64,000 nucleotides of DNA from Fistulifera solaris (Eukaryota > Bacillariophyta > Bacillariophyceae > Naviculales > Stauroneidaceae), in contig AP026164.1 of the NCBI GenBank assembly GCA_030295235.1, forward strand, positions 62,001 through 126,000, read 5' to 3'. The translations under genes and the position numbers were made by a program. Position 1 is the first letter of the stretch. Each line of letters starts with the position of its first letter. The notes beneath the pieces are model-generated. The model made no database searches, had not been told where the DNA came from, and saw nothing but the letters and a program-made list of their open reading frames with translations. Of this stretch, positions 1 to 64,000 are shown piece after piece.

Positions 1-193
1 AATAGCGGTTTTCGAACTCTTTAGACATTACTGGGGCAGAATGTTTTAATTTATGCTAGAAACTGCCGTACCGAGTGGATCTTTTCCTCTCTACTCTTAT
101 TTGTTGTTTCATGTTTCACTTTGTAATTAGTGGACTCAAAACAATTAAGCTGTAGTGCCTGTTATGACAGAATCGGCTTAGGCATTATCTTCC
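1..193. other. 3' flank of POT1-like gene
   Basis: Short stretch downstream of the first gene's stop codon. No reading frame or RNA feature could be recognised. It probably holds the 3' UTR of the minus-strand POT1-like gene. Confidence 0.4.
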
Positions 194-3043
194 TCAGATT
201 AGAAAAGACTTTTCGGTCATTGACTCTAGAAGAAGTATGCGAGTGCCTTCGAACATGATACTGCGGACGGAACAATCCCATCCAACCCGATCCTCGAGTC
301 TCGACTTTAGATTCGCAAACGCCTGAGCTGATCTTTGTTTGGCGCTTTGCGCATTCATGGCGACAAGGATCTCAGCGGCAGGTTCCAGAACAACTACATC
401 AGCTGCGTCGCCATTTTCAGTTTCAATACAGAGACCAAGGCGATAGTAGTAGCTGTCATCGTCGGCCTTTGTAAGGATCTTGTCTATCGACGAAATGCTT
501 GACAAAGAGGGAATAAGATTTTTGAGAAACACGCGGCCTGTAAAAACTCCATCGTCGTACGATGTAAGCAACTCTTGAAGCGACTTCGTTTGAAAAGAGA
601 CATTGGAGCGGAAATCGGCACATCGCCGTTTTCAATTTCTAGCTGCTCAAGGGGGAAGGATCCCGCTTTCCGCGTTTCGTTCTTCACCACGGCGCGCATC
701 ATGTTTTTTCAATAGATCTATTACCTCGAAGCAATCGTCAGGTATTGGCGTCACGTGCGTTACACCTCTACTGTAGGCAACCGTTAAGCAGGTCAATTGC
801 TTGTAAAGTATATTGTCATCCCAGGCATTCCGCAAGCGAAGGAAAGTTCCGGGTTGCAAGTCTTTAATCTGTTCCCAATGAGGATCTTCCCAAATAGCAA
901 CATTCACCACTCGACCCGTTATTTGAGTTGGGGGGTCAAGACCCGATTTGCGACAAGCAGCTGCTAGTCGAGTTAAAACTTCAGGTGAGGGGTCGCCATT
1001 CTCGTTCTGTTCATCAACTGGGTTCGGATCCGAAATAGGAATTCCGGTTCCGTCCCAAACACGCAAAAATCCCCTAGGAACATTGCCAATCAAGTCTCCC
1101 GCTGGCATTGGATAGACTCCAGTAATCATAACAGAAAAGTCGCCCTTGAATCCAGATGAGAGTGTCAAGGACTCTTGTGGGACATGCAGATTCGACAATG
1201 TGCACTGGTATTGGCTTCGCAGGGACGGGAAGTTACGCTACCATGTTGAAACGCGATATGTTAGACGATATTATGATCAAAGAACAACCATAGACTCATC
1301 GATCAACAAAATAGTTTCCACGAACCTGTCTCTCTTGACCCCAAAGCCAGAGTCGTTCCATTTCCTTTTTTTCACTCTCTGTCGTCTCGGTATTTTGACT
1401 GGCGACATACGTCCATTCCCACACACCCTCACTTTGTTCTTCTTTCCGACAAACTAGAAAAGAGCTTTGCTTCAGTCCAGTCAGTTGTACATTGCCTTTG
1501 AATTTCTTCACTTCTAGTCGATGCATCCGAATCACGTCACCGGCGAGCCGAACATGTGGGAAATGATGCTTTCCGATACCAAAAATATTTATTGAAATGG
1601 ACTGCGGTTCATCGTCCACGTTGCTTGGTGCAATGCTTTCATCTATCAAACTGACAGTCATCATCCAATCTGATTCTTTGAGCTGCCGCGCTGGCGTAAA
1701 AGACAGGACTACCGCCATCACATCACACAAGCATTTCTCACTTCGATCTCCCGCATGAATACTTTGATAGCTTTCGTACTCGGCATCCAAATCGCTCTAT
1801 GAACAGAAACGAAATAAACTATCGTGAGTATATAGTTGTAGGAATGCATAGAATGCGAAATCGTCGAATCAGCACTTACAAGTTTGATGTAGGTAGAATC
1901 CGATTGCGATACAAGCTTTAAGGGTCGCTGCTCGGCCAAGTCACAAAATGGACTGTCTTCGATTCTAACAGGCTCTACATTGACACCATGCTCTTGACAC
2001 GGAGTAAGACAGCTTACATGCTCAATAAACTCCAGTCGTGAACCTGTTGCAACGTATATTTCCATATCGGGATGATCAAAACCAAAGCTCATTACTTCAT
2101 TCCCTTGATCGTCCGTAAGCTTCATTTTCGAATCCCTATCGCCAATGCACAGGCAACATTCAGACATATCGTGTGCTTCGTGCCAGTTGGAGGCGGGATA
2201 AGGAAACACACACGTGTGTGGGACATTCTGAAGACTGAAATAGAGATGCTGTGTTTGTTTTTGGAGAAAAATGGTAGACAAGGCTTCCGCGTACGTTCCG
2301 TAAAAGAAAACATGAATTCGTTGTGCTTTGACATAATTCTCTTCCAAGAATTCAGCTCTCTGTCGCAGTGTACTCACATCCTCTTGGACCTGTCTCATTT
2401 CGAAATTGATAACAGTTTTATAACAGGGGGAGAGTGGTCCATCGTCTTGAAAGCCTCCGAGGGTCAAACGAGGACAGTTCGGCGTGGAGGTATAAATATA
2501 CATGGGATGCGAAAGCGTATTAGAAGCCAATTGAACGCGACGCGTCTGTCGAACAGCAAAGCGTTTTTCTGCCTTACAAATCATGAGCGTCAAACTGTTT
2601 GCCATTAAGTCAATGTCGCAAATTCGTTTGGCGTGATGATGAGTCTTGTGTATTGACGGAACGCGGATTTGTATGTTTTCTTCAGGGTACTGTCTCTGCT
2701 GTTCCGTTTCTATCACTATTGCATTGTTTTGTGTTTCCAGTCGAGGCGAGTCAGGTTTATCAAATGCGATGATCCTTGAAGGTTGTTGAGGGCGAGACGG
2801 TTCTACTGCTACAAAGTGATCTTGCGTCGAGAATCGTAGCGTCGCATAAAACAAAAGGAATTTCTCCCGCATCTCTTTCCATGTCCCGTAGTCACCACTA
2901 TCTGCAAGCTGACTTAGTGGAGCATTTTCTAATGATTTTTCGTTTATCGTTTTTATTTCACAGTCCCTCAAAGAGGTATTGTAATCATTTGTGTCAGCTT
3001 CACTCTGCAAGTGATCGCGAAAGAATAAAGCCAAACCAGACAT
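194..3043 (-). CDS. POT1: POT1-like telomere single-strand binding protein
   Basis: Probable protection-of-telomeres protein that binds the G-rich telomere overhang through OB folds in the nucleus. Four exons fit without any frame break: 3043-1880, 1796-1326, 1204-688 and 573-194 (introns 83, 121 and 114 bp, all GT-AG), about 843 residues. An OB1-like domain lies at about residues 385-520, with DWMMTVSLIDES and then GDVIRMHRLEVKKFKGN. An OB2-like domain follows at about 550-710 (LRVWDGTG, ITGRVVNV, TFLRLRNAWDD, AYSRGVTHVTP). These runs match the order and spacing of POT1 OB1 and OB2. The C-terminal exon (YYYRLGLCIETENGDAADVV) looks like a third OB fold. The first ~385 residues are extra compared with animal POT1; one segment (IHVFFYGTYAEAL, LYFSLQNVPHT) also looks OB-like. 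A second, fused or misannotated gene at the N-terminus cannot be excluded, but exon 1 is open and splices in phase. Confidence 0.75.
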
Positions 3044-3590
3044 TTTCCTTTCAGCAGCAGTATCTCTCCTTGCTAAGCTTTCGAAAGATTGTTCTGTAAT
3101 GTTGTTCGGCTACGAAATGAATGAAAAACATGTACAAGTTCTCCATGATCGCCTCAAATGCGATGTTGTGTGTTGTGACTGTTCCTTCCGAAAAAAGTAA
3201 GAGCGGCGCACGCAATAAACCAATGCTATCTATCTCATGAATGACTGAAATGCAGTCGTGGAAAAACCTTGGGTTATAGTGAAAGTGAAAGATGAAGATC
3301 ACATACATAGAAAGCATGCATGGCAAATGGTGCTAAACCATACGAAGTAGTAGTCCCCAGTCCCCAAGATTCAGTGTTTACTTCCTTTGCTCGCCACCGT
3401 CATTAGAGACAATGGACAATTAGAGTCACAAATTTCTAGGTGAAACATCGCACCAATAAACTTATATTTTTACGGTTTTTTCAATGATTTCTCTCATTGT
3501 ATAAGTACTTGTCATGTCTGTGTCGTTGTTCGAATACACAAAGCTATACAAAGTACGTGATCTGCACGTGTCTAGCCCAAATAAGCGCTT
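3044..3590. other. Intergenic, POT1 to AOX
   Basis: About 550 bases between the POT1-like start and the alternative oxidase stop. Both genes are on the minus strand, so this should hold the AOX 3' UTR and the POT1 promoter. No gene or repeat was recognised. Confidence 0.4.
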
Positions 3591-5088
3591 TTACTGATGT
3601 TGGAGTGGCTTGTTCGGGTCACGCTCCATGATATCCTGTACATACTTCAACAGCATAGTGTTGAGTTTCTCTTCCGTATTGAAAACAGGGTTGATTTGAC
3701 CAGGCTTCATGCTTGAACAAAGATGGTTGACATCACGATGCTCGGCTTCATCGGCACGCACCGCGTACATAAGATCAAGTACACTACCGGTCTCGCCTAG
3801 TTTCCAGTAAGCGCGACCAATGGCGGGGGCCAATTGTGTGCGCCATGCTGCCAACTCGGTTCCTTCAGGAGCTTCTTCAATCGCTTGAATGATTTTCGTG
3901 TATGTGGAACAAGCTTCTTCTTCAACATATCCCACAAAGCGATGGCAAAAATGCGGAGAAATCATGTAAGCCAGAAGAAAGACGGAACCGAATCCAAATT
4001 GACCTCCCCACTACGGCAGCGCTAAAGTAATGCAGAAAGTCGCAAAAGAAGATTCGCAAAAGTGAGCACAACGGAATTCATCTCATCAACAAATGAAACC
4101 AGCGCGTTACGAAACATACCGAAACAAGGCATTGGGATTCTTCATGCGTACAAATGTAAGTAAATGCATGCGTTCATTGTTGGCTTCGTCTAGAAACATT
4201 TGAATCATTCCGCCATCCCGTTGCATGGTACGGAGTGACTTGAAGTGACGCACAATAGCGGCAACCATTCCAGGGACAGCGGCGATAGTTTCGAGATAAA
4301 TGGTGCGATTCATGACCTTGGTGGGTGTAATTTCTCCGTTCCAACCGGTCGCTGCATCAAAGCCAAACGCACCCCTTTGACCGCATTGTACGCCAAACGG
4401 TCCACGAAGGTCTCTGGGGGTGTGTGTTTCAATTCAATGTTCCAGTCCATGTTTCCGTGGCTCTTGTAAAACAAGTATTCGTTTCCACAAGAACCCAATT
4501 TGAGGGGATTGCCCGATTCATCCAATTCGACTGTATCACTTTCCTGACGTTGCACGACACGATCGATGGCTTCGATGAAACGATCAAAGGAGACACTTCC
4601 TCCCGATTTTCCGGCGTAGAATAGTTCACCGATTTCGACAATCTCGTCTTCGGTGAAGGCGCTGTTGTGTTTGCGCAGAAGTTGCTTGAGTTCGTCCGTG
4701 TCAATTCTAGGGAGGAGAGAGTGAGGCCGATGCGTGAGAGGAAACAACGCGGGCGTGACGTGAGGCATGTATTCTTGACTTACCGACCGTCGGAATTGCG
4801 ATCTACGGCGTTCAATTCTTTAAGGATGTTTTTCACCGTATCCATATTCAGAACACGAAGCTTCTTTGTCACAGTTCCGGGTGTTTGTACGACGACAGCA
4901 TCGTCCAAGGCAGCCGTGCTGAAGGAATATGAATGACCAGTCAAAGGATTTTTCCATACTTGCTGAAGATAGTTACTGGCTTGACTTCCAATGGCGGAAT
5001 AAATTGCTTTATCATGCCCAGCAGCAGCTGTTACCACAGGACGGAGAAATCGAGGAGCCGAACGACGCAAACTTGTTGCTGCAATCAT
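3591..5088 (-). CDS. AOX: Alternative oxidase with N-terminal EF-hands
   Basis: Mitochondrial ubiquinol oxidase that bypasses complexes III and IV. The start at 5088 gives MIAATSLRRSAPRFLRPVV, a basic mitochondrial presequence; the upstream in-frame TTG is ignored. Exons are 5088-4784, 4706 to about 4116, and 4010-3591. Residues ~85-150 hold a canonical EF-hand loop, DRNSDGRIDTDE, split by intron 1, and a second degenerate loop near YAGKSGGSVSFDRF. The oxidase core keeps the di-iron ligand motifs: YLETIAAVPG, DEANNERMHLL, YVEEEACSTYT and RADEAEHRDVNH. Corrected length is about 438 residues, longer than AOX without the EF-hand region. The reading frame breaks at 4359-4361, where one extra T (minus strand) restores GVRLAFDAATGWN. 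The second intron's donor is uncertain: GTATGT at 4119 is the stronger site but leaves the frame wrong, while GTTTCG at 4115 keeps it. Confidence 0.85.
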
Positions 5089-6498
5089 ACTGTGTTGCTT
5101 TCTTTTCAATGAGGCTATTAGCGCGATTGCTAATGACAATTAATATTCAAATCAAATGATTACTGGTAATGAAGATCCTTTCAACAATGTGAACGAAAAT
5201 TGAAAATGACTTCCACACAACCATCCCAAAACGCCGACAAGAAAGGGAATGCCAAAAAGCGAAGCCTTCGAAGGTAAATTTTAGAAAGAGGCTGATGCTG
5301 TTTTATGGGATATCCCACGTCAGAGCGGAGGAAGTATCTACTATTTACCTCATACAGCAAGTGAGACAGGCGCGGAACGGTCTACACCTCCCATTATTGC
5401 CCAATCCGCAAGATTCAGAACGAGTGAGACGTGCAGGAAATGTGGACATTGAAATTCAGGACGACGTCAGACGTCAGACCATAAAATAATGCGAACCGCT
5501 CAGCCCAAGAGGTAATTGTACCAGCTAGGTAAACCTTATTCCTCATCATCCTCATCCTATGGCGACCATAAACTAAAATACTCCGTTATTGAGGCTATTA
5601 AAAATGAACTAACAGCAAAACGCTTTGTGATTTATTGTGGGTGGCAAATTGTCAAAACGCTTCATAATCATCTTTGCAGCTAGTAGGAGAACGAGAATGA
5701 TCAAGGAAAATATTTTAAAAACCTAAGCTTCCGATTCGATTCTTTAAGGGGACTTGTTTGCTTTTCTGGGAAGAGGATCAGAGATCTACTCAAGGCCGTA
5801 GTTGATTGTAATTTAATTGGAATTACTGCGTACCTGGTAAGGTTTAGCTGCATTGCTTGCCATTCTAAAGTTTATGCCTTGAATCATCAGTATAGTGCGA
5901 AGTGTAGACGCCACATTTGTGAATCAAGAATGACTCAGTCCCGGGAGATGTGTGATAAATGATAAACAATTTTGCAAAAAAAAACAATCGTCTTGAAGCT
6001 TCATTGTGGCCCTAAACTGGTAAACGATCCCACCAACACTATTTCATTTATTGATGTTATCGTTAATCGGGACTTAGATGGATGCAGCTGCATCCCTTGC
6101 CTATCTTGCTATTTCAAGGTGTCGAGAGGACATTTTGTGAATCAAGAACGATTCAGTCACGGGAAATTTCAATATACTTATCGTACTTAAGTGATTTCCA
6201 TTTGCCGTCTGATGGCTAGAGTTTATGCTTCATCAAAAAGTTGCTGGGATTATAAAGATTAAAGATTCTTCCTATCATGGGCGGCCACTCATCGTTGCTG
6301 AATAATAGGCAGAGATTTTCGAGAGTATATGTTGAGAAGTGCATGAATGACTTCGCAGTTGCTTCACAAGTCCAAAGGATAGGACTAAGAGCGACCTCTA
6401 GCTTCTAGTTTCATATGAATAAAGTAATTTAACTGTTAAAAAGTGTCTCTTCCTTCAACTCAAGTTTCGTTTGTCTTTCAGACTCGTTTCTCGCACCC
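5089..6498. other. Intergenic, AOX to cystatin
   Basis: About 1.4 kb without a recognisable gene. Two diverged direct repeats are visible, each containing TTGTGAATCAAGAA followed by a TCAGTC/CGGGA block (about 5918-5950 and 6132-6165). A GACGTCAGACGTCAGAC repeat lies near 5461-5480. The AOX promoter should lie just above 5088. Confidence 0.4.
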
Positions 6499-6941
6499 TC
6501 ATCCTTTAAAATCCGTCGACGACAACTTGGATTGACCCGCTAGTATGTTAGAAACTTCCGAAACCGACACTTCGTCGTCCCATGTTGTTACACTGACATC
6601 TCCAAATCGATCGTATACTTGCACTTTAAAAGCACCTTTGAGTTTTCCTTCCGTATTTTCTACAGCGTATAGAATTCGGTAGTTCATTCCGGCAACGACT
6701 TGCTGGAATGATTGAACCACACGAAGATGTAGTTCTGATGCCTTTTGCTATCAAACGAATAACGCTGGTTTTGCAAGGGGAGTTGTGTCTGAACGTATTC
6801 TGTGACACCCTGCAGCATGGGGTTTTCTTCGGGCTTTTCAATTTCACTAAATCCACCCACCATGGCACAGTTCGAAGAGGAAGTAAGGAAGGATAGAATT
6901 AGCGTTACAATATAAAGAAAACGATACCAAAGATTTGTCAT
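6499..6941 (-). CDS. Secreted cystatin-like cysteine protease inhibitor
   Basis: Single-domain cystatin that should inhibit papain-type proteases outside the cell or in the secretory pathway. The ATG at 6941 starts a hydrophobic signal peptide (MTNLWYRFLYIVTLILSFL, likely cleaved after SSSNCA), and the mature part starts MVGGFSEIEKP, which supplies the N-terminal glycine pair of cystatins. The QVVAGMNY motif is the first inhibitory hairpin, and a later TTWDDE may mark the second. A one-base deletion at the T run 6743-6746 (A run on the coding strand) separates the signal peptide half from the QVVAG half; one extra A gives the expected continuation FDSKKASELHLRVV. Corrected length is about 147 residues, normal for a secreted cystatin. 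No introns are needed. Confidence 0.75.
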
Positions 6942-7194
6942 GATGCGTTTGAAAGATGATGAACAATAATATGAAGTTGGAAAGGCAATTTGCAGAGAAT
7001 CCGCAGAATAGCGACACGCGACGCTTGCAACGATCGAATTCGTTCCGAAAGCAAAAATTGTGCGCAGTGTTCTCTTGTCCCTCCAATCCCACATCAGTCC
7101 CGAATACTTTGACCATGACACACAAAGACCTAACTAGGGTCTCTTCCTTTCTTATTATGATTACTTGAACATTAAAACTCAAGATAATTTTACA

Positions 7195-8715
7195 TTATTC
7201 GGTTGGATGCACGTAAAACAGTGCCGCCGTCAAGTAATTCCCTGCCGGCCACGAAATCGGAGACTGCGTATGACACGAGGCCGCCCCTGATACTCTCAAC
7301 AGAGTTACACGACGATGAGCGGCTAGTGCAGCTCCTTGTACCATATTCAGAAAGGCCTGTCCGCCTTCTTCTTGTGTCATGGCAGCGGAGCAAGTACAAG
7401 TCATGAGATAACCACCAGTATCCGCTATCACCTTGATGGCATCACGATTCAATGCATGATATTTACGACGCGCCTTGTCAAGTGCCGACACGGATGGCGC
7501 CAATTTAGGTGGATCCAGGACAACAATATCCCAACTTCTCTGACCATGCATGTCTTGTAAGAAAGACGTGATATCAGCTTGCACGCATTCCAATTCCACT
7601 CGATTCAATTCAGCGTTATCCGCGGCCGCCTTGACAGCATCCGCACTCGAGTCAACTGCCGTAGCCGCCTTAGCATTGCCTTGCACCAACGCTGTCAAGC
7701 TAAAGCCTCCATGATAACAACACAAGTCCAAAACAGTCTTGCCTTTTGCTAAAGACGCTACATGCATTCGATTCTCGCGCTGATCGCAATAAACACTCGT
7801 TTTTTGTCCTCCTTCGTACGGATACGCAGCAAATTTGACTCCATTTTCTCGATAATACACCACCTTGTCTTTTTCCGAAGAAGATTCTTGTGCTCCGTTC
7901 AGTAACAATGTGAATCGATTCGTGGTATCTTGTCCTTCTTTCGTAGCCTCACTCAAACCATCTTGTTCCAAACGACTCGGTGTCGTCCTCCACACCAGTT
8001 GAACACCAGAGCCCAGCGTCGCTTGTACTTCAGATTGTATCATATCCCGATGAACTTGACACCACAAGGCCGAACTCATAATGACGGCGTGTTGTGACCC
8101 AATAACATCAATGGCCAATCCTGATAACGAATCACCTTCTCCGTGACAAAGACGGTATGTATCGGTTGAATTCCAGTCAATTAGTCCGCCTTGTCGAAGT
8201 TGGAGTGCGGAACGCAAATGATGTCGGAGAACGACGCGGAGTGCTTCTTCCGGATCGGCTTCTTTGTTTTGAATCTGCTTGAATAAAGACGGCTGAACGT
8301 ATTTGTGACAGAGAAATCGTATTCGATACAAAGAATGCGGATTGTAGACACCATATCCGAGTACTTCCAAGGAGGAACTCTGTTCGCGTGGGACGGCGAC
8401 TTGCACCAATTGTCCGACTTGTATATTTTTCGACGAAAGGCTATCAATTGCTTTCGTAAAGACGAGTTGATTACCATCTCGGAATGACCTCGATTGCCGA
8501 TTTCGTTTCAAAGTAACACAAGGAAGAGAAGAAGTCATTAAAGACGATTTAGATGATTGAGAAGAAGAAGAAGAAGAAGAAGAAGAAGGAACAGGTTGTT
8601 TTGTTGCGAAAAGTCGAAGAGCAAATTGTCGTTTTCCGAGGTTTGTCGAAATGGCAAATCCTTGACAAGAAGAAACCAACAAACACAATTGCAACATGAT
8701 AAGCCTTCTGCTCAT
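7195..8715 (-). CDS. Plastid RlmI-like rRNA m5C methyltransferase
   Basis: SAM-dependent methyltransferase of the RlmI family, which in bacteria makes m5C1962 in 23S rRNA; here the likely target is plastid large-subunit rRNA. The ATG at 8715 is preferred over an upstream TTG, because MSRRLIMLQLCLLVSSCQG is a signal peptide followed by FAIS, an ASAFAP-type plastid site. After a Ser-rich linker encoded by an AAG-type repeat, a PUA domain lies at about residues 65-150. The catalytic domain occupies about 285-490, with VLDLCCYHGGFSL (SAM site), AVDSSADA, and VVLDPPKLAPS. A late CTCS motif fits the catalytic cysteine. It is intronless, about 506 residues, with no frame break. It diverges from the ferrochelatase gene across a ~460 bp shared upstream region. 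Confidence 0.82.
   Translation of the reverse strand: MSRRLIMLQLCLLVSSCQGFAISTNLGKRQFALRLFATKQPVPSSSSSSSSSQSSKSSLMTSSLPCVTLKRNRQSRSFRDGNQLVFTKAIDSLSSKNIQVGQLVQVAVPREQSSSLEVLGYGVYNPHSLYRIRFLCHKYVQPSLFKQIQNKEADPEEALRVVLRHHLRSALQLRQGGLIDWNSTDTYRLCHGEGDSLSGLAIDVIGSQHAVIMSSALWCQVHRDMIQSEVQATLGSGVQLVWRTTPSRLEQDGLSEATKEGQDTTNRFTLLLNGAQESSSEKDKVVYYRENGVKFAAYPYEGGQKTSVYCDQRENRMHVASLAKGKTVLDLCCYHGGFSLTALVQGNAKAATAVDSSADAVKAAADNAELNRVELECVQADITSFLQDMHGQRSWDIVVLDPPKLAPSVSALDKARRKYHALNRDAIKVIADTGGYLMTCTCSAAMTQEEGGQAFLNMVQGAALAAHRRVTLLRVSGAASCHTQSPISWPAGNYLTAALFYVHPTE
8540..8592. repeat. AAG/CTT trinucleotide repeat inside coding sequence
   Basis: A run of GAAGAAGAAGAAGAA on the plus strand encodes a poly-serine linker between the plastid presequence and the PUA domain of the RlmI-like protein. 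Confidence 0.7.
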
Positions 8716-9174
8716 GGTAATCAATTGCAATCCGGATGGATTGCTTTATTGTGAATCTATCTATGCTCGTCGATATTCGCTAGGATATAATCATCGGTTT
8801 GTTGTTTTGTTGAGTTGATGCGTCTTTTTCTTATTCACATCATCACTCCGTACTTTGTGTTGTGTTACTTGGAGTATGATTTTTACGTGGTTTTGACAGG
8901 AACCGTTTGTAGGTCAACAGTGTCTTTGACACTTTCACTCCGTTCACTGCAAAGCCTACAGTACCTGGTAACCTTACGAACCATTTTCCCATGTGTCCGT
9001 ACGGTACAGACATTGCTGGGTGTGACGCAATCGCGTTTCTTCGCGTCTTCTTTTGCGTTGCAATCAAGATTCAAGATACGTAGTACTACAGTTTGTACGT
9101 ACCACCGATGCATCGGGAAAGCCATACAAAGTATCTGATTGCATTGCATTGCATTTCTTGAATTCATTGAAAAT
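8716..9174. promoter_or_regulatory. Divergent upstream region, methyltransferase/ferrochelatase
   Basis: About 460 bp separate the start codons of two divergently transcribed, predicted plastid-targeted genes, so both promoters must lie here. No specific motif was assigned. Confidence 0.4.
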
Positions 9175-10766
9175 ATGCTTTCACAACGAAGGATGCACTC
9201 CATTATAGCGTGTTTATGGGGTGTGAGTCTGACGGCTTTCGTGTACAGTTTTTCGCCGTCACAAATGCACCGCCCCCATCGCCTGCGATCGTCACAATTG
9301 AATGTAGCGAATGCCTTGTCGTTAAATACAACTCCATTTCCATCTTTTGCGGAAGGAATCAAGACACCGAAAGTGGGAGTTCTTTTATTGAATCTAGGAG
9401 GACCGGAAACGAGTGATGATGTTGAAGGTGTGTAAGATATGGTGCTACGTTTTGCTCATCGCAGTCGTTTCGACCCCCCTCACACGTATCCCCTATCATC
9501 ATCTTTTCTGCGCATATCCATAGGCTTCCTGTTCAACTTATTCGCTGATCCTGATATCATTCGATTACCTGCACCACTAGCACCATTGCAAGGCTTCATT
9601 GCCTACTTTATCTCCAAACGTCGTGCTCCGAAAAGTAGGGCAGCCTACGAAAGCATCGGAGGAGGCTCCCCTATTTTAAAGTACAGTAATGCACAGGCTG
9701 ATTTGTTGAAGCAGTCTCTTTCGAAACGATACGGGTTAGATGTAGAGACCTACATTGGTATGAGATATTGGCATCCCTTTACCGAAGAAGCACTCGAACA
9801 AATTCGCAAAGATCAAATTGATGCTCTCGTCATTCTGCCACTCTATCCGCAATTCAGTATCAGTACTTCGGGGAGTTCATTACGAGTCTTGCAAGAGGAA
9901 TTTTCAAAAATGCACCACAATACGGGAATCTAGTTCATACAGTGGTCCCAAGTTGGTACAATCGACCGGGATACGTCAATGCGATGGTCAAGCTCATTCA
10001 AAAGGAGCTTGATTCGTATTCGCCAGAGGAGATTAACGAAGCGCTAGACACCGCGCCCGATCAAAAACCGTTGCATGTTCTCTTTTCGGCACATGGTGTT
10101 CCTAAATCGTACATAGAAGCGGGAGATCCCTATCAGAAACAAATTGTTGATTGCGTCGAACAAATCAAATCAGTTCTGCCCAGTGATAATGTGGAAGTAC
10201 ATCTTTCCTATCAATCGCGCGTCGGACCTATTGAATGGTTGAGACCTTACACGGACGATGTATTACCCGAGCTGGGAGACAAGGGTGTCAAGAACTTGGT
10301 AGTGGTTCCGATCTCGTTCGTGAGCGAACATATTGAAACATTGGAAGAGATTGACATTGAATATCGAGAACTGGCGGAAGAACATGGGATCACAAACTGG
10401 CGGCGGTGTCCAGCGCTTAACACGGATGAGGCTTTCATCACCGATATGGCTGATCTAGTATACGAAGCCCTTCAAGAACCGGCGCAAAGTGTCACAGAAG
10501 CATGTGTCGCCAACAGTGTTTCTGAAATCAGCTTGGAGGATGACATTCGTATGGCTGGCGTGCAAGGAGTTGGTGCGGAAAGCCCTGTTGTGAGTCGTGC
10601 GCGAAGTAGCTTGATGGCTCAACAAACCGGCGGATTGCAATTCACGGAACGCATCACTGCCCGCGTGGCGATTTTGGGTGTCCTCGTGACGGTTTTATTG
10701 GAACTAGTCAATGGGAAATCATTCATGCAAATGGTACAAGGTGGTGGGCTATTTCGGCTCCCATAA
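9175..10766 (+). CDS. hemH: Ferrochelatase with C-terminal LHC-like segment
   Basis: Inserts Fe2+ into protoporphyrin IX to make haem, probably in the plastid. The ATG at 9175 gives a signal peptide ending near VYS with FSPSQ following, an ASAFAP-type site. Exon 1 ends at 9427 (phase 1), the 96 bp intron ends with TAG at 9523, and exon 2 begins [16 protein letters not shown]. Core motifs are [20 protein letters not shown], the catalytic histidine in LFSAHGVP, and [14 protein letters not shown]. The last ~40 residues ([20 protein letters not shown]) match the CAB/LHC-like tail known from cyanobacterial and plant plastid ferrochelatases. The frame breaks at the A run 9906-9910; one more A gives [19 protein letters not shown]. 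Corrected length is about 498 residues. Confidence 0.92.
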
Positions 10767-10865
10767 ACCAATATGTTTAAAATAATACAACGATTTAATA
10801 ACTTAACTGCCTTGAAAACATTATTATGAATTGTAAATCATAAAGGTTAAAGTAATGAAAATGGA

Positions 10866-13677
10866 TTATGAAGCACCCAGTTGTGGTATCCATAACAACG
10901 TGTCAATGGTGTCTCTTCCCTGTTCTTTGACCACCCCATAATGCCCACTGAGCAAAAGATCTCCAGATAAAGACAAGTCCACTGGGCTACTCAAGTCCTC
11001 CGACATTCGGCTTCGCTTTCGTTTTCTTCCATCCACTTCAACAGTGGAACTCATGTATGAGAATGAAAGTTGTGTCGCTCCCGAAAGCTTCCCATTGCAT
11101 GCAACGATCACTAGCGAGGATTGACTGCGAGGGGGGATGTCGTACGATCCATTCTCCGCCCCGTGCGTTATCACCATCCCATCTTGTGGGATCTGGACTG
11201 ACAGTTGAATGGACACGTAATAATTATTTGAGCCATTCAATGCCACAAACACGGCACATCCGTCGCAATTAACACAAGCCAGAACAGATTGAGGTGCAAC
11301 GGAATATAATAGCTTGTTTCCGTTCGACAATGCTCGTCTATAGAATCCATCCAAGGCAGGAACGTTCAAATTGATCCTCGGTATTGACTCAATCACGACC
11401 GTTTCGCCACTGTAACAAACTACCCTGAAGGGAAACGTCTGACGTTGCTGTCCGGCAAAGCAGGAGAAGGGAACGCAGCAGTATTGGTAGGAATGTTCCA
11501 AAAACAATTCAATTGTGGTTTGCCGACGGATACCGACAATGGCGCAATCAACGTAAGTCCATTCGTCAGAATCGCAGACTCGTTTGTAGATGAGAAAACA
11601 CGGATCTGTGTACCAGTATCGAGAAGTCGTGTTCGACCGCTTTTTGGGTTGTATAAGAGTTATGTACGCAAGAGTTGATTCGACCGGAGTCAGGTTGAAA
11701 AATTGTTCGGAAGTAGCCAGCGCATGGTTTCTACCGACAAAAATGCCTTCACTGGAAACGTGGTGCCAACCCTGAACGAAAGCAAGGAAAGACTTAAGTG
11801 AACAATGAAAATGAATACTTATCGTCCCCTCGCATCGACTTACTTTTCGTGTTTTAGCTACATCCAGATGGTGAAATCGCTGGCACATATCCTCAAAGGT
11901 CATGAAAAAGTTCCGTCGCCTTTTCGGTACGAATGATCACCGATCTTCTTCCGCAATGCGTGTGTCCATCGATGACTGCTCGCGCTAAAATCTCCTTTCC
12001 ATTCCCGCTTCCCCCAAGGATTTCGAATTCGTACTAATCGAATCGTTTGACGCTTCTCTGGTACCTTGACAGACTTTTGTGAATTCTGCCCAAAGTAATC
12101 GGTGACTTTGGGCTGATCACCAACAATCATATCATCCAATTGGATGACATCGAGAATACTATACGCATGTCCTCCTATAAGGCCATCGCCACCTCGCGCT
12201 GTCGCCACGCCCATTAGAAAGCCCTCACGCTGATAGGTCATCAAAATAGGCCACAAATGATCCGCAGCAAACAGCAAATGCGTCTCCGTAGGAGCACCAG
12301 TCAAATCTTGCAATCCTTCCGCAATGAACCCTCCCGACAACTGAGCATAACACCCGTGCGCTTTCGCGTAAGCCTTTTCCACCAAGGCAGGCCACAATTG
12401 CCATTGGAATGCGGCACAAAAAGCGGGAAATACGAATAGATCTTGCTGAAGCGACAATCCACCTTTTTCCGCCAGCTGTGGCAATGATCGTGTGTTGCGG
12501 GTAGAAATTTTTCCAAAACGACGGGTAAATGCGAGTCTACGATCACCGGAGTCCATTTTCCATCCAAACACAAATTGACTTGATAACACCCTACCTCATT
12601 TAGTTTTCGATGCGGCATGATGTTTTCAATCAAATACGCTTTTTCTGCTACTGTCGCCAATGCAGACAAGAACCAGCAATTGCCAACCGCTCCCTGTCGC
12701 ACTTGACTAGGGTCGAACGCTGACTTGACCATACAGCAGGGTGAATTCGTGGAATTAAACGAATGCCAATGCAACAGCGAATAACGTGTTTGGTATCCTC
12801 CAGCGCGACTACCATCTGGATCCCATTGAAAGAAATTACAGTTGGTGCGTTGCGACGGTGATTTGGAATTCGCTGAAGATGGAGTTGATGGTGTTTTCTT
12901 CGAAGACGGAGTGCTTGGTTGCAGTGGCGCTGGTTGCTTATGATAAGGATTCCTTATGACTTTGTTGTTGGATGGGACTTGTCGTTGTTGTTGTTCCTCC
13001 TCCTTTGGTTGTGTAGATTGTTCTTCGTCTTCTTCTGGTTGTTCGTGCTCTATCGTTGATACAGCACGTGCTCTCCGCTTGCGTACCCCAACACGATTTT
13101 GACCGCACGTGAGATAGAATCGACCGTAATTCGGCCCATCCTTTTGAACGACAGCCGCCGCTGCCGAGAGACCACATCGACAGCAAATTGTCTCAGTATC
13201 GCTCGATGTTCGAGAAGCCAGTCTTCGTCCATCAAGAGAAGTAGAAGTTGGAGGAAAATCTGGATCCACAAAAGATCCTCCCAAGGAAGCGGCAGATTGC
13301 GAACATAGATGCCATTGCTCAGAAAGTATTACTTTGGAGTTTGTAGGAGTACTTGTTTCATCAAATCTCTCGTCTTTCTCCCAAAATAAAGCACGTGGAT
13401 TGCTTTTGCGTGGCTCCGCGACTATTCTCTCCTCGTCAACGTTCTTAACTTGTACATTATCTGTCGTAGAAAGGCAATGCTCAATCGCCTGCTCTAAATT
13501 GCCTTGAAAGCGTTTTACTAAAGCAACGGCACGCCTATGATCCGAATAATTCATAATTGCCGCAAGTTGTGGAGCCTTTTCATTCAATTCATCTTCATGG
13601 CTGTCTTTCGTGCGACAACTTTTCTTTTCGTCTGCGCTGTCGTCGTCAACAATTACAATCATTTGCGGTGATGCCAT
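10866..13677 (-). CDS. Calpain-type protease with UBA-like and GRF zinc finger
   Basis: Cysteine protease of the calpain (C2) family, about 913 residues after correction. In order: a helical UBA-like stretch (NYSDHRRAVALVKRFQGN) near residue 45; a GRF-type zinc finger starting near 165 (CCRCGLS, GPNYGRFYLTC) and finishing at NCNFFQWDPDG near 285, interrupted by ~80 low-complexity Glu/Gln/Pro/Ser residues; then the CysPc domain with all three catalytic residues (QGAVGNCWFLSA, GGHAYS, RIRNPWGKREW); then C2-like beta domains to the end. An in-frame 72 bp intron (11843-11772, GTAAGT...CAG) lies just after DVAKTRK. Two one-base frame breaks occur in homopolymers, at 12515-12518 (restores LPVVFGKIST) and 11905-11909 (restores DGTFFMTFEDM). 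No EF-hands were seen, so calcium dependence is not shown. Confidence 0.82.
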
Positions 13678-14783
13678 GTTTTGCTGGATGGAGCGTACAT
13701 CAATCCGCGGCGATCTCCTTTACTCCGTATTAGTAAAAGCAACTTCTAGAAAGATGAACACATACATTATGGCAAAGCATTGTTGGGTAAAAAGAAATAC
13801 AGTAATAATGAACGTAAAAGGTACCAAGTACAAGAGGTGTGCAGTGTGCAAGCTGCGTCCGTAGTACGTACTACGTACCAGGTAGTACCTTGTACTCACG
13901 GTCGGTACCCGGTACCAGGTACCGTAGCGTACCAACCCGTGTCCAAAACACGACTTCATTTAGTCAAAATTGTTGCGTCATCAGTCATCACAGTTGACAC
14001 ACACACACCTTTAGCCACGACTGGATTTCTGTCATGGGGAGTACCGGGTACCGGGTACCATACTGTACAAGCAAAGGAGTACCTAGTACCTGGTACAGAG
14101 GATACGTTCCTTTGGTACCAGGGAAGGACGTTAAAATTCTGCCTCCCAGTACAAGATTCTACGTAGCGTCTACGACGAGGCAGAATTTTAACGCCGTTCC
14201 CAGGTACAAGTACACCGTACCTAGTACATTTGATTGACACGTCAGCCAAAGCATACCAAGTGCACCATCAGCGTCTTCTTTCACGTCCCACGTCCGTCCT
14301 TTTTGTCGTTTCTCACCGAGTTATTCTTTGGGGCGACGTGGCCCAAATCATGATGTCATGCTGTCACTGCTAAACGCTGATTGGTCGACGACATGAGGCA
14401 ACGTGGAACGTAGAACGCGGATCTCCAATTCCGAATCCCCAATGGTACTTCTTTCAGATATAGTCGACTAGCAGTGACGGACTCGATCATAGTGCCGCGA
14501 AACCTAGGAGCGTCGCATTCGCAGTCGATGTCAATTGCCACCACATCCTCACATCTTTTCGACAGTGTTGAAAATGTGGTGGATGATTTATCTTGAATGG
14601 AAGCCACACATATTTCCTTTCTTATGAAATGGAACAACTAATCATTTCACAACAACAGCAACAGCAGGCGATTTACATGCGATGTTCTCCTTCTTCTGTC
14701 TCCTCGACTTTCTGCAATAACAGTTTGACCATGAAAAAGTGAGTTCTATTCCGACAATCCGTGCAACCAGTGGGAGCAGTCAA
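13678..14783. other. Intergenic with GTAC-rich repeat cluster
   Basis: About 1.1 kb between the calpain and ankyrin genes. The middle part is packed with GGTACC-like words and one long inverted repeat (listed separately). No conserved reading frame was recognised; the small ORFs here lie on repeat sequence. Confidence 0.5.
13855..14235. repeat. GTAC-rich inverted repeat, MITE-like
   Basis: Dense GTACC/GGTAC words at 13860-13930 and 14040-14225. Within it, CGTTAAAATTCTGCCTC at 14129-14145 is the exact inverse of GAGGCAGAATTTTAACG at 14177-14193, and similarity extends outward through GTACC-GGGAA to arms of about 45 bases around a TACGTAG centre. Related half-copies occur elsewhere in the window (28680-28870, 42815-42900). 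The form fits a small non-autonomous element, but no target-site duplication was established. Confidence 0.6.
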
Positions 14784-15389
14784 ATGCATTTCAAAACAAT
14801 GCGTCGTGCACAGAGTTGTCAAAAAATTATCACACAAAAACATACAGTCGATCCAGAGAGCCCTGAAGCTTTAGTTCGTCAGTTAGTGGGCGTCAAACGA
14901 CCTCATCCTACCACCGCATTATTTGTACGAGTTCCCCCGAGTGAGGAACGTTTGCACGCTTTTACGAACGAAAAGGTGGATGCCGTGCGAACCAACAACA
15001 TCGAAACATTGCATCGGATGTATCAACAGGGAGAAAGTCTTGATGCGTGCAGTAAGAACGGAGAAAGTTTGTTGCATTTGGCATGTCGACGTGGGACTAT
15101 AGAAACGGTGCAGTTTTTAGTCCAAGTCGTGCCGACCATCATTCAAGATGAATTGGGACGTACTATTCTGCATGATGTGTGTTGGCGGCCTCATCCTGAT
15201 CCTGCTCTGTTCATGGTAGTCTTTCGTGCGGTGCCACGGTCGTTTCTATTGACACCCGATGCTCGCGGTCATACATGTTTTGATTATTGTCGCAAGTCGG
15301 AATGGCCTTTCTGGAATGCCTATTTGCAAGAACATTTGCCCCGTGAAGGGCACAATGAAAACGAGGATGGACCAGTCGATTCATTTTAA
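14784..15389 (+). CDS. Ankyrin-repeat protein
   Basis: Small ankyrin-repeat protein of about 201 residues with no recognised catalytic domain. The first ATG in the open frame is at 14784 (MHFKTMRRAQSC); the frame is open upstream to a GTG at 14739, so an upstream exon is possible. Repeats are seen as NNIETLHRMYQQGESLDAC, KNGESLLHLACRRGTIETV and LGRTILHDVCWRP, followed by ARGHTCFDYC. Such short ankyrin proteins are frequent in diatom genomes and mostly uncharacterised. It converges with the TauD/aldo-keto reductase gene, the stop codons being about 80 bp apart. Function is unknown; protein-protein interaction is the only inference. Confidence 0.65.
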   Translation: MHFKTMRRAQSCQKIITQKHTVDPESPEALVRQLVGVKRPHPTTALFVRVPPSEERLHAFTNEKVDAVRTNNIETLHRMYQQGESLDACSKNGESLLHLACRRGTIETVQFLVQVVPTIIQDELGRTILHDVCWRPHPDPALFMVVFRAVPRSFLLTPDARGHTCFDYCRKSEWPFWNAYLQEHLPREGHNENEDGPVDSF

Positions 15390-15468
15390 AGCTAGTGCTA
15401 TAAGGTTGCTTGCTAACTCAAACGGATAAAAAAATAGAAAACTTTGTTCTTGTCGCTACTCATTTCGT

Positions 15469-17508
15469 TTACTCATAGATCGGATAAAAAGTCCCCATTC
15501 CTGGTTCACAGAATACACCCGGATCATTGTAACGACGATTGCGATTCAATGCATTCAAGGCTTCCATGTCCCAAACCGACAAGTAAAAATCAAAGACAGC
15601 ACGATTCTCCTTCATTCGTTCGACAGTGCATGTCTTACTTAAGGGAAAAGTCCGACGCTGAACCGCCCATCGCAACAAGATTTGCGCTGGCGTCTTACTG
15701 TGCTGTTGAGCAAGTTTCAAGACCACCGGATCTTTCATCAAGACATCTGCTTCCTGGGCCATGTCCAATTCCAGGTACGACGATGCTCCGAAGACAGAAA
15801 ATGCGGTCACATGCAATCCTTGTTCGTGCGCAAATCGGATCAATTTCTCTTGACTGTTGTGCGGATGCAATTCGACTTGGAGTGTACTGGGACGGATGCG
15901 AGCAATCGAACAAATGTGACGCAGCAATTGCGTAGAAAAGTTACAGACACCAATGGAACGACACATTCCGGCATCAACCAGTGCTTCCATATCTTTCCAC
16001 GTTTGACCAATATCATTTGCAATAGGAACCATCTTGCCGTCTAAATTGGTCCATTCAGGTGGATACTTGGCTTCGATCGGTACGAATTCCATCGAAATCG
16101 GAAAATGGATTAAATATTCATCCAAATAATCCAATTGTAGATCCTCCAGTGATTTCTGACACGCCATTTCGACGTGTTGATGGAAGGTATTCCACAACTT
16201 GCTCGTTACAAATAATTCGGAACGCAGCACCAAACCTTCGGCGATCGCGCGCGCGATTCCTTCTCCGACTTGCACTTCATTCCCATAATCGCAAGCACAA
16301 TCCAAACGACGGTATCCAGCACGGATAGCTTGATAACAAACTTCGGCACATTTATCTTCGGGGACTTTCCAAAACCCAAATACCAATGGATCAGCGGGTA
16401 TCAAGGAAGGACTAGCAATTTGATGCTCTGGCGGACCCCATATAGAAGCCAGCACGCGTCGCGGTCCCACGAAAGGATTCCGACTGTGCATGACCAAGGA
16501 ATTGTGCAATGCCATAATATCTCCCTTTTCCATGTATACATGACCCGATGCTGTTCCATAAAAGCCGCAATATCTTCTAGAACAGGATGCGGCATAGGAT
16601 CCATGTTCCCAAAGCGGAGTGCCTCAAATCGGTTGTTGCGAGAATCTTGCCATCCGAGATAGGCCGCCACGAGTGAGTTGGCGAACGCATATTGGAAAAG
16701 AAAGTCGGTAGTGACGAGTCGCAATGCCGGAACCGCTTCGCTGGTGATGCGAACGGACCCATCGTCGAGCCATTGCCATGAACATCCCTCAATTTTCGAC
16801 AACCGCTCTTCGAGTTGTTGAGGTGTCTGAACATTCCATGTATTCTGATAAGAACGTCCGATGGGTGAATTAGGATCATCTTTCGGTGGTAGCGTTCGAA
16901 TGTAACGAGCTCCGTGTGTTTCAAGGTTTGAGATGAATTGAGGATGCTGCTCTTTCGCGTAGCGATAGACAGCCGTACTGTCTATAATAGGCGTCTGACC
17001 TCCTTGACTGGGCGGAATATCGCAATAGAAGAAGATATATCGCGGTGGATTGGGCGTTTGTGCGAGTTCATGATGAAAGGGAATCGGTTGCTCCGGTGGA
17101 CTGAAACGTGCAGGAGGAAAACAAAAAAAATGGAATCAGAAATCGAGGTACACACCACCATAGGAGTCCTCAAAACTAGAAACGACAGACGCACCTTTCA
17201 TTTGCTGTAAAGATAATATCCTTTCCCGCTGTAACAGGAATGACAGTCCTTGGAGCAGCTCCTCCAATATAAGGATAATGTTCGAGTTGTAAGTCGACGA
17301 GAAATGACCCAAAGTCTTCGACCGTCAATGGCTCTTCTCCTTTGTCAGAAGCCGCTGAAATAACTAGTGCTTTATGTTGATTCATCAATGCAACGAAACG
17401 ATCCGGTGTCATATCGACTCGATTCATCGAAAAGGACGGAAACGTATCATCGTTAGAAACCGCTGCTGTTCCTTTTCCGTGAAGGAGGCTTTGTAAGTGC
17501 AACTTCAT
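15469..17508 (-). CDS. TauD/TfdA dioxygenase fused to aldo-keto reductase
   Basis: Two enzymes in one predicted chain of about 648 residues. Exon 1 is 17508-17195, the intron 17194-17101 (94 bp), and exon 2 17100-15469. The N-terminal half is a 2-oxoglutarate/Fe(II) dioxygenase of the TauD/TfdA type: metal motif PFHHELAQ (HxE), distal histidine in LVMHSRNPFVGPRRV, with the 2-oxoglutarate arginine just after. The C-terminal half, from about residue 345, is an aldo-keto reductase with a complete tetrad: Asp and Tyr in YRRLDCACDYGNE, Lys in VTSKLWNT, His in YLIHFPISM. The NADPH-side motif is less typical (PLSKTCTVERMKEN). A one-base deletion in the T run 16526-16529 breaks the frame just before the distal histidine; one extra base gives YTWKKGDIMALHNS. 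Since the break lies inside the dioxygenase, both halves still belong to one frame. The substrate is unknown. Confidence 0.8.
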
Positions 17509-18224
17509 TGCGATTGATCTAGAATTATGAGAGCAGGGCGCGACAGCTTGAAACAGAGCGACAGAAAGAGAATAAGAAAAGGATAAGATGTGGGACGACT
17601 TGTGGCCTTGTGGGTTTGGAAATGTTGTTGTTGTTGTTGTTTTTGTCGTTGTCGTCGTGTGCGGGTTCGGGTTCAGGAGTTCACGGCGAGTGTCACATTA
17701 ATAACGGTAAATAACGTCATGTACTGGTATGGTACATGGTACTCTACACAAGAAGTTGTGTGGGTGGTACGAAACCACGACTGCCGCTCAGTCATGAATC
17801 ATATAATTTTGAACATGACTCCGAAGTCCGAAGTCACCATCTTTCATTCATCCTGCACTCTGTAAGAAGCTCAATCCATTTGCTACATACAATATTTATC
17901 GTTTAGGACCATTTTCTGTCTTAGGATAGAATTTGTAGGACGATAATCCCTGTGGTTCGTTAGTCTCCCTATTTAGTATAGACCCAAAGTGTTGACGGTA
18001 TTTCGCCACGATTGAGTTTAAGTCATGAAGCTGCTGTCATCAAATTTTTAGGCACCGCACAACGCACAATACTTACCGCACAAAACTGAGTCACACCACC
18101 AAGAACTGACAACAATGAGAACAACACAGTGAAAAAACCCGATGAGAACAAATAATAGGCTTCAAGATTTGTTTAATGTATTTTTATCCTTTCCAATAAC
18201 AAAATCCTTCAACTTTTCTTAAAG
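17509..18224. other. Divergent intergenic region
   Basis: About 715 bp between two divergent genes. It holds a TTG/GTT-rich patch (17610-17665) and a partial copy of the GTAC/TCATGA repeat at about 17715-17810. No gene was recognised. It should contain the promoters of the fusion gene and the Rieske-fold gene. Confidence 0.4.
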
Positions 18225-18920
18225 ATGATTCTCTCATTCCGATTTATCACTATGCTTGGTGCTCTTATGGTCGGCACACATCAAGCGACCGCATATCAAG
18301 CAATGATGGCAGTTCCTTCCACTTCTTTCTATCTTAGAAGCACATCATTGCACATGAAACGCGGTCGGGGTAGTTTAGGACGTGAAGTTTCTGGGAACAA
18401 TTTATCGAACTCCGCTAAAAACAACAAAGGAATGGGGAGTAAAGATTCCGGCTTTGCTTCTTCGAATAACAGTAACAATATACCTTCTCGATGGTGCACG
18501 GTACCCAAAGGACAAACACTACCGACAGAAGACAATAAAGTCACTTTATTGAATACCAACCTTCCGACATTGATTGATAAGGGCATTAATCCGACAGGTG
18601 CCGTCAGTGTCTTGAAATACAACAACGACATGTACTGCTTCAGTGTCAATTGTCCTTGTTGCAAAATTCCTCTCACCAAAGCTACTGCCCGAGACAAGGA
18701 TGTTTTGGAATGCAATTTCTGCAAATCCACCTACAGTTTAACCACCGGACAGCGATTGGAAACAAGTAAGAATAACAAGGGACTCTTTGGTGGTATTGTG
18801 CAGTCGGTATTGAGCAGCAGTCCCGACAACCAAGGTCCTTTGCAGTTGTATCAGCTGGGAGAAGATGCCAATGGAAAGTTGCTCATTGACCCAACACCCG
18901 GGTCGGGGGCCAGTAAGTAA
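18225..18920 (+). CDS. Plastid Rieske-fold protein with four cysteines
   Basis: Predicted plastid protein of 231 residues, intronless. The N-terminus (MILSFRFITMLGALMVGTHQ) is a signal peptide with ATA|YQAM, an ASAFAP-like site, followed by a basic Gly/Ser/Asn-rich transit region. The globular domain (about 95-225) has the Rieske layout, two ligand loops in tandem, but the pattern is NCPCCKIPL ... LECNFCKSTYSLTTGQRL. Cysteines therefore stand where Rieske proteins have histidines (CxH...CxxH). It could bind a metal or [2Fe-2S] cluster through four cysteines, or be structural. Plant PSB33/TEF5 is a known photosystem II protein with a Rieske-like fold; relation to it is a guess from fold and location. 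It is not a cytochrome b6f Rieske subunit. Confidence 0.65.
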   Translation: MILSFRFITMLGALMVGTHQATAYQAMMAVPSTSFYLRSTSLHMKRGRGSLGREVSGNNLSNSAKNNKGMGSKDSGFASSNNSNNIPSRWCTVPKGQTLPTEDNKVTLLNTNLPTLIDKGINPTGAVSVLKYNNDMYCFSVNCPCCKIPLTKATARDKDVLECNFCKSTYSLTTGQRLETSKNNKGLFGGIVQSVLSSSPDNQGPLQLYQLGEDANGKLLIDPTPGSGASK

Positions 18921-19021
18921 CTCAGCGTAGTAAGGGCCGTAGTTAACTAGATTAACGTGAAAAAGATATTCATGAAGCTTACTGACGTAAATCTTTGTAT
19001 ACGGAGTACCTTCTAGATTTT

Positions 19022-19606
19022 TTAAATTGACTCGGCAGAAGTATTAGGTTTGACCGAAGACGCATCCACAGGACTCAACAAGGTCGAGATCCAGTTTCCT
19101 AAGGACAAACCCGTTTCTTTCGGTTTTCCCTTGACGGCAACTTCTACTGGATCATCCGGATAGACTTTCAAGTTAAAACCAAATTCAAATTCGGCTTCAA
19201 AGCCGCGCAATTTGGGATACGTACGCACAATCGCGGCTTTCAAATCATTTTCATTCGCATAGATAGCATCCGATACTTGACTGCCTCGTGGCACCGCAAT
19301 CGCACCACAGGGCAACCATGCTTTATCGTCGGAACCGAATTGACGGACAAAAATGGAATATTCTTGCCCCGTCTTGGCCAATTCGTCGTAACGTTGACGT
19401 TCGGCTTCGCGTTTAATTTGTCCTTCTGACTTGACTTTCGGTGCGGGCTTTTCTCCAAAGCCTTTACTTTGTGCGAGTGCTGTAGTAGTAAGAGTGACAG
19501 GAGCGGATGGCGTGATGACAAAGGCCGTTGTTGTGGTGCTTGACAAAAGAGCGCATGCGGCTGCCGAGAGAAAGAGAAATGAATGGGGTTGTTTCCAAAG
19601 ATTCAT
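19022..19606 (-). CDS. Plastid HHL1-like protein
   Basis: Predicted plastid protein of 194 residues, intronless. The presequence has a signal peptide and ASAFAP-type site (TTTTA|FVITPS), then KGFGEK and a Lys/Glu-rich helix (KREAERQRYDELAKTG). The core (about 80-165) reads YSIFVRQFG, AWLPCGAIAVPRGSQVSDAI, and FEFGFNLKVYPDDPVEVAV. This resembles the plant HHL1 family (hypersensitive to high light 1), involved in photosystem II protection, judged from memory of its domain pattern and not by alignment. Unlike plant HHL1, no clear C-terminal membrane segment was seen. It converges with the Rieske-fold gene, about 100 bp between stop codons. The coding frame is clean, so the gene is certain even if the family name is not. 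Confidence 0.6.
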   Translation of the reverse strand: MNLWKQPHSFLFLSAAACALLSSTTTTAFVITPSAPVTLTTTALAQSKGFGEKPAPKVKSEGQIKREAERQRYDELAKTGQEYSIFVRQFGSDDKAWLPCGAIAVPRGSQVSDAIYANENDLKAAIVRTYPKLRGFEAEFEFGFNLKVYPDDPVEVAVKGKPKETGLSLGNWISTLLSPVDASSVKPNTSAESI

Positions 19607-20222
19607 TTCGACAAAAGAGTAGGTTTCAGGACGAACAGTGAAGTAATGCTTATGTGATTAACAGGAGAAGTAACGCAAACGATTTATACTTTCATCCGCA
19701 AAACATCGTCAGCAGAGCATCCAAAACAAGATCATCATCATCATCACAAAAAGGCGCACCATACAAGTACATAGACATCATTCTCACGTTTTCGGTGTTT
19801 TTGCCGCAATGATGCAGCGGACACGTCATGCCGTCCAGCGACATCAATGCTACTGACAAAGCGATATTCCTCTCTTACTATGGTGCATATAGAAAGCAAC
19901 CTTTTAGGACGACTCAAATATTTTTCAGTCCCAGAAGTGGACACGTCATGCCGTCCTCGGTATGTGAATGCGCTGGAGCGACATCAATCCTACTGACAAA
20001 GCGATATTCCTCTCCTACTATGGGGCATATAGAAAGCAACCTTTTAGGACGACTCAAATGGTTTTCAGTCCCGGAAGTGGTCGAAGGCATTTTTATTTTT
20101 GCGATGCTGCATGCTGCATTGCATTATTTTGCTGCATGTCTCTTTTACGATTGTTGCATGCTTCTATTAACGTTCCTTCATCTTCTGCGTTTTCCTTTCT
20201 CATTACAATTCTTTGATTAAGA
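19607..20222. other. Divergent region between HHL1-like gene and YIF1
   Basis: About 615 bp holding both upstream regions and a tandem direct repeat (listed separately). ORFs through the repeat are mirror copies of each other and look non-coding. Confidence 0.45.
19822..20080. repeat. Two-copy tandem direct repeat, ~120-140 bp unit
   Basis: Two adjacent copies beginning ACACGTCATGCCGTCC (about 19824 and 19940). They share CTACTGACAAAGCGATATTC and AGAAAGCAACCTTTTAGGAC and end CAGTCCC-GAAGTGG. Copy two carries about 20 extra bases near its start. It lies in the shared upstream region of two divergent genes. Confidence 0.8.
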
Positions 20223-21275
20223 ATGGCTTACTACGGAAATCCTCAATATTCGAGCAATGCTGGCGATGGCAACCACTTTTACGCTCAATCAGCTTACAAC
20301 AATAGTACGACTTCTCAACAACAACAACATCCCGCTTACAATTCATCCAGCTGGCAACCGCAAGCGACACAGCAACAGCAATCGACATATCCTTCGCAAC
20401 CCATCGGTCCTTCTATCTTTAATCCATCTGTAGCGGGAGCTTTTGGTAATCAAGCCGTACAAAAAATGATGATGGATCAAGGACAAGCTTTTGTACTCGA
20501 AGGCATGGCCAAGATTGTGCCTGGTTTAGAAGTATCCATGATCACTTTGAGAGCTTATTTTGCAGTCGATAATCAGTATGTTCTCAAAAGATCAAGAAGG
20601 TTCTTTTTCCTTTTTTGTCGAGAACATGGAGTCGACAAGTAAGTTGTTGCCTTGCTTCGCTTGAGCACGAATTTATGATTGTGTGCCTCACGCTCACGTC
20701 CTTGCTTTCTCTCTTTCCTTCAACAACCTCGCAACAAACAGATCAAGCAATATGCTGGGCCGGATACACCGCCACTGTACGAATTACCCACTATGGATGA
20801 GAATGCTCCCGATTTGTATTTGCCCTCCATGACATTGATTACTTACGTTCTGTTGTGTGCTATTTGTTACGGTGGTGCCGGTCAATTCAGTCCCGAAGTC
20901 ATTCCGGATGTCACTACCAAATGCTTTCTTACGCAAACACTCGAAGTACTGGCCATTCGTGTCGGATTCTATATGATGCAAGCTCCGGTGGCATTCTTGG
21001 ATCTGTTCTCGTACACGGGCTACAAGTACTTGGGTTTGTGTGTCAATTTACTGGTGGGGATGATGGCCAGTCAGTTGGAATACGGTACTAAAGCGTATTA
21101 TGTCAGCTTTTGCTGGACGGCTACGGCAGCCGCGTACTTCATGCTCAAGACGATGGCCAACAATATTCCACTCGAAACGAGTAGTTCGGGGCCCAAACGT
21201 GAACTGGTCGTTGTCGTTATTGCAGCAGCACAGCTTGCGACTATTTGGTTTGTCGGTCAAACAAAGTTCTTATAA
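20223..21275 (+). CDS. YIF1: YIF1-family Golgi membrane protein
   Basis: Partner of YIP1 in ER-Golgi vesicle transport. Exon 1 is 20223-20638, the intron 20639-20741 (103 bp, GTAAGTT...ACAG), exon 2 20742-21275; about 316 residues. The N-terminus is soluble and rich in Asn, Gln and Ser, followed by the YIF1 signature region (GPSIFNPSVAGAFGNQAVQ, LRAYFAVDNQYVLKK). The second exon gives YAGPDTPPLYELPTMDENAPD and then about five hydrophobic segments starting at LYLPSMTLITYVLLCAI. A one-base deletion in the A run 20586-20589 breaks the frame; one extra A gives NQYVLKKIKKVLFPFL, the expected family sequence, and leads exactly into the splice donor. It converges with GUF1, about 80 bp between stop codons. 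Confidence 0.9.
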
Positions 21276-21354
21276 CCTAAGTAATAGCAATTATTTTAGT
21301 AGCTTAGTTGTATTGCACTCGAAGAGCGTATCTCTCTCTAGCTCGTGTAACTCG

Positions 21355-23706
21355 CTACGAAGTGCGAGATATAACACTATTGAACGCAGCCTGACTCAAT
21401 GTCACTTTGTTTTCACTGTACTCTTGCAAGCGCTTCTTTCCCTTCTTTTGCTTCTCCAACAATTTCATTTTTCGTGTTTGGTCGCCGCCACCCACTACTT
21501 TGCCTGACTTGGTCAGGACATCCTTTCGATAGGCTTTAACGCGTTCGCTAGCAATGATACGCCCCGCGGCTTTGGCTTGAATGACAATGACAAATTGCTG
21601 GCGGGGTAATACCTCCTGGAGCTGCGGAGTTGATGCATGAGTGTGTTGTGTGACAAAGGGCAGTTGCTGCCGTACGATCATCTCAGCCGGCGTTTTCTTA
21701 CCTTCTTGCAAACAGCACGCCCTTCACTTTGCATAAAATCGCGATGACAAATGAAAGACAGTGGTTCTACTGCCTCACCATTAAGCATGATCTCGACCTT
21801 GTGTACGTCTGCGACAGCTAAACTATCGGGGTCCAAGGTGCTCGTGTCCAAACTTCCATAGCCAGCCGTTAATGTCTTGAGCTGGTCGTCGAAGTCGGTC
21901 ACAACGCCCGCCCAAGGGACTTTGGCTGTAAAAAGCCATTTTTCTTCGTCTAAAGGTTGTGTTTCAATCTCAGTGGCTCGCTTACGAGTCAAGAGATCAA
22001 GCACCGGTCCTGTATCTTCGTTTGCTCTGGCAATGATGCGAACATCAACAATCGGTTCCAATACTTTGAATTTTTGACTAAAATCCGGCCATTCGGAGAG
22101 ATCTTCAACAATTTGAGTGTACGGTTCCATGTTTTTCCGGTTCTTGTCGGGTAGAAACTGAATGGTGTAAGGTACTTTGGGTGGCGTCACAAGAGCTTCG
22201 ATTCCGAATTCATCCTTTAAACGTTGCCGAAAAACATCCGCGTGAAGCAGTCCTTGGAATCCAACACGAAGACCCGGCCCTAAAAATGGACCCCCCGATT
22301 CGCTTGTCTTTCCCATGGAGGATGTTTTTGTACTTCTAAGCCCGTGTCGTTCAGAGCCAGTCGGTCCACTGCATTGCACAAAGCCTCAAAGCCGCCGTCG
22401 TCCGCTTGTTCTGGATGCACGGTTGCATACAGAACCGATTTGAAACTCGCTAAATCACTAGAAATTTGTGGCAGTACCATGTCTTTATTGGCATGACTGC
22501 TCCAGACGAGAATAGTCCCCGGGATTGCCTGTCTGGGGTCTTTCAATCCAAAGCGCACGTATCCCATTTGTCCTCTGCGCAGTATTCCGGTACGCTTGCT
22601 GTGCGGGAGCAACATGCCAACTTCTTGGACAGGATATGACTGAGTATTCATGATTTTTGACTTAGCCTCGTCTGCATCTGGACCTCCCGTCACCATCGAT
22701 ATTCGATCTCCTTCTTCGATTTTTCCTGCCCGAATTTGTACTAAACATTGCACCCCACCGCGAGAAACATCATACCAAGAATCCACCACCACGGCTCGCA
22801 TAATCCCCGTTTCGGGATCATCTCCAATATCATCTTCAAGCGGTTGGGGAGGAGGGACTTGTTCGCAAACAGCGTCAAGTAATTCTCGAATCCCTTTTCG
22901 TTGTCGCGCACTCGTGTAAAGAATCGAATCCGGATCAATACCTTTCAGCCATTCCGCTACCGTCAATGCCACATGAAGTGGTCGAGCACTTCCTAAATCA
23001 ACTTTTGTCAGTGCCACCAACAAGTGAGGGGGCTGTGGTAATGTCTGCACTTTTTCGTAGACACTCCAAGTTTGAGCTTGGATGCCTTGCGCAGCATCCA
23101 GTAACAGAACAGCTCCCTGTACAAAATGCAGAGTCCGAGAGACCTCTCGACCAAAATCGACGTGGCCGGGTAAATCAAACATGTTGACCAAAAGTGTGCC
23201 CGCTGGACCGACTGCTGAAGGATGCCGATACAACATACTCGCCGTGGAAGCTTTCACCGTTATACCTCGTTCCTTCTCTACTGATAAAGTGTCTAACAAC
23301 TCAATCCGCTCTTTGTTTTTCCGGTTCACTGTTGCACCTTCATTTCCTTTTTCTTGATCGGCTTTCCAGGCGATTTCTTGGGCCTCTGCACCTAAGTTGC
23401 CTGTCAATTCGAGAATTCTCGAACTCAACGACTGAATGGTGACGAGGTGAATGCGCCATGTGAGTGAATCAAGCGCTGACAACACAAAGCGACTGAGTGT
23501 TCTCGTAGTCTTTGAGTTCTTACGCTTTTTCCGTGATCTATGTGCGCAATAAAGCACCAATTGCGGACATCTTGAAGAGGTATTTGTTGCAGCAAGTCTT
23601 CATTCTCGAGAATCGATACTTTTGAGGAGAAAGAGCGGAAGTCTCTGAAGCGAACTCGAGCGATTCTTTGCACAGTAGAGAGCTGCAAGAATCGAATTCT
23701 AAGCAT
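21355..23706 (-). CDS. GUF1: Translation GTPase GUF1/LepA (EF4)
   Basis: Organellar elongation factor 4, a ribosome-bound GTPase affecting translocation. The ATG at 23706 begins [20 protein letters not shown], a basic mitochondrial-type presequence without an ASAFAP site. Exons: 23706-23524, 23431-21702, 21621-21355; introns 92 and 80 bp. GTPase motifs: HIDHGKS (split by intron 1), [23 protein letters not shown]. The LepA C-terminal domain shows [20 protein letters not shown] and [21 protein letters not shown], as in the family. A one-base deletion in the T run 22325-22329 breaks the frame inside the EF-G-like middle part; one more base gives [17 protein letters not shown]. Corrected length is about 726 residues, close to other eukaryotic GUF1. 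Mitochondrial location is inferred from the presequence only. Confidence 0.92.
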
Positions 23707-24525
23707 TGCAAGTTCTATCCTGTTTATTGTCGCATACCTCAGGTAGTGTAACGTGAGATGATGGGGGCGAGCGACGTCTGACGTCTGACGTCTGACTCGC
23801 TTTCTCTCCTCAAGACAGGTCGTTTAGCCAGGACAAATGTCGTTTATTTGTTTCTTATAGAAACTTGCAACAGCATCAAAATTCACATCAAAGGGTCGAT
23901 ATTTTTTATCGCTTTCAATAGCAACACAGTTCCTATAGACAAAAATAATTCTCGGAGTAAATGAAAATGAGGCTGGATGCTGGAATGCGCACACCGCCGA
24001 CTATCATCCATCATCCCTCATGCGTCGAATTTCAATTTTTGTGTCGCACTGGGGATCGCGTTCTTTCCCATTTACTTTACATTAATGTTAACCGGTACCG
24101 GTACAAGTACCCGGTACGCCCTCTTATAGTTCGTAGGTGAGTGCAAAATTGGCAATTGAAGTTTAGAATGCGAGTTCATTTCGAGCAGGTTGGTCTTTAA
24201 AGAGAAAAGCGGGGACTCGTCACAAACTAGAAGCTCCTCCTTTGTTGTGTCATCCTTCGCAACAATGAATTGTAGCATGTGATCAGAATTCATGATCATT
24301 ACGAAAACTTGCAGAAGTATTTGAACGAGAAACCTGTCTTGAAAAAGCAACGCTTGAAACGAGCACTCGTCTAGCCAATTCTGTTTTATATTTAATTATA
24401 ATTCATGATGCAATACAAGTTGTGCTCATACCATTCTCGATTGCAACACAATGTAAGAAAAACTTCGAGTGATGTCAAAAGAAAAACACGTTTGTCGTGT
24501 TATTCAGGCACTAATTTTATTTCCA
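23707..24525. other. Intergenic, GUF1 to guanylate cyclase A
   Basis: About 800 bp with no recognised gene. It contains a short tandem array of GACGTCT units near 23772-23802 and a small GTACCGGTAC cluster near 24092-24118. Confidence 0.4.
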
Positions 24526-27500
24526 CTACAAGAACTGCATCTGCATGCCCGCTTCGGATTTTTGTGCGCGGTTCAAACGATCTTTGAGACTGATTTCCAT
24601 CTTTTTGAATTCAGCGCTAGGCGTTTCCACAAAACGCTGCTGCGACTCAAGTCCTTCTGTGGGGCTTGTTCAGGCGCGTCGTTTCCGTCTCCCCATTGGT
24701 CGATCTCCTGCTGGAGCAACTTGAGTTTCTGCTTCGCCCGAATGCGTTCTAACGCCGAGTCTTTCGCAGTGCCTTGCTCATTGACCCAGAAGCAATTCAT
24801 TTCGCCTTTGCCTTTTATCGACACCGGTCCACGCGGTTTTAACGGAAGTTCGGGAGCCTGGTCCTTCAAGTACTTTGCTGCTTCCTCACTGCAGTTGATA
24901 CGATTCATAGCCGAGTTACTTTCCATCCGACTGGCGGTGTTGACGGTGTCACCGAACAAGCAATAACGTGGGTTTCGATTCCCAACGACATCCGCCACGA
25001 CGGGGCCCGAGTGAAAGCCAACGCGAATATTCACATGTCCTTTCGAGGGGTCGTCTTCGTCAATAAGAGTCTCGTTGGCGACAGCGACGGCACGAATTGC
25101 AAACTCGGCAATCCGCTTGGCGTGGTCGTGCGTTTGCTTCGAAACGAGATTTGTTACGGCCATGTATGCGTCTCCGATGGTCTCGACCTTGAAGATCTCC
25201 AACTCCTGCGAAAGAGCATCAAATTTGTGATACAAACGATCGAGCATGTTGGCCACTTTCGATGGATCCATTCGAGCACTCATGTCTGTGTATCCTACTA
25301 TGTCAGAGAAAAAGATTGTCACGACATCCTTGTGTTCGGGCTCGACCTTGCGACCGTCTCTCAACGCTTCGGCGACATGCCGCGGGAAAATATCAAACAG
25401 CGACACACGCGAATGTTTTGCGTTCGATGTAGCTGAAGCCGATAAGGCGGCTTCGGCATCAATGCGACGGAGACGCGTGTCGATCTCCTCAAACGTCGGA
25501 CGTTTATCTGGATCATCATCCAAACAATCAGCCATGAGAGCCTTTAACGCGGCTGGCATGTGGCTGGGAGCAGGTGGCCGCTTTCGAATTAAAGGGTCGG
25601 CAACAGCTCGCAAAACATCTCTTGCTGGTTGGCCTTCGTAGGGGTCTCGTCGTGCATATACTTCGTACAGCATGATACCGAAGGAGTAGACGTCTGTTTT
25701 GTCCGTGTTCTTTGACTCTCTTCGCAACAACTCCGGCGCCATCCAAAACGGGGTCCCCGTTCCGCCCATGTTCTTTTTCTGACTAAGACCGAAATCGGCT
25801 ACTTTAGCACGGAAACGAGTGTCAACCAGGATGTTGGCCGCTTTGAGGTCGCCGTGAATGACCTTTGGTTCAGCGGAATGCAAAAACGGACACCCTGCGA
25901 AATGTCGCACAATATTTGCAGTAGAACGTCTCCTTCCAACACCATGGTTTCGTTGTGAAGCAGGTCGTAGAGGGAACCATGATCCATGAATTCCATGACG
26001 AGCATGGGGTCTTCATCTTTTTCCATCACAGCGCCCATGACGGTCGTAATACAGGGATGTCGAAGGCGACTCAAATACCTCATCTCCTCCACAAAGTCTT
26101 CTCGCATTTTGCGGTAATTTTGGTAGTCCGATGCAACACTGTTTTTGCGGGATTTTGCCAAGCCTGAAAGAACTCCTATGTTACTCCAAGATGTTGTGCC
26201 TGAACGAGTTCCTAAACTCGCGAATGTTCCTGAAACACTTCCACGGCCCTGGCCCGAGGTTGTATTTGAGTGATCTTCGGTTGCATCTCCCTGAGTGGCG
26301 CTTGGATCAATTCCGGCGAATGCTTCGGAATCCATATCGAAGACGCTTTTACGAACAGCACTGTCGGCTTTCCCAGACGCACTTTCGGATCCGTGAAACG
26401 AGATCTTGGTTCTTTTCTTCGGCGGGATAGCGCGCTTCACGGCCACTTTTGTGCCACGATATTCTGCCGACAGGACCAAACCGTATTGTCCTCTACCTAG
26501 AATCTCTGGTGGATCGGCAAAGTGCAGCTCGTGTTTTTGCACCCTCCAAACAGAGTCGTTCGATTTTTTCTTGAATTCACGGATTAAGCACCACACCAGA
26601 CTTGCTGCTAATAGCAAGAATGCTGTGGCACCACAGGCAACGCCAATCAGCATACCTGTATTCGCGTCGGGAGGAGGAGCCAAGTCGTTTGGAAGATTCG
26701 TTGTACCGTCGTTGAATATATAATCGCCGCGTACCTGCCACTCGGAATTGTTGAAGACGTGCGTTAGAATTGTGTCGAATTTCTGGTCACCATCTGGTAC
26801 AGCTGGGTCAACAGGAACAGGAATATGATTGGCGACGCGATAGAGAGCTGTTTCCGGCAAACGAGTGCCAGTAACAGGATCAAGCACAACCCGACCACTG
26901 ATTCCATCGAATTCAATTGCCCTAAATTTTTCGTAGTGGAGAGTGCCGTTCAAAAACAGCTCCTCGCTTTCGTTGTTCACAACAGCTTGACAAGCGCTCA
27001 AACCTAAAGCGATTGCCGCTTCGTAAGCGAATGGGGACAACCCATTTGTAACAACTTGGTTCAAGAATGTGGGATCATCTGGCTGCACGAAATCAGGTGG
27101 AGGCAAATCAGGACGAGGCCAAAAATCACGCATGTAGTCCATGTCAATCTCGTTGCGCATTTTGCTCAGTTGTTCCAAGTAGGCATCATATTGTACCATA
27201 CCATTAACACCGCCTGATATTTCAAGGAGACCGACTCCCCTTTTATAATGTTAGCGTGAAGCACACGTACAATTTGAGTTTGACTTTTAAAAAACGTACC
27301 GGTACGCCTTATAAAGTGGCGAATCTTTATCAAAGGTTCGATCCACCAAGACCCCCAAGAAGGAGTCACCAAATATCCAGTTGTGCAAGCCATTCCCTGC
27401 GACGCCCTGATTGTAGGCCTCAAGCAAGAGTTCGTCGTGTGTTTCAACGGTAAAGACCAAGCAAAACACAAATCGAAATCCACTTTGCTTTACGCTTGCC

Positions 27501-28234
27501 ACTGCTGCTTTAATACTTTCTGAATTGTCATCGACTGGTATTTGTTGAATAATCAAATCAGGGACGTACTTTGCTGTTGCTTGTCGCATGCCCTCGACGT
27601 AAGCATTGCCATAAGCATCGTTGATATTGATTACAGCCAAGTGTTTGATTTGAAGTGCATTTCGTAAGTATAGCACTAATGGAACCGCATTACCTGCGTC
27701 TGAAGGTAATGTTCTGCCAAAGAGAGGATACTGACTGCGGTCATCTAGGTCGGCTGATGTCGATCCAGGTGATACTTGCGGGTAACCTAGTAGACCTGTA
27801 ACTATCGCCATGGGCATGCTGACAGCACTACGATACGCACCGATGAATGCGCAGGCTTTTCCCGTTTGCTCTACAACGTGCTTCAAAGCGACTCCGGGAG
27901 TATAGGCGGTATCCGCCGTCATCATAGTGAAGCGGATGGGACATTTCTCGTGCAAACCAGCAACTTGGGGAACGATACTTCCATCTCCTGTGTTCAAATG
28001 TTGGATAGCCAAAGCAACAGAGAAAGCGTCTTCATAAGTCGCTCGATGCGGCAAATCAGTTCCGGTTGTAAACGGTTCGATAACGCTGAGAGGACAAACA
28101 GCGAAAGGTTTCCCTTCCTGAGAAACAAAACGGTCTGCGTTGCTATTTTCAGGTCGATCGAGCGTCGCATTCGATTCGTAGAAAGAATCATAGTAGCGCA
28201 GTGACCACAGTGTTCCTTCGTTAGACTGGGCCAT
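24526..28234 (-). CDS. Receptor-type guanylate cyclase A
   Basis: Predicted membrane receptor making cGMP, about 1,200 residues. Exon 1 is 28234-27300, the intron 27299-27240, exon 2 from 27239 to the end. Residues 1-505 are a type-1 periplasmic/ANF-receptor-like ligand domain (GKACAFIGAYRSAVSMPMA, NINDAYGNAYVEGMR). A membrane segment follows at about 508-531 (GVACGATAFLLLAASLVWCL). The kinase-like domain (about 556-900) keeps VAVK and VADFGLS but has HGDLKAAN where HRD is usual. The class III cyclase domain (about 950-1130) has both metal aspartates (FFSDIVGYT, GDAYMAV) and guanylate-type specificity residues: Glu in KVETIGDAYM, Cys in PRYCLFGDTVN. Frame breaks: A run 25882-25886 (restores VRFLHSAEPKVIHG) and a missing C at 24648 compared with copy B; without repair the stop is at 24573. 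No signal peptide was found at the ATG, so an upstream exon may be missing. Confidence 0.85.
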
Positions 28235-28654
28235 TTGCGACTATTGACGATTGATGATGACGAAGAAAGTGTTTGAGAGAAAATGAAGAGAAATGTGTTG
28301 TTATTTGTTTCTTGTCGCTGGAAAACGAACAAACGTCCGTGAAAGCACGAGACACTAATAGATCGGACGATAGATGTGGGGCGAAAGGCTAAAATGCACT
28401 TCACAGTCATAGTCATAAATAACAAACAACGAACAATAACTATTGTCAATACTACAATAAAATTAATACTCGATGTCTGCAGTCATTTGTCATTTTCGTG
28501 GTACATTCTACACCATCTATTTTGTATCAGTCTTATATTGGTCGTCACCAGTCACCAGTAGTCCAATGGTCCTTGGTCCTTGGTCTTTGGCACTTGGTTC
28601 TCTTTATTGGTTCTTACTTTGTAGTAGTAGGTTAGCGGCTGCACTCATGCGTGA

Positions 28655-28870
28655 CACATGACACTGAAACGGCGTTCGCTACTTCGTACACTGAAACGGC
28701 GTTCGCTACGAACGTTGTAGAATGAATCATCTTGTACCGGAGGCAGAATTTTAACGTCGTTTCCAGTAAGTGACAAGTGACAAATGGTGTAAATTATAAA
28801 AATGTACGACCAACACGCCCACACTACCAGGTCGGTACCCGGTACCGGTCCCTGGTACTTGTAGCCATAG
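28655..28870. repeat. Tandem and GTAC/GGCAGAATTTTAACG repeat copy
   Basis: Two tandem copies of CACTGAAACGGCGTTCGCTAC (about 28661-28710) sit beside GGCAGAATTTTAACGTCGTT (about 28743), which matches the arm of the inverted repeat at 14129-14193. A GGTACCCGGTACCGG cluster follows (28834-28860). This is probably a degraded copy of the same dispersed element. Confidence 0.6.
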
Positions 28871-29479
28871 CCCATCCACATCGACATCAGACAACCCATG
28901 ACAAACGACACTCAGTTTACGGTGCACATGGCTAATTAACAGAGGGCTATCAAAGCATCAGAATGGCTGGCACGAATTGATAACAACTGTCGACTGTAAT
29001 GGCACTCTTGAGCGGACGTGGGTAATGTAGCCCGACTGCTGCAACGCAAGGGGGGCGTCCTGTGGGGCTTAATGTGACTCCAAATTAGTCGATCCAACGA
29101 AGGCAGCGCGGAAAAGCTACAGTAATCGCTTTAGCAATGTCGCATCATGTTTCTAAAAGACAAATGCATCAGTATTTCTTTCGCATGAATCGATTGCAAA
29201 GTCGGAATTGAAGGCGTCATGGTTCTTGAGCAGTTCTGCAAATACGCATCCCTGCACCGCGCTTCGATGGATCTTGTTTTGAAACAGTCAATGTTTTGTG
29301 CAAGCGATTTCCCTGGAAATGAGGTGTCCTGTTTCACTCTCGACTCTCCTACTAGAGTAGGCGGAACAAATGTCAAACCCACTTTGTCAGGGCTGACCGA
29401 TTTCCGTACTACACAGGAAGAAGACAAGGAACGCGAAAGCAGTTATTGGATCTGTCAACGAAACAGTTTGTTTTGTGAT

Positions 29480-29511
29480 AAGATGATGATGATGATGATG
29501 ATGATGATGTT
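29480..29511. repeat. (GAT)n microsatellite
   Basis: About nine tandem GAT/ATG triplets in intergenic sequence, with no gene assigned around it. Confidence 0.8.
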
Positions 29512-30172
29512 CAATCTAGCCAGCGCTTCTTTCATTGCTACGTAAAAATTTCTCCTAAAATCTGATGGTCGTTTGAAGACTGCGCAAATCGACACACAAT
29601 AAGAAAATTTATGTTTCGTGATGTCGAGCTAGATCATAGCAACTATTAGTAGGTAATGCAGTGCGAAGAAGACGTCGTCTCTGTGGTGAACGACTTCGTA
29701 CTCTTCCACGATTGATAACATGAAAATCGTTGCAAAAGATTAAATAAAAATCGATTCAAGGCGGACAAATTCAAAAAAGTCGATTCTAGGCGGGCAAAAG
29801 GTGCTGGCAAATGCGAGGCACTGCTTTGCTTTTTGTATTCTGAGTCAGTGACCAACCGAAGGTCCGATTCACGCGTTGCAAAATGGTTCGAACGAGTCGA
29901 AGTACGGCGGAAAGACAAAGCTAGAATTACAAAGCCCCGTTGTGTGTTTTCATTCGTTACTGGTATCCTCTGAGAGGTACACAACTGCAGCGATCCTACG
30001 AATGTGAGAATGGTTGTAAATCATTGCAACTTGCAGCAGGAATGCAGGAATCAAAATCAAAATTAAAATCAATCTATAACCCGGCAGGAAACATTGTGGT
30101 GCAAAAGAAATCTTATACCGTGTTAAACAAATCGATGGTCTTGGTTGGAAGATTTCTGAACATCACTACACA

Positions 30173-33100
30173 TTACAAGAACTGCATCTGCATGCCCGCT
30201 TCGGATTTTTGTGCGCGGTTCAAACGATCTTTGAGACTGATTTCCATCTTTTTGAATTCAGCGCTAGGCGTTTCCACAAAGCGCTGCTGCGACTCCAAGT
30301 CCTTCTGTGGGGCTTGTTCAGGCGCGTCGTTTCCGTCTCCCCATTGGTCGATCTCCTGCTGGAGCAACTTGAGTTTCTGCTTCGCCCGAATGCGTTCTAA
30401 CGCCGAGTCTTTAGCAGTGCCTTGCTCATTGACCCAGAAGCAGTTCATTTCGCCTTTGCCTTTTATCGACACCGGTCCACGCGGTTTTAACGGAAGTTCG
30501 GGAGCCTGGTCCTTCAAGTACTTTGCTGCTTCCTCACTGCAGTTGATACGATTCATAGCCGAGTTACTTTCCATCCGACTGGCGGTGTTGACGGTGTCAC
30601 CGAACAAGCAATAACGTGGGTTTCGATTCCCAACGACATCCGCCACGACGGGGCCCGAGTGAAAGCCAACGCGAATATTCACATGTCCTTTCGAGGGGTC
30701 GTCTTCGTCAATAAGAGTCTCGTTGGCGACAGCGACGGCACGAATTGCAAACTCGGCAATCCGCTTGGCGTGGTCGTGCGTTTGCTTCGAAACGAGATTT
30801 GTTACGGCCATGTATGCGTCTCCGATGGTCTCGACCTTGAAGATCTCCAACTCCTGCGAAAGAGCATCAAATTTGTGATACAAACGATCGAGCATGTTGG
30901 CCACTTTCGATGGATCCATTCGAGCACTCATGTCTGTGTATCCTACTATGTCAGAGAAAAAGATTGTCACGACATCCTTGTGTTCGGGCTCGACCTTGCG
31001 ACCGTCTCTCAACGCTTCGGCGACATGCCGCGGGAAAATATCAAACAGCGACACACGCGAATGTTTTGCGTTCGATGTAGCTGAAGCCGATAAGGCGGCT
31101 TCGGCATCAATGCGACGGAGACGCGTGTCGATCTCCTCAAACGTCGGACGTTTATCTGGATCATCATCCAAACAATCAGCCATGAGAGCCTTTAACGCGG
31201 CTGGCATGTGGCTGGGAGCAGGTGGCCGCTTTCGAATTAAAGGGTCGGCAACAGCTCGCAAAACATCTCTTGCTGGTTGGCCTTCGTAGGGGTCTCGTCG
31301 TGCATATACTTCGTACAGCATGATACCGAAGGAGTAGACGTCCGTTTTGTCGGTGTTCTTTGACTCTCTTCGCAACAACTCCGGCGCCATCCAAAACGGG
31401 GTCCCCGTTCCGCCCATGTTCTTTTTCTGACTAAGACCGAAATCGGCTACTTTAGCACGGAAACGAGTGTCAACCAGGATGTTGGCCGCTTTGAGGTCGC
31501 CGTGAATGACCTTTGGTTCAGCGGAGTGCAAAAGCGCACACCCTGCGAAATGTCGCACAATATTTGCAGTAGAACGTCTCCTTCCAACACCATGGTTTCG
31601 TTGTGAAGCAGGTCGTAGAGGGAGCCATGATCCATGAATTCCATGACGAGCATGGGGTCTTCATCTTTTTCCATCACAGCGCCCATGACGGTCGTAATAC
31701 AGGGATGTCGAAGGCGACTCAAATACCGCATTTCCTCCACAAAGTCTTCTCGCATTTTGCGGTAATTTTGGTAGTCCGATGCAACACTGTTTTTCCGATA
31801 TTTTGTTAAGCCGGACAAACTTCCAACATTGCTCCAAGACGTTGTTCCAGATTGTGTACCAGAATTATTGGTGCCTGGGCCCGAACTTGTTCCCGAATGG
31901 TCTTCCGTTGCATCACCGTTTGTACTACTAGGATCATTGCCAACTAAAGGCTCGGAATCCACATCAAACAAGCTCTTGCGTGCTGCCTCGCTGGCTTTTC
32001 CCGATGAGCTCCCTGAACCATGGTTTGGTTTCTTGGCCTTTTTCTTCGGCGGGATAGCGCGCTTCACGGCCACTTTTGTGCCACGGTATTCAGCCGACAA
32101 GACCAAACCAAATTGGCCTCTACCTAAAATCTCTGGTGGATCGGCAAAGTGTAACTCATGCTTTTGCACCCTCCAAACAGAGTCATTCGATTTTCGCTTG
32201 TGTTCGCGAATAAGACACCACACCAGGCTTGCCGCCAATAGGAGAAAGGCCGTTGCACCGCAAGCAACACCAATCAGCATACCTGTATTCTCGTCAGGTG
32301 GAGGAGCTACATCGACAGGAAGATTCGTTGTACCGTCGTTAAAAATGTATTCGCCACGCGTCTGCCATTCGGAATCAACAAATACGTGCGTCAAAACCGT
32401 GTCAAATTTGTGGTCGCCTTCCGGTGCGCTGTTATCAGTGGGAACGGGGATAAAGTTTACGACACGATAGAGTGCTGTTTCTGGCAAACGTGTGCCAGTT
32501 GAAGGATCAAGCACGACCCGGCCGCTGATTCCATCAAACTCTGTTTTCTTGAACATCTCATAGTGCTGCGTACCGTTCAAGAACATGTCTTTACTTTCAT
32601 CATTTTCAAACGACTGACAAGCACTCAAGCCCAACGCAATCGCCGCTTCATAAGCAAATGGCGCAAATCCGTTTGTAACGACTTTGTTCAAGAAGGTCGG
32701 ATCATTTGGCCGTACGAAATCAGGTGGATCTAAATCGGGACGAGGCCAAAGACTACGCAAGTAGTCCATATCAACTTCGTTGCGCATTTGGCTTAATTGA
32801 GCTATGAAAATATCAAACTTTTGCATTCCACTAACACCGCCTGACAGTTCAAGTAGACCAACACCTCTAATTAAAACAAAATGAGTTTCTCCGTTGTTAG
32901 TGTCGTGCGATGCCCGGACAGAAACTCGGCTCATCGTTCATAGAGAGCAATTACTCACCTGTATGCTAAAGAGAGAGGCGAATCTTTTCAAATATCCGAT
33001 CATCCAAGACACCAAGGAATGAGTCTCCGAAAATCCAATTGTGCAAGCCATTTCCAGCAACTCCCTGATTATAAGCTTCCGTCAAAAGCGCATCGTGCAT

Positions 33101-33902
33101 TTCAATGTCAAAGACCAAGCAAAATACAAATCGAAACCCACTCCGTTTGATGCTCGCAACCGCAGCTTGAATGCTTGCTGCGTTCTCATCCACCGTAATT
33201 TGCTGAATGATTAGATCTGGTGTGTACTCGACGGCTGCTTGTCGCATGCCGTCCACGTAGGGAGTTTCCGTACGAGTCGTTGATGTTGACCACAACCAAC
33301 GAAGTCATCTGCAATACATTTCGTAAATACAGTACCAGCGGAACAGTGTTTCCGGCATCGGAAGGTACAGTCCTTCCAAAGAGAGGATACTGACTACGAT
33401 CATCTAAATCCGTTGACGTAGATGCTGAACTGACTTGAGGATAACCAAGTAGGCCTGAAACAATAGCCATGGGCATGCTGACCGCACTGCGATATTCACC
33501 GATGAAAGCGCAGGCTTTTCCAGATTGATCTACGACGTGCTTCAAGGCGTTACCTCCCGAGTCGGCGCTGTCCGCCGTCATCATAGTGAATCGAATGGGG
33601 CATTTCTCGTGCAAACCGGTAACTTGAGGAACGATGCTTCCGTCTCCTGTATTCAAATGTTGGATAGCTAGTGCGATCGAAACAGCATCTTCGTACACTC
33701 CTCGAAAAGGAATATCGTCTCCTGTTGTAAAAGGCTCGACGAAGCTAAGAGGACAAATGGCGAAAGGCTCCCCTTCCTCGGAAACAAAACGATCGACATT
33801 GCTGTTTTCAGGTCGATCGAAAGTTGAGTTTGATTCGTAGAATGAATCGTAATAACGAAGTGACCAGAGCGTGCCTTTGTCAGCTTCGGTCATGTTAGAC
33901 AA
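30173..33902 (-). CDS. Receptor-type guanylate cyclase B (tandem paralogue)
   Basis: Second receptor guanylate cyclase, same strand and domain order as copy A. Exon 1 is 33902-32959, the intron 32958-32867 (92 bp), exon 2 32866-30173. The ligand domain differs from A at many positions (for example IGEYRSAVSMPMAIV, VNINDSYGNS), and the linker before the kinase differs too. From about 31795 down to the stop the DNA is nearly identical to A. The kinase keeps VAVK and DFG with HGDLKAAN; the cyclase keeps Asp pairs plus the guanylate-type Glu and Cys. Frame breaks: one C too many at 33260-33262, one base short at 32985-32988 (restores FEKDSPLSLAYR), and one short at 31530-31533 (restores VRFLHSAEPK). 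The last differs in run length from A but sits at the same codon. The C-terminus ends SEAGMQMQFL. No signal peptide is visible. Confidence 0.85.
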
Positions 33903-35368
33903 TTCTTGAGGTCGTATTTGTGCGTCAAAGAATGAAGTCGAAAGGTAGGCGAGAGGCGCAACAATGGGGATAAAGTTGAAAGTTGAATGCGACGGATTTC
34001 AAATAAATGCAATGCAAATTGATCGGGCGGAGTTTTTCGCAAAATGCAAGGCCCTGGTACTGCGAGCGTCACTGTACTGGGACGAGAAAAAGAGATGGAC
34101 GACGGAAAACGGAGAGAACGGAGATCCGAAGTCCGTGAATGATCATCATCGGCTAAATACGATCTGTACTTATTATACCATTGTAGAGAATTATGAATTA
34201 TTGTCTGCAAATTCGAAAGACCGAAGACCGAGACCAAGCGAATAGCAGAAGTAAGAAAGTATAGTTCGACACGCTCTAAAATAACAAATAACGAATATCG
34301 ATATTCATGTTATAATAACGTATTATATCAGAGCCATTTTTCCCAATATCGATATTTATCGATATTCGTACGCCTGACAGACGGATTTGTGGCATTTTAC
34401 GCTAAAATGGCTGTATTTTGCGGGCGAAGACAGACGGTCCCCGATATTAATATCGGTTATTATATCGTATAATACGATATTGATATTCGTAGAAATCGAA
34501 ATATCATGACTTACGGCTTCATAGTAGTCGTAGCGACAGAAGACAAAGAGGAGAAGGGAGAATAGGGCCTATGTTTTTGGTCGAGCAAGGCATTCAGGGT
34601 CAGACGTCGCGATGTCCCCCCTGCAAGGAAGACAGGCATGCTGGATGCCGGCTGCAGGTTGCACAACAGTACCAGGTAAAGAGAGCAAAAGACTGCGCAA
34701 TGCGCTGTGGGCGTGGCCGTGGCGCCTGATTTTAAGCGTCCATTAAGCCATTCGGGCTTGTTCTTTTTAAGAACGGACATTCAAAATTCAAACATTGAAC
34801 ACTCTCCTTGTTGCTTGTTGGGTCTGCGGCCTGGTCCCTGGTCATCAATTGTCTGTCAATCGTCAGACGTGAGGAGTCGTCGGGGTGGATCGACTCCTCT
34901 AAACCAAACGGATCGTCCCTAAACGTTATCTTGTCTTCTTCGGCCTTTAGAGACTTGACTATGAAGCTATATCTTGAAAAGCGTAATGTCGCTTGACTAT
35001 GATCCTCGAGTTGTCAATGAAGCAAACCGCAGCCTCGAGCCGCAGACCACCGTGGTAATGGTTATTCTTTTGTAGCTACTCAGTAAAAAAAGTAAATCGA
35101 GTCACGAGTCACTAGCAAAAACAAATTCAGTTGAGCGAGTCGTCAGTCGTTAGTCATGCAGGAGCGTTCACAGAGTTGCAACGCAGAAATCTAACAATCG
35201 AACTGATTGCAAATGCTTTCATTGAAATCGGTTCATTCGGGCTACTAGTTGCGATTTGCAATCAATTTCTTTGTTCGATGTGTTGGTAGAGAAAGCTGAC
35301 GCTAGACGAAATATCTTTCATATTTAACTTAACAAAAGACACTATCATCATCCCAACAACAAAAACGC
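33903..35368. other. Intergenic with AT-rich palindrome cluster
   Basis: About 1.5 kb between cyclase B and the heat shock factor, with no recognised gene. It contains the AT-rich inverted-repeat block at 34285-34500 (listed separately). Confidence 0.45.
34285..34500. repeat. AT-rich terminal inverted repeat, MITE-like
   Basis: About 215 bp bounded by CGAATATCGATATT (from about 34292) and its near-inverse ATATTGATATTCG (ending about 34490). Both ends also contain TTATAATAAC/GTTATTATA and further ATATCGATAT palindromes. An internal pair CAATATCGATATTTATCGATA is near 34345. The GC-richer centre carries GGCATTTTACGCTAAAATGGC. Shape and size fit a small inverted-repeat element; no duplicated target was confirmed. 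Confidence 0.55.
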
Positions 35369-36648
35369 TCATCTTGGCGCGAAGAAACGACTCATCGAAT
35401 CCACACCAAATTGCGAACAATGATTCAATAATATCTCTGCTTCATCGATGGTAAGTTGGCCACTGCGGAACGCCTCTAAAATTTCAGTGGAGGACAACGG
35501 CTGATCGCGACGCTCATGGAGATCGGCTGGGAGAAAAGGACCACGCGCCGATGCAGACAGCCCCCGGTTGTCAGCCTGAAATCGGGGTATCGAACGTAAA
35601 TCCAGCACCGGGGCCAGTGCTAATGCGGCTGCGGAGTTCGAAAGAAAATTATTGGATCTCAGTAGTGCGTCCGCCTGCATTTGAGAACGATTCTGTAAAA
35701 CAGAGGCAAGAAGGGCTTCTTCATTCTGTTGTGCCACGAGCTGCTGTGCAAGTAAGCTTCGTCGTCCCGCCATTCTACTGGTCATGTTACTCGAAACAAG
35801 GTCCGCAAGCTGATTGCGCTGTTGAAGAAGAAGACTTATAGGTTCCGAAAGTGTGGCACCAAGAGTATGAAGTAGACTGTTTCTGTCCAGATCAGCAGCA
35901 GCAGAATAAGAATTGAAGACGGCTGCCTCTCTTGCTGCTATTAAATGTGAAATAACGCCTTCCTGCGGAGCGTCTTGGGCTACAGTTGGTGACGAGGCTT
36001 TTGATTCCTCAATCATAGTGTCCGGCACTGCAGGAGCAGCTGCTACCGGATCATTCTCTCGATCGCTTTTCTTCGATTGCTTTCGTGGCTTTTTTAGCTG
36101 CAGGTTTCGAATCTTTCGGAGGACCTAAAATTTTGATGAGTTCCGGCTCGCCAGACTTGAATAGGGCATGTTGGTAGACGAAAGCATTGATCGGAAACTC
36201 GTCCTCCAGTATGACGCGCTCAAAGCCCCAGCGCAGTAGCCGGCGGAGAAAAGACTCGAAACGGCAGTTCTGAAACTCTTTGGCGTTAAGTGATGTTTCA
36301 TAGAACATTTTTGGCTCGATTCGAAAGCTTTGGCCATTTTTACTCCAGTGTATAGCTTCGCGATAATCTGGGTTGTTCAGCACTTCCCAGAGCTTTTCAA
36401 TAAACGACGGGCTTTTGTCACTGGTTTTACGAGGGCGTTTTGTGGAAGCGCGGTCGTCATTTGATGAGTGTTTTTCTGGTGCTAACGTTTCATCGCCTAT
36501 CATCGGAGCAACAAACCTTGTTAGTGTAAAGGCTTTGCAGGAAATGTTATAACATCGCCGCACACGAACCTTTGTCGGGGACCTCAGTGCCCTTCTCTGT
36601 TGTATTTGATTCCCTTTGATTAGTAGCATCGACAGTGTTTGGTTCCAT
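35369..36648 (-). CDS. HSF: Heat shock factor-type transcription factor
   Basis: DNA-binding regulator of the HSF family, which is greatly expanded in diatoms. Exon 1 is 36648-36570 (starts MEPNTVDATNQRE), the intron 36569-36497 (73 bp), exon 2 36496-35369. The HSF winged-helix domain lies at about residues 55-155: SFIEKLWEVLNNPDYREAIH, WSKNGQSFRI, then FQNCRFESFLRRLLRWGF, which is the recognition-helix region in the diatom variant. The C-terminal half is Gln/Leu/Ala/Ser-rich (SLLLQQRNQLADLV, RSLLAQQLVAQQNEEALLA), as in diatom HSF tails. The frame must shift near 36067-36070 to join the domain to the tail: one base too many there, or two missing in the linker. If unrepaired, the protein would end at EKRSRE soon after the DNA-binding domain. 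Corrected length is about 400 residues. Confidence 0.82.
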
Positions 36649-38655
36649 ATTGCAAATAAGCATCGCTCGTTCGAATTACCAATCGTTTCTGGTCTTCGAT
36701 GTGCGTCAAATGGCAACTTTTGAGCATAACTTTCCGGTTTGTCCTAGAAACACGTTGTCCTTCACGTTAAAGCCATGGATGACCGTCAACAAAGAAGCGA
36801 ACAGCGAAAAGGAGACATCTGACGTCCGAAGACTTTTGTCACGACATCTTTACGAATAAAAGGAGGGAAAACCTTATTAATCTGTATACAGTTTTGACAC
36901 AAGTTTCTATGCACTCTTCCCTGTCTCAAATTTCTGGTCACGTACCAAATGCCCGGAGATTGACAACAAGGGGCTGTAAGTCTTATCACGCGGGTCTTAG
37001 TGGAAGGGCGAAGTGATGCTAGGGAAAGTGCAGTGGCTATGGTGGTAAAAGTACAGATGGGAGGGTTAAATTCAGCAACTGTCACCTCGTCACCTCTCAT
37101 GTCTCATGTGTTACCATTAGTATCCATGACGGGGGGCTGGTTCTTTCAGATAAGGTATCGTACCGGTACTGAAACCAGTGAGTTTGTGGTCAGTAGTCAG
37201 TCTACTTTCATTGTACAAGGGGTACCAGGCAAATTGGGTGGCAGCAAAGAATGAACGACGCCTGTACCCTGTACAGCTTCAACAATTTCAACGGGGACAA
37301 AGTTGCTTTACTCTTTGACTGTCTCTAACCTCTAGTATCCTGTGAAGGTAGCAGTACACGCTTACTCCCAGCTCCACTTTCTTCTTCTCGCTTCCTAGAT
37401 CCGAGAAGCCGAAAGCCAAGAAGCGAGAAGATCAATACTTAGAAGTGAAGACAAAACAGAGCTGGGAAACGTTAAGTATCAGGTAAGGTCATCGCTTGAT
37501 CGTGGAGTGTCGGATGATGAACATGATAAAAGTCTTTACACTTTGAAGTTTGACAAATCAAATGACTGCATAAAGCATCCAATTCAGGAGAAAACTTTGT
37601 AGCTCCCCATTTCGGTGCAGAAAGTACCGGGACTGGCCCTCTACTAGCGCACTAAGGCTAGGGAGTTAGAACCAAAGCTTACTCATTGAAGTGTCAGACT
37701 GAAATATATGTGAATGAAAAGTGGAAAATTCAGTCGAATGTCAAGATTAGATTCTGACGATTAAAAAATTAGGAATAAAATATATATGTGGTTCTTTACC
37801 TCATGTCGTACCCTCTGGCCTCTGGCACTGGCAATTCTTACTGTAGGAGTAGACTAGCTATTCATTCGCTAATTCGCTTTTCGCTTCCGTTAGCATACCT
37901 GGTACAAAATACAAAAGCACAAGTGGTCTTCTGATTTAAGACTAATCCATGGCCAAAAGGTTATTTAGGACTAAGTGGCTCTCTCTAGACTCTAAAGACA
38001 AGGGAAGAGCTCTTGCTAGAGAGGTCAAAGTATTGCGGTTCAGGATTGAGCTTCTGCTATTGCAACACGTGCGTTGCTCTGTTGCTCTGCTGTTAAGCTT
38101 TGAGACTCTTGACTCTACAAGAGAGTCTCAGGCGACTCCATAATCTGTATCCTTATCTTTCACCTGATTCTCAAAATCAATCTAATTTCTCATCAGCCCC
38201 CATTCTCTTCGTAATTGTATGCCTTTGACCACCAATGTACGGACTGCGGACACTTACTCTAGGGATCATTCTCTCCATCCTGTACATGACCACTGTAGTC
38301 TAGGTTGGCCAAGAGCTAAGAGAGGAAGACTATCACACTAACTCCGTACGATCGGTAAAATCCTTTATTCGTTTAGAGCCTTGTGTTTTCGTTTTTACGG
38401 ATTGCAAAGTAATTGCTAATTTCTCGTTGATCAAATAATTTGAAGTTACGAGGTGCAAATTCTCATTTTTGGTCACAACAAAACTTCTTCCTTCTTCCTC
38501 ATTCTTTCCACGGCGGACCATTTGTAGTAGTACAAACACATCGTAAAATTAATCCTTACATAGTCACACCCGTTTCCCACACAAATATTAAGATGACGCT
38601 CTGCTTACAACGTTTTGTTCTCAAATTTTCATTGCTGTCAAGTGTTCACCCTCGT
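36649..38655. other. Intergenic, HSF to aldo-keto reductase
   Basis: About 2 kb without a recognisable gene. A GTACC cluster lies at 37155-37235 (GTACCGGTAC, GGGGTACCAGG), and several short frames have no family resemblance. Confidence 0.4.
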
Positions 38656-39799
38656 CTAATCTAGCGTAATATCCATTTTGACACCTTCCATCGTACCGGC
38701 TTTGCTGGTATCTCGATTGACACATTTTCGATACAATTCTTGAAACGCGTCGAGGTTGTCCGTGGTGGTCAATGCGTCTAAGCGAGTCATGTCTTCCTTG
38801 GACAAAACAAAGTCAAAGACTTGCGCATTCTCTATCATACGCGATTTCTTCACACTCTTGGGAATATAAACGAACCCTTTCTGAATGCACCATCGTCCAA
38901 GTATTTGCGCTACGGTCTTGTTGGGGTAGTGACTCGCCACGTCTAGCAAGACGTCATTCTCCATTTGCTTGCCATCCCGCAGACTTCGGTAGGACTGCAT
39001 GACAACACCTTCCTGCTGAAACTTCTGTATGGTGTTCATACGATACAGAAATGGATTGATCTCGATCTGGTTGACAGCCGGAAGATCCATGATGCCTGCT
39101 TCCTTTAACTCAAGATAATCTTCCCAAGCGTAATTCGAGACACCGATATTTTTTATTTTCCCCGCTGCTTTAAGTTCAACCAGCTTCTTGTAAGCCTCCA
39201 CGTGATGCTGAGGGACCGGCCAATGAATGAGGTACAAATCAAGATAGTCCGTTTGTAGATCTCGGAGTGTTTTCTCTAGCTGCGCTGCCACAGCATCGGG
39301 TCCTTTCTCAATCGTTGTCGTCCAGACTTTACTGACGAGGAAGAGATCTTTTCGATTCACACCCGCATCTTGAATCGCCAAGCCAACTTGGTCTTCATTG
39401 CCGTAAAACTCAGCGCATTCTAAAAGGCGATAACCTACATCCAAAGCATCCTTGACGCATTCTCGTGCGCTTCGTTGAGGAGCACTTTCCGTAGCAGCGG
39501 CTGTCGCAGAGGCAGGGACGAAACCGACTTTGTAGGTCCCAAAACCGATTGCTGGATGGGCAGTTCCATCGCGAAGAAAAAAAAGAAGGACTTTCGATCG
39601 CAGAAGAGGACATGCTTTGATGAAGTAGCCAATTTTGTCGCTTATACAAAGGATTGAGAGTACGATACGTCAATTCTCCGACTTTTCTTGTAGTTGCAAC
39701 TGTACGGCTGGGCGTTAGCAATGCGCGAACCAGAAACGCTCTCATAGAGAAAAGGAAAAGAACCAAAATTGATTGTTTAGAGCAAGTAGTTCTCTTCAT
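38656..39799 (-). CDS. Aldo-keto reductase, organelle presequence
   Basis: NADPH-dependent carbonyl reductase of the AKR superfamily, about 380 residues. The ATG at 39799 gives a hydrophobic, basic leader (MKRTTCSKQSILVLFLF); an alternative ATG at 39745 starts MRAFLVRALLTPSRT, so targeting is undecided. The barrel begins at HPAIGFGTYKVGF; further motifs are FYGNEDQVG (Tyr), FLVSKVWTT (Lys), DLYLIHWPVP (His), GVSNYAWEDYLE, and VYIPKSVKKSRMIENAQVFD (cofactor loop). The catalytic aspartate is replaced: GYRLLECAEFYGNE has Glu where GYRxxDTA is usual. The frame breaks at an eight-base homopolymer (39577-39584); a run of seven or ten would join the leader to the barrel. It is not closely similar to the AKR half of the TauD fusion. 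Confidence 0.82.
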
Positions 39800-40373
39800 G
39801 GCCTAACGCCGAAAGTAATGGAAGATCTGCTTTTCGTTGTGTTTTGTGATATTGCGAAGAAAGCAATGCGATAGCGTCGATCGTTCTTTCAGTGCCGGGA
39901 CTCGAGTAGATTGAGTCGGATTGCGTTGTCTTCGGGGTTTACCAGGTACAAGTACAAAGTACGTACTACTACTACTTTGTAAATACTAAAAGGACTACGG
40001 GATACCAGGGTACTTGTACGGGAAGTCATGCTGTCAGATAACCGTGACTGCGTTTTAGTCATGAACTGTGATTCGTTTCGATCCAGACTTCTGACCTCTA
40101 AAAAACATGGATTACTTGGCTTGATCTCTGCTCAAATTAGTGGGAAGTAACTACCGGGTAAGGTGATGCTAACGGTAGGACTCCTCAATACATTGATTCA
40201 TTGGAGTCGAAGTTCACTTTGACCTAGTTTGTAATTTTCATCTATATCATCTACATCTACAACAATACCAGGTACGACACAAAAAGTCCACAATCATGTT
40301 CTGAAATCACCGACCGTCATTTCGATCAAACGTCCCACAAATTGTCTATAAACTTTGTGGAAAACTCAACATC
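39800..40373. other. Intergenic with GTAC/TCATGA repeat
   Basis: About 570 bp, no gene. 39945-40075 holds ACCAGGTACAAGTACAAAGTACGTAC and CCAGGGTACTTGTAC, followed by ACTGCGTTTTAGTCATGAAC. This is the same word order as at 17715-17810. Confidence 0.5.
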
Positions 40374-41681
40374 TCACGTATCCATGCAACTATCGCCACT
40401 CGTGTCGTGTTGACTCATCCAAAGGCACGTCTGCTTGTCGAATGATGTCGTGACGATGAAGTTTTGTCCACTACTGCAAAGTGCCCGAATGGGCTGTGTG
40501 TGCGGGATAGTCAGTCGTTCGACCAACTGACTGCTGGCCACATCCCAAACACACAATGCTGCCTGGTCTTGCGTATTGCTCACGACGTAGCTGTCGTTCG
40601 CCCAGATTATTTTCGGCGTACTGAATCCATCGGCCGTATGGCCATATAAATTTCGAACAATCCCACCTTCCAGATTCAGAATGATGTTCCGATTGGCATC
40701 GGTGGCGGCTGCCAAGTATTGTTGATTAGGTGATAGTTGTAGATCCATGATGGTAAAGGACACGTGATAGTCGTGATTTCCGCTACTATCGGCATTCAAA
40801 TTGACTTGTTTTTCCGGTTCGAATGTGTTTTCATTGAAGTATTGCAGAAAAGGCGTACCGCGAACGTGGCAAATGAATCTGTGATTGGGGAGAAAGAGAC
40901 ACGTCTCAACAGGGTCATTCCAATGCAACGATGTAACAAACTGCACATTCATTGTAGGTTCGAAAGCGGTAGGTGGCGTGATTTTGTAGATGTGAATTGA
41001 TCCGTTTGCCGAAGCAGTTGCTAAAGTAGGCTCGTGGCATGACCAAGCCAAACTTTTAACGTATTTGTTGTGAGGCTTGGGCAACACGACGACGTTGTCG
41101 TTACTTTGTGGCTCCGCTGCTGCCGCTTTCGAATCGACCAGATAGACATTTCCATCCATACAGGCTGCCGCAACAATATTCTTGGCCACCATTGAGAACG
41201 CAACACACATAACCGGCGTTCCTAACGAATAGCGAGCCGCCGATCGCACCGTTTCCTCGGCACTGGACGTATACACCGATCCCCAACGTACGAGTGACAA
41301 GACTCCATCCGCTCCACCAGTCGCCAAGATGGTATAATCTGCATTTAAAGAACAGCAAAGCGGATTACTCAGGCCATGTAAATTGTTCAAAACGATTGCC
41401 GGCGTACTCGGGTAGGTTCCGTCGCCTGCTTTTACAAACGCCATTTGAGCGGTCTGATTCTTGTTGATGCCTGTTTGTTGTTGACCCAAAGCGAGTTGAC
41501 TAAAATTAGGTAATGCGGTTTCCTTTCGAAACATTTCAATTTCCGCCTTAAGTGATTCATTCTCAATTTGTAAAACTTTAACTCGTGCCGTCAATTCTTT
41601 CACTCGCTGCTGTAAGACAGCATTCTCGGCACGAGTTGCCGTTAACTGATCAGCCTGACCGATATCACCTAACAAATCCAT
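40374..41681 (-). CDS. WD40-repeat protein with N-terminal coiled coil
   Basis: Intronless, 435 residues, no frame break. The first ~65 residues form a coiled coil (LQQRVKELTARVKVLQIENE, SLKAEIEMF). From about residue 95 come roughly seven WD40-type blades: CSLNADYTILATGGADGVLS, VAFSMVAKNIVAAACMDGNV, SLAWSCHEPTLATASANGSI, MDLQLSPNQQYLAAATDANR, YVVSNTQDQAALCVWDV and FIVTTSFDKQTCLWM. Only some blades keep a clear Trp-Asp end. It acts as a scaffold by inference; no complex was identified from sequence. Confidence 0.75.
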   Translation of the reverse strand: MDLLGDIGQADQLTATRAENAVLQQRVKELTARVKVLQIENESLKAEIEMFRKETALPNFSQLALGQQQTGINKNQTAQMAFVKAGDGTYPSTPAIVLNNLHGLSNPLCCSLNADYTILATGGADGVLSLVRWGSVYTSSAEETVRSAARYSLGTPVMCVAFSMVAKNIVAAACMDGNVYLVDSKAAAAEPQSNDNVVVLPKPHNKYVKSLAWSCHEPTLATASANGSIHIYKITPPTAFEPTMNVQFVTSLHWNDPVETCLFLPNHRFICHVRGTPFLQYFNENTFEPEKQVNLNADSSGNHDYHVSFTIMDLQLSPNQQYLAAATDANRNIILNLEGGIVRNLYGHTADGFSTPKIIWANDSYVVSNTQDQAALCVWDVASSQLVERLTIPHTQPIRALCSSGQNFIVTTSFDKQTCLWMSQHDTSGDSCMDT

Positions 41682-42067
41682 TTCTTTGCTCTGCTTCTGC
41701 CTGCACCTATAAATGAAACTGCTCTTCTAATAAATCATCAAGCAACAAAGTGAACTACCGGGTATTGAAGCACTCTGGAAAGCAAGTGAACCGAATTGGC
41801 AAAAGTGCACTATTGATAAAAACGATGCGCGTTTTTATTGTCGGTGATTGCTGATTGCACTATACAGTGGCAGTCTTGTATGCTAGTGACTCGGAGTTGA
41901 GTTCGATAACAACGACGCCAGACACGAAAGAACCGATATAGTACGAAGATCGGTGGTTCTGTAATGTGATCGGACTTGTATCTGAATGCCAAAATATGAA
42001 AAAAAAAACAATTGTATGGACTTTGTGACTACGCAAGTTTTTATGTTGTTGTGAAAAGGAGTTTTCA
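41682..42067. other. Intergenic, WD40 to hypothetical gene
   Basis: About 385 bp. Nothing recognised beyond the likely promoter of the WD40 gene and the 3' end of the next gene. Confidence 0.4.
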
Positions 42068-42598
42068 TCAATCCACGACGCGCTCATCCACCAATGCCAA
42101 GACTCGCGCCCAATTTTGATCCGGTTGCGTCTGTTTGTGCGCAAACATTGATACCTCCTCGTTTATTTTTGTTATGTTTAGAAAAGGATGCCTGCGTTTA
42201 CTTTTGTGATAGTGCTCGACTATAGATCTCACAATGGTAGGAGTGTGGTCTCTTCTATAAGATCCACTTTCCAAGCCTCGGCAGTTGTACTGAGAGAGTC
42301 CTTCAACTAGTATCTGTGATATGTGATTTTCCAATTGGGGCGGCTCAATAGTTTTTGTAAGCGCCGCTTCTCTGTCTACAACTGCATTTTCGGATCGGCG
42401 CAATCTTCTCTTGATGAGTTCACATTCGTGAAGATACATTTTGACCGTATCTTTCGTTCTAAAACGATGACATTCCTTAATCTGTAGCTCCAGATACTCT
42501 TTTGATGACAAAGAAGACTGTGATTGTGGGTCACTCGGAGGAAGTTGATGGATAACGATTGTGTTATCGAAATGAACCCTCGGTCGTCGAGTTATCAT
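42068..42598 (-). CDS. Hypothetical protein, RGLE-motif type
   Basis: Intronless frame of 176 residues starting MITRRPRVHFDNTIVIHQLP; the TTG just upstream is ignored. It is highly charged and mainly helical (YLELQIKECHRFRTKDTVKM, LHECELIKRRLRRSE). NCRGLESGSYRRDH followed by a helix resembles the short 'RGLE' segment seen in many uncharacterised diatom proteins; this comparison is from memory. No signal peptide, membrane segment or catalytic motif was found. Its function is unknown, and the gene call rests on the open frame and codon-like composition. Confidence 0.5.
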   Translation of the reverse strand: MITRRPRVHFDNTIVIHQLPPSDPQSQSSLSSKEYLELQIKECHRFRTKDTVKMYLHECELIKRRLRRSENAVVDREAALTKTIEPPQLENHISQILVEGLSQYNCRGLESGSYRRDHTPTIVRSIVEHYHKSKRRHPFLNITKINEEVSMFAHKQTQPDQNWARVLALVDERVVD

Positions 42599-43070
42599 CA
42601 AAGGACTTATGGGGAGAAAGAAAGTGTTCCTTTAACGCTGCTCGCTTGATCTCCGGTGGTGAGATTTCACGAGAGAGAGCATTTTGACTCAATTTTTGGT
42701 AAGTAGACGAGAAAGATTTTCGAAATGATGATGCAAAATGATAAATGATTTAGATTTGGTTGTGTGGATTCTGCGATGATTATTACGGAGTATGTTTCAG
42801 ATTTTTTGGATCCATTTTGATAACGGTACGATAGGAATTTTAACGTCACTATAGTTCGGAGTGTGCTTAAGCTTTGCCCACGATTGGATTGTAGTCATGA
42901 GACAGACATTGACGTTTTCCTTTTGCTAAGGGACCTGCCACGTAATTATCGCTAAAAAGAATTGATAAATTTGTGTTTTCTTTTCAGTGGCAGCTCTGAT
43001 TACTTCTGTAATTGACAATGTAGAGAGAATCTTGCAGCGGACAAGTAGGGAAAAGAGTAAATCAAGTAAA
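42599..43070. repeat. Intergenic with partial dispersed-repeat copy
   Basis: About 470 bp without a gene. 42820-42900 has GGTACGATAGGAATTTTAACGTCAC and then CACGATTGGATTGTAGTCATGAGAC, sharing words with the repeats at 14129, 17760 and 40045. Confidence 0.45.
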
Positions 43071-44423
43071 TCAGACCTCTTCTGCGTAGTCCGAAGCAAG
43101 CTCGAAAGCAATCACAAAAAAATTGAAGCCGCCCTTTGTAATCTCAAGTTTGATCGGAACTCTACCTTGGGATAAAGACACATTTGGTATATCAACAGAA
43201 ACCCATGAGAACCAACTTTCAGTGGTTGGAAGCGAGTCAAACGTTCCATAGACTTCTTGTGTTTGCGGGTTGACTACTTGGAAGGAACCCCATCCTTCTG
43301 GACTGGCGATATAAAACTGCAAGATGTAGATCCCTGAGGACACCACATTTAACGTATACTCAATCCAGTCACCGGGATCAAGACTTCCAATGTTGCCATT
43401 GTTTGGATCCACTTCAACCCCATTCGTATTCGTATAGTCTTTGGCTGGAACAAGATAATGATTATCTTCACTATCGCCCGTAGCTGAATCGATAAAATTG
43501 AGACCAAGGAATTCCAAATTAAAGCCTCCTTGCAAAACGAATATTTCCATATTGTGAGTTTCTGCATCGAAGTATGCTTCCCCGACCAAAACCGTTGTCC
43601 ATTCTTCCCAGCTCGATGTAGTGGGTAACGTGAGAATTATCCCAAAAACTTGTCCTGTTTGCCGATGCGTTATAGCGAATGACCCAACATCTTCTGGATT
43701 CGAAACTCTGGCGTAGATTTCATATTTTCCCGATTGCGGCAAAGTTAGATTAAAGAATAGCTCATCGCCGGAGAAAATGTAATCCAGATTGAGGGTCCCT
43801 TCCGATGATTCTGCTAATTCAACCCCAACGTGCCCCCGGTCGAAATTCTTGGCAAACACCATGTAGTCATACGTTACGAAAGCCTCCACCAAAGTGAAAT
43901 TCATACTTAAAAGATTCCACCCACTTTGAAGAGAATTTACGCGCAGGGTTGTAGAGCCTTTTCGTAGAGCAACCAAGCCTGCATCCATTGTTTCCCAATT
44001 CTGCCATCCTTGTGTATTGGCTACCCCCGAAAATACTTTATAGACTTCGCTAGTCCCTTGATTCACCAAATCAAAGGCACCCTCTCCTGTTTTACTTGCA
44101 GTTCGTATGGTCATGTTGAAAAGTCCTGCAGTCGACAAGGCCATGTCGAAGGAGACCCAATGTCCCTGTTGCATCCAACCTACATCGAAACCACCTTCAG
44201 ACGATGGTTCTAATAGGATACCGTAGTAGTCGCACAATTCCGCGGATGTAATAGTTACGGTGTCACCAACGTTGAGAGGTGTTGTGGAAATAGGAAGGCT
44301 ACCACACTCGATTGGCTCGGGCACAGTACCATTTTGGCGCCAAAAATCATCGTCTTGCGTTTGTGCCTGAATTGCATTTGCGTTCGTTCCGAGCACGACG
44401 ACGACCAACAACAAAGAAAGCAT
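43071..44423 (-). CDS. Secreted protein with three CBM6-like repeats
   Basis: Secreted, probably glycan-binding protein of 450 residues with no intron or frame break. The signal peptide is MLSLLLVVVVLGTNANA. Three beta-sandwich repeats follow at about 60-180, 185-315 and 325-445. Each has a G-W/GD segment (GWMQQGHWVSFDMALSTAGL, LDPGDWIEYTLNVVSSGIY), a G-F/G-A turn (GEGAFDLVN, GWGSFQVVNPQTQEVYGTF), a TxxWxxW strand (TESWFSWVSV) and a GFN/GWN end (KGGFNFFVIAFEL). The pattern is that of carbohydrate-binding module family 6. No catalytic domain is attached. The same repeat type builds the giant protein at 49.5-56.6 kb, on the opposite strand 5 kb away. Confidence 0.75.
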   Translation of the reverse strand: MLSLLLVVVVLGTNANAIQAQTQDDDFWRQNGTVPEPIECGSLPISTTPLNVGDTVTITSAELCDYYGILLEPSSEGGFDVGWMQQGHWVSFDMALSTAGLFNMTIRTASKTGEGAFDLVNQGTSEVYKVFSGVANTQGWQNWETMDAGLVALRKGSTTLRVNSLQSGWNLLSMNFTLVEAFVTYDYMVFAKNFDRGHVGVELAESSEGTLNLDYIFSGDELFFNLTLPQSGKYEIYARVSNPEDVGSFAITHRQTGQVFGIILTLPTTSSWEEWTTVLVGEAYFDAETHNMEIFVLQGGFNLEFLGLNFIDSATGDSEDNHYLVPAKDYTNTNGVEVDPNNGNIGSLDPGDWIEYTLNVVSSGIYILQFYIASPEGWGSFQVVNPQTQEVYGTFDSLPTTESWFSWVSVDIPNVSLSQGRVPIKLEITKGGFNFFVIAFELASDYAEEV

Positions 44424-44915
44424 GCTTCAACAACGTGGTGGATGAATCGGAGGGTCGCCGTCTTTTCTTTTGTTTCAAAAAAAATACAGTATGTGTTTGG
44501 TTGGCATATATATCATCGGCTTCTTTATTTCTCTGCGGCTTTGAATTATTCGAAGTCTTTGTGAGGACTTCATTCGAAGTTCGAAGTACAGAAAAGATGA
44601 CATGAAGTGTTACTCCGTGACATAAAAAAGAGTACACAGCTTTCGACATTTTTCTGGTAACCTTATTGCATCCGCATTGGCGTGTCGCAGAAAAGAAGCA
44701 CAACCAAAAAGCCCAACACGAAATCTACTTCGACGGCTCGACCGTTTTTGGTGGATAGCTGAAGGCAGCGCCTAGCAAACTTGAATGAAGCTTGTTACTG
44801 CATTCTTGTTTCTTGTTTTGTCAATCCGTTGGTTTGTCGTCCCATAGCAAGAAAATACTTTGTACTAACATTAGCAACGCACGTCATGCACGAAAGTGAC
44901 CATGTTCGATCTGAT
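44424..44915. other. Intergenic, CBM6-like gene to hydroxyacid oxidase
   Basis: About 490 bp; expected to hold the promoter of the three-repeat CBM6-like gene. No gene was seen. Confidence 0.4.
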
Positions 44916-46191
44916 TTAAAGATTACTCTTGCCCACCAGCAACGACGGGTGACGCGTCACGACGCTAGATACTGGAATAGCTGCAATATGATCCACTCCA
45001 CACAGCGCCATACATGATTTAATTTCATTCTTCAACAGTTGTAACATTTGTTCCACTGCAGCTCGTCCCCCAAAGGCCAGACTAAAGAAAACCGGTTTCC
45101 CGATACCAACGGCAGTGGCACCCAAGGCAAGCGCCTTGACTACGTCGCTTCCGTGTCGAACACCTCCATCCAAAAAGATAGGGACTTGGTGTCCAATGGC
45201 CCCGACAACTTCCGGCAGGACATCAATTGCAGCCAGGCATCCATCCACTTGTCGCCCTCCGTGATTTGAGACCATCACAGCATCAGCACCCGCTTCCACG
45301 GCCAAAATCGCATCCTCTTGCGTCATAATTCCCTTGATAATGAGAGGAATCTGGGGCGGTAATTTTTCTTTGAGCCAACGCACATCCCTCCACGAAATCT
45401 GTGTGTCGAGCAATTGTTCCGAGTTTTGATCCCATGCCGAGTGTGTTTGTCCATTGTAGATAGCTTTTTTGCCCGAGTTTATGTTATTATCGCGTGTATG
45501 ATCATCGTCGTAATGTACTAAGCGATGCGGGGCAGGTAGAGCATTGAATCCGTTGCGTGCATCGGCAGGCCGATATCCAAATCTTACCGAATCGACCGTC
45601 AAAAGATGCCTAGACGTTCGTAAGCGTAAGAGGTGAGGCTCTAAAAGAGTCACTGTATCTATTATCCAGCAGAGCAAGCATACCTTGATATCCGGCCTGT
45701 AAAGCTCGTTCAATCAATCGCCAGGTCCATTCTCGGTCGTTCAATATGTAGGATTGATAAAAGCGCAAACACTGCGGTGCAGCCGCGGCGACCTCTTCGA
45801 TCGACTTTGTAGCATGTTGTGACAATCCGTACAGAATACCGGCTTTCTCACAAGCGCGTGCGACGGCACATTCACCCTCTTGGTGCATCAGAGCTTGTAC
45901 GCCGGCGGGCGAAACAAACACAGGCATACTCAGTGTGTGACGCTGCTGCTGCCACGGTAAAACGACGCGTGTGTCAATAGCCGCAGCGAGAGAACGCAAA
46001 ACACGTGGTCGCAAATACCAGCGCTTCCACGCATTTCGGTTTTCATTTAACGTTTGCTCATCATCAGCTCCGCTAGATACATAATCGTACAGGTCTTTTG
46101 GAAGTTGTTGTTGCGCCAACAATTGAAAGTCATTTACGCAGACGGGACGGTCGATCGTCTTGATTGTGTGTTTCGTGCCTTCTCGTAGCAT
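44916..46191 (-). CDS. FMN-dependent 2-hydroxyacid (glycolate-type) oxidase
   Basis: Oxidises glycolate, lactate or a related 2-hydroxyacid using FMN; in diatoms such enzymes serve photorespiration. The ATG at 46191 (MLREGTKHTIKTIDRPVCVN) is preferred, although the frame is open upstream. Exon 1 is 46191-45684, the intron 45683-45610 (74 bp), exon 2 45609-44916. Motifs: DYVSSGADDEQTL, MPVFVSPAGVQALMH, IPLIIKGIMTQEDA (FMN Lys), VSNHGGRQVDG (catalytic His and Arg), IFLDGGVRHGSDVVKALALG. The end, GKSNL, fits a weak peroxisomal PTS1 (SNL). A one-base deletion in the A run 45601-45604, at the very start of exon 2, breaks the frame; repair gives QGIFLTVDSVRFGYRPAD. An insertion of ~40 residues after HRLVHYDDD is unusual. 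Confidence 0.85.
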
Positions 46192-46713
46192 ATCAATGAT
46201 TTTATTGTAGCAGAAGATTGTCAATGAAACAAAATTATTTTGGTCCGCGTCGCTTGTTGGCGGTGCAAAAGATCTTTGGTAGAAAATGATGTCACGAGGT
46301 CGATGGTCGATCACGAGCTTACTCGTCAGTCCCGCAAAATTCGGGCGACCGCGTGTCGATGGGCTGAACTCCTCATGACTAAAATGCAGTCGCGACGAAA
46401 GGTCGCTTACACTTTGTACTATAGTGAAATCGAAATGGAATTTAGGCAAGGCATTTTGAACAATTAGTTGCCGCAAAGAAATGAAAAATGACAGACTTCT
46501 CGAGTTTCTCCGTTTTGCCGCTTTATTGAATCGCGAAATATGATATCAAGACTTGTCCGCACTCCGATCTAGTTGCGAATGATACAAAAAATTGAGTGTT
46601 AGCGGCGGAATCGAGGACGCCGCTTTCACTGGTTTCGAATCTCACAATGAAACGCGTGCTAGTCATGTGGTCCTAATGAATAGAGATAAGTATCGTCGAA
46701 ACAATGAGTGGTA
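46192..46713. other. Intergenic, hydroxyacid oxidase to TPR gene
   Basis: About 520 bp. The oxidase frame stays open upstream of 46191 to about 46476, but the extra residues have no family resemblance, so this is treated as 5' flank. Confidence 0.4.
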
Positions 46714-48042
46714 CTATGATTTGCGCGACAGAAAATAAGTAAGGCCTGCTGCTGTTGCGACGACTGCGCCAGCAAAAATCGCCAAACCCGTCAGCACTTC
46801 AGCATCTTCGTACCACTCAATCTCAGGCGTCTGTGTTAAATTTTTTGCAAATGAAACATTCTTTTTGGGCTTTTTGGGGCCTTGTTGTGTTGCAGTAGAT
46901 GCCGATGGCGACGCGAGCAGGGAAATCGGAGCTGTCTCCGAGGAAGGCTGTATTACTTGGCCATTATCCTGAGAGGCAGTCGTACGAGAGTCTTTCTTTC
47001 CATCTTTGGTTTCATTTTCATCTCGCACTGGTTTTGCAAACATCGCTTGTGCTCTTTGCTTTTCTTTTTGGAGCTGGGCTTTCTTTTTATCCTTGCAAAT
47101 CGCGTAGAGCTTCTTCACTTCCTTTCCGTTCAAAAGAAGCGACTTCACTGATGGGTCACCTTCCGGGATACTAGCAGTAAAAGAGAGAATCACATCTTGT
47201 GCTTTCTTCAATATATCCATCGCCTCTGCGCTTTCCCCCTTCTCCGACATGGACCTTGCTGTTATAAGATAGCTCTTTACTTTCCATTCTCCAAATATCT
47301 TGATGTCCGAAAATCCCTCTTGATTGAGAAATGTATGAATCTTTTTTCCCTTTTTCTCTTCAAGTGCTTCGATAAGGGAAAGTGCGCTCTTCGCGAATTT
47401 GATGGAATCATCCCATTTTTGTAATTGAGTGCAACATGTTCCCGCATTGTTGCTGCATGTGATCATTAAAACGAGCAAGTCGGCGCGCACTTCGTTCGAC
47501 GAATCTCTCTTGTGCTGCACATACCGTACCGCATCCACCGCATTTGAATACACATTGAGAGCCTTTTCATATTCCTTCCGCTGAAAAAAAGCAGTAGCCT
47601 CATTTTTTAATTCCTGACCATGTTCTACTTTTTCGTAGACGTTCATTTCATAAAGTTTCTTGGCGCGAACCACTCTCAAGCTCGACAAGGAAAGATAGCA
47701 TTGCACTCGAGATCTTCCCGCTAGTCTCCACGAAGAGAGAAAAACTACTGCCTGGTCATTGTTTCGTAGCTCCAAAACCTTGCCTCTACCGTACGTCGTT
47801 AAAACGTCGTCGCCAACAGCTGGCGAGACGGAAGGAAATTTCGTTGACGTGAATAAGGTTGCGGGTCTATTCGGTCCGGTATTTGTAGCCCTTCTCCAGT
47901 CAATAAGTTCAATTTCTTGCACGCCGTCGACATGTTTCCTCGTTCGTACGACCAGTCCTTTGCCGTACGGCGTTAGCACGAGTTGCTGATCCCTGTCTTC
48001 GGGGACATGTGCACCCGTCGCCGGAAAATTGAATGAAGACAT
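46714..48042 (-). CDS. Tail-anchored TPR protein
   Basis: Intronless, 442 residues, no frame break. Two short repeated N-terminal motifs, LTPYGKGLVVRTRKHVDGV and LTTYGRGKVLELRNNDQAV, look like paired beta (KOW/SH3-like) modules. A TPR region spans about 140-300 (ELKNEATAFFQRKEYEKALN, CSNNAGTCCTQLQKWDDSIK). The composition recalls the TPR part of FKBP-type co-chaperones, but there is no peptidyl-prolyl isomerase domain. After a charged linker, a C-terminal hydrophobic segment (LTGLAIFAGAVVATAAGLTY) followed by FLSRKS suggests a tail anchor in the ER, mitochondrial or plastid outer membrane. A co-chaperone or import-receptor role is inference. Confidence 0.7.
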   Translation of the reverse strand: MSSFNFPATGAHVPEDRDQQLVLTPYGKGLVVRTRKHVDGVQEIELIDWRRATNTGPNRPATLFTSTKFPSVSPAVGDDVLTTYGRGKVLELRNNDQAVVFLSSWRLAGRSRVQCYLSLSSLRVVRAKKLYEMNVYEKVEHGQELKNEATAFFQRKEYEKALNVYSNAVDAVRYVQHKRDSSNEVRADLLVLMITCSNNAGTCCTQLQKWDDSIKFAKSALSLIEALEEKKGKKIHTFLNQEGFSDIKIFGEWKVKSYLITARSMSEKGESAEAMDILKKAQDVILSFTASIPEGDPSVKSLLLNGKEVKKLYAICKDKKKAQLQKEKQRAQAMFAKPVRDENETKDGKKDSRTTASQDNGQVIQPSSETAPISLLASPSASTATQQGPKKPKKNVSFAKNLTQTPEIEWYEDAEVLTGLAIFAGAVVATAAGLTYFLSRKS

Positions 48043-49500
48043 AAGAAACGAAGAAGAAACGCAGCAGATGAGTAAGGAAGGGACTTCTTATGTTTTATTG
48101 CTAATGGCAAAAGAGATAACTTTTCGCGACGGCGACGAGAGCGATTGGGTCAGCATTCAGCATGCGTCCCGGTCTGTCCACTGGCCGATTAAAGATGCTG
48201 ACACAGCACGCAACAAATTTTCAGTCACGAGTTGTATGCGAAGTTTATTGATAGTGAATGCGGATACGGAGTAGATGAGATATACTTTGTCCCAACCAAA
48301 TGAGTTGATAACCTCTAGCAACGCCATCATCTTTATGATCTTAGCGGAGACGATCAACTTCATTTTTAATGCTTCAAATTAAAAAATACATTGCGAGACG
48401 AACGAAAGGAAAGCAGCTCTCAGACGTTGCAAGGGTGACGGTGCCTTTCCAAGTGTTGCGGGGGCTTTCCATGTGAATCATGGGGTCACATAGTGTGAGT
48501 GCACGCATCGACACGGATCCTGGTAACTGGTTGTAAATTACAGGCGTTTCCGGCTTCATGGGCACTTTGTTCCGTGCTGTCCAAGGGCTTCGCACTCAAC
48601 TTTATTCAATCGCAAACGCTGCTGCGTTCAGCTCTGGTCATGGCATTTCTAGTTCGCCATTCGAATTGAATTTAAAAAGATGGACCTACGATAAAAGTCG
48701 GCCGATGAAGTAGGTAATCGCCATGTTATCAACCGTCTCTCTCAAATCCATTCAGTCGACTTCGCTCTGCAATCAAAGTAGACTTCATGGAAAAGCTGAA
48801 GAGCGCGATTCGTGTGAGTTGTTCTGCAATCCGCTTTTCTTCGCTAGCATTCGACGAACTTTGAAAAATTGAGCACGGGGACGGGACCCGCGGAAGTGAT
48901 GAAAGAATTGGTTCAGCTTTTTGTTTCAACTCTTTCAACGCATGGCAAGTGGCGAGTGGCGAAAGTTCTAAAAGGGCGCGAATTCTAGAATGTTGAATGC
49001 CATAGAAAAAGTACTGGTCCACGTGCAAAAGTGTCATCACTTTAAGTTTCATAGGTATAGCTATAGTACTGTGATAGGTAATAGGGCAAAGAATAAAGAA
49101 TAGAAATCACTCTTGCTAGAATTAGTCAGTCATCAGTCAGTCCGAGAAATTTTAATTTTAAAAAACAAATATATACGTAGTACTAATATTTTCCTGGTTG
49201 TGAGTGCCGTGTGACTGTTCAAAAATGTTACCACAGTGAAAGAGGCTTTGATTTTTTGTTCTTGTTTTCCAGTCGTTTTGGCCCAATTTGTCAACGGCTC
49301 TGCCATAATTTTTTCATGCACTGAAATACTTATAGTGAAAGCATTCGTTCTTTTCCTCTCACACGATTATTCTGCTGCGGCGCGCGATTCCTAACATGGC
49401 GATAGTAAGAATTGAATACCACTCGCAGCGCTCTTTTTGTCGTCAATGCATCTCAACGAATAACTCCCGCACCACGAAATCAAAATATCCCACCAAGACG
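48043..49500. other. Intergenic, upstream of giant CBM6-like gene
   Basis: About 1.4 kb between divergent genes, with no recognised gene. The open frame of the giant gene extends back to an ATG at 49396. Confidence 0.4.
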
Positions 49501-52500
49501 ATGAGGAACATGATGATGAAGCGGCTTTTACCAATAGCGCTCTCCATACTTAGAGTAACTTATATAATAGCCATGCCTTCGAGGCGGCTAATATGGGGAG
49601 TTGATCCAAATTACGCAAATGAATTCAATTCACTGGTCGCCGCTTCCGATTTCGTCATCTCGCAAGGCGTTCAAGTAGGAAACGATACAGTAGAAGGGCT
49701 TCCCACAATAACATTTGATGAAGCAGGAGACTGGGCTGCGTATTCACTCAATCTACAAAATGCTAGCGCTTACGAGCTTCAGGTGCGAGTAGCCAGTCCG
49801 ATTGGCGAAGGAGCATTCGTCGTTGGGAACCTGGAAAAGCAAGAGCTCTATGCTACCGTGAATTCTCTTCCTGCAACGGGAGACCTTGCCAATTCCGCGT
49901 CAATCACCCTTCCGCTTACGCTACCTGCTGGAAACTTTACACTCCAGATTGGAGCTATACGGCCTGGCTGGAGTTTAATCTGGATGTCTCTCGAAGAGCT
50001 TGCTTTCAACTCATCACAAACAGAAGTTCCTCTTTCACCAGTATTCGTGTCGAACGCAGCGAACTTCTCAGCAATGGATGGAATCACAACCGGAACATTA
50101 GCTGATGGGTCTTCATTCATTGGGTTTCTCGACCCATCAGATTGGGTCTCATACAATGTAATGCTTCCTTTCACCGGTACATACAGAGTCGACGTCAGCG
50201 TCGCGAGTCCGGAAGGTGCTGGATCCTTTCAAGTAGCTAATATGATGACAAGAGAAGTGTACGGCACTTTTGACGATCTCCCTGCGTCTGGCGATTGGAC
50301 GGTATGGAGAACAGCGAGCGCGATTATTGGACTACCCGAAGGCGAATGGATGATGGAATTGACATTTTTGGAAACTGGAATGAATATAAAATCGGTGACG
50401 ATTTCACCTATAGAATCTGTGCCATCAGAAGCACCGGTAAACGAATCCTCTGTGGTGCCAAGCCTTCCACCAGAAACAGAGGTGCCGGTGATACCTAACG
50501 TTTCAAAGAATAGCTCCTACATCGTACCAGACGATGCTTATTCCATAACTATACCAGCGTCAATGTACGCTTCTATGGATGGCGTCGAAATGGGGGTTTC
50601 ACCTGGTGGGGAATCGATTATTGAATCGCTCGATCCGGGTGATTGGATTGCCTTTCCAGTATCGCTGCCGAAAGCCGGTCCGTTTATGATGGAAATGAAC
50701 TTTTCCAGCCCCAGCGGCGAAGGCAGCTTTGAAGTCTACAATCTGATAACTCGTGAGCTGTATACCAGGTTCGATCGACTAGCTGCTGATCAAAACGTTT
50801 CTCAATTCAGTGCGGTCAGCGCTGTAGTAATACTTCCTGAAGGTGATTTTTTCTCGAGATCAGTGTCATCGAAGGAGGATGGAAACTACGGGATTTGTCA
50901 CTCGTGGAGCTCGAGGAAATATCAATGTCAAATTCAACACTGCCCCCCGTACCGTTGTTTATGCAAAGTATACAAGCTGTCAATTACTCCTCTATGAACG
51001 GCATAACAATCTCTGAAGACAAGAAAGGCAACCAAGTTGTAAGCGACTTCGATGCCGGCGACTGGGTTGCTTACCCATTAAATCTACCATATGATGGAAC
51101 CTACCGGTTAAAAGTTAATGTAGCTAGTCCCCAAGGCCAAGGCTCTTTCACTGTGGAAAATTTTGAGACGGAACAAGAGTACAAATTGATTGACAGTTTG
51201 GTGTCTAGCGGAATGTGGGAGAATTATACCACGGTTGATACCTTTTTGGTTTTACCAGCTGGTCTGTGGACCGTGAAAATTCATGCCATGGAACCGGGCT
51301 GGAATTTAAAGTGGTTAACCCTGTCGAAGGATGGTGAAATACAACCATCCGATTTCAATATCACGATTCCGGCAATCGACTACAACGACATGATTGGTAT
51401 TGAAGTTCAAGATATGGCCAATGGAGAACCCTATGTTGGGTTCATAGATCCTGGTGATTCTCTCTCATACGAGCTGACACTCCCTACACGAGGAATATAT
51501 TCGATGCAATTAAGGGTCGCCACACCACTGGGGGGAAGGAAGGATAGCCATCTCAGACAAGAATACGACGGAGGACTACGGCATCGTGACCAATTTCCCG
51601 CCGACGGGCGACTGGAACACCTTTGAGATGTTTTCGACAGAGCTTGAGCTTCCAGGTGGAGCATGGACAATGCAAATGGAGTTTCTCGAAGGAGGCTTCA
51701 ATTTAGAGATGTTAGGCCTTACACTACTCCAAGTAATCGAAACAGATCCCCCGACAGTAGCGCCGTCGATAGCGCCCACTGTTGAGCCGCTTTTTAGTGT
51801 TATGATTTCCGCCGTCGACTACAACGACATGATTGGTATTGAAGTTCAAGATATGGCCAATGGAGAACCCTATGTTGGGTTCATAGATCCTGGTGATTCT
51901 CTCTCATACGAGCTGACACTCCCTACACGAGGAATATATTCGATGCAATTAAGGGTCGCCACACCACTGGGGGAAGGAAGGATAGCCATCTCAGACAAGA
52001 ATACGACGGAGGACTACGGCATCGTGACCAATTTCCCGCCGACGGGCGACTGGAACACCTTTGAGATGTTTTCGACAGAGCTTGAGCTTCCAGGTGGAGC
52101 ATGGACAATGCAAATGGAGTTTCTCGAAGGAGGCTTCAATTTAGAGATGTTAGGCCTTACACTACTCCAAGTAATCGAAACAGATCCCCCGACAGTAGCG
52201 CCGTCGATAGCGCCCACTGCTGAGCCTCTCTTCCGTCTCACGATCCCTGCTGTGAACTTTACGTACATGGAAGGAATTGCAGTGCAGGAAACAGATGGAG
52301 GGGATCCTTTTGTAGGATTCATCGATGCTGGAGATTCCGTTGCATACAGGATAGATCTTCCTGCTCGTGGCGTCTATATACTCCAGGCAAGGCTGGCTAG
52401 TCCAGTTGGTGAAGGGTTGTTTACGGTATCTGACTGGGAGTCTTTTGAGGAATATGCTTTCGTTGATCAATTTCCACCAAGCGGTGACTGGGAATCATTC

Positions 52501-55500
52501 GGGATTCTTTCGAAAGAAGTTGAACTACCAGGGGGGGAGTGGACAATGCAGATTGAATTTTTAGAGCCTGGATTCAACTTAGAAAGATTGATTTTAACGT
52601 TGATGGAAGAAATCGAAACTGAACCGCCGATAAGTGACATGCCAACGATGGTTCCGTCCGCTATATCACTCAGCTCCGCACCATCCGTAGAATCCCTCTT
52701 TAATGTTATGATTTCCGCCGTCGACTACAGCGATATGATTGGTATTGAAGTTCAAGATATGGCCAATGGAGAACCCTATGTTGGGTTCATAGATCCTGGT
52801 GATTCTCTCTCATACGAGCTGACACTCCCTACACGAGGAATATATTCGATGCAATTAAGGGTCGCCACACCACTGGGGGGAAGGAAGGATAGCCATCTCA
52901 GACAAGAATACGACGGAGGACTACGGCATCGTGACCAATTTCCCGCCGACGGGCGACTGGAACACCTTTGAGATGTTTTCGACAGAGCTTGAGCTTCCAG
53001 GTGGAGCATGGACAATGCAAATGGAGTTTCTCGAAGGAGGCTTCAACTTAGAGATGTTAGGCCTTACACTACTCCAAGTAATCGAAACAGATCCCCCGAC
53101 AGTAGCGCCGTCGATAGCGCCCACTGCTGAGCCTCTCTTCCGTCTCACGATCCCTGCTGTGAACTTTACGTACATGGAAGGAATTGCAGTGCAGGAAACA
53201 GCTGAGGGACAAACTTTCGTGGGGTATATCGACGCAGGCGATTCTATTGCTTACAATTTGAACCTTCCAGCACGTGGAATTTATTCGATCCAATTAAGGG
53301 TCGCTACACCACTGGGCGAAGGAAGAATAGCACTTTCCGACTGGGAAACGTTTCTTGATTATGGCATGATAAGGGACTTTTCGTCGACAGGCGACTGGAA
53401 CACTTTTGAGATGTTTTCGACAGAGCTTGAGCTTCCCGGTGGAGTATGGACCATGCTAATGGATTTCCTGGAAGGTGGCTTCAACTTCCAAATGCTAAGT
53501 CTCACACTACTCCAGATCGTTGAGACAGATCCTCCGACAATAGCACCATCGCTAGCGCCAACGGTGGAGCCTCTCTTCCGCCTCACCATCCCTGCTGTGA
53601 ACTTTACGTTTATGGAAGGTATCGCCGTGCAGGAATCAGCCGAGGGAGATACGTTTGTCGGATATATTGACCCCGGTGACTCTGTGGCTTACGCTTTAAA
53701 ACTACCAACACGAGGAATATATTCGATGCAATTAAGGGTCGCCACACCACTGGGCACAGGGCGAATTGCGATCTCAGACCTTGATACGATGGAGGCCTAC
53801 GGATTAGTAAGCGAATTTCCGCCAACAGGAGACTGGGACACCTTCGAGCTGTTTTCGACAGAGCTTGAGCTTCCAGGTGGAGCATGGACAATGCAAATGG
53901 AGTTTCTCAAAGGAGGCTTCAACTTAGAGATGTTAGGCCTTACACTACTCCAAGTAATCGAAACAGATCCCCCGACAGTAGCGCCGTCGATAGCGCCCAC
54001 TGCTGAGCCTCTCTTCCGTCTCACGATCCCTGCTGTGAACTTTACATACATGGAGGGTATTGCAGTACAAGAAACAGTTGAGGGAGAGACTTTTGTGGGA
54101 TATATTGACGCCGGCGACTCTGTTGCTTACGATTTGAACCTTCCAGCACGAGGAATATATTCCATTCAACTGCTTGTTGCGAGTCCTTTAGGCTCGGGGC
54201 AAATTGCAATCTCCGATTGGGAAACCTTTCAAGAGTACGGACTTTTGACTGCATTTCCTGCAAGTGGCGATTGGAACAATTTCTTATTGTTAACGGCAGA
54301 GCTTGAGCTTCCGGGTGGTGTATGGACTATGCAAATGGAATTTGTAGAGGCTGGTTTTAATTTCCAGGCGATTGGTCTCACATTGCTTAAAATTATTGGG
54401 ACAAGTCCGCCAAATATGTCACCTACTACATCGTCGGCGCCTAACGCTTCACCCACTTCGCCTGTAACGTTTGACCTTCTAATACCAGCTGCTAGCTACT
54501 TGTACATGGAAGGAGTGACAGTTCAAAACTCTTCGGAAGGCACTGCGTTCCTTGCTGGGTTGGACACTGGTGACTCTGTTGCATATGCTGTGTCGATTCC
54601 AGCTAGTGGATTGTACAAGCTTCAAGCAAGTGTGGGAAGTCTTGTTGGTGATGGTAAATTTGTCGTCGCCAATTGGGTAACATTTGAAGAATACGCGTTC
54701 ATTGATGAGTTACCATCTACGGGAGATTTGTCACAGTTTGATCTTGTTACAACAGATTTTGATCTTCCTAAGGGCCCCTTGATCATACAGATAGAGGTCA
54801 TTGAACCTGGCTTCTCTCTTGAATCGTTGAGATTTTCCAGCACCGAGGCTCAGACCACCACCCCTATCGAGACGATACAGCCCTCGGGAAATTTCACTTA
54901 CGATCCGACTGAAATACCTACCGAAGTTCCGACGCAAATTCCATTGTTTTCTCTTGAGATTCCTGCCGTGAACTTCACCTACATGGACGGCATTTCTATT
55001 GAAGAAACGACCGAAGGAGTCCCATTTGTTGGATACATCGATCTAGGAGATAGCGTGTCATATTCTGTTTTGTTACCATTCGCTGGTTCTTACAGACTGC
55101 AATTGAACGTTGCAAGCCCTGAGGGCACAGGTCAAATGAAGATTTCTAACTGGGAAACATTTGAAGACTATGGAATGATAGGTAATTTTCCGGCCACCGC
55201 CGATTGGGTAACCTATGAAAAAGCATTCACTGACTTGGAACTTCCCGGTGGGGAACTAATTCTTCATTTTGAAGTAGTGGAGCCTGGTTTTAATCTGGAG
55301 TCCCTGGTCATCTCATTGCTCGAAGCAATCCAAACCCTTGCCCCTTCAGAATCCGGCAGCAATCCTCCTCTCTTTTATATCGATATTCCTGTTGAGGACT
55401 TTTTGTACTTCGAGAATGTGGAAGTTTTAAATTTCGAAGGAGAACCATACCTCGGCTCTTTAGCGCCAGGTAGTTCTGTAGCTTATTCTGTCGAACTTCC

Positions 55501-56595
55501 GTCAGCCGGTGCGTATAAGCTCCACTCGGGCGTCGGTAGTCCTGATGGCAAGGGGCATTTGGCGTTTCGAATTGGGAAACGTGGACTGAATATGCTTTCA
55601 TCAACAACCTTCCGGCGACTGGAAGCTTGACTTCATGGGAAACGGTTTCTACCGATCTAAGTCTTCCGGCAGGAGATATCATACTGCAGATTGAAATATA
55701 CGAAGGTGGATTTACCTTACAATCATTAGCGCTTGAGCTGACAGAAGATTTGGAGACAAATGTTCCGATCGGCCCAATCGAGACCAAAGCTCCAATAGGA
55801 CCTGGTGAGAGCCTAAGCCCAACTCGAAGCCCAATAGGCTTTAATGAAACCATGTCGCCGACCGGCCCCGAACCGAATCCGGAAACAGCGGTCCCAACTG
55901 TAACCCAGACAGAAGCTCCTGAGTTTTTCCTCTTTATTCCTGCACCAAACTATACGTCTTCGAATGGTGACTTTGGTTTAGAGACTGCCGAAGACGGAAC
56001 TCAAAATGTTGCTTTTCTTGATCCTGGAGACTGGCTTGGCTATGACATATCTCTGCCATATGAAGGGCGGTACAAACTGGAAGCCAACATAGCGAGCCAA
56101 GCTGGTAATGGTTCGTTCGTTGTGACGAATGTCGAAACCCAAGAAGAGTACGCGTTTGTAGACAATCTCCCTGTTACAGGTGACTGGAACGTGTACGAGT
56201 CCACAACAACAGAAGTAACTCTTCCGGACGGAGATTTCACTTTGCAAATTTTTATTGTTGAATCAGGCTTTAATATACGATGGTTCTCCTTGGAGCTTCT
56301 TGAAGCCACTGGAGGGGGCGGAGGAGGATCGTCGAAATCATCCTCATCCTCGAAAAAATCTAAGAAGTCAAAGAAATCGAAGAAATCAAAGTCATCGTCG
56401 TCGTCCACAGAGAGCAGTGGCAAAGCATCTAAGAAAGTAAGCAGTGGCAAAGCATCGAAGAATGTAAGCAGCGACACACAGAGCAGCGGCAAAGCATCTA
56501 AACAAACAAGTAGTGGCAAAGCATCCAAAAAGGGCTCAGTGGCTTCCCGCCAGTTGAAAAAAAAATCAAGGCGACGGAGTTTTGCAAACAGGTAG
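49501..56595 (+). CDS. Giant secreted CBM6-like repeat protein, Ser/Lys-rich tail
   Basis: About 2,360 residues after correction. The ATG at 49501 gives a plausible signal peptide (MRNMMMKRLLPIALSILRV); an in-frame ATG at 49396 would bury it. About 15 CBM6-like repeats of ~125-155 residues follow, separated by Pro/Thr/Ser linkers (DPPTVAPSIAPTAEPLF). Typical strands are IPAVNFTYMEGIAVQE, GYIDAGDSVAYDLNLPARGI, GDWNTFEMFSTELELPGG and MQMEFLEGGFNLEMLGLTLL. The last ~95 residues are Gly, then Ser/Lys-rich (KKSKKSKKSKKSKSSSSS, then SGKASKK-type units), reminiscent of lysine-rich biosilica proteins. Frame breaks: T run 50847-50852 and G run 55552-55555 are one short; G runs 51530-51535 and 52875-52880 are one longer than the intact copy at 51969-51973. 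No enzyme domain was seen. A cell-wall, mucilage or adhesion role is inferred. Confidence 0.75.
51360..53150 (+). repeat. Near-identical internal repeat units
   Basis: Three units of the giant gene begin with GACTAC(A/G)(A)CGA(C/T)ATGATTGGTATTG at about 51379, 51817 and 52723, and stay almost identical for about 400 bp, through GTAGCGCCGTCGATAGCGCCC. A differently evolved unit (52225-52690) separates the second from the third. Such identity among older, diverged neighbours points to recent duplication or conversion. Confidence 0.85.
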
Positions 56596-56782
56596 ATGTA
56601 GTATATTTTGCTACATCACAAGCTATCTATGACCCACTCAAAAACAATTATGAAACGACCGCACTCCCACGGGAGAAACCTACATGTCCTGTATGTACAG
56701 TTAAAATATAAAATTATTGACGTTGAAACTACCATTAAGGTGTGATAATATGACCCACCTTCATTACCACCATTTCGGCAAC

Positions 56783-59598
56783 TCAAATAGCGTAATTGGG
56801 GTGAACGGCAAGAGGTGTGTTTGCTTCTTCCTGCCTGTTACCTGGCATGGGCCCAACGGTGACGAGGACGTGATCGGTATTGACGAGTCGTCGTAAAACA
56901 AGGTTAACCTTCTTCCTCGTAGCTTCCAAGGCCTCAACAGAATCGCCTAGATCCGATTCGACCTGTCTTAAATACCACTCTACTACATCCTTCCATTTCC
57001 AGTAAACTGGGTCACCTTCGTCGTCGTCTGACTCCAACGATCTCAGCTGCGTCGCTATCATATGCGCGATAGCCTCGTACTCTTCAAACGAGATCTTTGT
57101 CTTTTTCTTCTCTCTCCTAGAACGAGACTGTTCCGTGGGTTCGTACTCGCCTGGTCTTTGAGATTCCGCTTCGTCCCCGTGAAGTGGCGCATCCTCGGGA
57201 TTATCTTCCCCATCATCGTCGCCACCATTGCCATGTTCATCACCTTCGTCTACCGCGACATCCGACGTCTCTACCCTCAAAATGCTGGTTTTTAGTAAGC
57301 GAAATGCTTTGTTCACATAGTCGGGTTGGATTTCAGAATCACAATGTAACCGCGCCAATGCTTCGGATAGCCGAATCAACGACTCTAGCTGACGCACAGT
57401 AATACGATACGCTGAGCGACTGGCACCCAGACTATCACTTTGACGTAGTCTTCGATAGCAATCCACCAGAACGCGCTGAGAAGCCGGCGTAATCTTCGGA
57501 TGAATGGTCCGAGCAAAACGAATGTAGCGTTGGATTTGCTCCATCGTATAAGGTGCCGTGACGAGCGTTTCTTTGCACCTATGAACGTTCAAGATGTGTT
57601 GCGCAACGCGACGGTCGGTTGCTGGATTGCAATCATCCAGAACGACAAAGAACAAGTCGAAACGAGAAAGAATCGGTGCACTGAGCGCGACATTTGCGCT
57701 CAAAGTCTTGCTGCGATCGTATCTTCCGTACACAGGATTGGCAGCCGCAAGGATGCTAGCCCTGGCGTTCAAAGTTGCCTGAATACCTGCTTTAGTGATA
57801 CTGATCGTCTGTTGTTCCATAGCCTCATGGATAGCCACCTGATCGGACGGATCCATCTTATCAAACTCGTCAATGCAACAGATTCCATTGTCAGCAAGAA
57901 GCAATGCACCAGCCTCAATGCCATATTCTCCCGTATCCGAGTCTCTCTGAACAGCCGCCGTTAAACCTGCTGCACTACTTGCCTTTCCCACACAGTAGAC
58001 GCTGCGATTACTAAAGGCGTGCACATACTTGAGAAACTGTGACTTGGCAGTGCTGGGGTCTCCCACAATGCAAAGATTAATATCACCACGGAGCTTCAAG
58101 CCATCCGGAGCCGTCTTGTGCACACCTCCCAGTAGTTGCAATAGAATTCCTTTCTTAATCTCGAGATGACCTGCTGTATTGGGACAGATGGACTGCGCCA
58201 ATAGCTCGTACAAATTCGGCGTACTACGCATATCGCGTATTTCTTGTCGTTGCTGCGGAGTGAGTTCCAATACGACCTGCTCGGGAGTATCTTCTTGCGG
58301 CTCTACTCCATTGACCCAGAGGTTGACTTTGTTGCTTTTTTCGGAAGCACCGAGAATACTGCTCACTAAGAAGCACGTACGATACGTCAATTCCTTGACA
58401 CCAATGGCTTGCAATCCCCGCACACCCGTACTGTCGGTATTTTGATTGGAAATACTGCGCGGAGCTTCTCCCGCTCGAGCCAGTGCCCCACCATCGGGAA
58501 TGACGACCCAACTTCCCGTGAGTATGACCGTATCACCCGCCTTGCAGCGCTCGACCATTTCGCCGCGGCAAAAGACATCCATACTACGTGGCATGCTTCC
58601 GGGGGTATCTCATGACTCAATTCTTGGACTCGCAACTTTTGCCAATCGACAAATTCCGACATGCTGGTTTCTAATGTAAAGTGCCGCTTGTTTTTACAAC
58701 GAGGATTGCGACAGCGCGTAGGACGTGTGTAATGGAATTGTTGTTGAATGGCTTGTGAAACCAGCCCGCAGTCTTGACAGCGAAAGACTCCTTGCAAGAG
58801 TTCGGGACGAACTTCACTACTGCGTGTGACGGTTCCTTTGACACTGACCAGGCTTCCAATTTGTTCCATGCGCAAATGACGCAATTTTCCGAGAACGGGT
58901 AAATCATGAATGGCGACAAAGAAACTCTTGTGCGTATGCAATTCGGGATGTTGATAATGAATAAATTGCGTCAATCCTTTGCGAAGAAAGGGCTCGAAAC
59001 GAATGAATTCAGCTTGTACAGCCTCCGCTAGATCATAATCGTGTCGTTGCAAATGGGAGAAATCAATCAATAACGTATACACGAGTTGATTTTGATTTCC
59101 CCGATCTTCATCGGTTTCCTGTTCTAAGAGTTTGCGGGCAATCCGTGACGCTTGATCGACGTAAGGATAGTATTGTGTTTCTTCGTAATCACCATCCGCA
59201 GTCTCGACTGTCGTCTGTTCCGAACTATATAAATAAAGAAGGAAAAGAATGAGTGAGTGAGAAAAGGAAAAGGAAATCCTATACATGCATGCATGCATGT
59301 ATGCATGAATGAATGAATACGGAGTCAATGACACCAATGACACTTACAAAGTATCAAGAAACGCCATGAATCGTTCTTTCACAATTTCACCATTCGGATC
59401 CGTGACTTCCGGTTCTACAACAACCGCTTCATCGGCTTCGCGTCGTTCGGGTTGCGGCATGGCCGCTACTTCCGCCATCGCTTCTGCTTGCTCTCGTGTC
59501 GGAATCGCGGCAGCTCCTTCTTCTTCTTCTTCTCCTCCTCCTCCTCTTCCTCCTGTTTCATTCTCTTCTTGCGTACGTACAGACGCCACTGAAGCCAT
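56783..59598 (-). CDS. MCM6: DNA replication licensing factor MCM6
   Basis: Subunit of the MCM2-7 replicative helicase. Exon 1 is 59598-59348, the intron 59347-59225 (123 bp, containing an ATGC microsatellite), exon 2 59224-56783; about 897 residues. The N-terminal part has an acidic Glu/Gly-rich stretch, then the MCM OB domain with a zinc motif (CQDC...CRNPRC) and FVDWQKLRVQE, typical of MCM6. The AAA+ core shows Walker A GDPSTAKSQF, Walker B CIDEFDKM and the arginine finger in LSRFDLFF, with SICPNTAGHLEIKKGILLQL ahead. The C-terminal winged-helix region follows an acidic linker. A one-base deletion in the G run 58601-58605 breaks the frame; one more base gives HEIPPGSMPRSMDVFCRGEM. A replication gene this conserved is very unlikely to be dead. 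Confidence 0.95.
59225..59347 (-). repeat. MCM6 intron with ATGC/GAAT microsatellite
   Basis: The intron contains CATGCATGCATGCATGTATGCATG followed by GAAT repeats at about 59283-59320. The donor is GTAAGTG and the acceptor TATATAG. Confidence 0.75.
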
Positions 59599-61623
59599 TT
59601 TTGCTAGTTGAATGTGTTGCTAATGCTCTTGTTGTTTGTCTATTTGTAAAAGTAAAGTAACGGATCACAGGGATTGTCTGTTTGACTTACAGTCAGATGC
59701 GACTGAACTGATCGTTTTATTTTTGTGGATGGTTTGGGTGGAATATTACAGTATTATTTTTGAGAGATGAAGATGAAACACGAGAAACAGAAACGGGGCG
59801 GGAAAGCGTCCGGCGAACCCTCAACCTCAACGGATCAAGGTAGATGATATATCTGGGTACCGTACCGACATTGTCGATCTATTTTTTCCGGTACGAAACC
59901 TACGAGACGTCCACGTACCAGGTACTTGTGGACATTCGAAGCGTTGTATCTTTGCTCTTTTTGTACTTGTTGTTCGAAGTAATGTCAATTCTTGTTTGAA
60001 AAAAAAGATATGTAAATGCATGTTGATGATTGTTTGGACCTTCGATGTTCGATGTTCGATGAGATGGTCATTGATGTTGGCTGCTAAAAAGCTACTCCGT
60101 ACTTCTTCGCTTAGACGGAACCAAGAAGGACAAATTTCTGTTGCGCCCTTTCGAGTGTTGCCAACTTGTGTGAAGAAAGCAATTGCAATCAATTGATGTA
60201 AGTACTACAAAACATTCTATCAATTCATGATCGAAGCGGTGAATTACTGTTTTTCAACAAAAGAACCGTCGAAACCGTAGTTTTTACTATCGGCGCAACA
60301 CCTTTTCGTCATCGTGACAATTCTATATCCGAACTGGAAAATCGGCGTTTGTGAACGCGAAATCTTTGCTTTGAAAACAACAATCAAAAGCAACAATCAA
60401 CTACCGCCTAAAATGGCAACTAGTGGATATTTTTTGTTCGGATTTTGCTCCACGATGATCAGAAATGCTTGGAGAGACGATAAGCGGACGCTCGTTCGTT
60501 TAGTGTCGATTGGCAGACCGCGAATTCTTGTTTCCTCACTTAACTTTAAAGAATGAAGGGGTTCTTACAATGAACTATTTGTTGCATTGGGATGCTTGAA
60601 TTTTCTACGTCTCGGAAGGACTGTTCCGTCACAACGTTGACGATACAACGAACTATCAGCTTCGCTCAGGCATGCGTTGGAAAGTGCCGTGCTTCGGCCT
60701 AAATTCTCACGTATGCTTCATCAGAGCCGCACATTAAGTTTTGGCTGGCTTTCATGTCTTTTTGTGGCAGCTGCACGTGTTTCCGTCACCTTCTTTCTTT
60801 GAGTGAATGCAAATGGTGTAACATCGAGAAAAAGCTAACGAAACCGCCATGTCAGCCATTGCATTCCTCAAACTGCAGATTGCTTGATTTTTGGAAGTGA
60901 AAAGTGCAGTACCGCTTGCACTTATTAACTTTGCACTTCGGTGCACGGTTAGCATTGGCCGAATAGATGGCCAACTTCGTGATAACGGATCCAACATTCA
61001 CAGCATTATGACGTACCAATGCTTGATCATATGTCTTGTTCTTGTGTGGCATCTACGACAAGAATGCAGTTATCTGGTTGAACGCATCGCCGCCGCAAAT
61101 TCTTCATCGCCTCCCGGAAACAAGAGCGCCGCTTGCTCATCGACCACCGCCCGTTAAGTTCGACCAGGTGGCCTTTCCGTTACTGTTTCATTATCTATCC
61201 CTGCTGTGCCGCATCCTAGTAGAATCGACCACTGTCACATTATTGCTCGTACAAGAACGAAGCATCCGTGGGCGGCCACAGTGCAAAAAATCTTTCCCGA
61301 AGCAACACAAACAATTTTACATGGTGATCGTTATCCAAGAAATATTGATCCACAGATTGCACGGCTTGTGATGATCCTGTCCCGAAAGCTTCTTCCGCCC
61401 ATAAGACCTTGCTGAACGGAATCGAACATAATACGTTGTTGCTTTGATTTCACGGATACCGCAAGGATACGTTCATCTTCACTCGAATGAATAATCGCCG
61501 TTTGTAACGACCTAATTCCTCTCCTTCTCTGCAGGAAAATGTACACACCGAAGTGCATCTGCATGCCTATCGGGTTGCACATCAAACATCAGCGAAGACT
61601 TTCATTTGTGGACCACAATGCAC
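59599..61623. other. Gene-poor region upstream of MCM6
   Basis: About 2 kb with the MCM6 promoter, a GTACC cluster (59855-59925) and several short open frames without family resemblance. A frame at 61036-61371 (plus) contains Pro-rich text (LPETRAPLAHRPPPVKF), but nothing supports it as a gene. Confidence 0.35.
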
Positions 61624-61863
61624 TCAACCGGAGACCGTGCAACAAAAAGATACCGCCTTTCGAATAACGAGAGGTCGGCCAAGCGAAACATAATCGCGCA
61701 AGAATTCTAAAGCAGATGACGGTTCCTCGAGTACAGTAACAGGGCCTTCATCCTTGTGATTGAGAAGGAACAACACAAATACAGCACATCGTCTATTTGT
61801 ACAACAATAACGTTCGATGACATCCTCGTCAATCTTTAAAAAAAGTGATCGCGTCGTCGTCAT
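61624..61863 (-). pseudogene. JmjC/cupin-like N-terminal fragment
   Basis: A 79-residue frame starting MTTTRSLFLKIDEDVIERYC. The stretch SALEFLRDYVSLGRPLVIRKA closely resembles the entry strand of JMJD7-type JmjC (cupin) hydroxylases, where 'FLRDYVSxxRPxxIR' precedes the barrel. After this, the frame ends within a few codons (FCCTVSG), and no metal-binding HxD barrel was found in the following kilobase on that strand. A GTATCT donor-like site occurs right after RKA, so it could be the first exon of a gene with a frame error or an intron missed here. It is listed as a fragment and not as a working gene. Confidence 0.35.
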
Positions 61864-64000
61864 CTAGAGATCGTTCTCCTTCTGCAATCATCAATCGAGG
61901 AGCTTATTATAATTCCCAAACTCGGTAGACTATTAATGTCTTTTCTAATCTTCTTTAGGAGTAAACATTTGCTTCTATGTCGCTTCAATCTCTTTACGTA
62001 GTAGTTTGCATCGCGTCGTCCACGACATCAACTCAACACTCAACTCTCAACCCCGACGCGCCGACACAGACACAGATACGCATACAAGTAACACATCGAA
62101 GCATACCGATCGAAATAACAAAACTGAAAAACAAAACATCCATTTCATCCTTCATCATCGTCAAGGCACACAAGGTGCCTCCGGTTGACTTGACTCCTTT
62201 CTTTTCCCCCTTTGTTCGATATCTGAATTTGAAACGCGGATGTTGCTTGTGAGATACGAGTAGGCGGGCTCGCACCTATTGAAGAATATTCAGACGCGTA
62301 TATCGCGACATTCATTCATTCGTGGGACGTGGTCGTGGGATCCCAACACATGGGGAAAACCGTTGCTCAAGACAGAAATACTTAGATAGCTTTCCCTAAA
62401 TGATTTTTAAATTGAGTTTGTGAACACAAACAACATTTTGATTTTCGGTAGAAGCGAATCGCTGAATTTGCTTCTCTCTTTTTTCGCTGCGTTCTTCTTC
62501 TTCTCACATCTCCTCTCAAAGGCGACTGAGAGAGGTTTGATGTCCTCCCCGTATTCAGTTGTTGCCAAAGCTGTGGCCTGCGATCACAGCTTGGGACCGT
62601 ATGGTTGAATACATAGTGGGAGCGCATGAAGGGTTGTGGTGCGTATGTCCCGAGGAAGGAGGAGTCGTCTCGCGAAACGGCAACCTCGTGTCGTCTCGAC
62701 GATTCGCTTGCCTGTTTGCGAGGCTTTCCTGCCTTACCGGAAAACACGCAGTTGGAGCATTGTGCTGGGAAAAGTTCTTCACCTGAGTTGTGGGATCCAT
62801 GAGGCGTGCCGAAGAACTGTGTGCGCCAGTGATTGGTGAAGCAATGGTAACGGTTGAGCGGGGTTTGGGGTTCACCCGCTGAGCAGCTTATGAAAGCCAC
62901 ATTCGCCTTTCCGCTCCCAACCGGATACATGGGCGTTTGTGATCGCTTGTTGACATCTGCTTAACGTCTTCGGAGCTCTTGCGGTGCTTATGAGTTATCC
63001 TAGAAATAGGTTAGCGGTTACGGGCACTAGCAAGGGTCCCCCATATGTCCCGGCACAATGAAAAATGTATACCACGACACTCTTCATGCTAACACTTGTT
63101 CATTTCAAAACCGAATTAACTAAAATTAATAAACTAATACAACAGATGGGTGTGCACGGTGGGTAATGGCGATGACAGGAGAAGCTCATCCAACTCATTG
63201 TCCTAATATTTGGTCTCGTGATGCTTTCATAGAGTATTGTGAGCAAGATGTCATAAAGCTGCCACAAATGACACTTCGCATTGCTTATCTGCCTCCTTTG
63301 AGTTGAAAGCTGATCTTGTGCATGCTACAAGCGTTTCCGAATCGCTGTGGTCGAATCAAAAAAACTCAGCCACAAATGGTCAGTCGCTCTTCCTCTCCTT
63401 CACTTCCATAGTGTCATAGGCGTCATTCATAATGTTGGACATCGTCAAGAAAACACTAATTCCCAATCAATCCGTTTGCTTGACTACTACTCGTTTGTAT
63501 CTCAATACCCGCTGTGTTTAAAGATTCGTGTGATAGCTGAATAGAAATACTTTCGCCGCCAAGTACCGAGACCATGTGGTAGAATCAACGTTGGCCAGAT
63601 AATGTGGCGGACCCTGCAGTGGCGCCGTGGTGTTCGAGCTGGTGACCGTAATAGTGCAATTGATTTTACCAACCTTTGTTTTATCGCCTAACCTTCTCGT
63701 CGTTGGGCATGGGTAACGTACTGTGTATTCCTCGTCGAAGAACGTTCAGGATCGACTGAGGTCAACAAATGAGCAGCACACTTGTACAACACACGGTGTA
63801 TCGATGCCACAATGCCAAATCATTGGTTTGATCGTTTATGGTCCGTACATGAGTGGGTTCTTTCTCAAAAAAGACGGTGCATTTTTGAAGCGAGATGGGT
63901 TTGGCTTCAAATACCAAAATGGCGTTTCATCCTTCCCAATAATACATGGTTGGCTCCATAATAGCGATCGATTCATATTTCTTGGAGTAAATTATTGCAA
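61864..64000. other. Right end without recognised genes
   Basis: About 2.1 kb. Short frames on both strands overlap one another and match no family that could be recognised. If the JmjC-like fragment is a real first exon, its promoter would lie just above 61863. The last kilobase shows no coding signal. Confidence 0.35.

Follow-up and report, generated by a model that had tools for sequence, protein, structure and literature searches.

An alternative oxidase gene of the diatom Fistulifera solaris carrying an N-terminal EF-hand pair, with predicted control by matrix calcium

Plant alternative oxidase (AOX) is controlled by thiols and keto acids and fungal AOX by nucleotides; on the side of the dehydrogenases, plant NDB-type NAD(P)H dehydrogenases carry EF-hands. 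In diatoms, AOX is an outlet for excess reductant, and a role of the enzyme in the energy exchange between plastid and mitochondrion is said to have been described by Bailleul in 2015 and by Murik in 2019. Calcium control in alternative respiration, at the level of the type II NAD(P)H dehydrogenases, is described in an earlier report (PMC4587368), an EF-hand in the regulatory domain of a diatom KEA3-type antiporter in a second one (PMC11314055), and the use of calcium-dependent signalling by diatoms in a third (PMC13187674). Fistulifera solaris itself, according to passages of a further source, is an allodiploid diatom that offers two apt homoeologues (PMC13276009). Here, we describe an AOX gene of this species in which an EF-hand pair precedes the catalytic core, and we compare it with its homoeologue, with AOX loci of other origins and with the calcium-controlled systems named above.

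The AOX gene and its EF-hand pair

The window analyzed in this study is a stretch of 64,000 nucleotides of F. solaris DNA, corresponding to bases 62001-126000 of contig C4 in a genome of 51.7 Mb assembled in 61 contigs. Among the guide-RNA targets published for the two apt homoeologues of F. solaris (PMC13276009), the one searched for was present exactly twice in this genome, on C38 and C39, and its reversed control was absent, in agreement with an origin from this species or a very near relative. It contains, on its minus strand, a real AOX gene made of three exons [Table 1]. The limits assigned to this gene by a sequence-only reading of the same DNA proved right, its ATG starting at 5088 and its stop codon ending at 3591; this ATG is also the first one in the open frame of exon 1. 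Judging from the translation, approximately 194 residues lie ahead of the common AOX core and are made up of a presequence-like stretch, the EF-hand pair and a linker. The N-terminus looks mitochondrial, as predicted from its composition.

Table 1 Features of the AOX gene, in window coordinates
Feature	Position	Strand	Remarks
AOX gene with N-terminal EF-hand pair	3591..5088	minus	Three exons; splice sites and exon limits; C3 homoeologue alike
Exon 1, 305 nt: presequence and first half of EF-hand 1 loop	4784..5088	minus	Split codon CG/A at its end
Intron 1, 77 nt, GT-AG, inside the EF-hand 1 calcium loop	4707..4783	minus	75 nt in C3
Exon 2, 587 nt: remainder of EF pair, linker, first half of AOX core	4120..4706	minus	One-base frame slip near 4362
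Intron 2, 98 nt, GT-AG	4022..4119	minus	100 nt in C3
Exon 3, 431 nt: remaining half of AOX core, with the C-terminus	3591..4021	minus	One-base frame slip near 4006; Pfam AOX E 9.1e-34
Probable mitochondrial presequence, approximately aa 1-60	4909..5088	minus	First 20 residues: four Arg, no acidic residue; dN/dS 0.30 between homoeologues (aa 1-79)
EF-hand pair, aa 80-152, with intron 1 in between	4556..4851	minus	Pfam and PDB matches; 12 synonymous, 0 nonsynonymous differences (72 of 73 codons)
Canonical loop, part 1, DRNSDG(R), aa 96-102	4784..4803	minus	Exon 1 side
Canonical loop, part 2, (R)IDTDE, aa 102-107	4691..4706	minus	Exon 2 side
Second EF-hand loop AGKSGGSVSFDR, aa 133-144	4580..4615	minus	Positions 1 and 12 lack calcium ligands
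Linker, aa 153-194, one Cys (C175)	4430..4555	minus	aa 153-190: 6 synonymous, 0 nonsynonymous differences

The calcium loop of the first EF-hand, DRNSDGRIDTDE (aa 96-107), is complete only once the transcript is spliced, intron 1 cutting its Arg codon; reading through this intron leads to an immediate stop in the unspliced frame. The spliced loop meets the canonical 12-residue pattern, with ligands at positions 1, 3, 5, 9 and 12 and a Gly at position 6 (D96, N98, D100, G101, D104 and E107). When the N-terminal 216 residues were shuffled 20,000 times, a PROSITE-type EF-hand pattern arose by chance in 20 of the shuffled sequences. An EF-hand with full calcium ligands followed by a degenerate second hand, as anticipated by the sequence-only reading, was recovered: DRNSDGRIDTDE forms across a GT-AG intron, and the ligand-poor hand 2 comes after it, the acidic ligands being absent from positions 1 and 12 of its loop, AGKSGGSVSFDR.

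Searches of the PDB with phmmer, using an 89-residue region encompassing the EF-hands as the query, returned troponin C (E 1.3e-9 for the whole sequence; best single stretch 7.8e-5, spanning both hands), CaBP1 (E 2.5e-9) and the mitochondrial SCaMC-1 (E 6.4e-5). The two EF-hands are paired, the troponin C alignment spanning both of them and the loop of hand 2 being located where the last hand of troponin C is aligned. EFCAB6, which stood at the top of the PDB list (5.6e-11), was dropped, its score being the sum of many weak repeats of which none was significant singly. In Pfam, the spliced N-terminus matched five EF-hand models (EF-hand_5, EF-hand_7, EF-hand_6, EF-hand_1 and EF-hand_8), the first four with significant E-values and all five under the curated cut-offs. 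EF-hand_5 (E 8.3e-6) came just under its gathering cut-off with 25.5 bits versus 25.9, and EF-hand_7 (E 3.4e-5) clearly under its own with 24.5 bits versus 30. Because of these scores, automatic annotation may overlook the EF-hands of this gene. We conclude that the EF-hand pair is genuine and that it and the AOX core are parts of a single gene.

The core itself was recognized by Pfam PF01786 in two pieces (E 2e-30 and 9.1e-34; 106.5 and 117.4 bits versus a cut-off of 22.7). Each of the two pieces also matched solved mitochondrial AOX structures in the PDB with an E-value of approximately 1e-20 (entries 3vv9, 9kun and 9m2a, which we take to be trypanosome AOX). The iron-binding motifs of AOX, LET, NERMH, EEEA and DEAEH, which provide the ligands of the di-iron center, were all present and aligned to the solved mitochondrial enzymes.

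Two further observations were made along the window. The single Cys of the linker, C175 (4487-4489, minus strand), is a possible second control site; it lies at what is presumably about the position of the regulatory Cys of plant AOX, and 15 of 73 prokaryotic AOX frames have any Cys in the stretch corresponding to this region. Outside the AOX gene, the window harbors a small protein gene with a QVVAG motif and a weak cystatin match (6499-6960, minus; E 0.0008, under the cut-off), a ferrochelatase-like frame (9822-10766, plus) with a one-base gap relative to contig C3 near 9911, and long repetitive frames between 49339 and 56595 (plus), one of which (52859-55630) has five matches to carbohydrate-binding module family 6. 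Tandem receptor-type genes occupy 24573-28240 and 30173-33998 (minus), with an ANF receptor-like ligand-binding part, a kinase part and a guanylate-cyclase part identified by Pfam in the first copy, the one searched; further copies of the receptor-type guanylate-cyclase genes are found on C3.

Homoeologous copies, constraint and frame slips

A search of the F. solaris genome with the N-terminal region yielded two copies and no third. The second copy is the homoeologue of the AOX gene on contig C3, which lies in collinear surroundings and displays an identical exon layout, identical splice sites and the same fusion. An additional stretch of approximately 2 kb of near-identical repeat units is present downstream of this homoeologue (C3, ~65.5-67.5 kb) and absent after the window copy. 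The existence of the second copy bears on the joining of exons 1 and 2, a junction predicted from DNA alone, so that exon 1 could in principle stem from another gene and the EF-hand arise by chance upon its joining to exon 2. We find such an artefact scarcely credible, for only this join completes the EF loop, the rest of the EF pair is encoded by exon 2 itself, and the GT-AG sites are kept in both copies despite intron lengths of 77 versus 75 nt.

The two homoeologues were compared over 438 of 441 codons, piecewise between one-base length differences, with the one codon of the EF pair that touches the slip of the C3 copy excluded from the counts. Over the 72 codons of the EF pair, 12 synonymous and no nonsynonymous differences were counted. 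The corresponding figures were 39 synonymous and 3 nonsynonymous differences (path-averaged), with two amino-acid changes, for the core (aa 191-440), and 10.5 synonymous and 10.5 nonsynonymous differences, with nine amino-acid changes and a dN/dS of 0.30, for aa 1-79. By these counts, conservation of the EF pair is no less strict than that of the catalytic core, and the presequence drifts. The EF pair appears to be under strong purifying selection between the gene copies, two homoeologues being few for such a test. That it has undergone no amino-acid change against 12 synonymous differences supports the existence of a functional EF-hand domain on AOX, and this constraint, as read from codon differences, speaks more strongly than any other evidence for EF-hands that are translated with AOX and matter.

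Constraint by itself cannot tell sensing from structure, and a domain in which one loop of two has ligands, hand 2 being ligand-free, also fits a structural role. The EF-hand pair could then be real and serve to stabilize the AOX dimer or to dock the enzyme to a respiratory or import component, with calcium (or magnesium) bound constantly or never. All of the canonical ligand positions of hand 1 are intact in both copies, however, and we consider this purely structural role to be a possible but unlikely one.

Neither of the assembled AOX copies is open throughout. The window copy undergoes one-base frame changes near 4362 and near 4006, leaving its core readable in pieces only; the C3 homoeologue has an intact frame at the equivalents of both positions but slips once at another site, in the EF-hand exon. 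The claim that one spliced frame leads from the EF pair through the complete AOX core was accordingly upheld with regard to the core motifs, all of which are present, but not with regard to the frame, which is interrupted as assembled; a single spliced frame holds only if both slips of the window copy are assembly errors. Comparison of the window region with its homoeologue revealed 60 one-base gaps flanked by well-conserved sequence; base runs account for 30 of these gaps, and 26 lie inside or border on frames of at least 200 aa. This count is approximate, as some of the alignments are between tandem copies rather than homoeologues. One gap listed at 3592, beside the stop codon of the AOX gene, is an effect of the diverged flank, the C3 alignment showing the stop to be intact. 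Among the other genes of the window, an MCM6-like helicase gene (56783-59343, minus) consists of two overlapping frames, of which the first was searched with Pfam; they are split at a one-base gap (58604) relative to the homoeologous contig, which indicates small errors in the assembly. Since one-base gaps are frequent along the region and one of them breaks the MCM6-like gene, the slips in the AOX copies are likelier to be assembly errors than marks of decay.

The same slips, two in the window copy and one in the C3 copy, are what a pseudogene decaying in both subgenomes would display, in which case the fusion would be devoid of any living function. Codons past each slip nevertheless still differ almost only synonymously, and the 60 one-base gaps of the region, including the break in the MCM6-like gene, point to assembly error instead. 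We therefore hold decay to be very improbable; even when it is taken together with a mis-spliced or wrongly joined exon 1, the combined probability stays low.

Occurrence of EF-hands among AOX loci

Prokaryotic and virus-labelled AOX loci were gathered from genome and viral contigs by two-row alignment (best 80 of at least 566 and best 80 of at least 535 confirmed matches). Three of these 160 loci were dropped because their core was unreadable, and none of the 157 readable AOX frames from these best matches was found to contain an EF loop in a scan of single frames, a procedure that intron-split loops escape, including the split loop of the window AOX gene. Likewise, the combined EF-AOX arrangement was found neither in viral contigs queried with exon 2 nor in genome contigs queried with one piece of a core exon. 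A model built from 77 prokaryotic AOX frames matched the F. solaris protein from aa 195 only, weakly between aa 195 and 216 (E 0.007) and strongly in the core. Given that the prokaryotic model aligns from aa 195 only and that an EF loop occurs in none of the 157 frames, the EF module is, on the strength of this comparison, an addition to AOX.

Within the F. solaris genome, a scan of 13 NDH-2, AOX-like and AOX loci for EF loops, from which split loops again escape, revealed none. Two further AOX-like gene pairs, perhaps including plastid terminal oxidases, are located on contigs C11/C12 and C23/C24. No Pfam EF-hand was detected at an E-value of 0.1 or less at the three of these four other AOX-like loci that were scanned, nor at the three scanned of seven NDH-2-like loci, in one frame each.

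The literature on AOX in combination with EF-hands or calcium, and on AOX in diatoms, was surveyed by title, beginning of the abstract and passages, and no EF-hand AOX was described among the papers listed. Judged by these listings and passages, this outcome is consistent with the remark, made from the sequence, that no AOX with EF-hands is known. It is quite possible that the architecture is widespread in diatoms or has already been recorded.

Predicted calcium control and comparison with known systems

Taken as a whole, the above results lead us to propose that the AOX of F. solaris is a mitochondrial enzyme that is probably controlled by matrix calcium via putative binding to its EF-hand module. 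The EF-hand module of this ubiquinol oxidase follows the presequence and precedes the catalytic core. In the proposed scheme, import followed by cleavage would leave the module in the matrix, because the N-terminus of AOX is on the matrix side of the membrane according to structural work on the enzyme. Matrix calcium would bind to hand 1, with the ligand-free hand 2 serving as its structural partner, and the EF module would shift against the N-terminal arm and the dimer interface of AOX, thereby conveying a conformational signal. Higher matrix calcium would most likely result in more quinol oxidation, that is, in activation and not inhibition, and the calcium signal would open an electron overflow in replacement of, or beside, control by thiols and keto acids and by nucleotides.

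The broader proposition is that of a terminal oxidase sensing matrix calcium directly, in this diatom lineage, through an EF-hand switch of its own, such that calcium transients would open a non-proton-pumping outlet for electrons and bring mitochondrial respiration under the influence of plastid and stress signals; the case for it is, in our opinion, evenly balanced. If a calcium-binding module is indeed fused to AOX, the calcium signalling of diatoms would be linked straight to respiratory overflow.

Among the systems to which the window AOX may be compared, the solved mitochondrial AOX enzymes (3vv9, 9kun and 9m2a) share its core and motifs; their chains, of 271 to 329 aa, are absent from the 42 PDB chains matching the EF-hand region. 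Prokaryotic AOX has the core in common, the match running from aa 195 on; unlike the window AOX, the readable frames of the prokaryotic and virus-labelled best matches are devoid of the EF loop in the single-frame scan. SCaMC-type carriers provide the case of an EF-hand module, similar in sequence to that of the window AOX, borne by a mitochondrial carrier; unlike AOX, they are transporters, and their EF domain faces the intermembrane space. The diatom KEA3-type antiporter, an ion antiporter with no relation to AOX, sets a precedent, as far as the passages of its description go, for an EF-hand on a regulator of energy metabolism in a diatom. The plant NDB-type dehydrogenases are a different enzyme and respond to calcium on the external side, whereas the module of the window AOX would probably lie on the matrix side; the two are alike in principle, in that calcium acts on an enzyme of alternative respiration, and for AOX this control is a predicted one.
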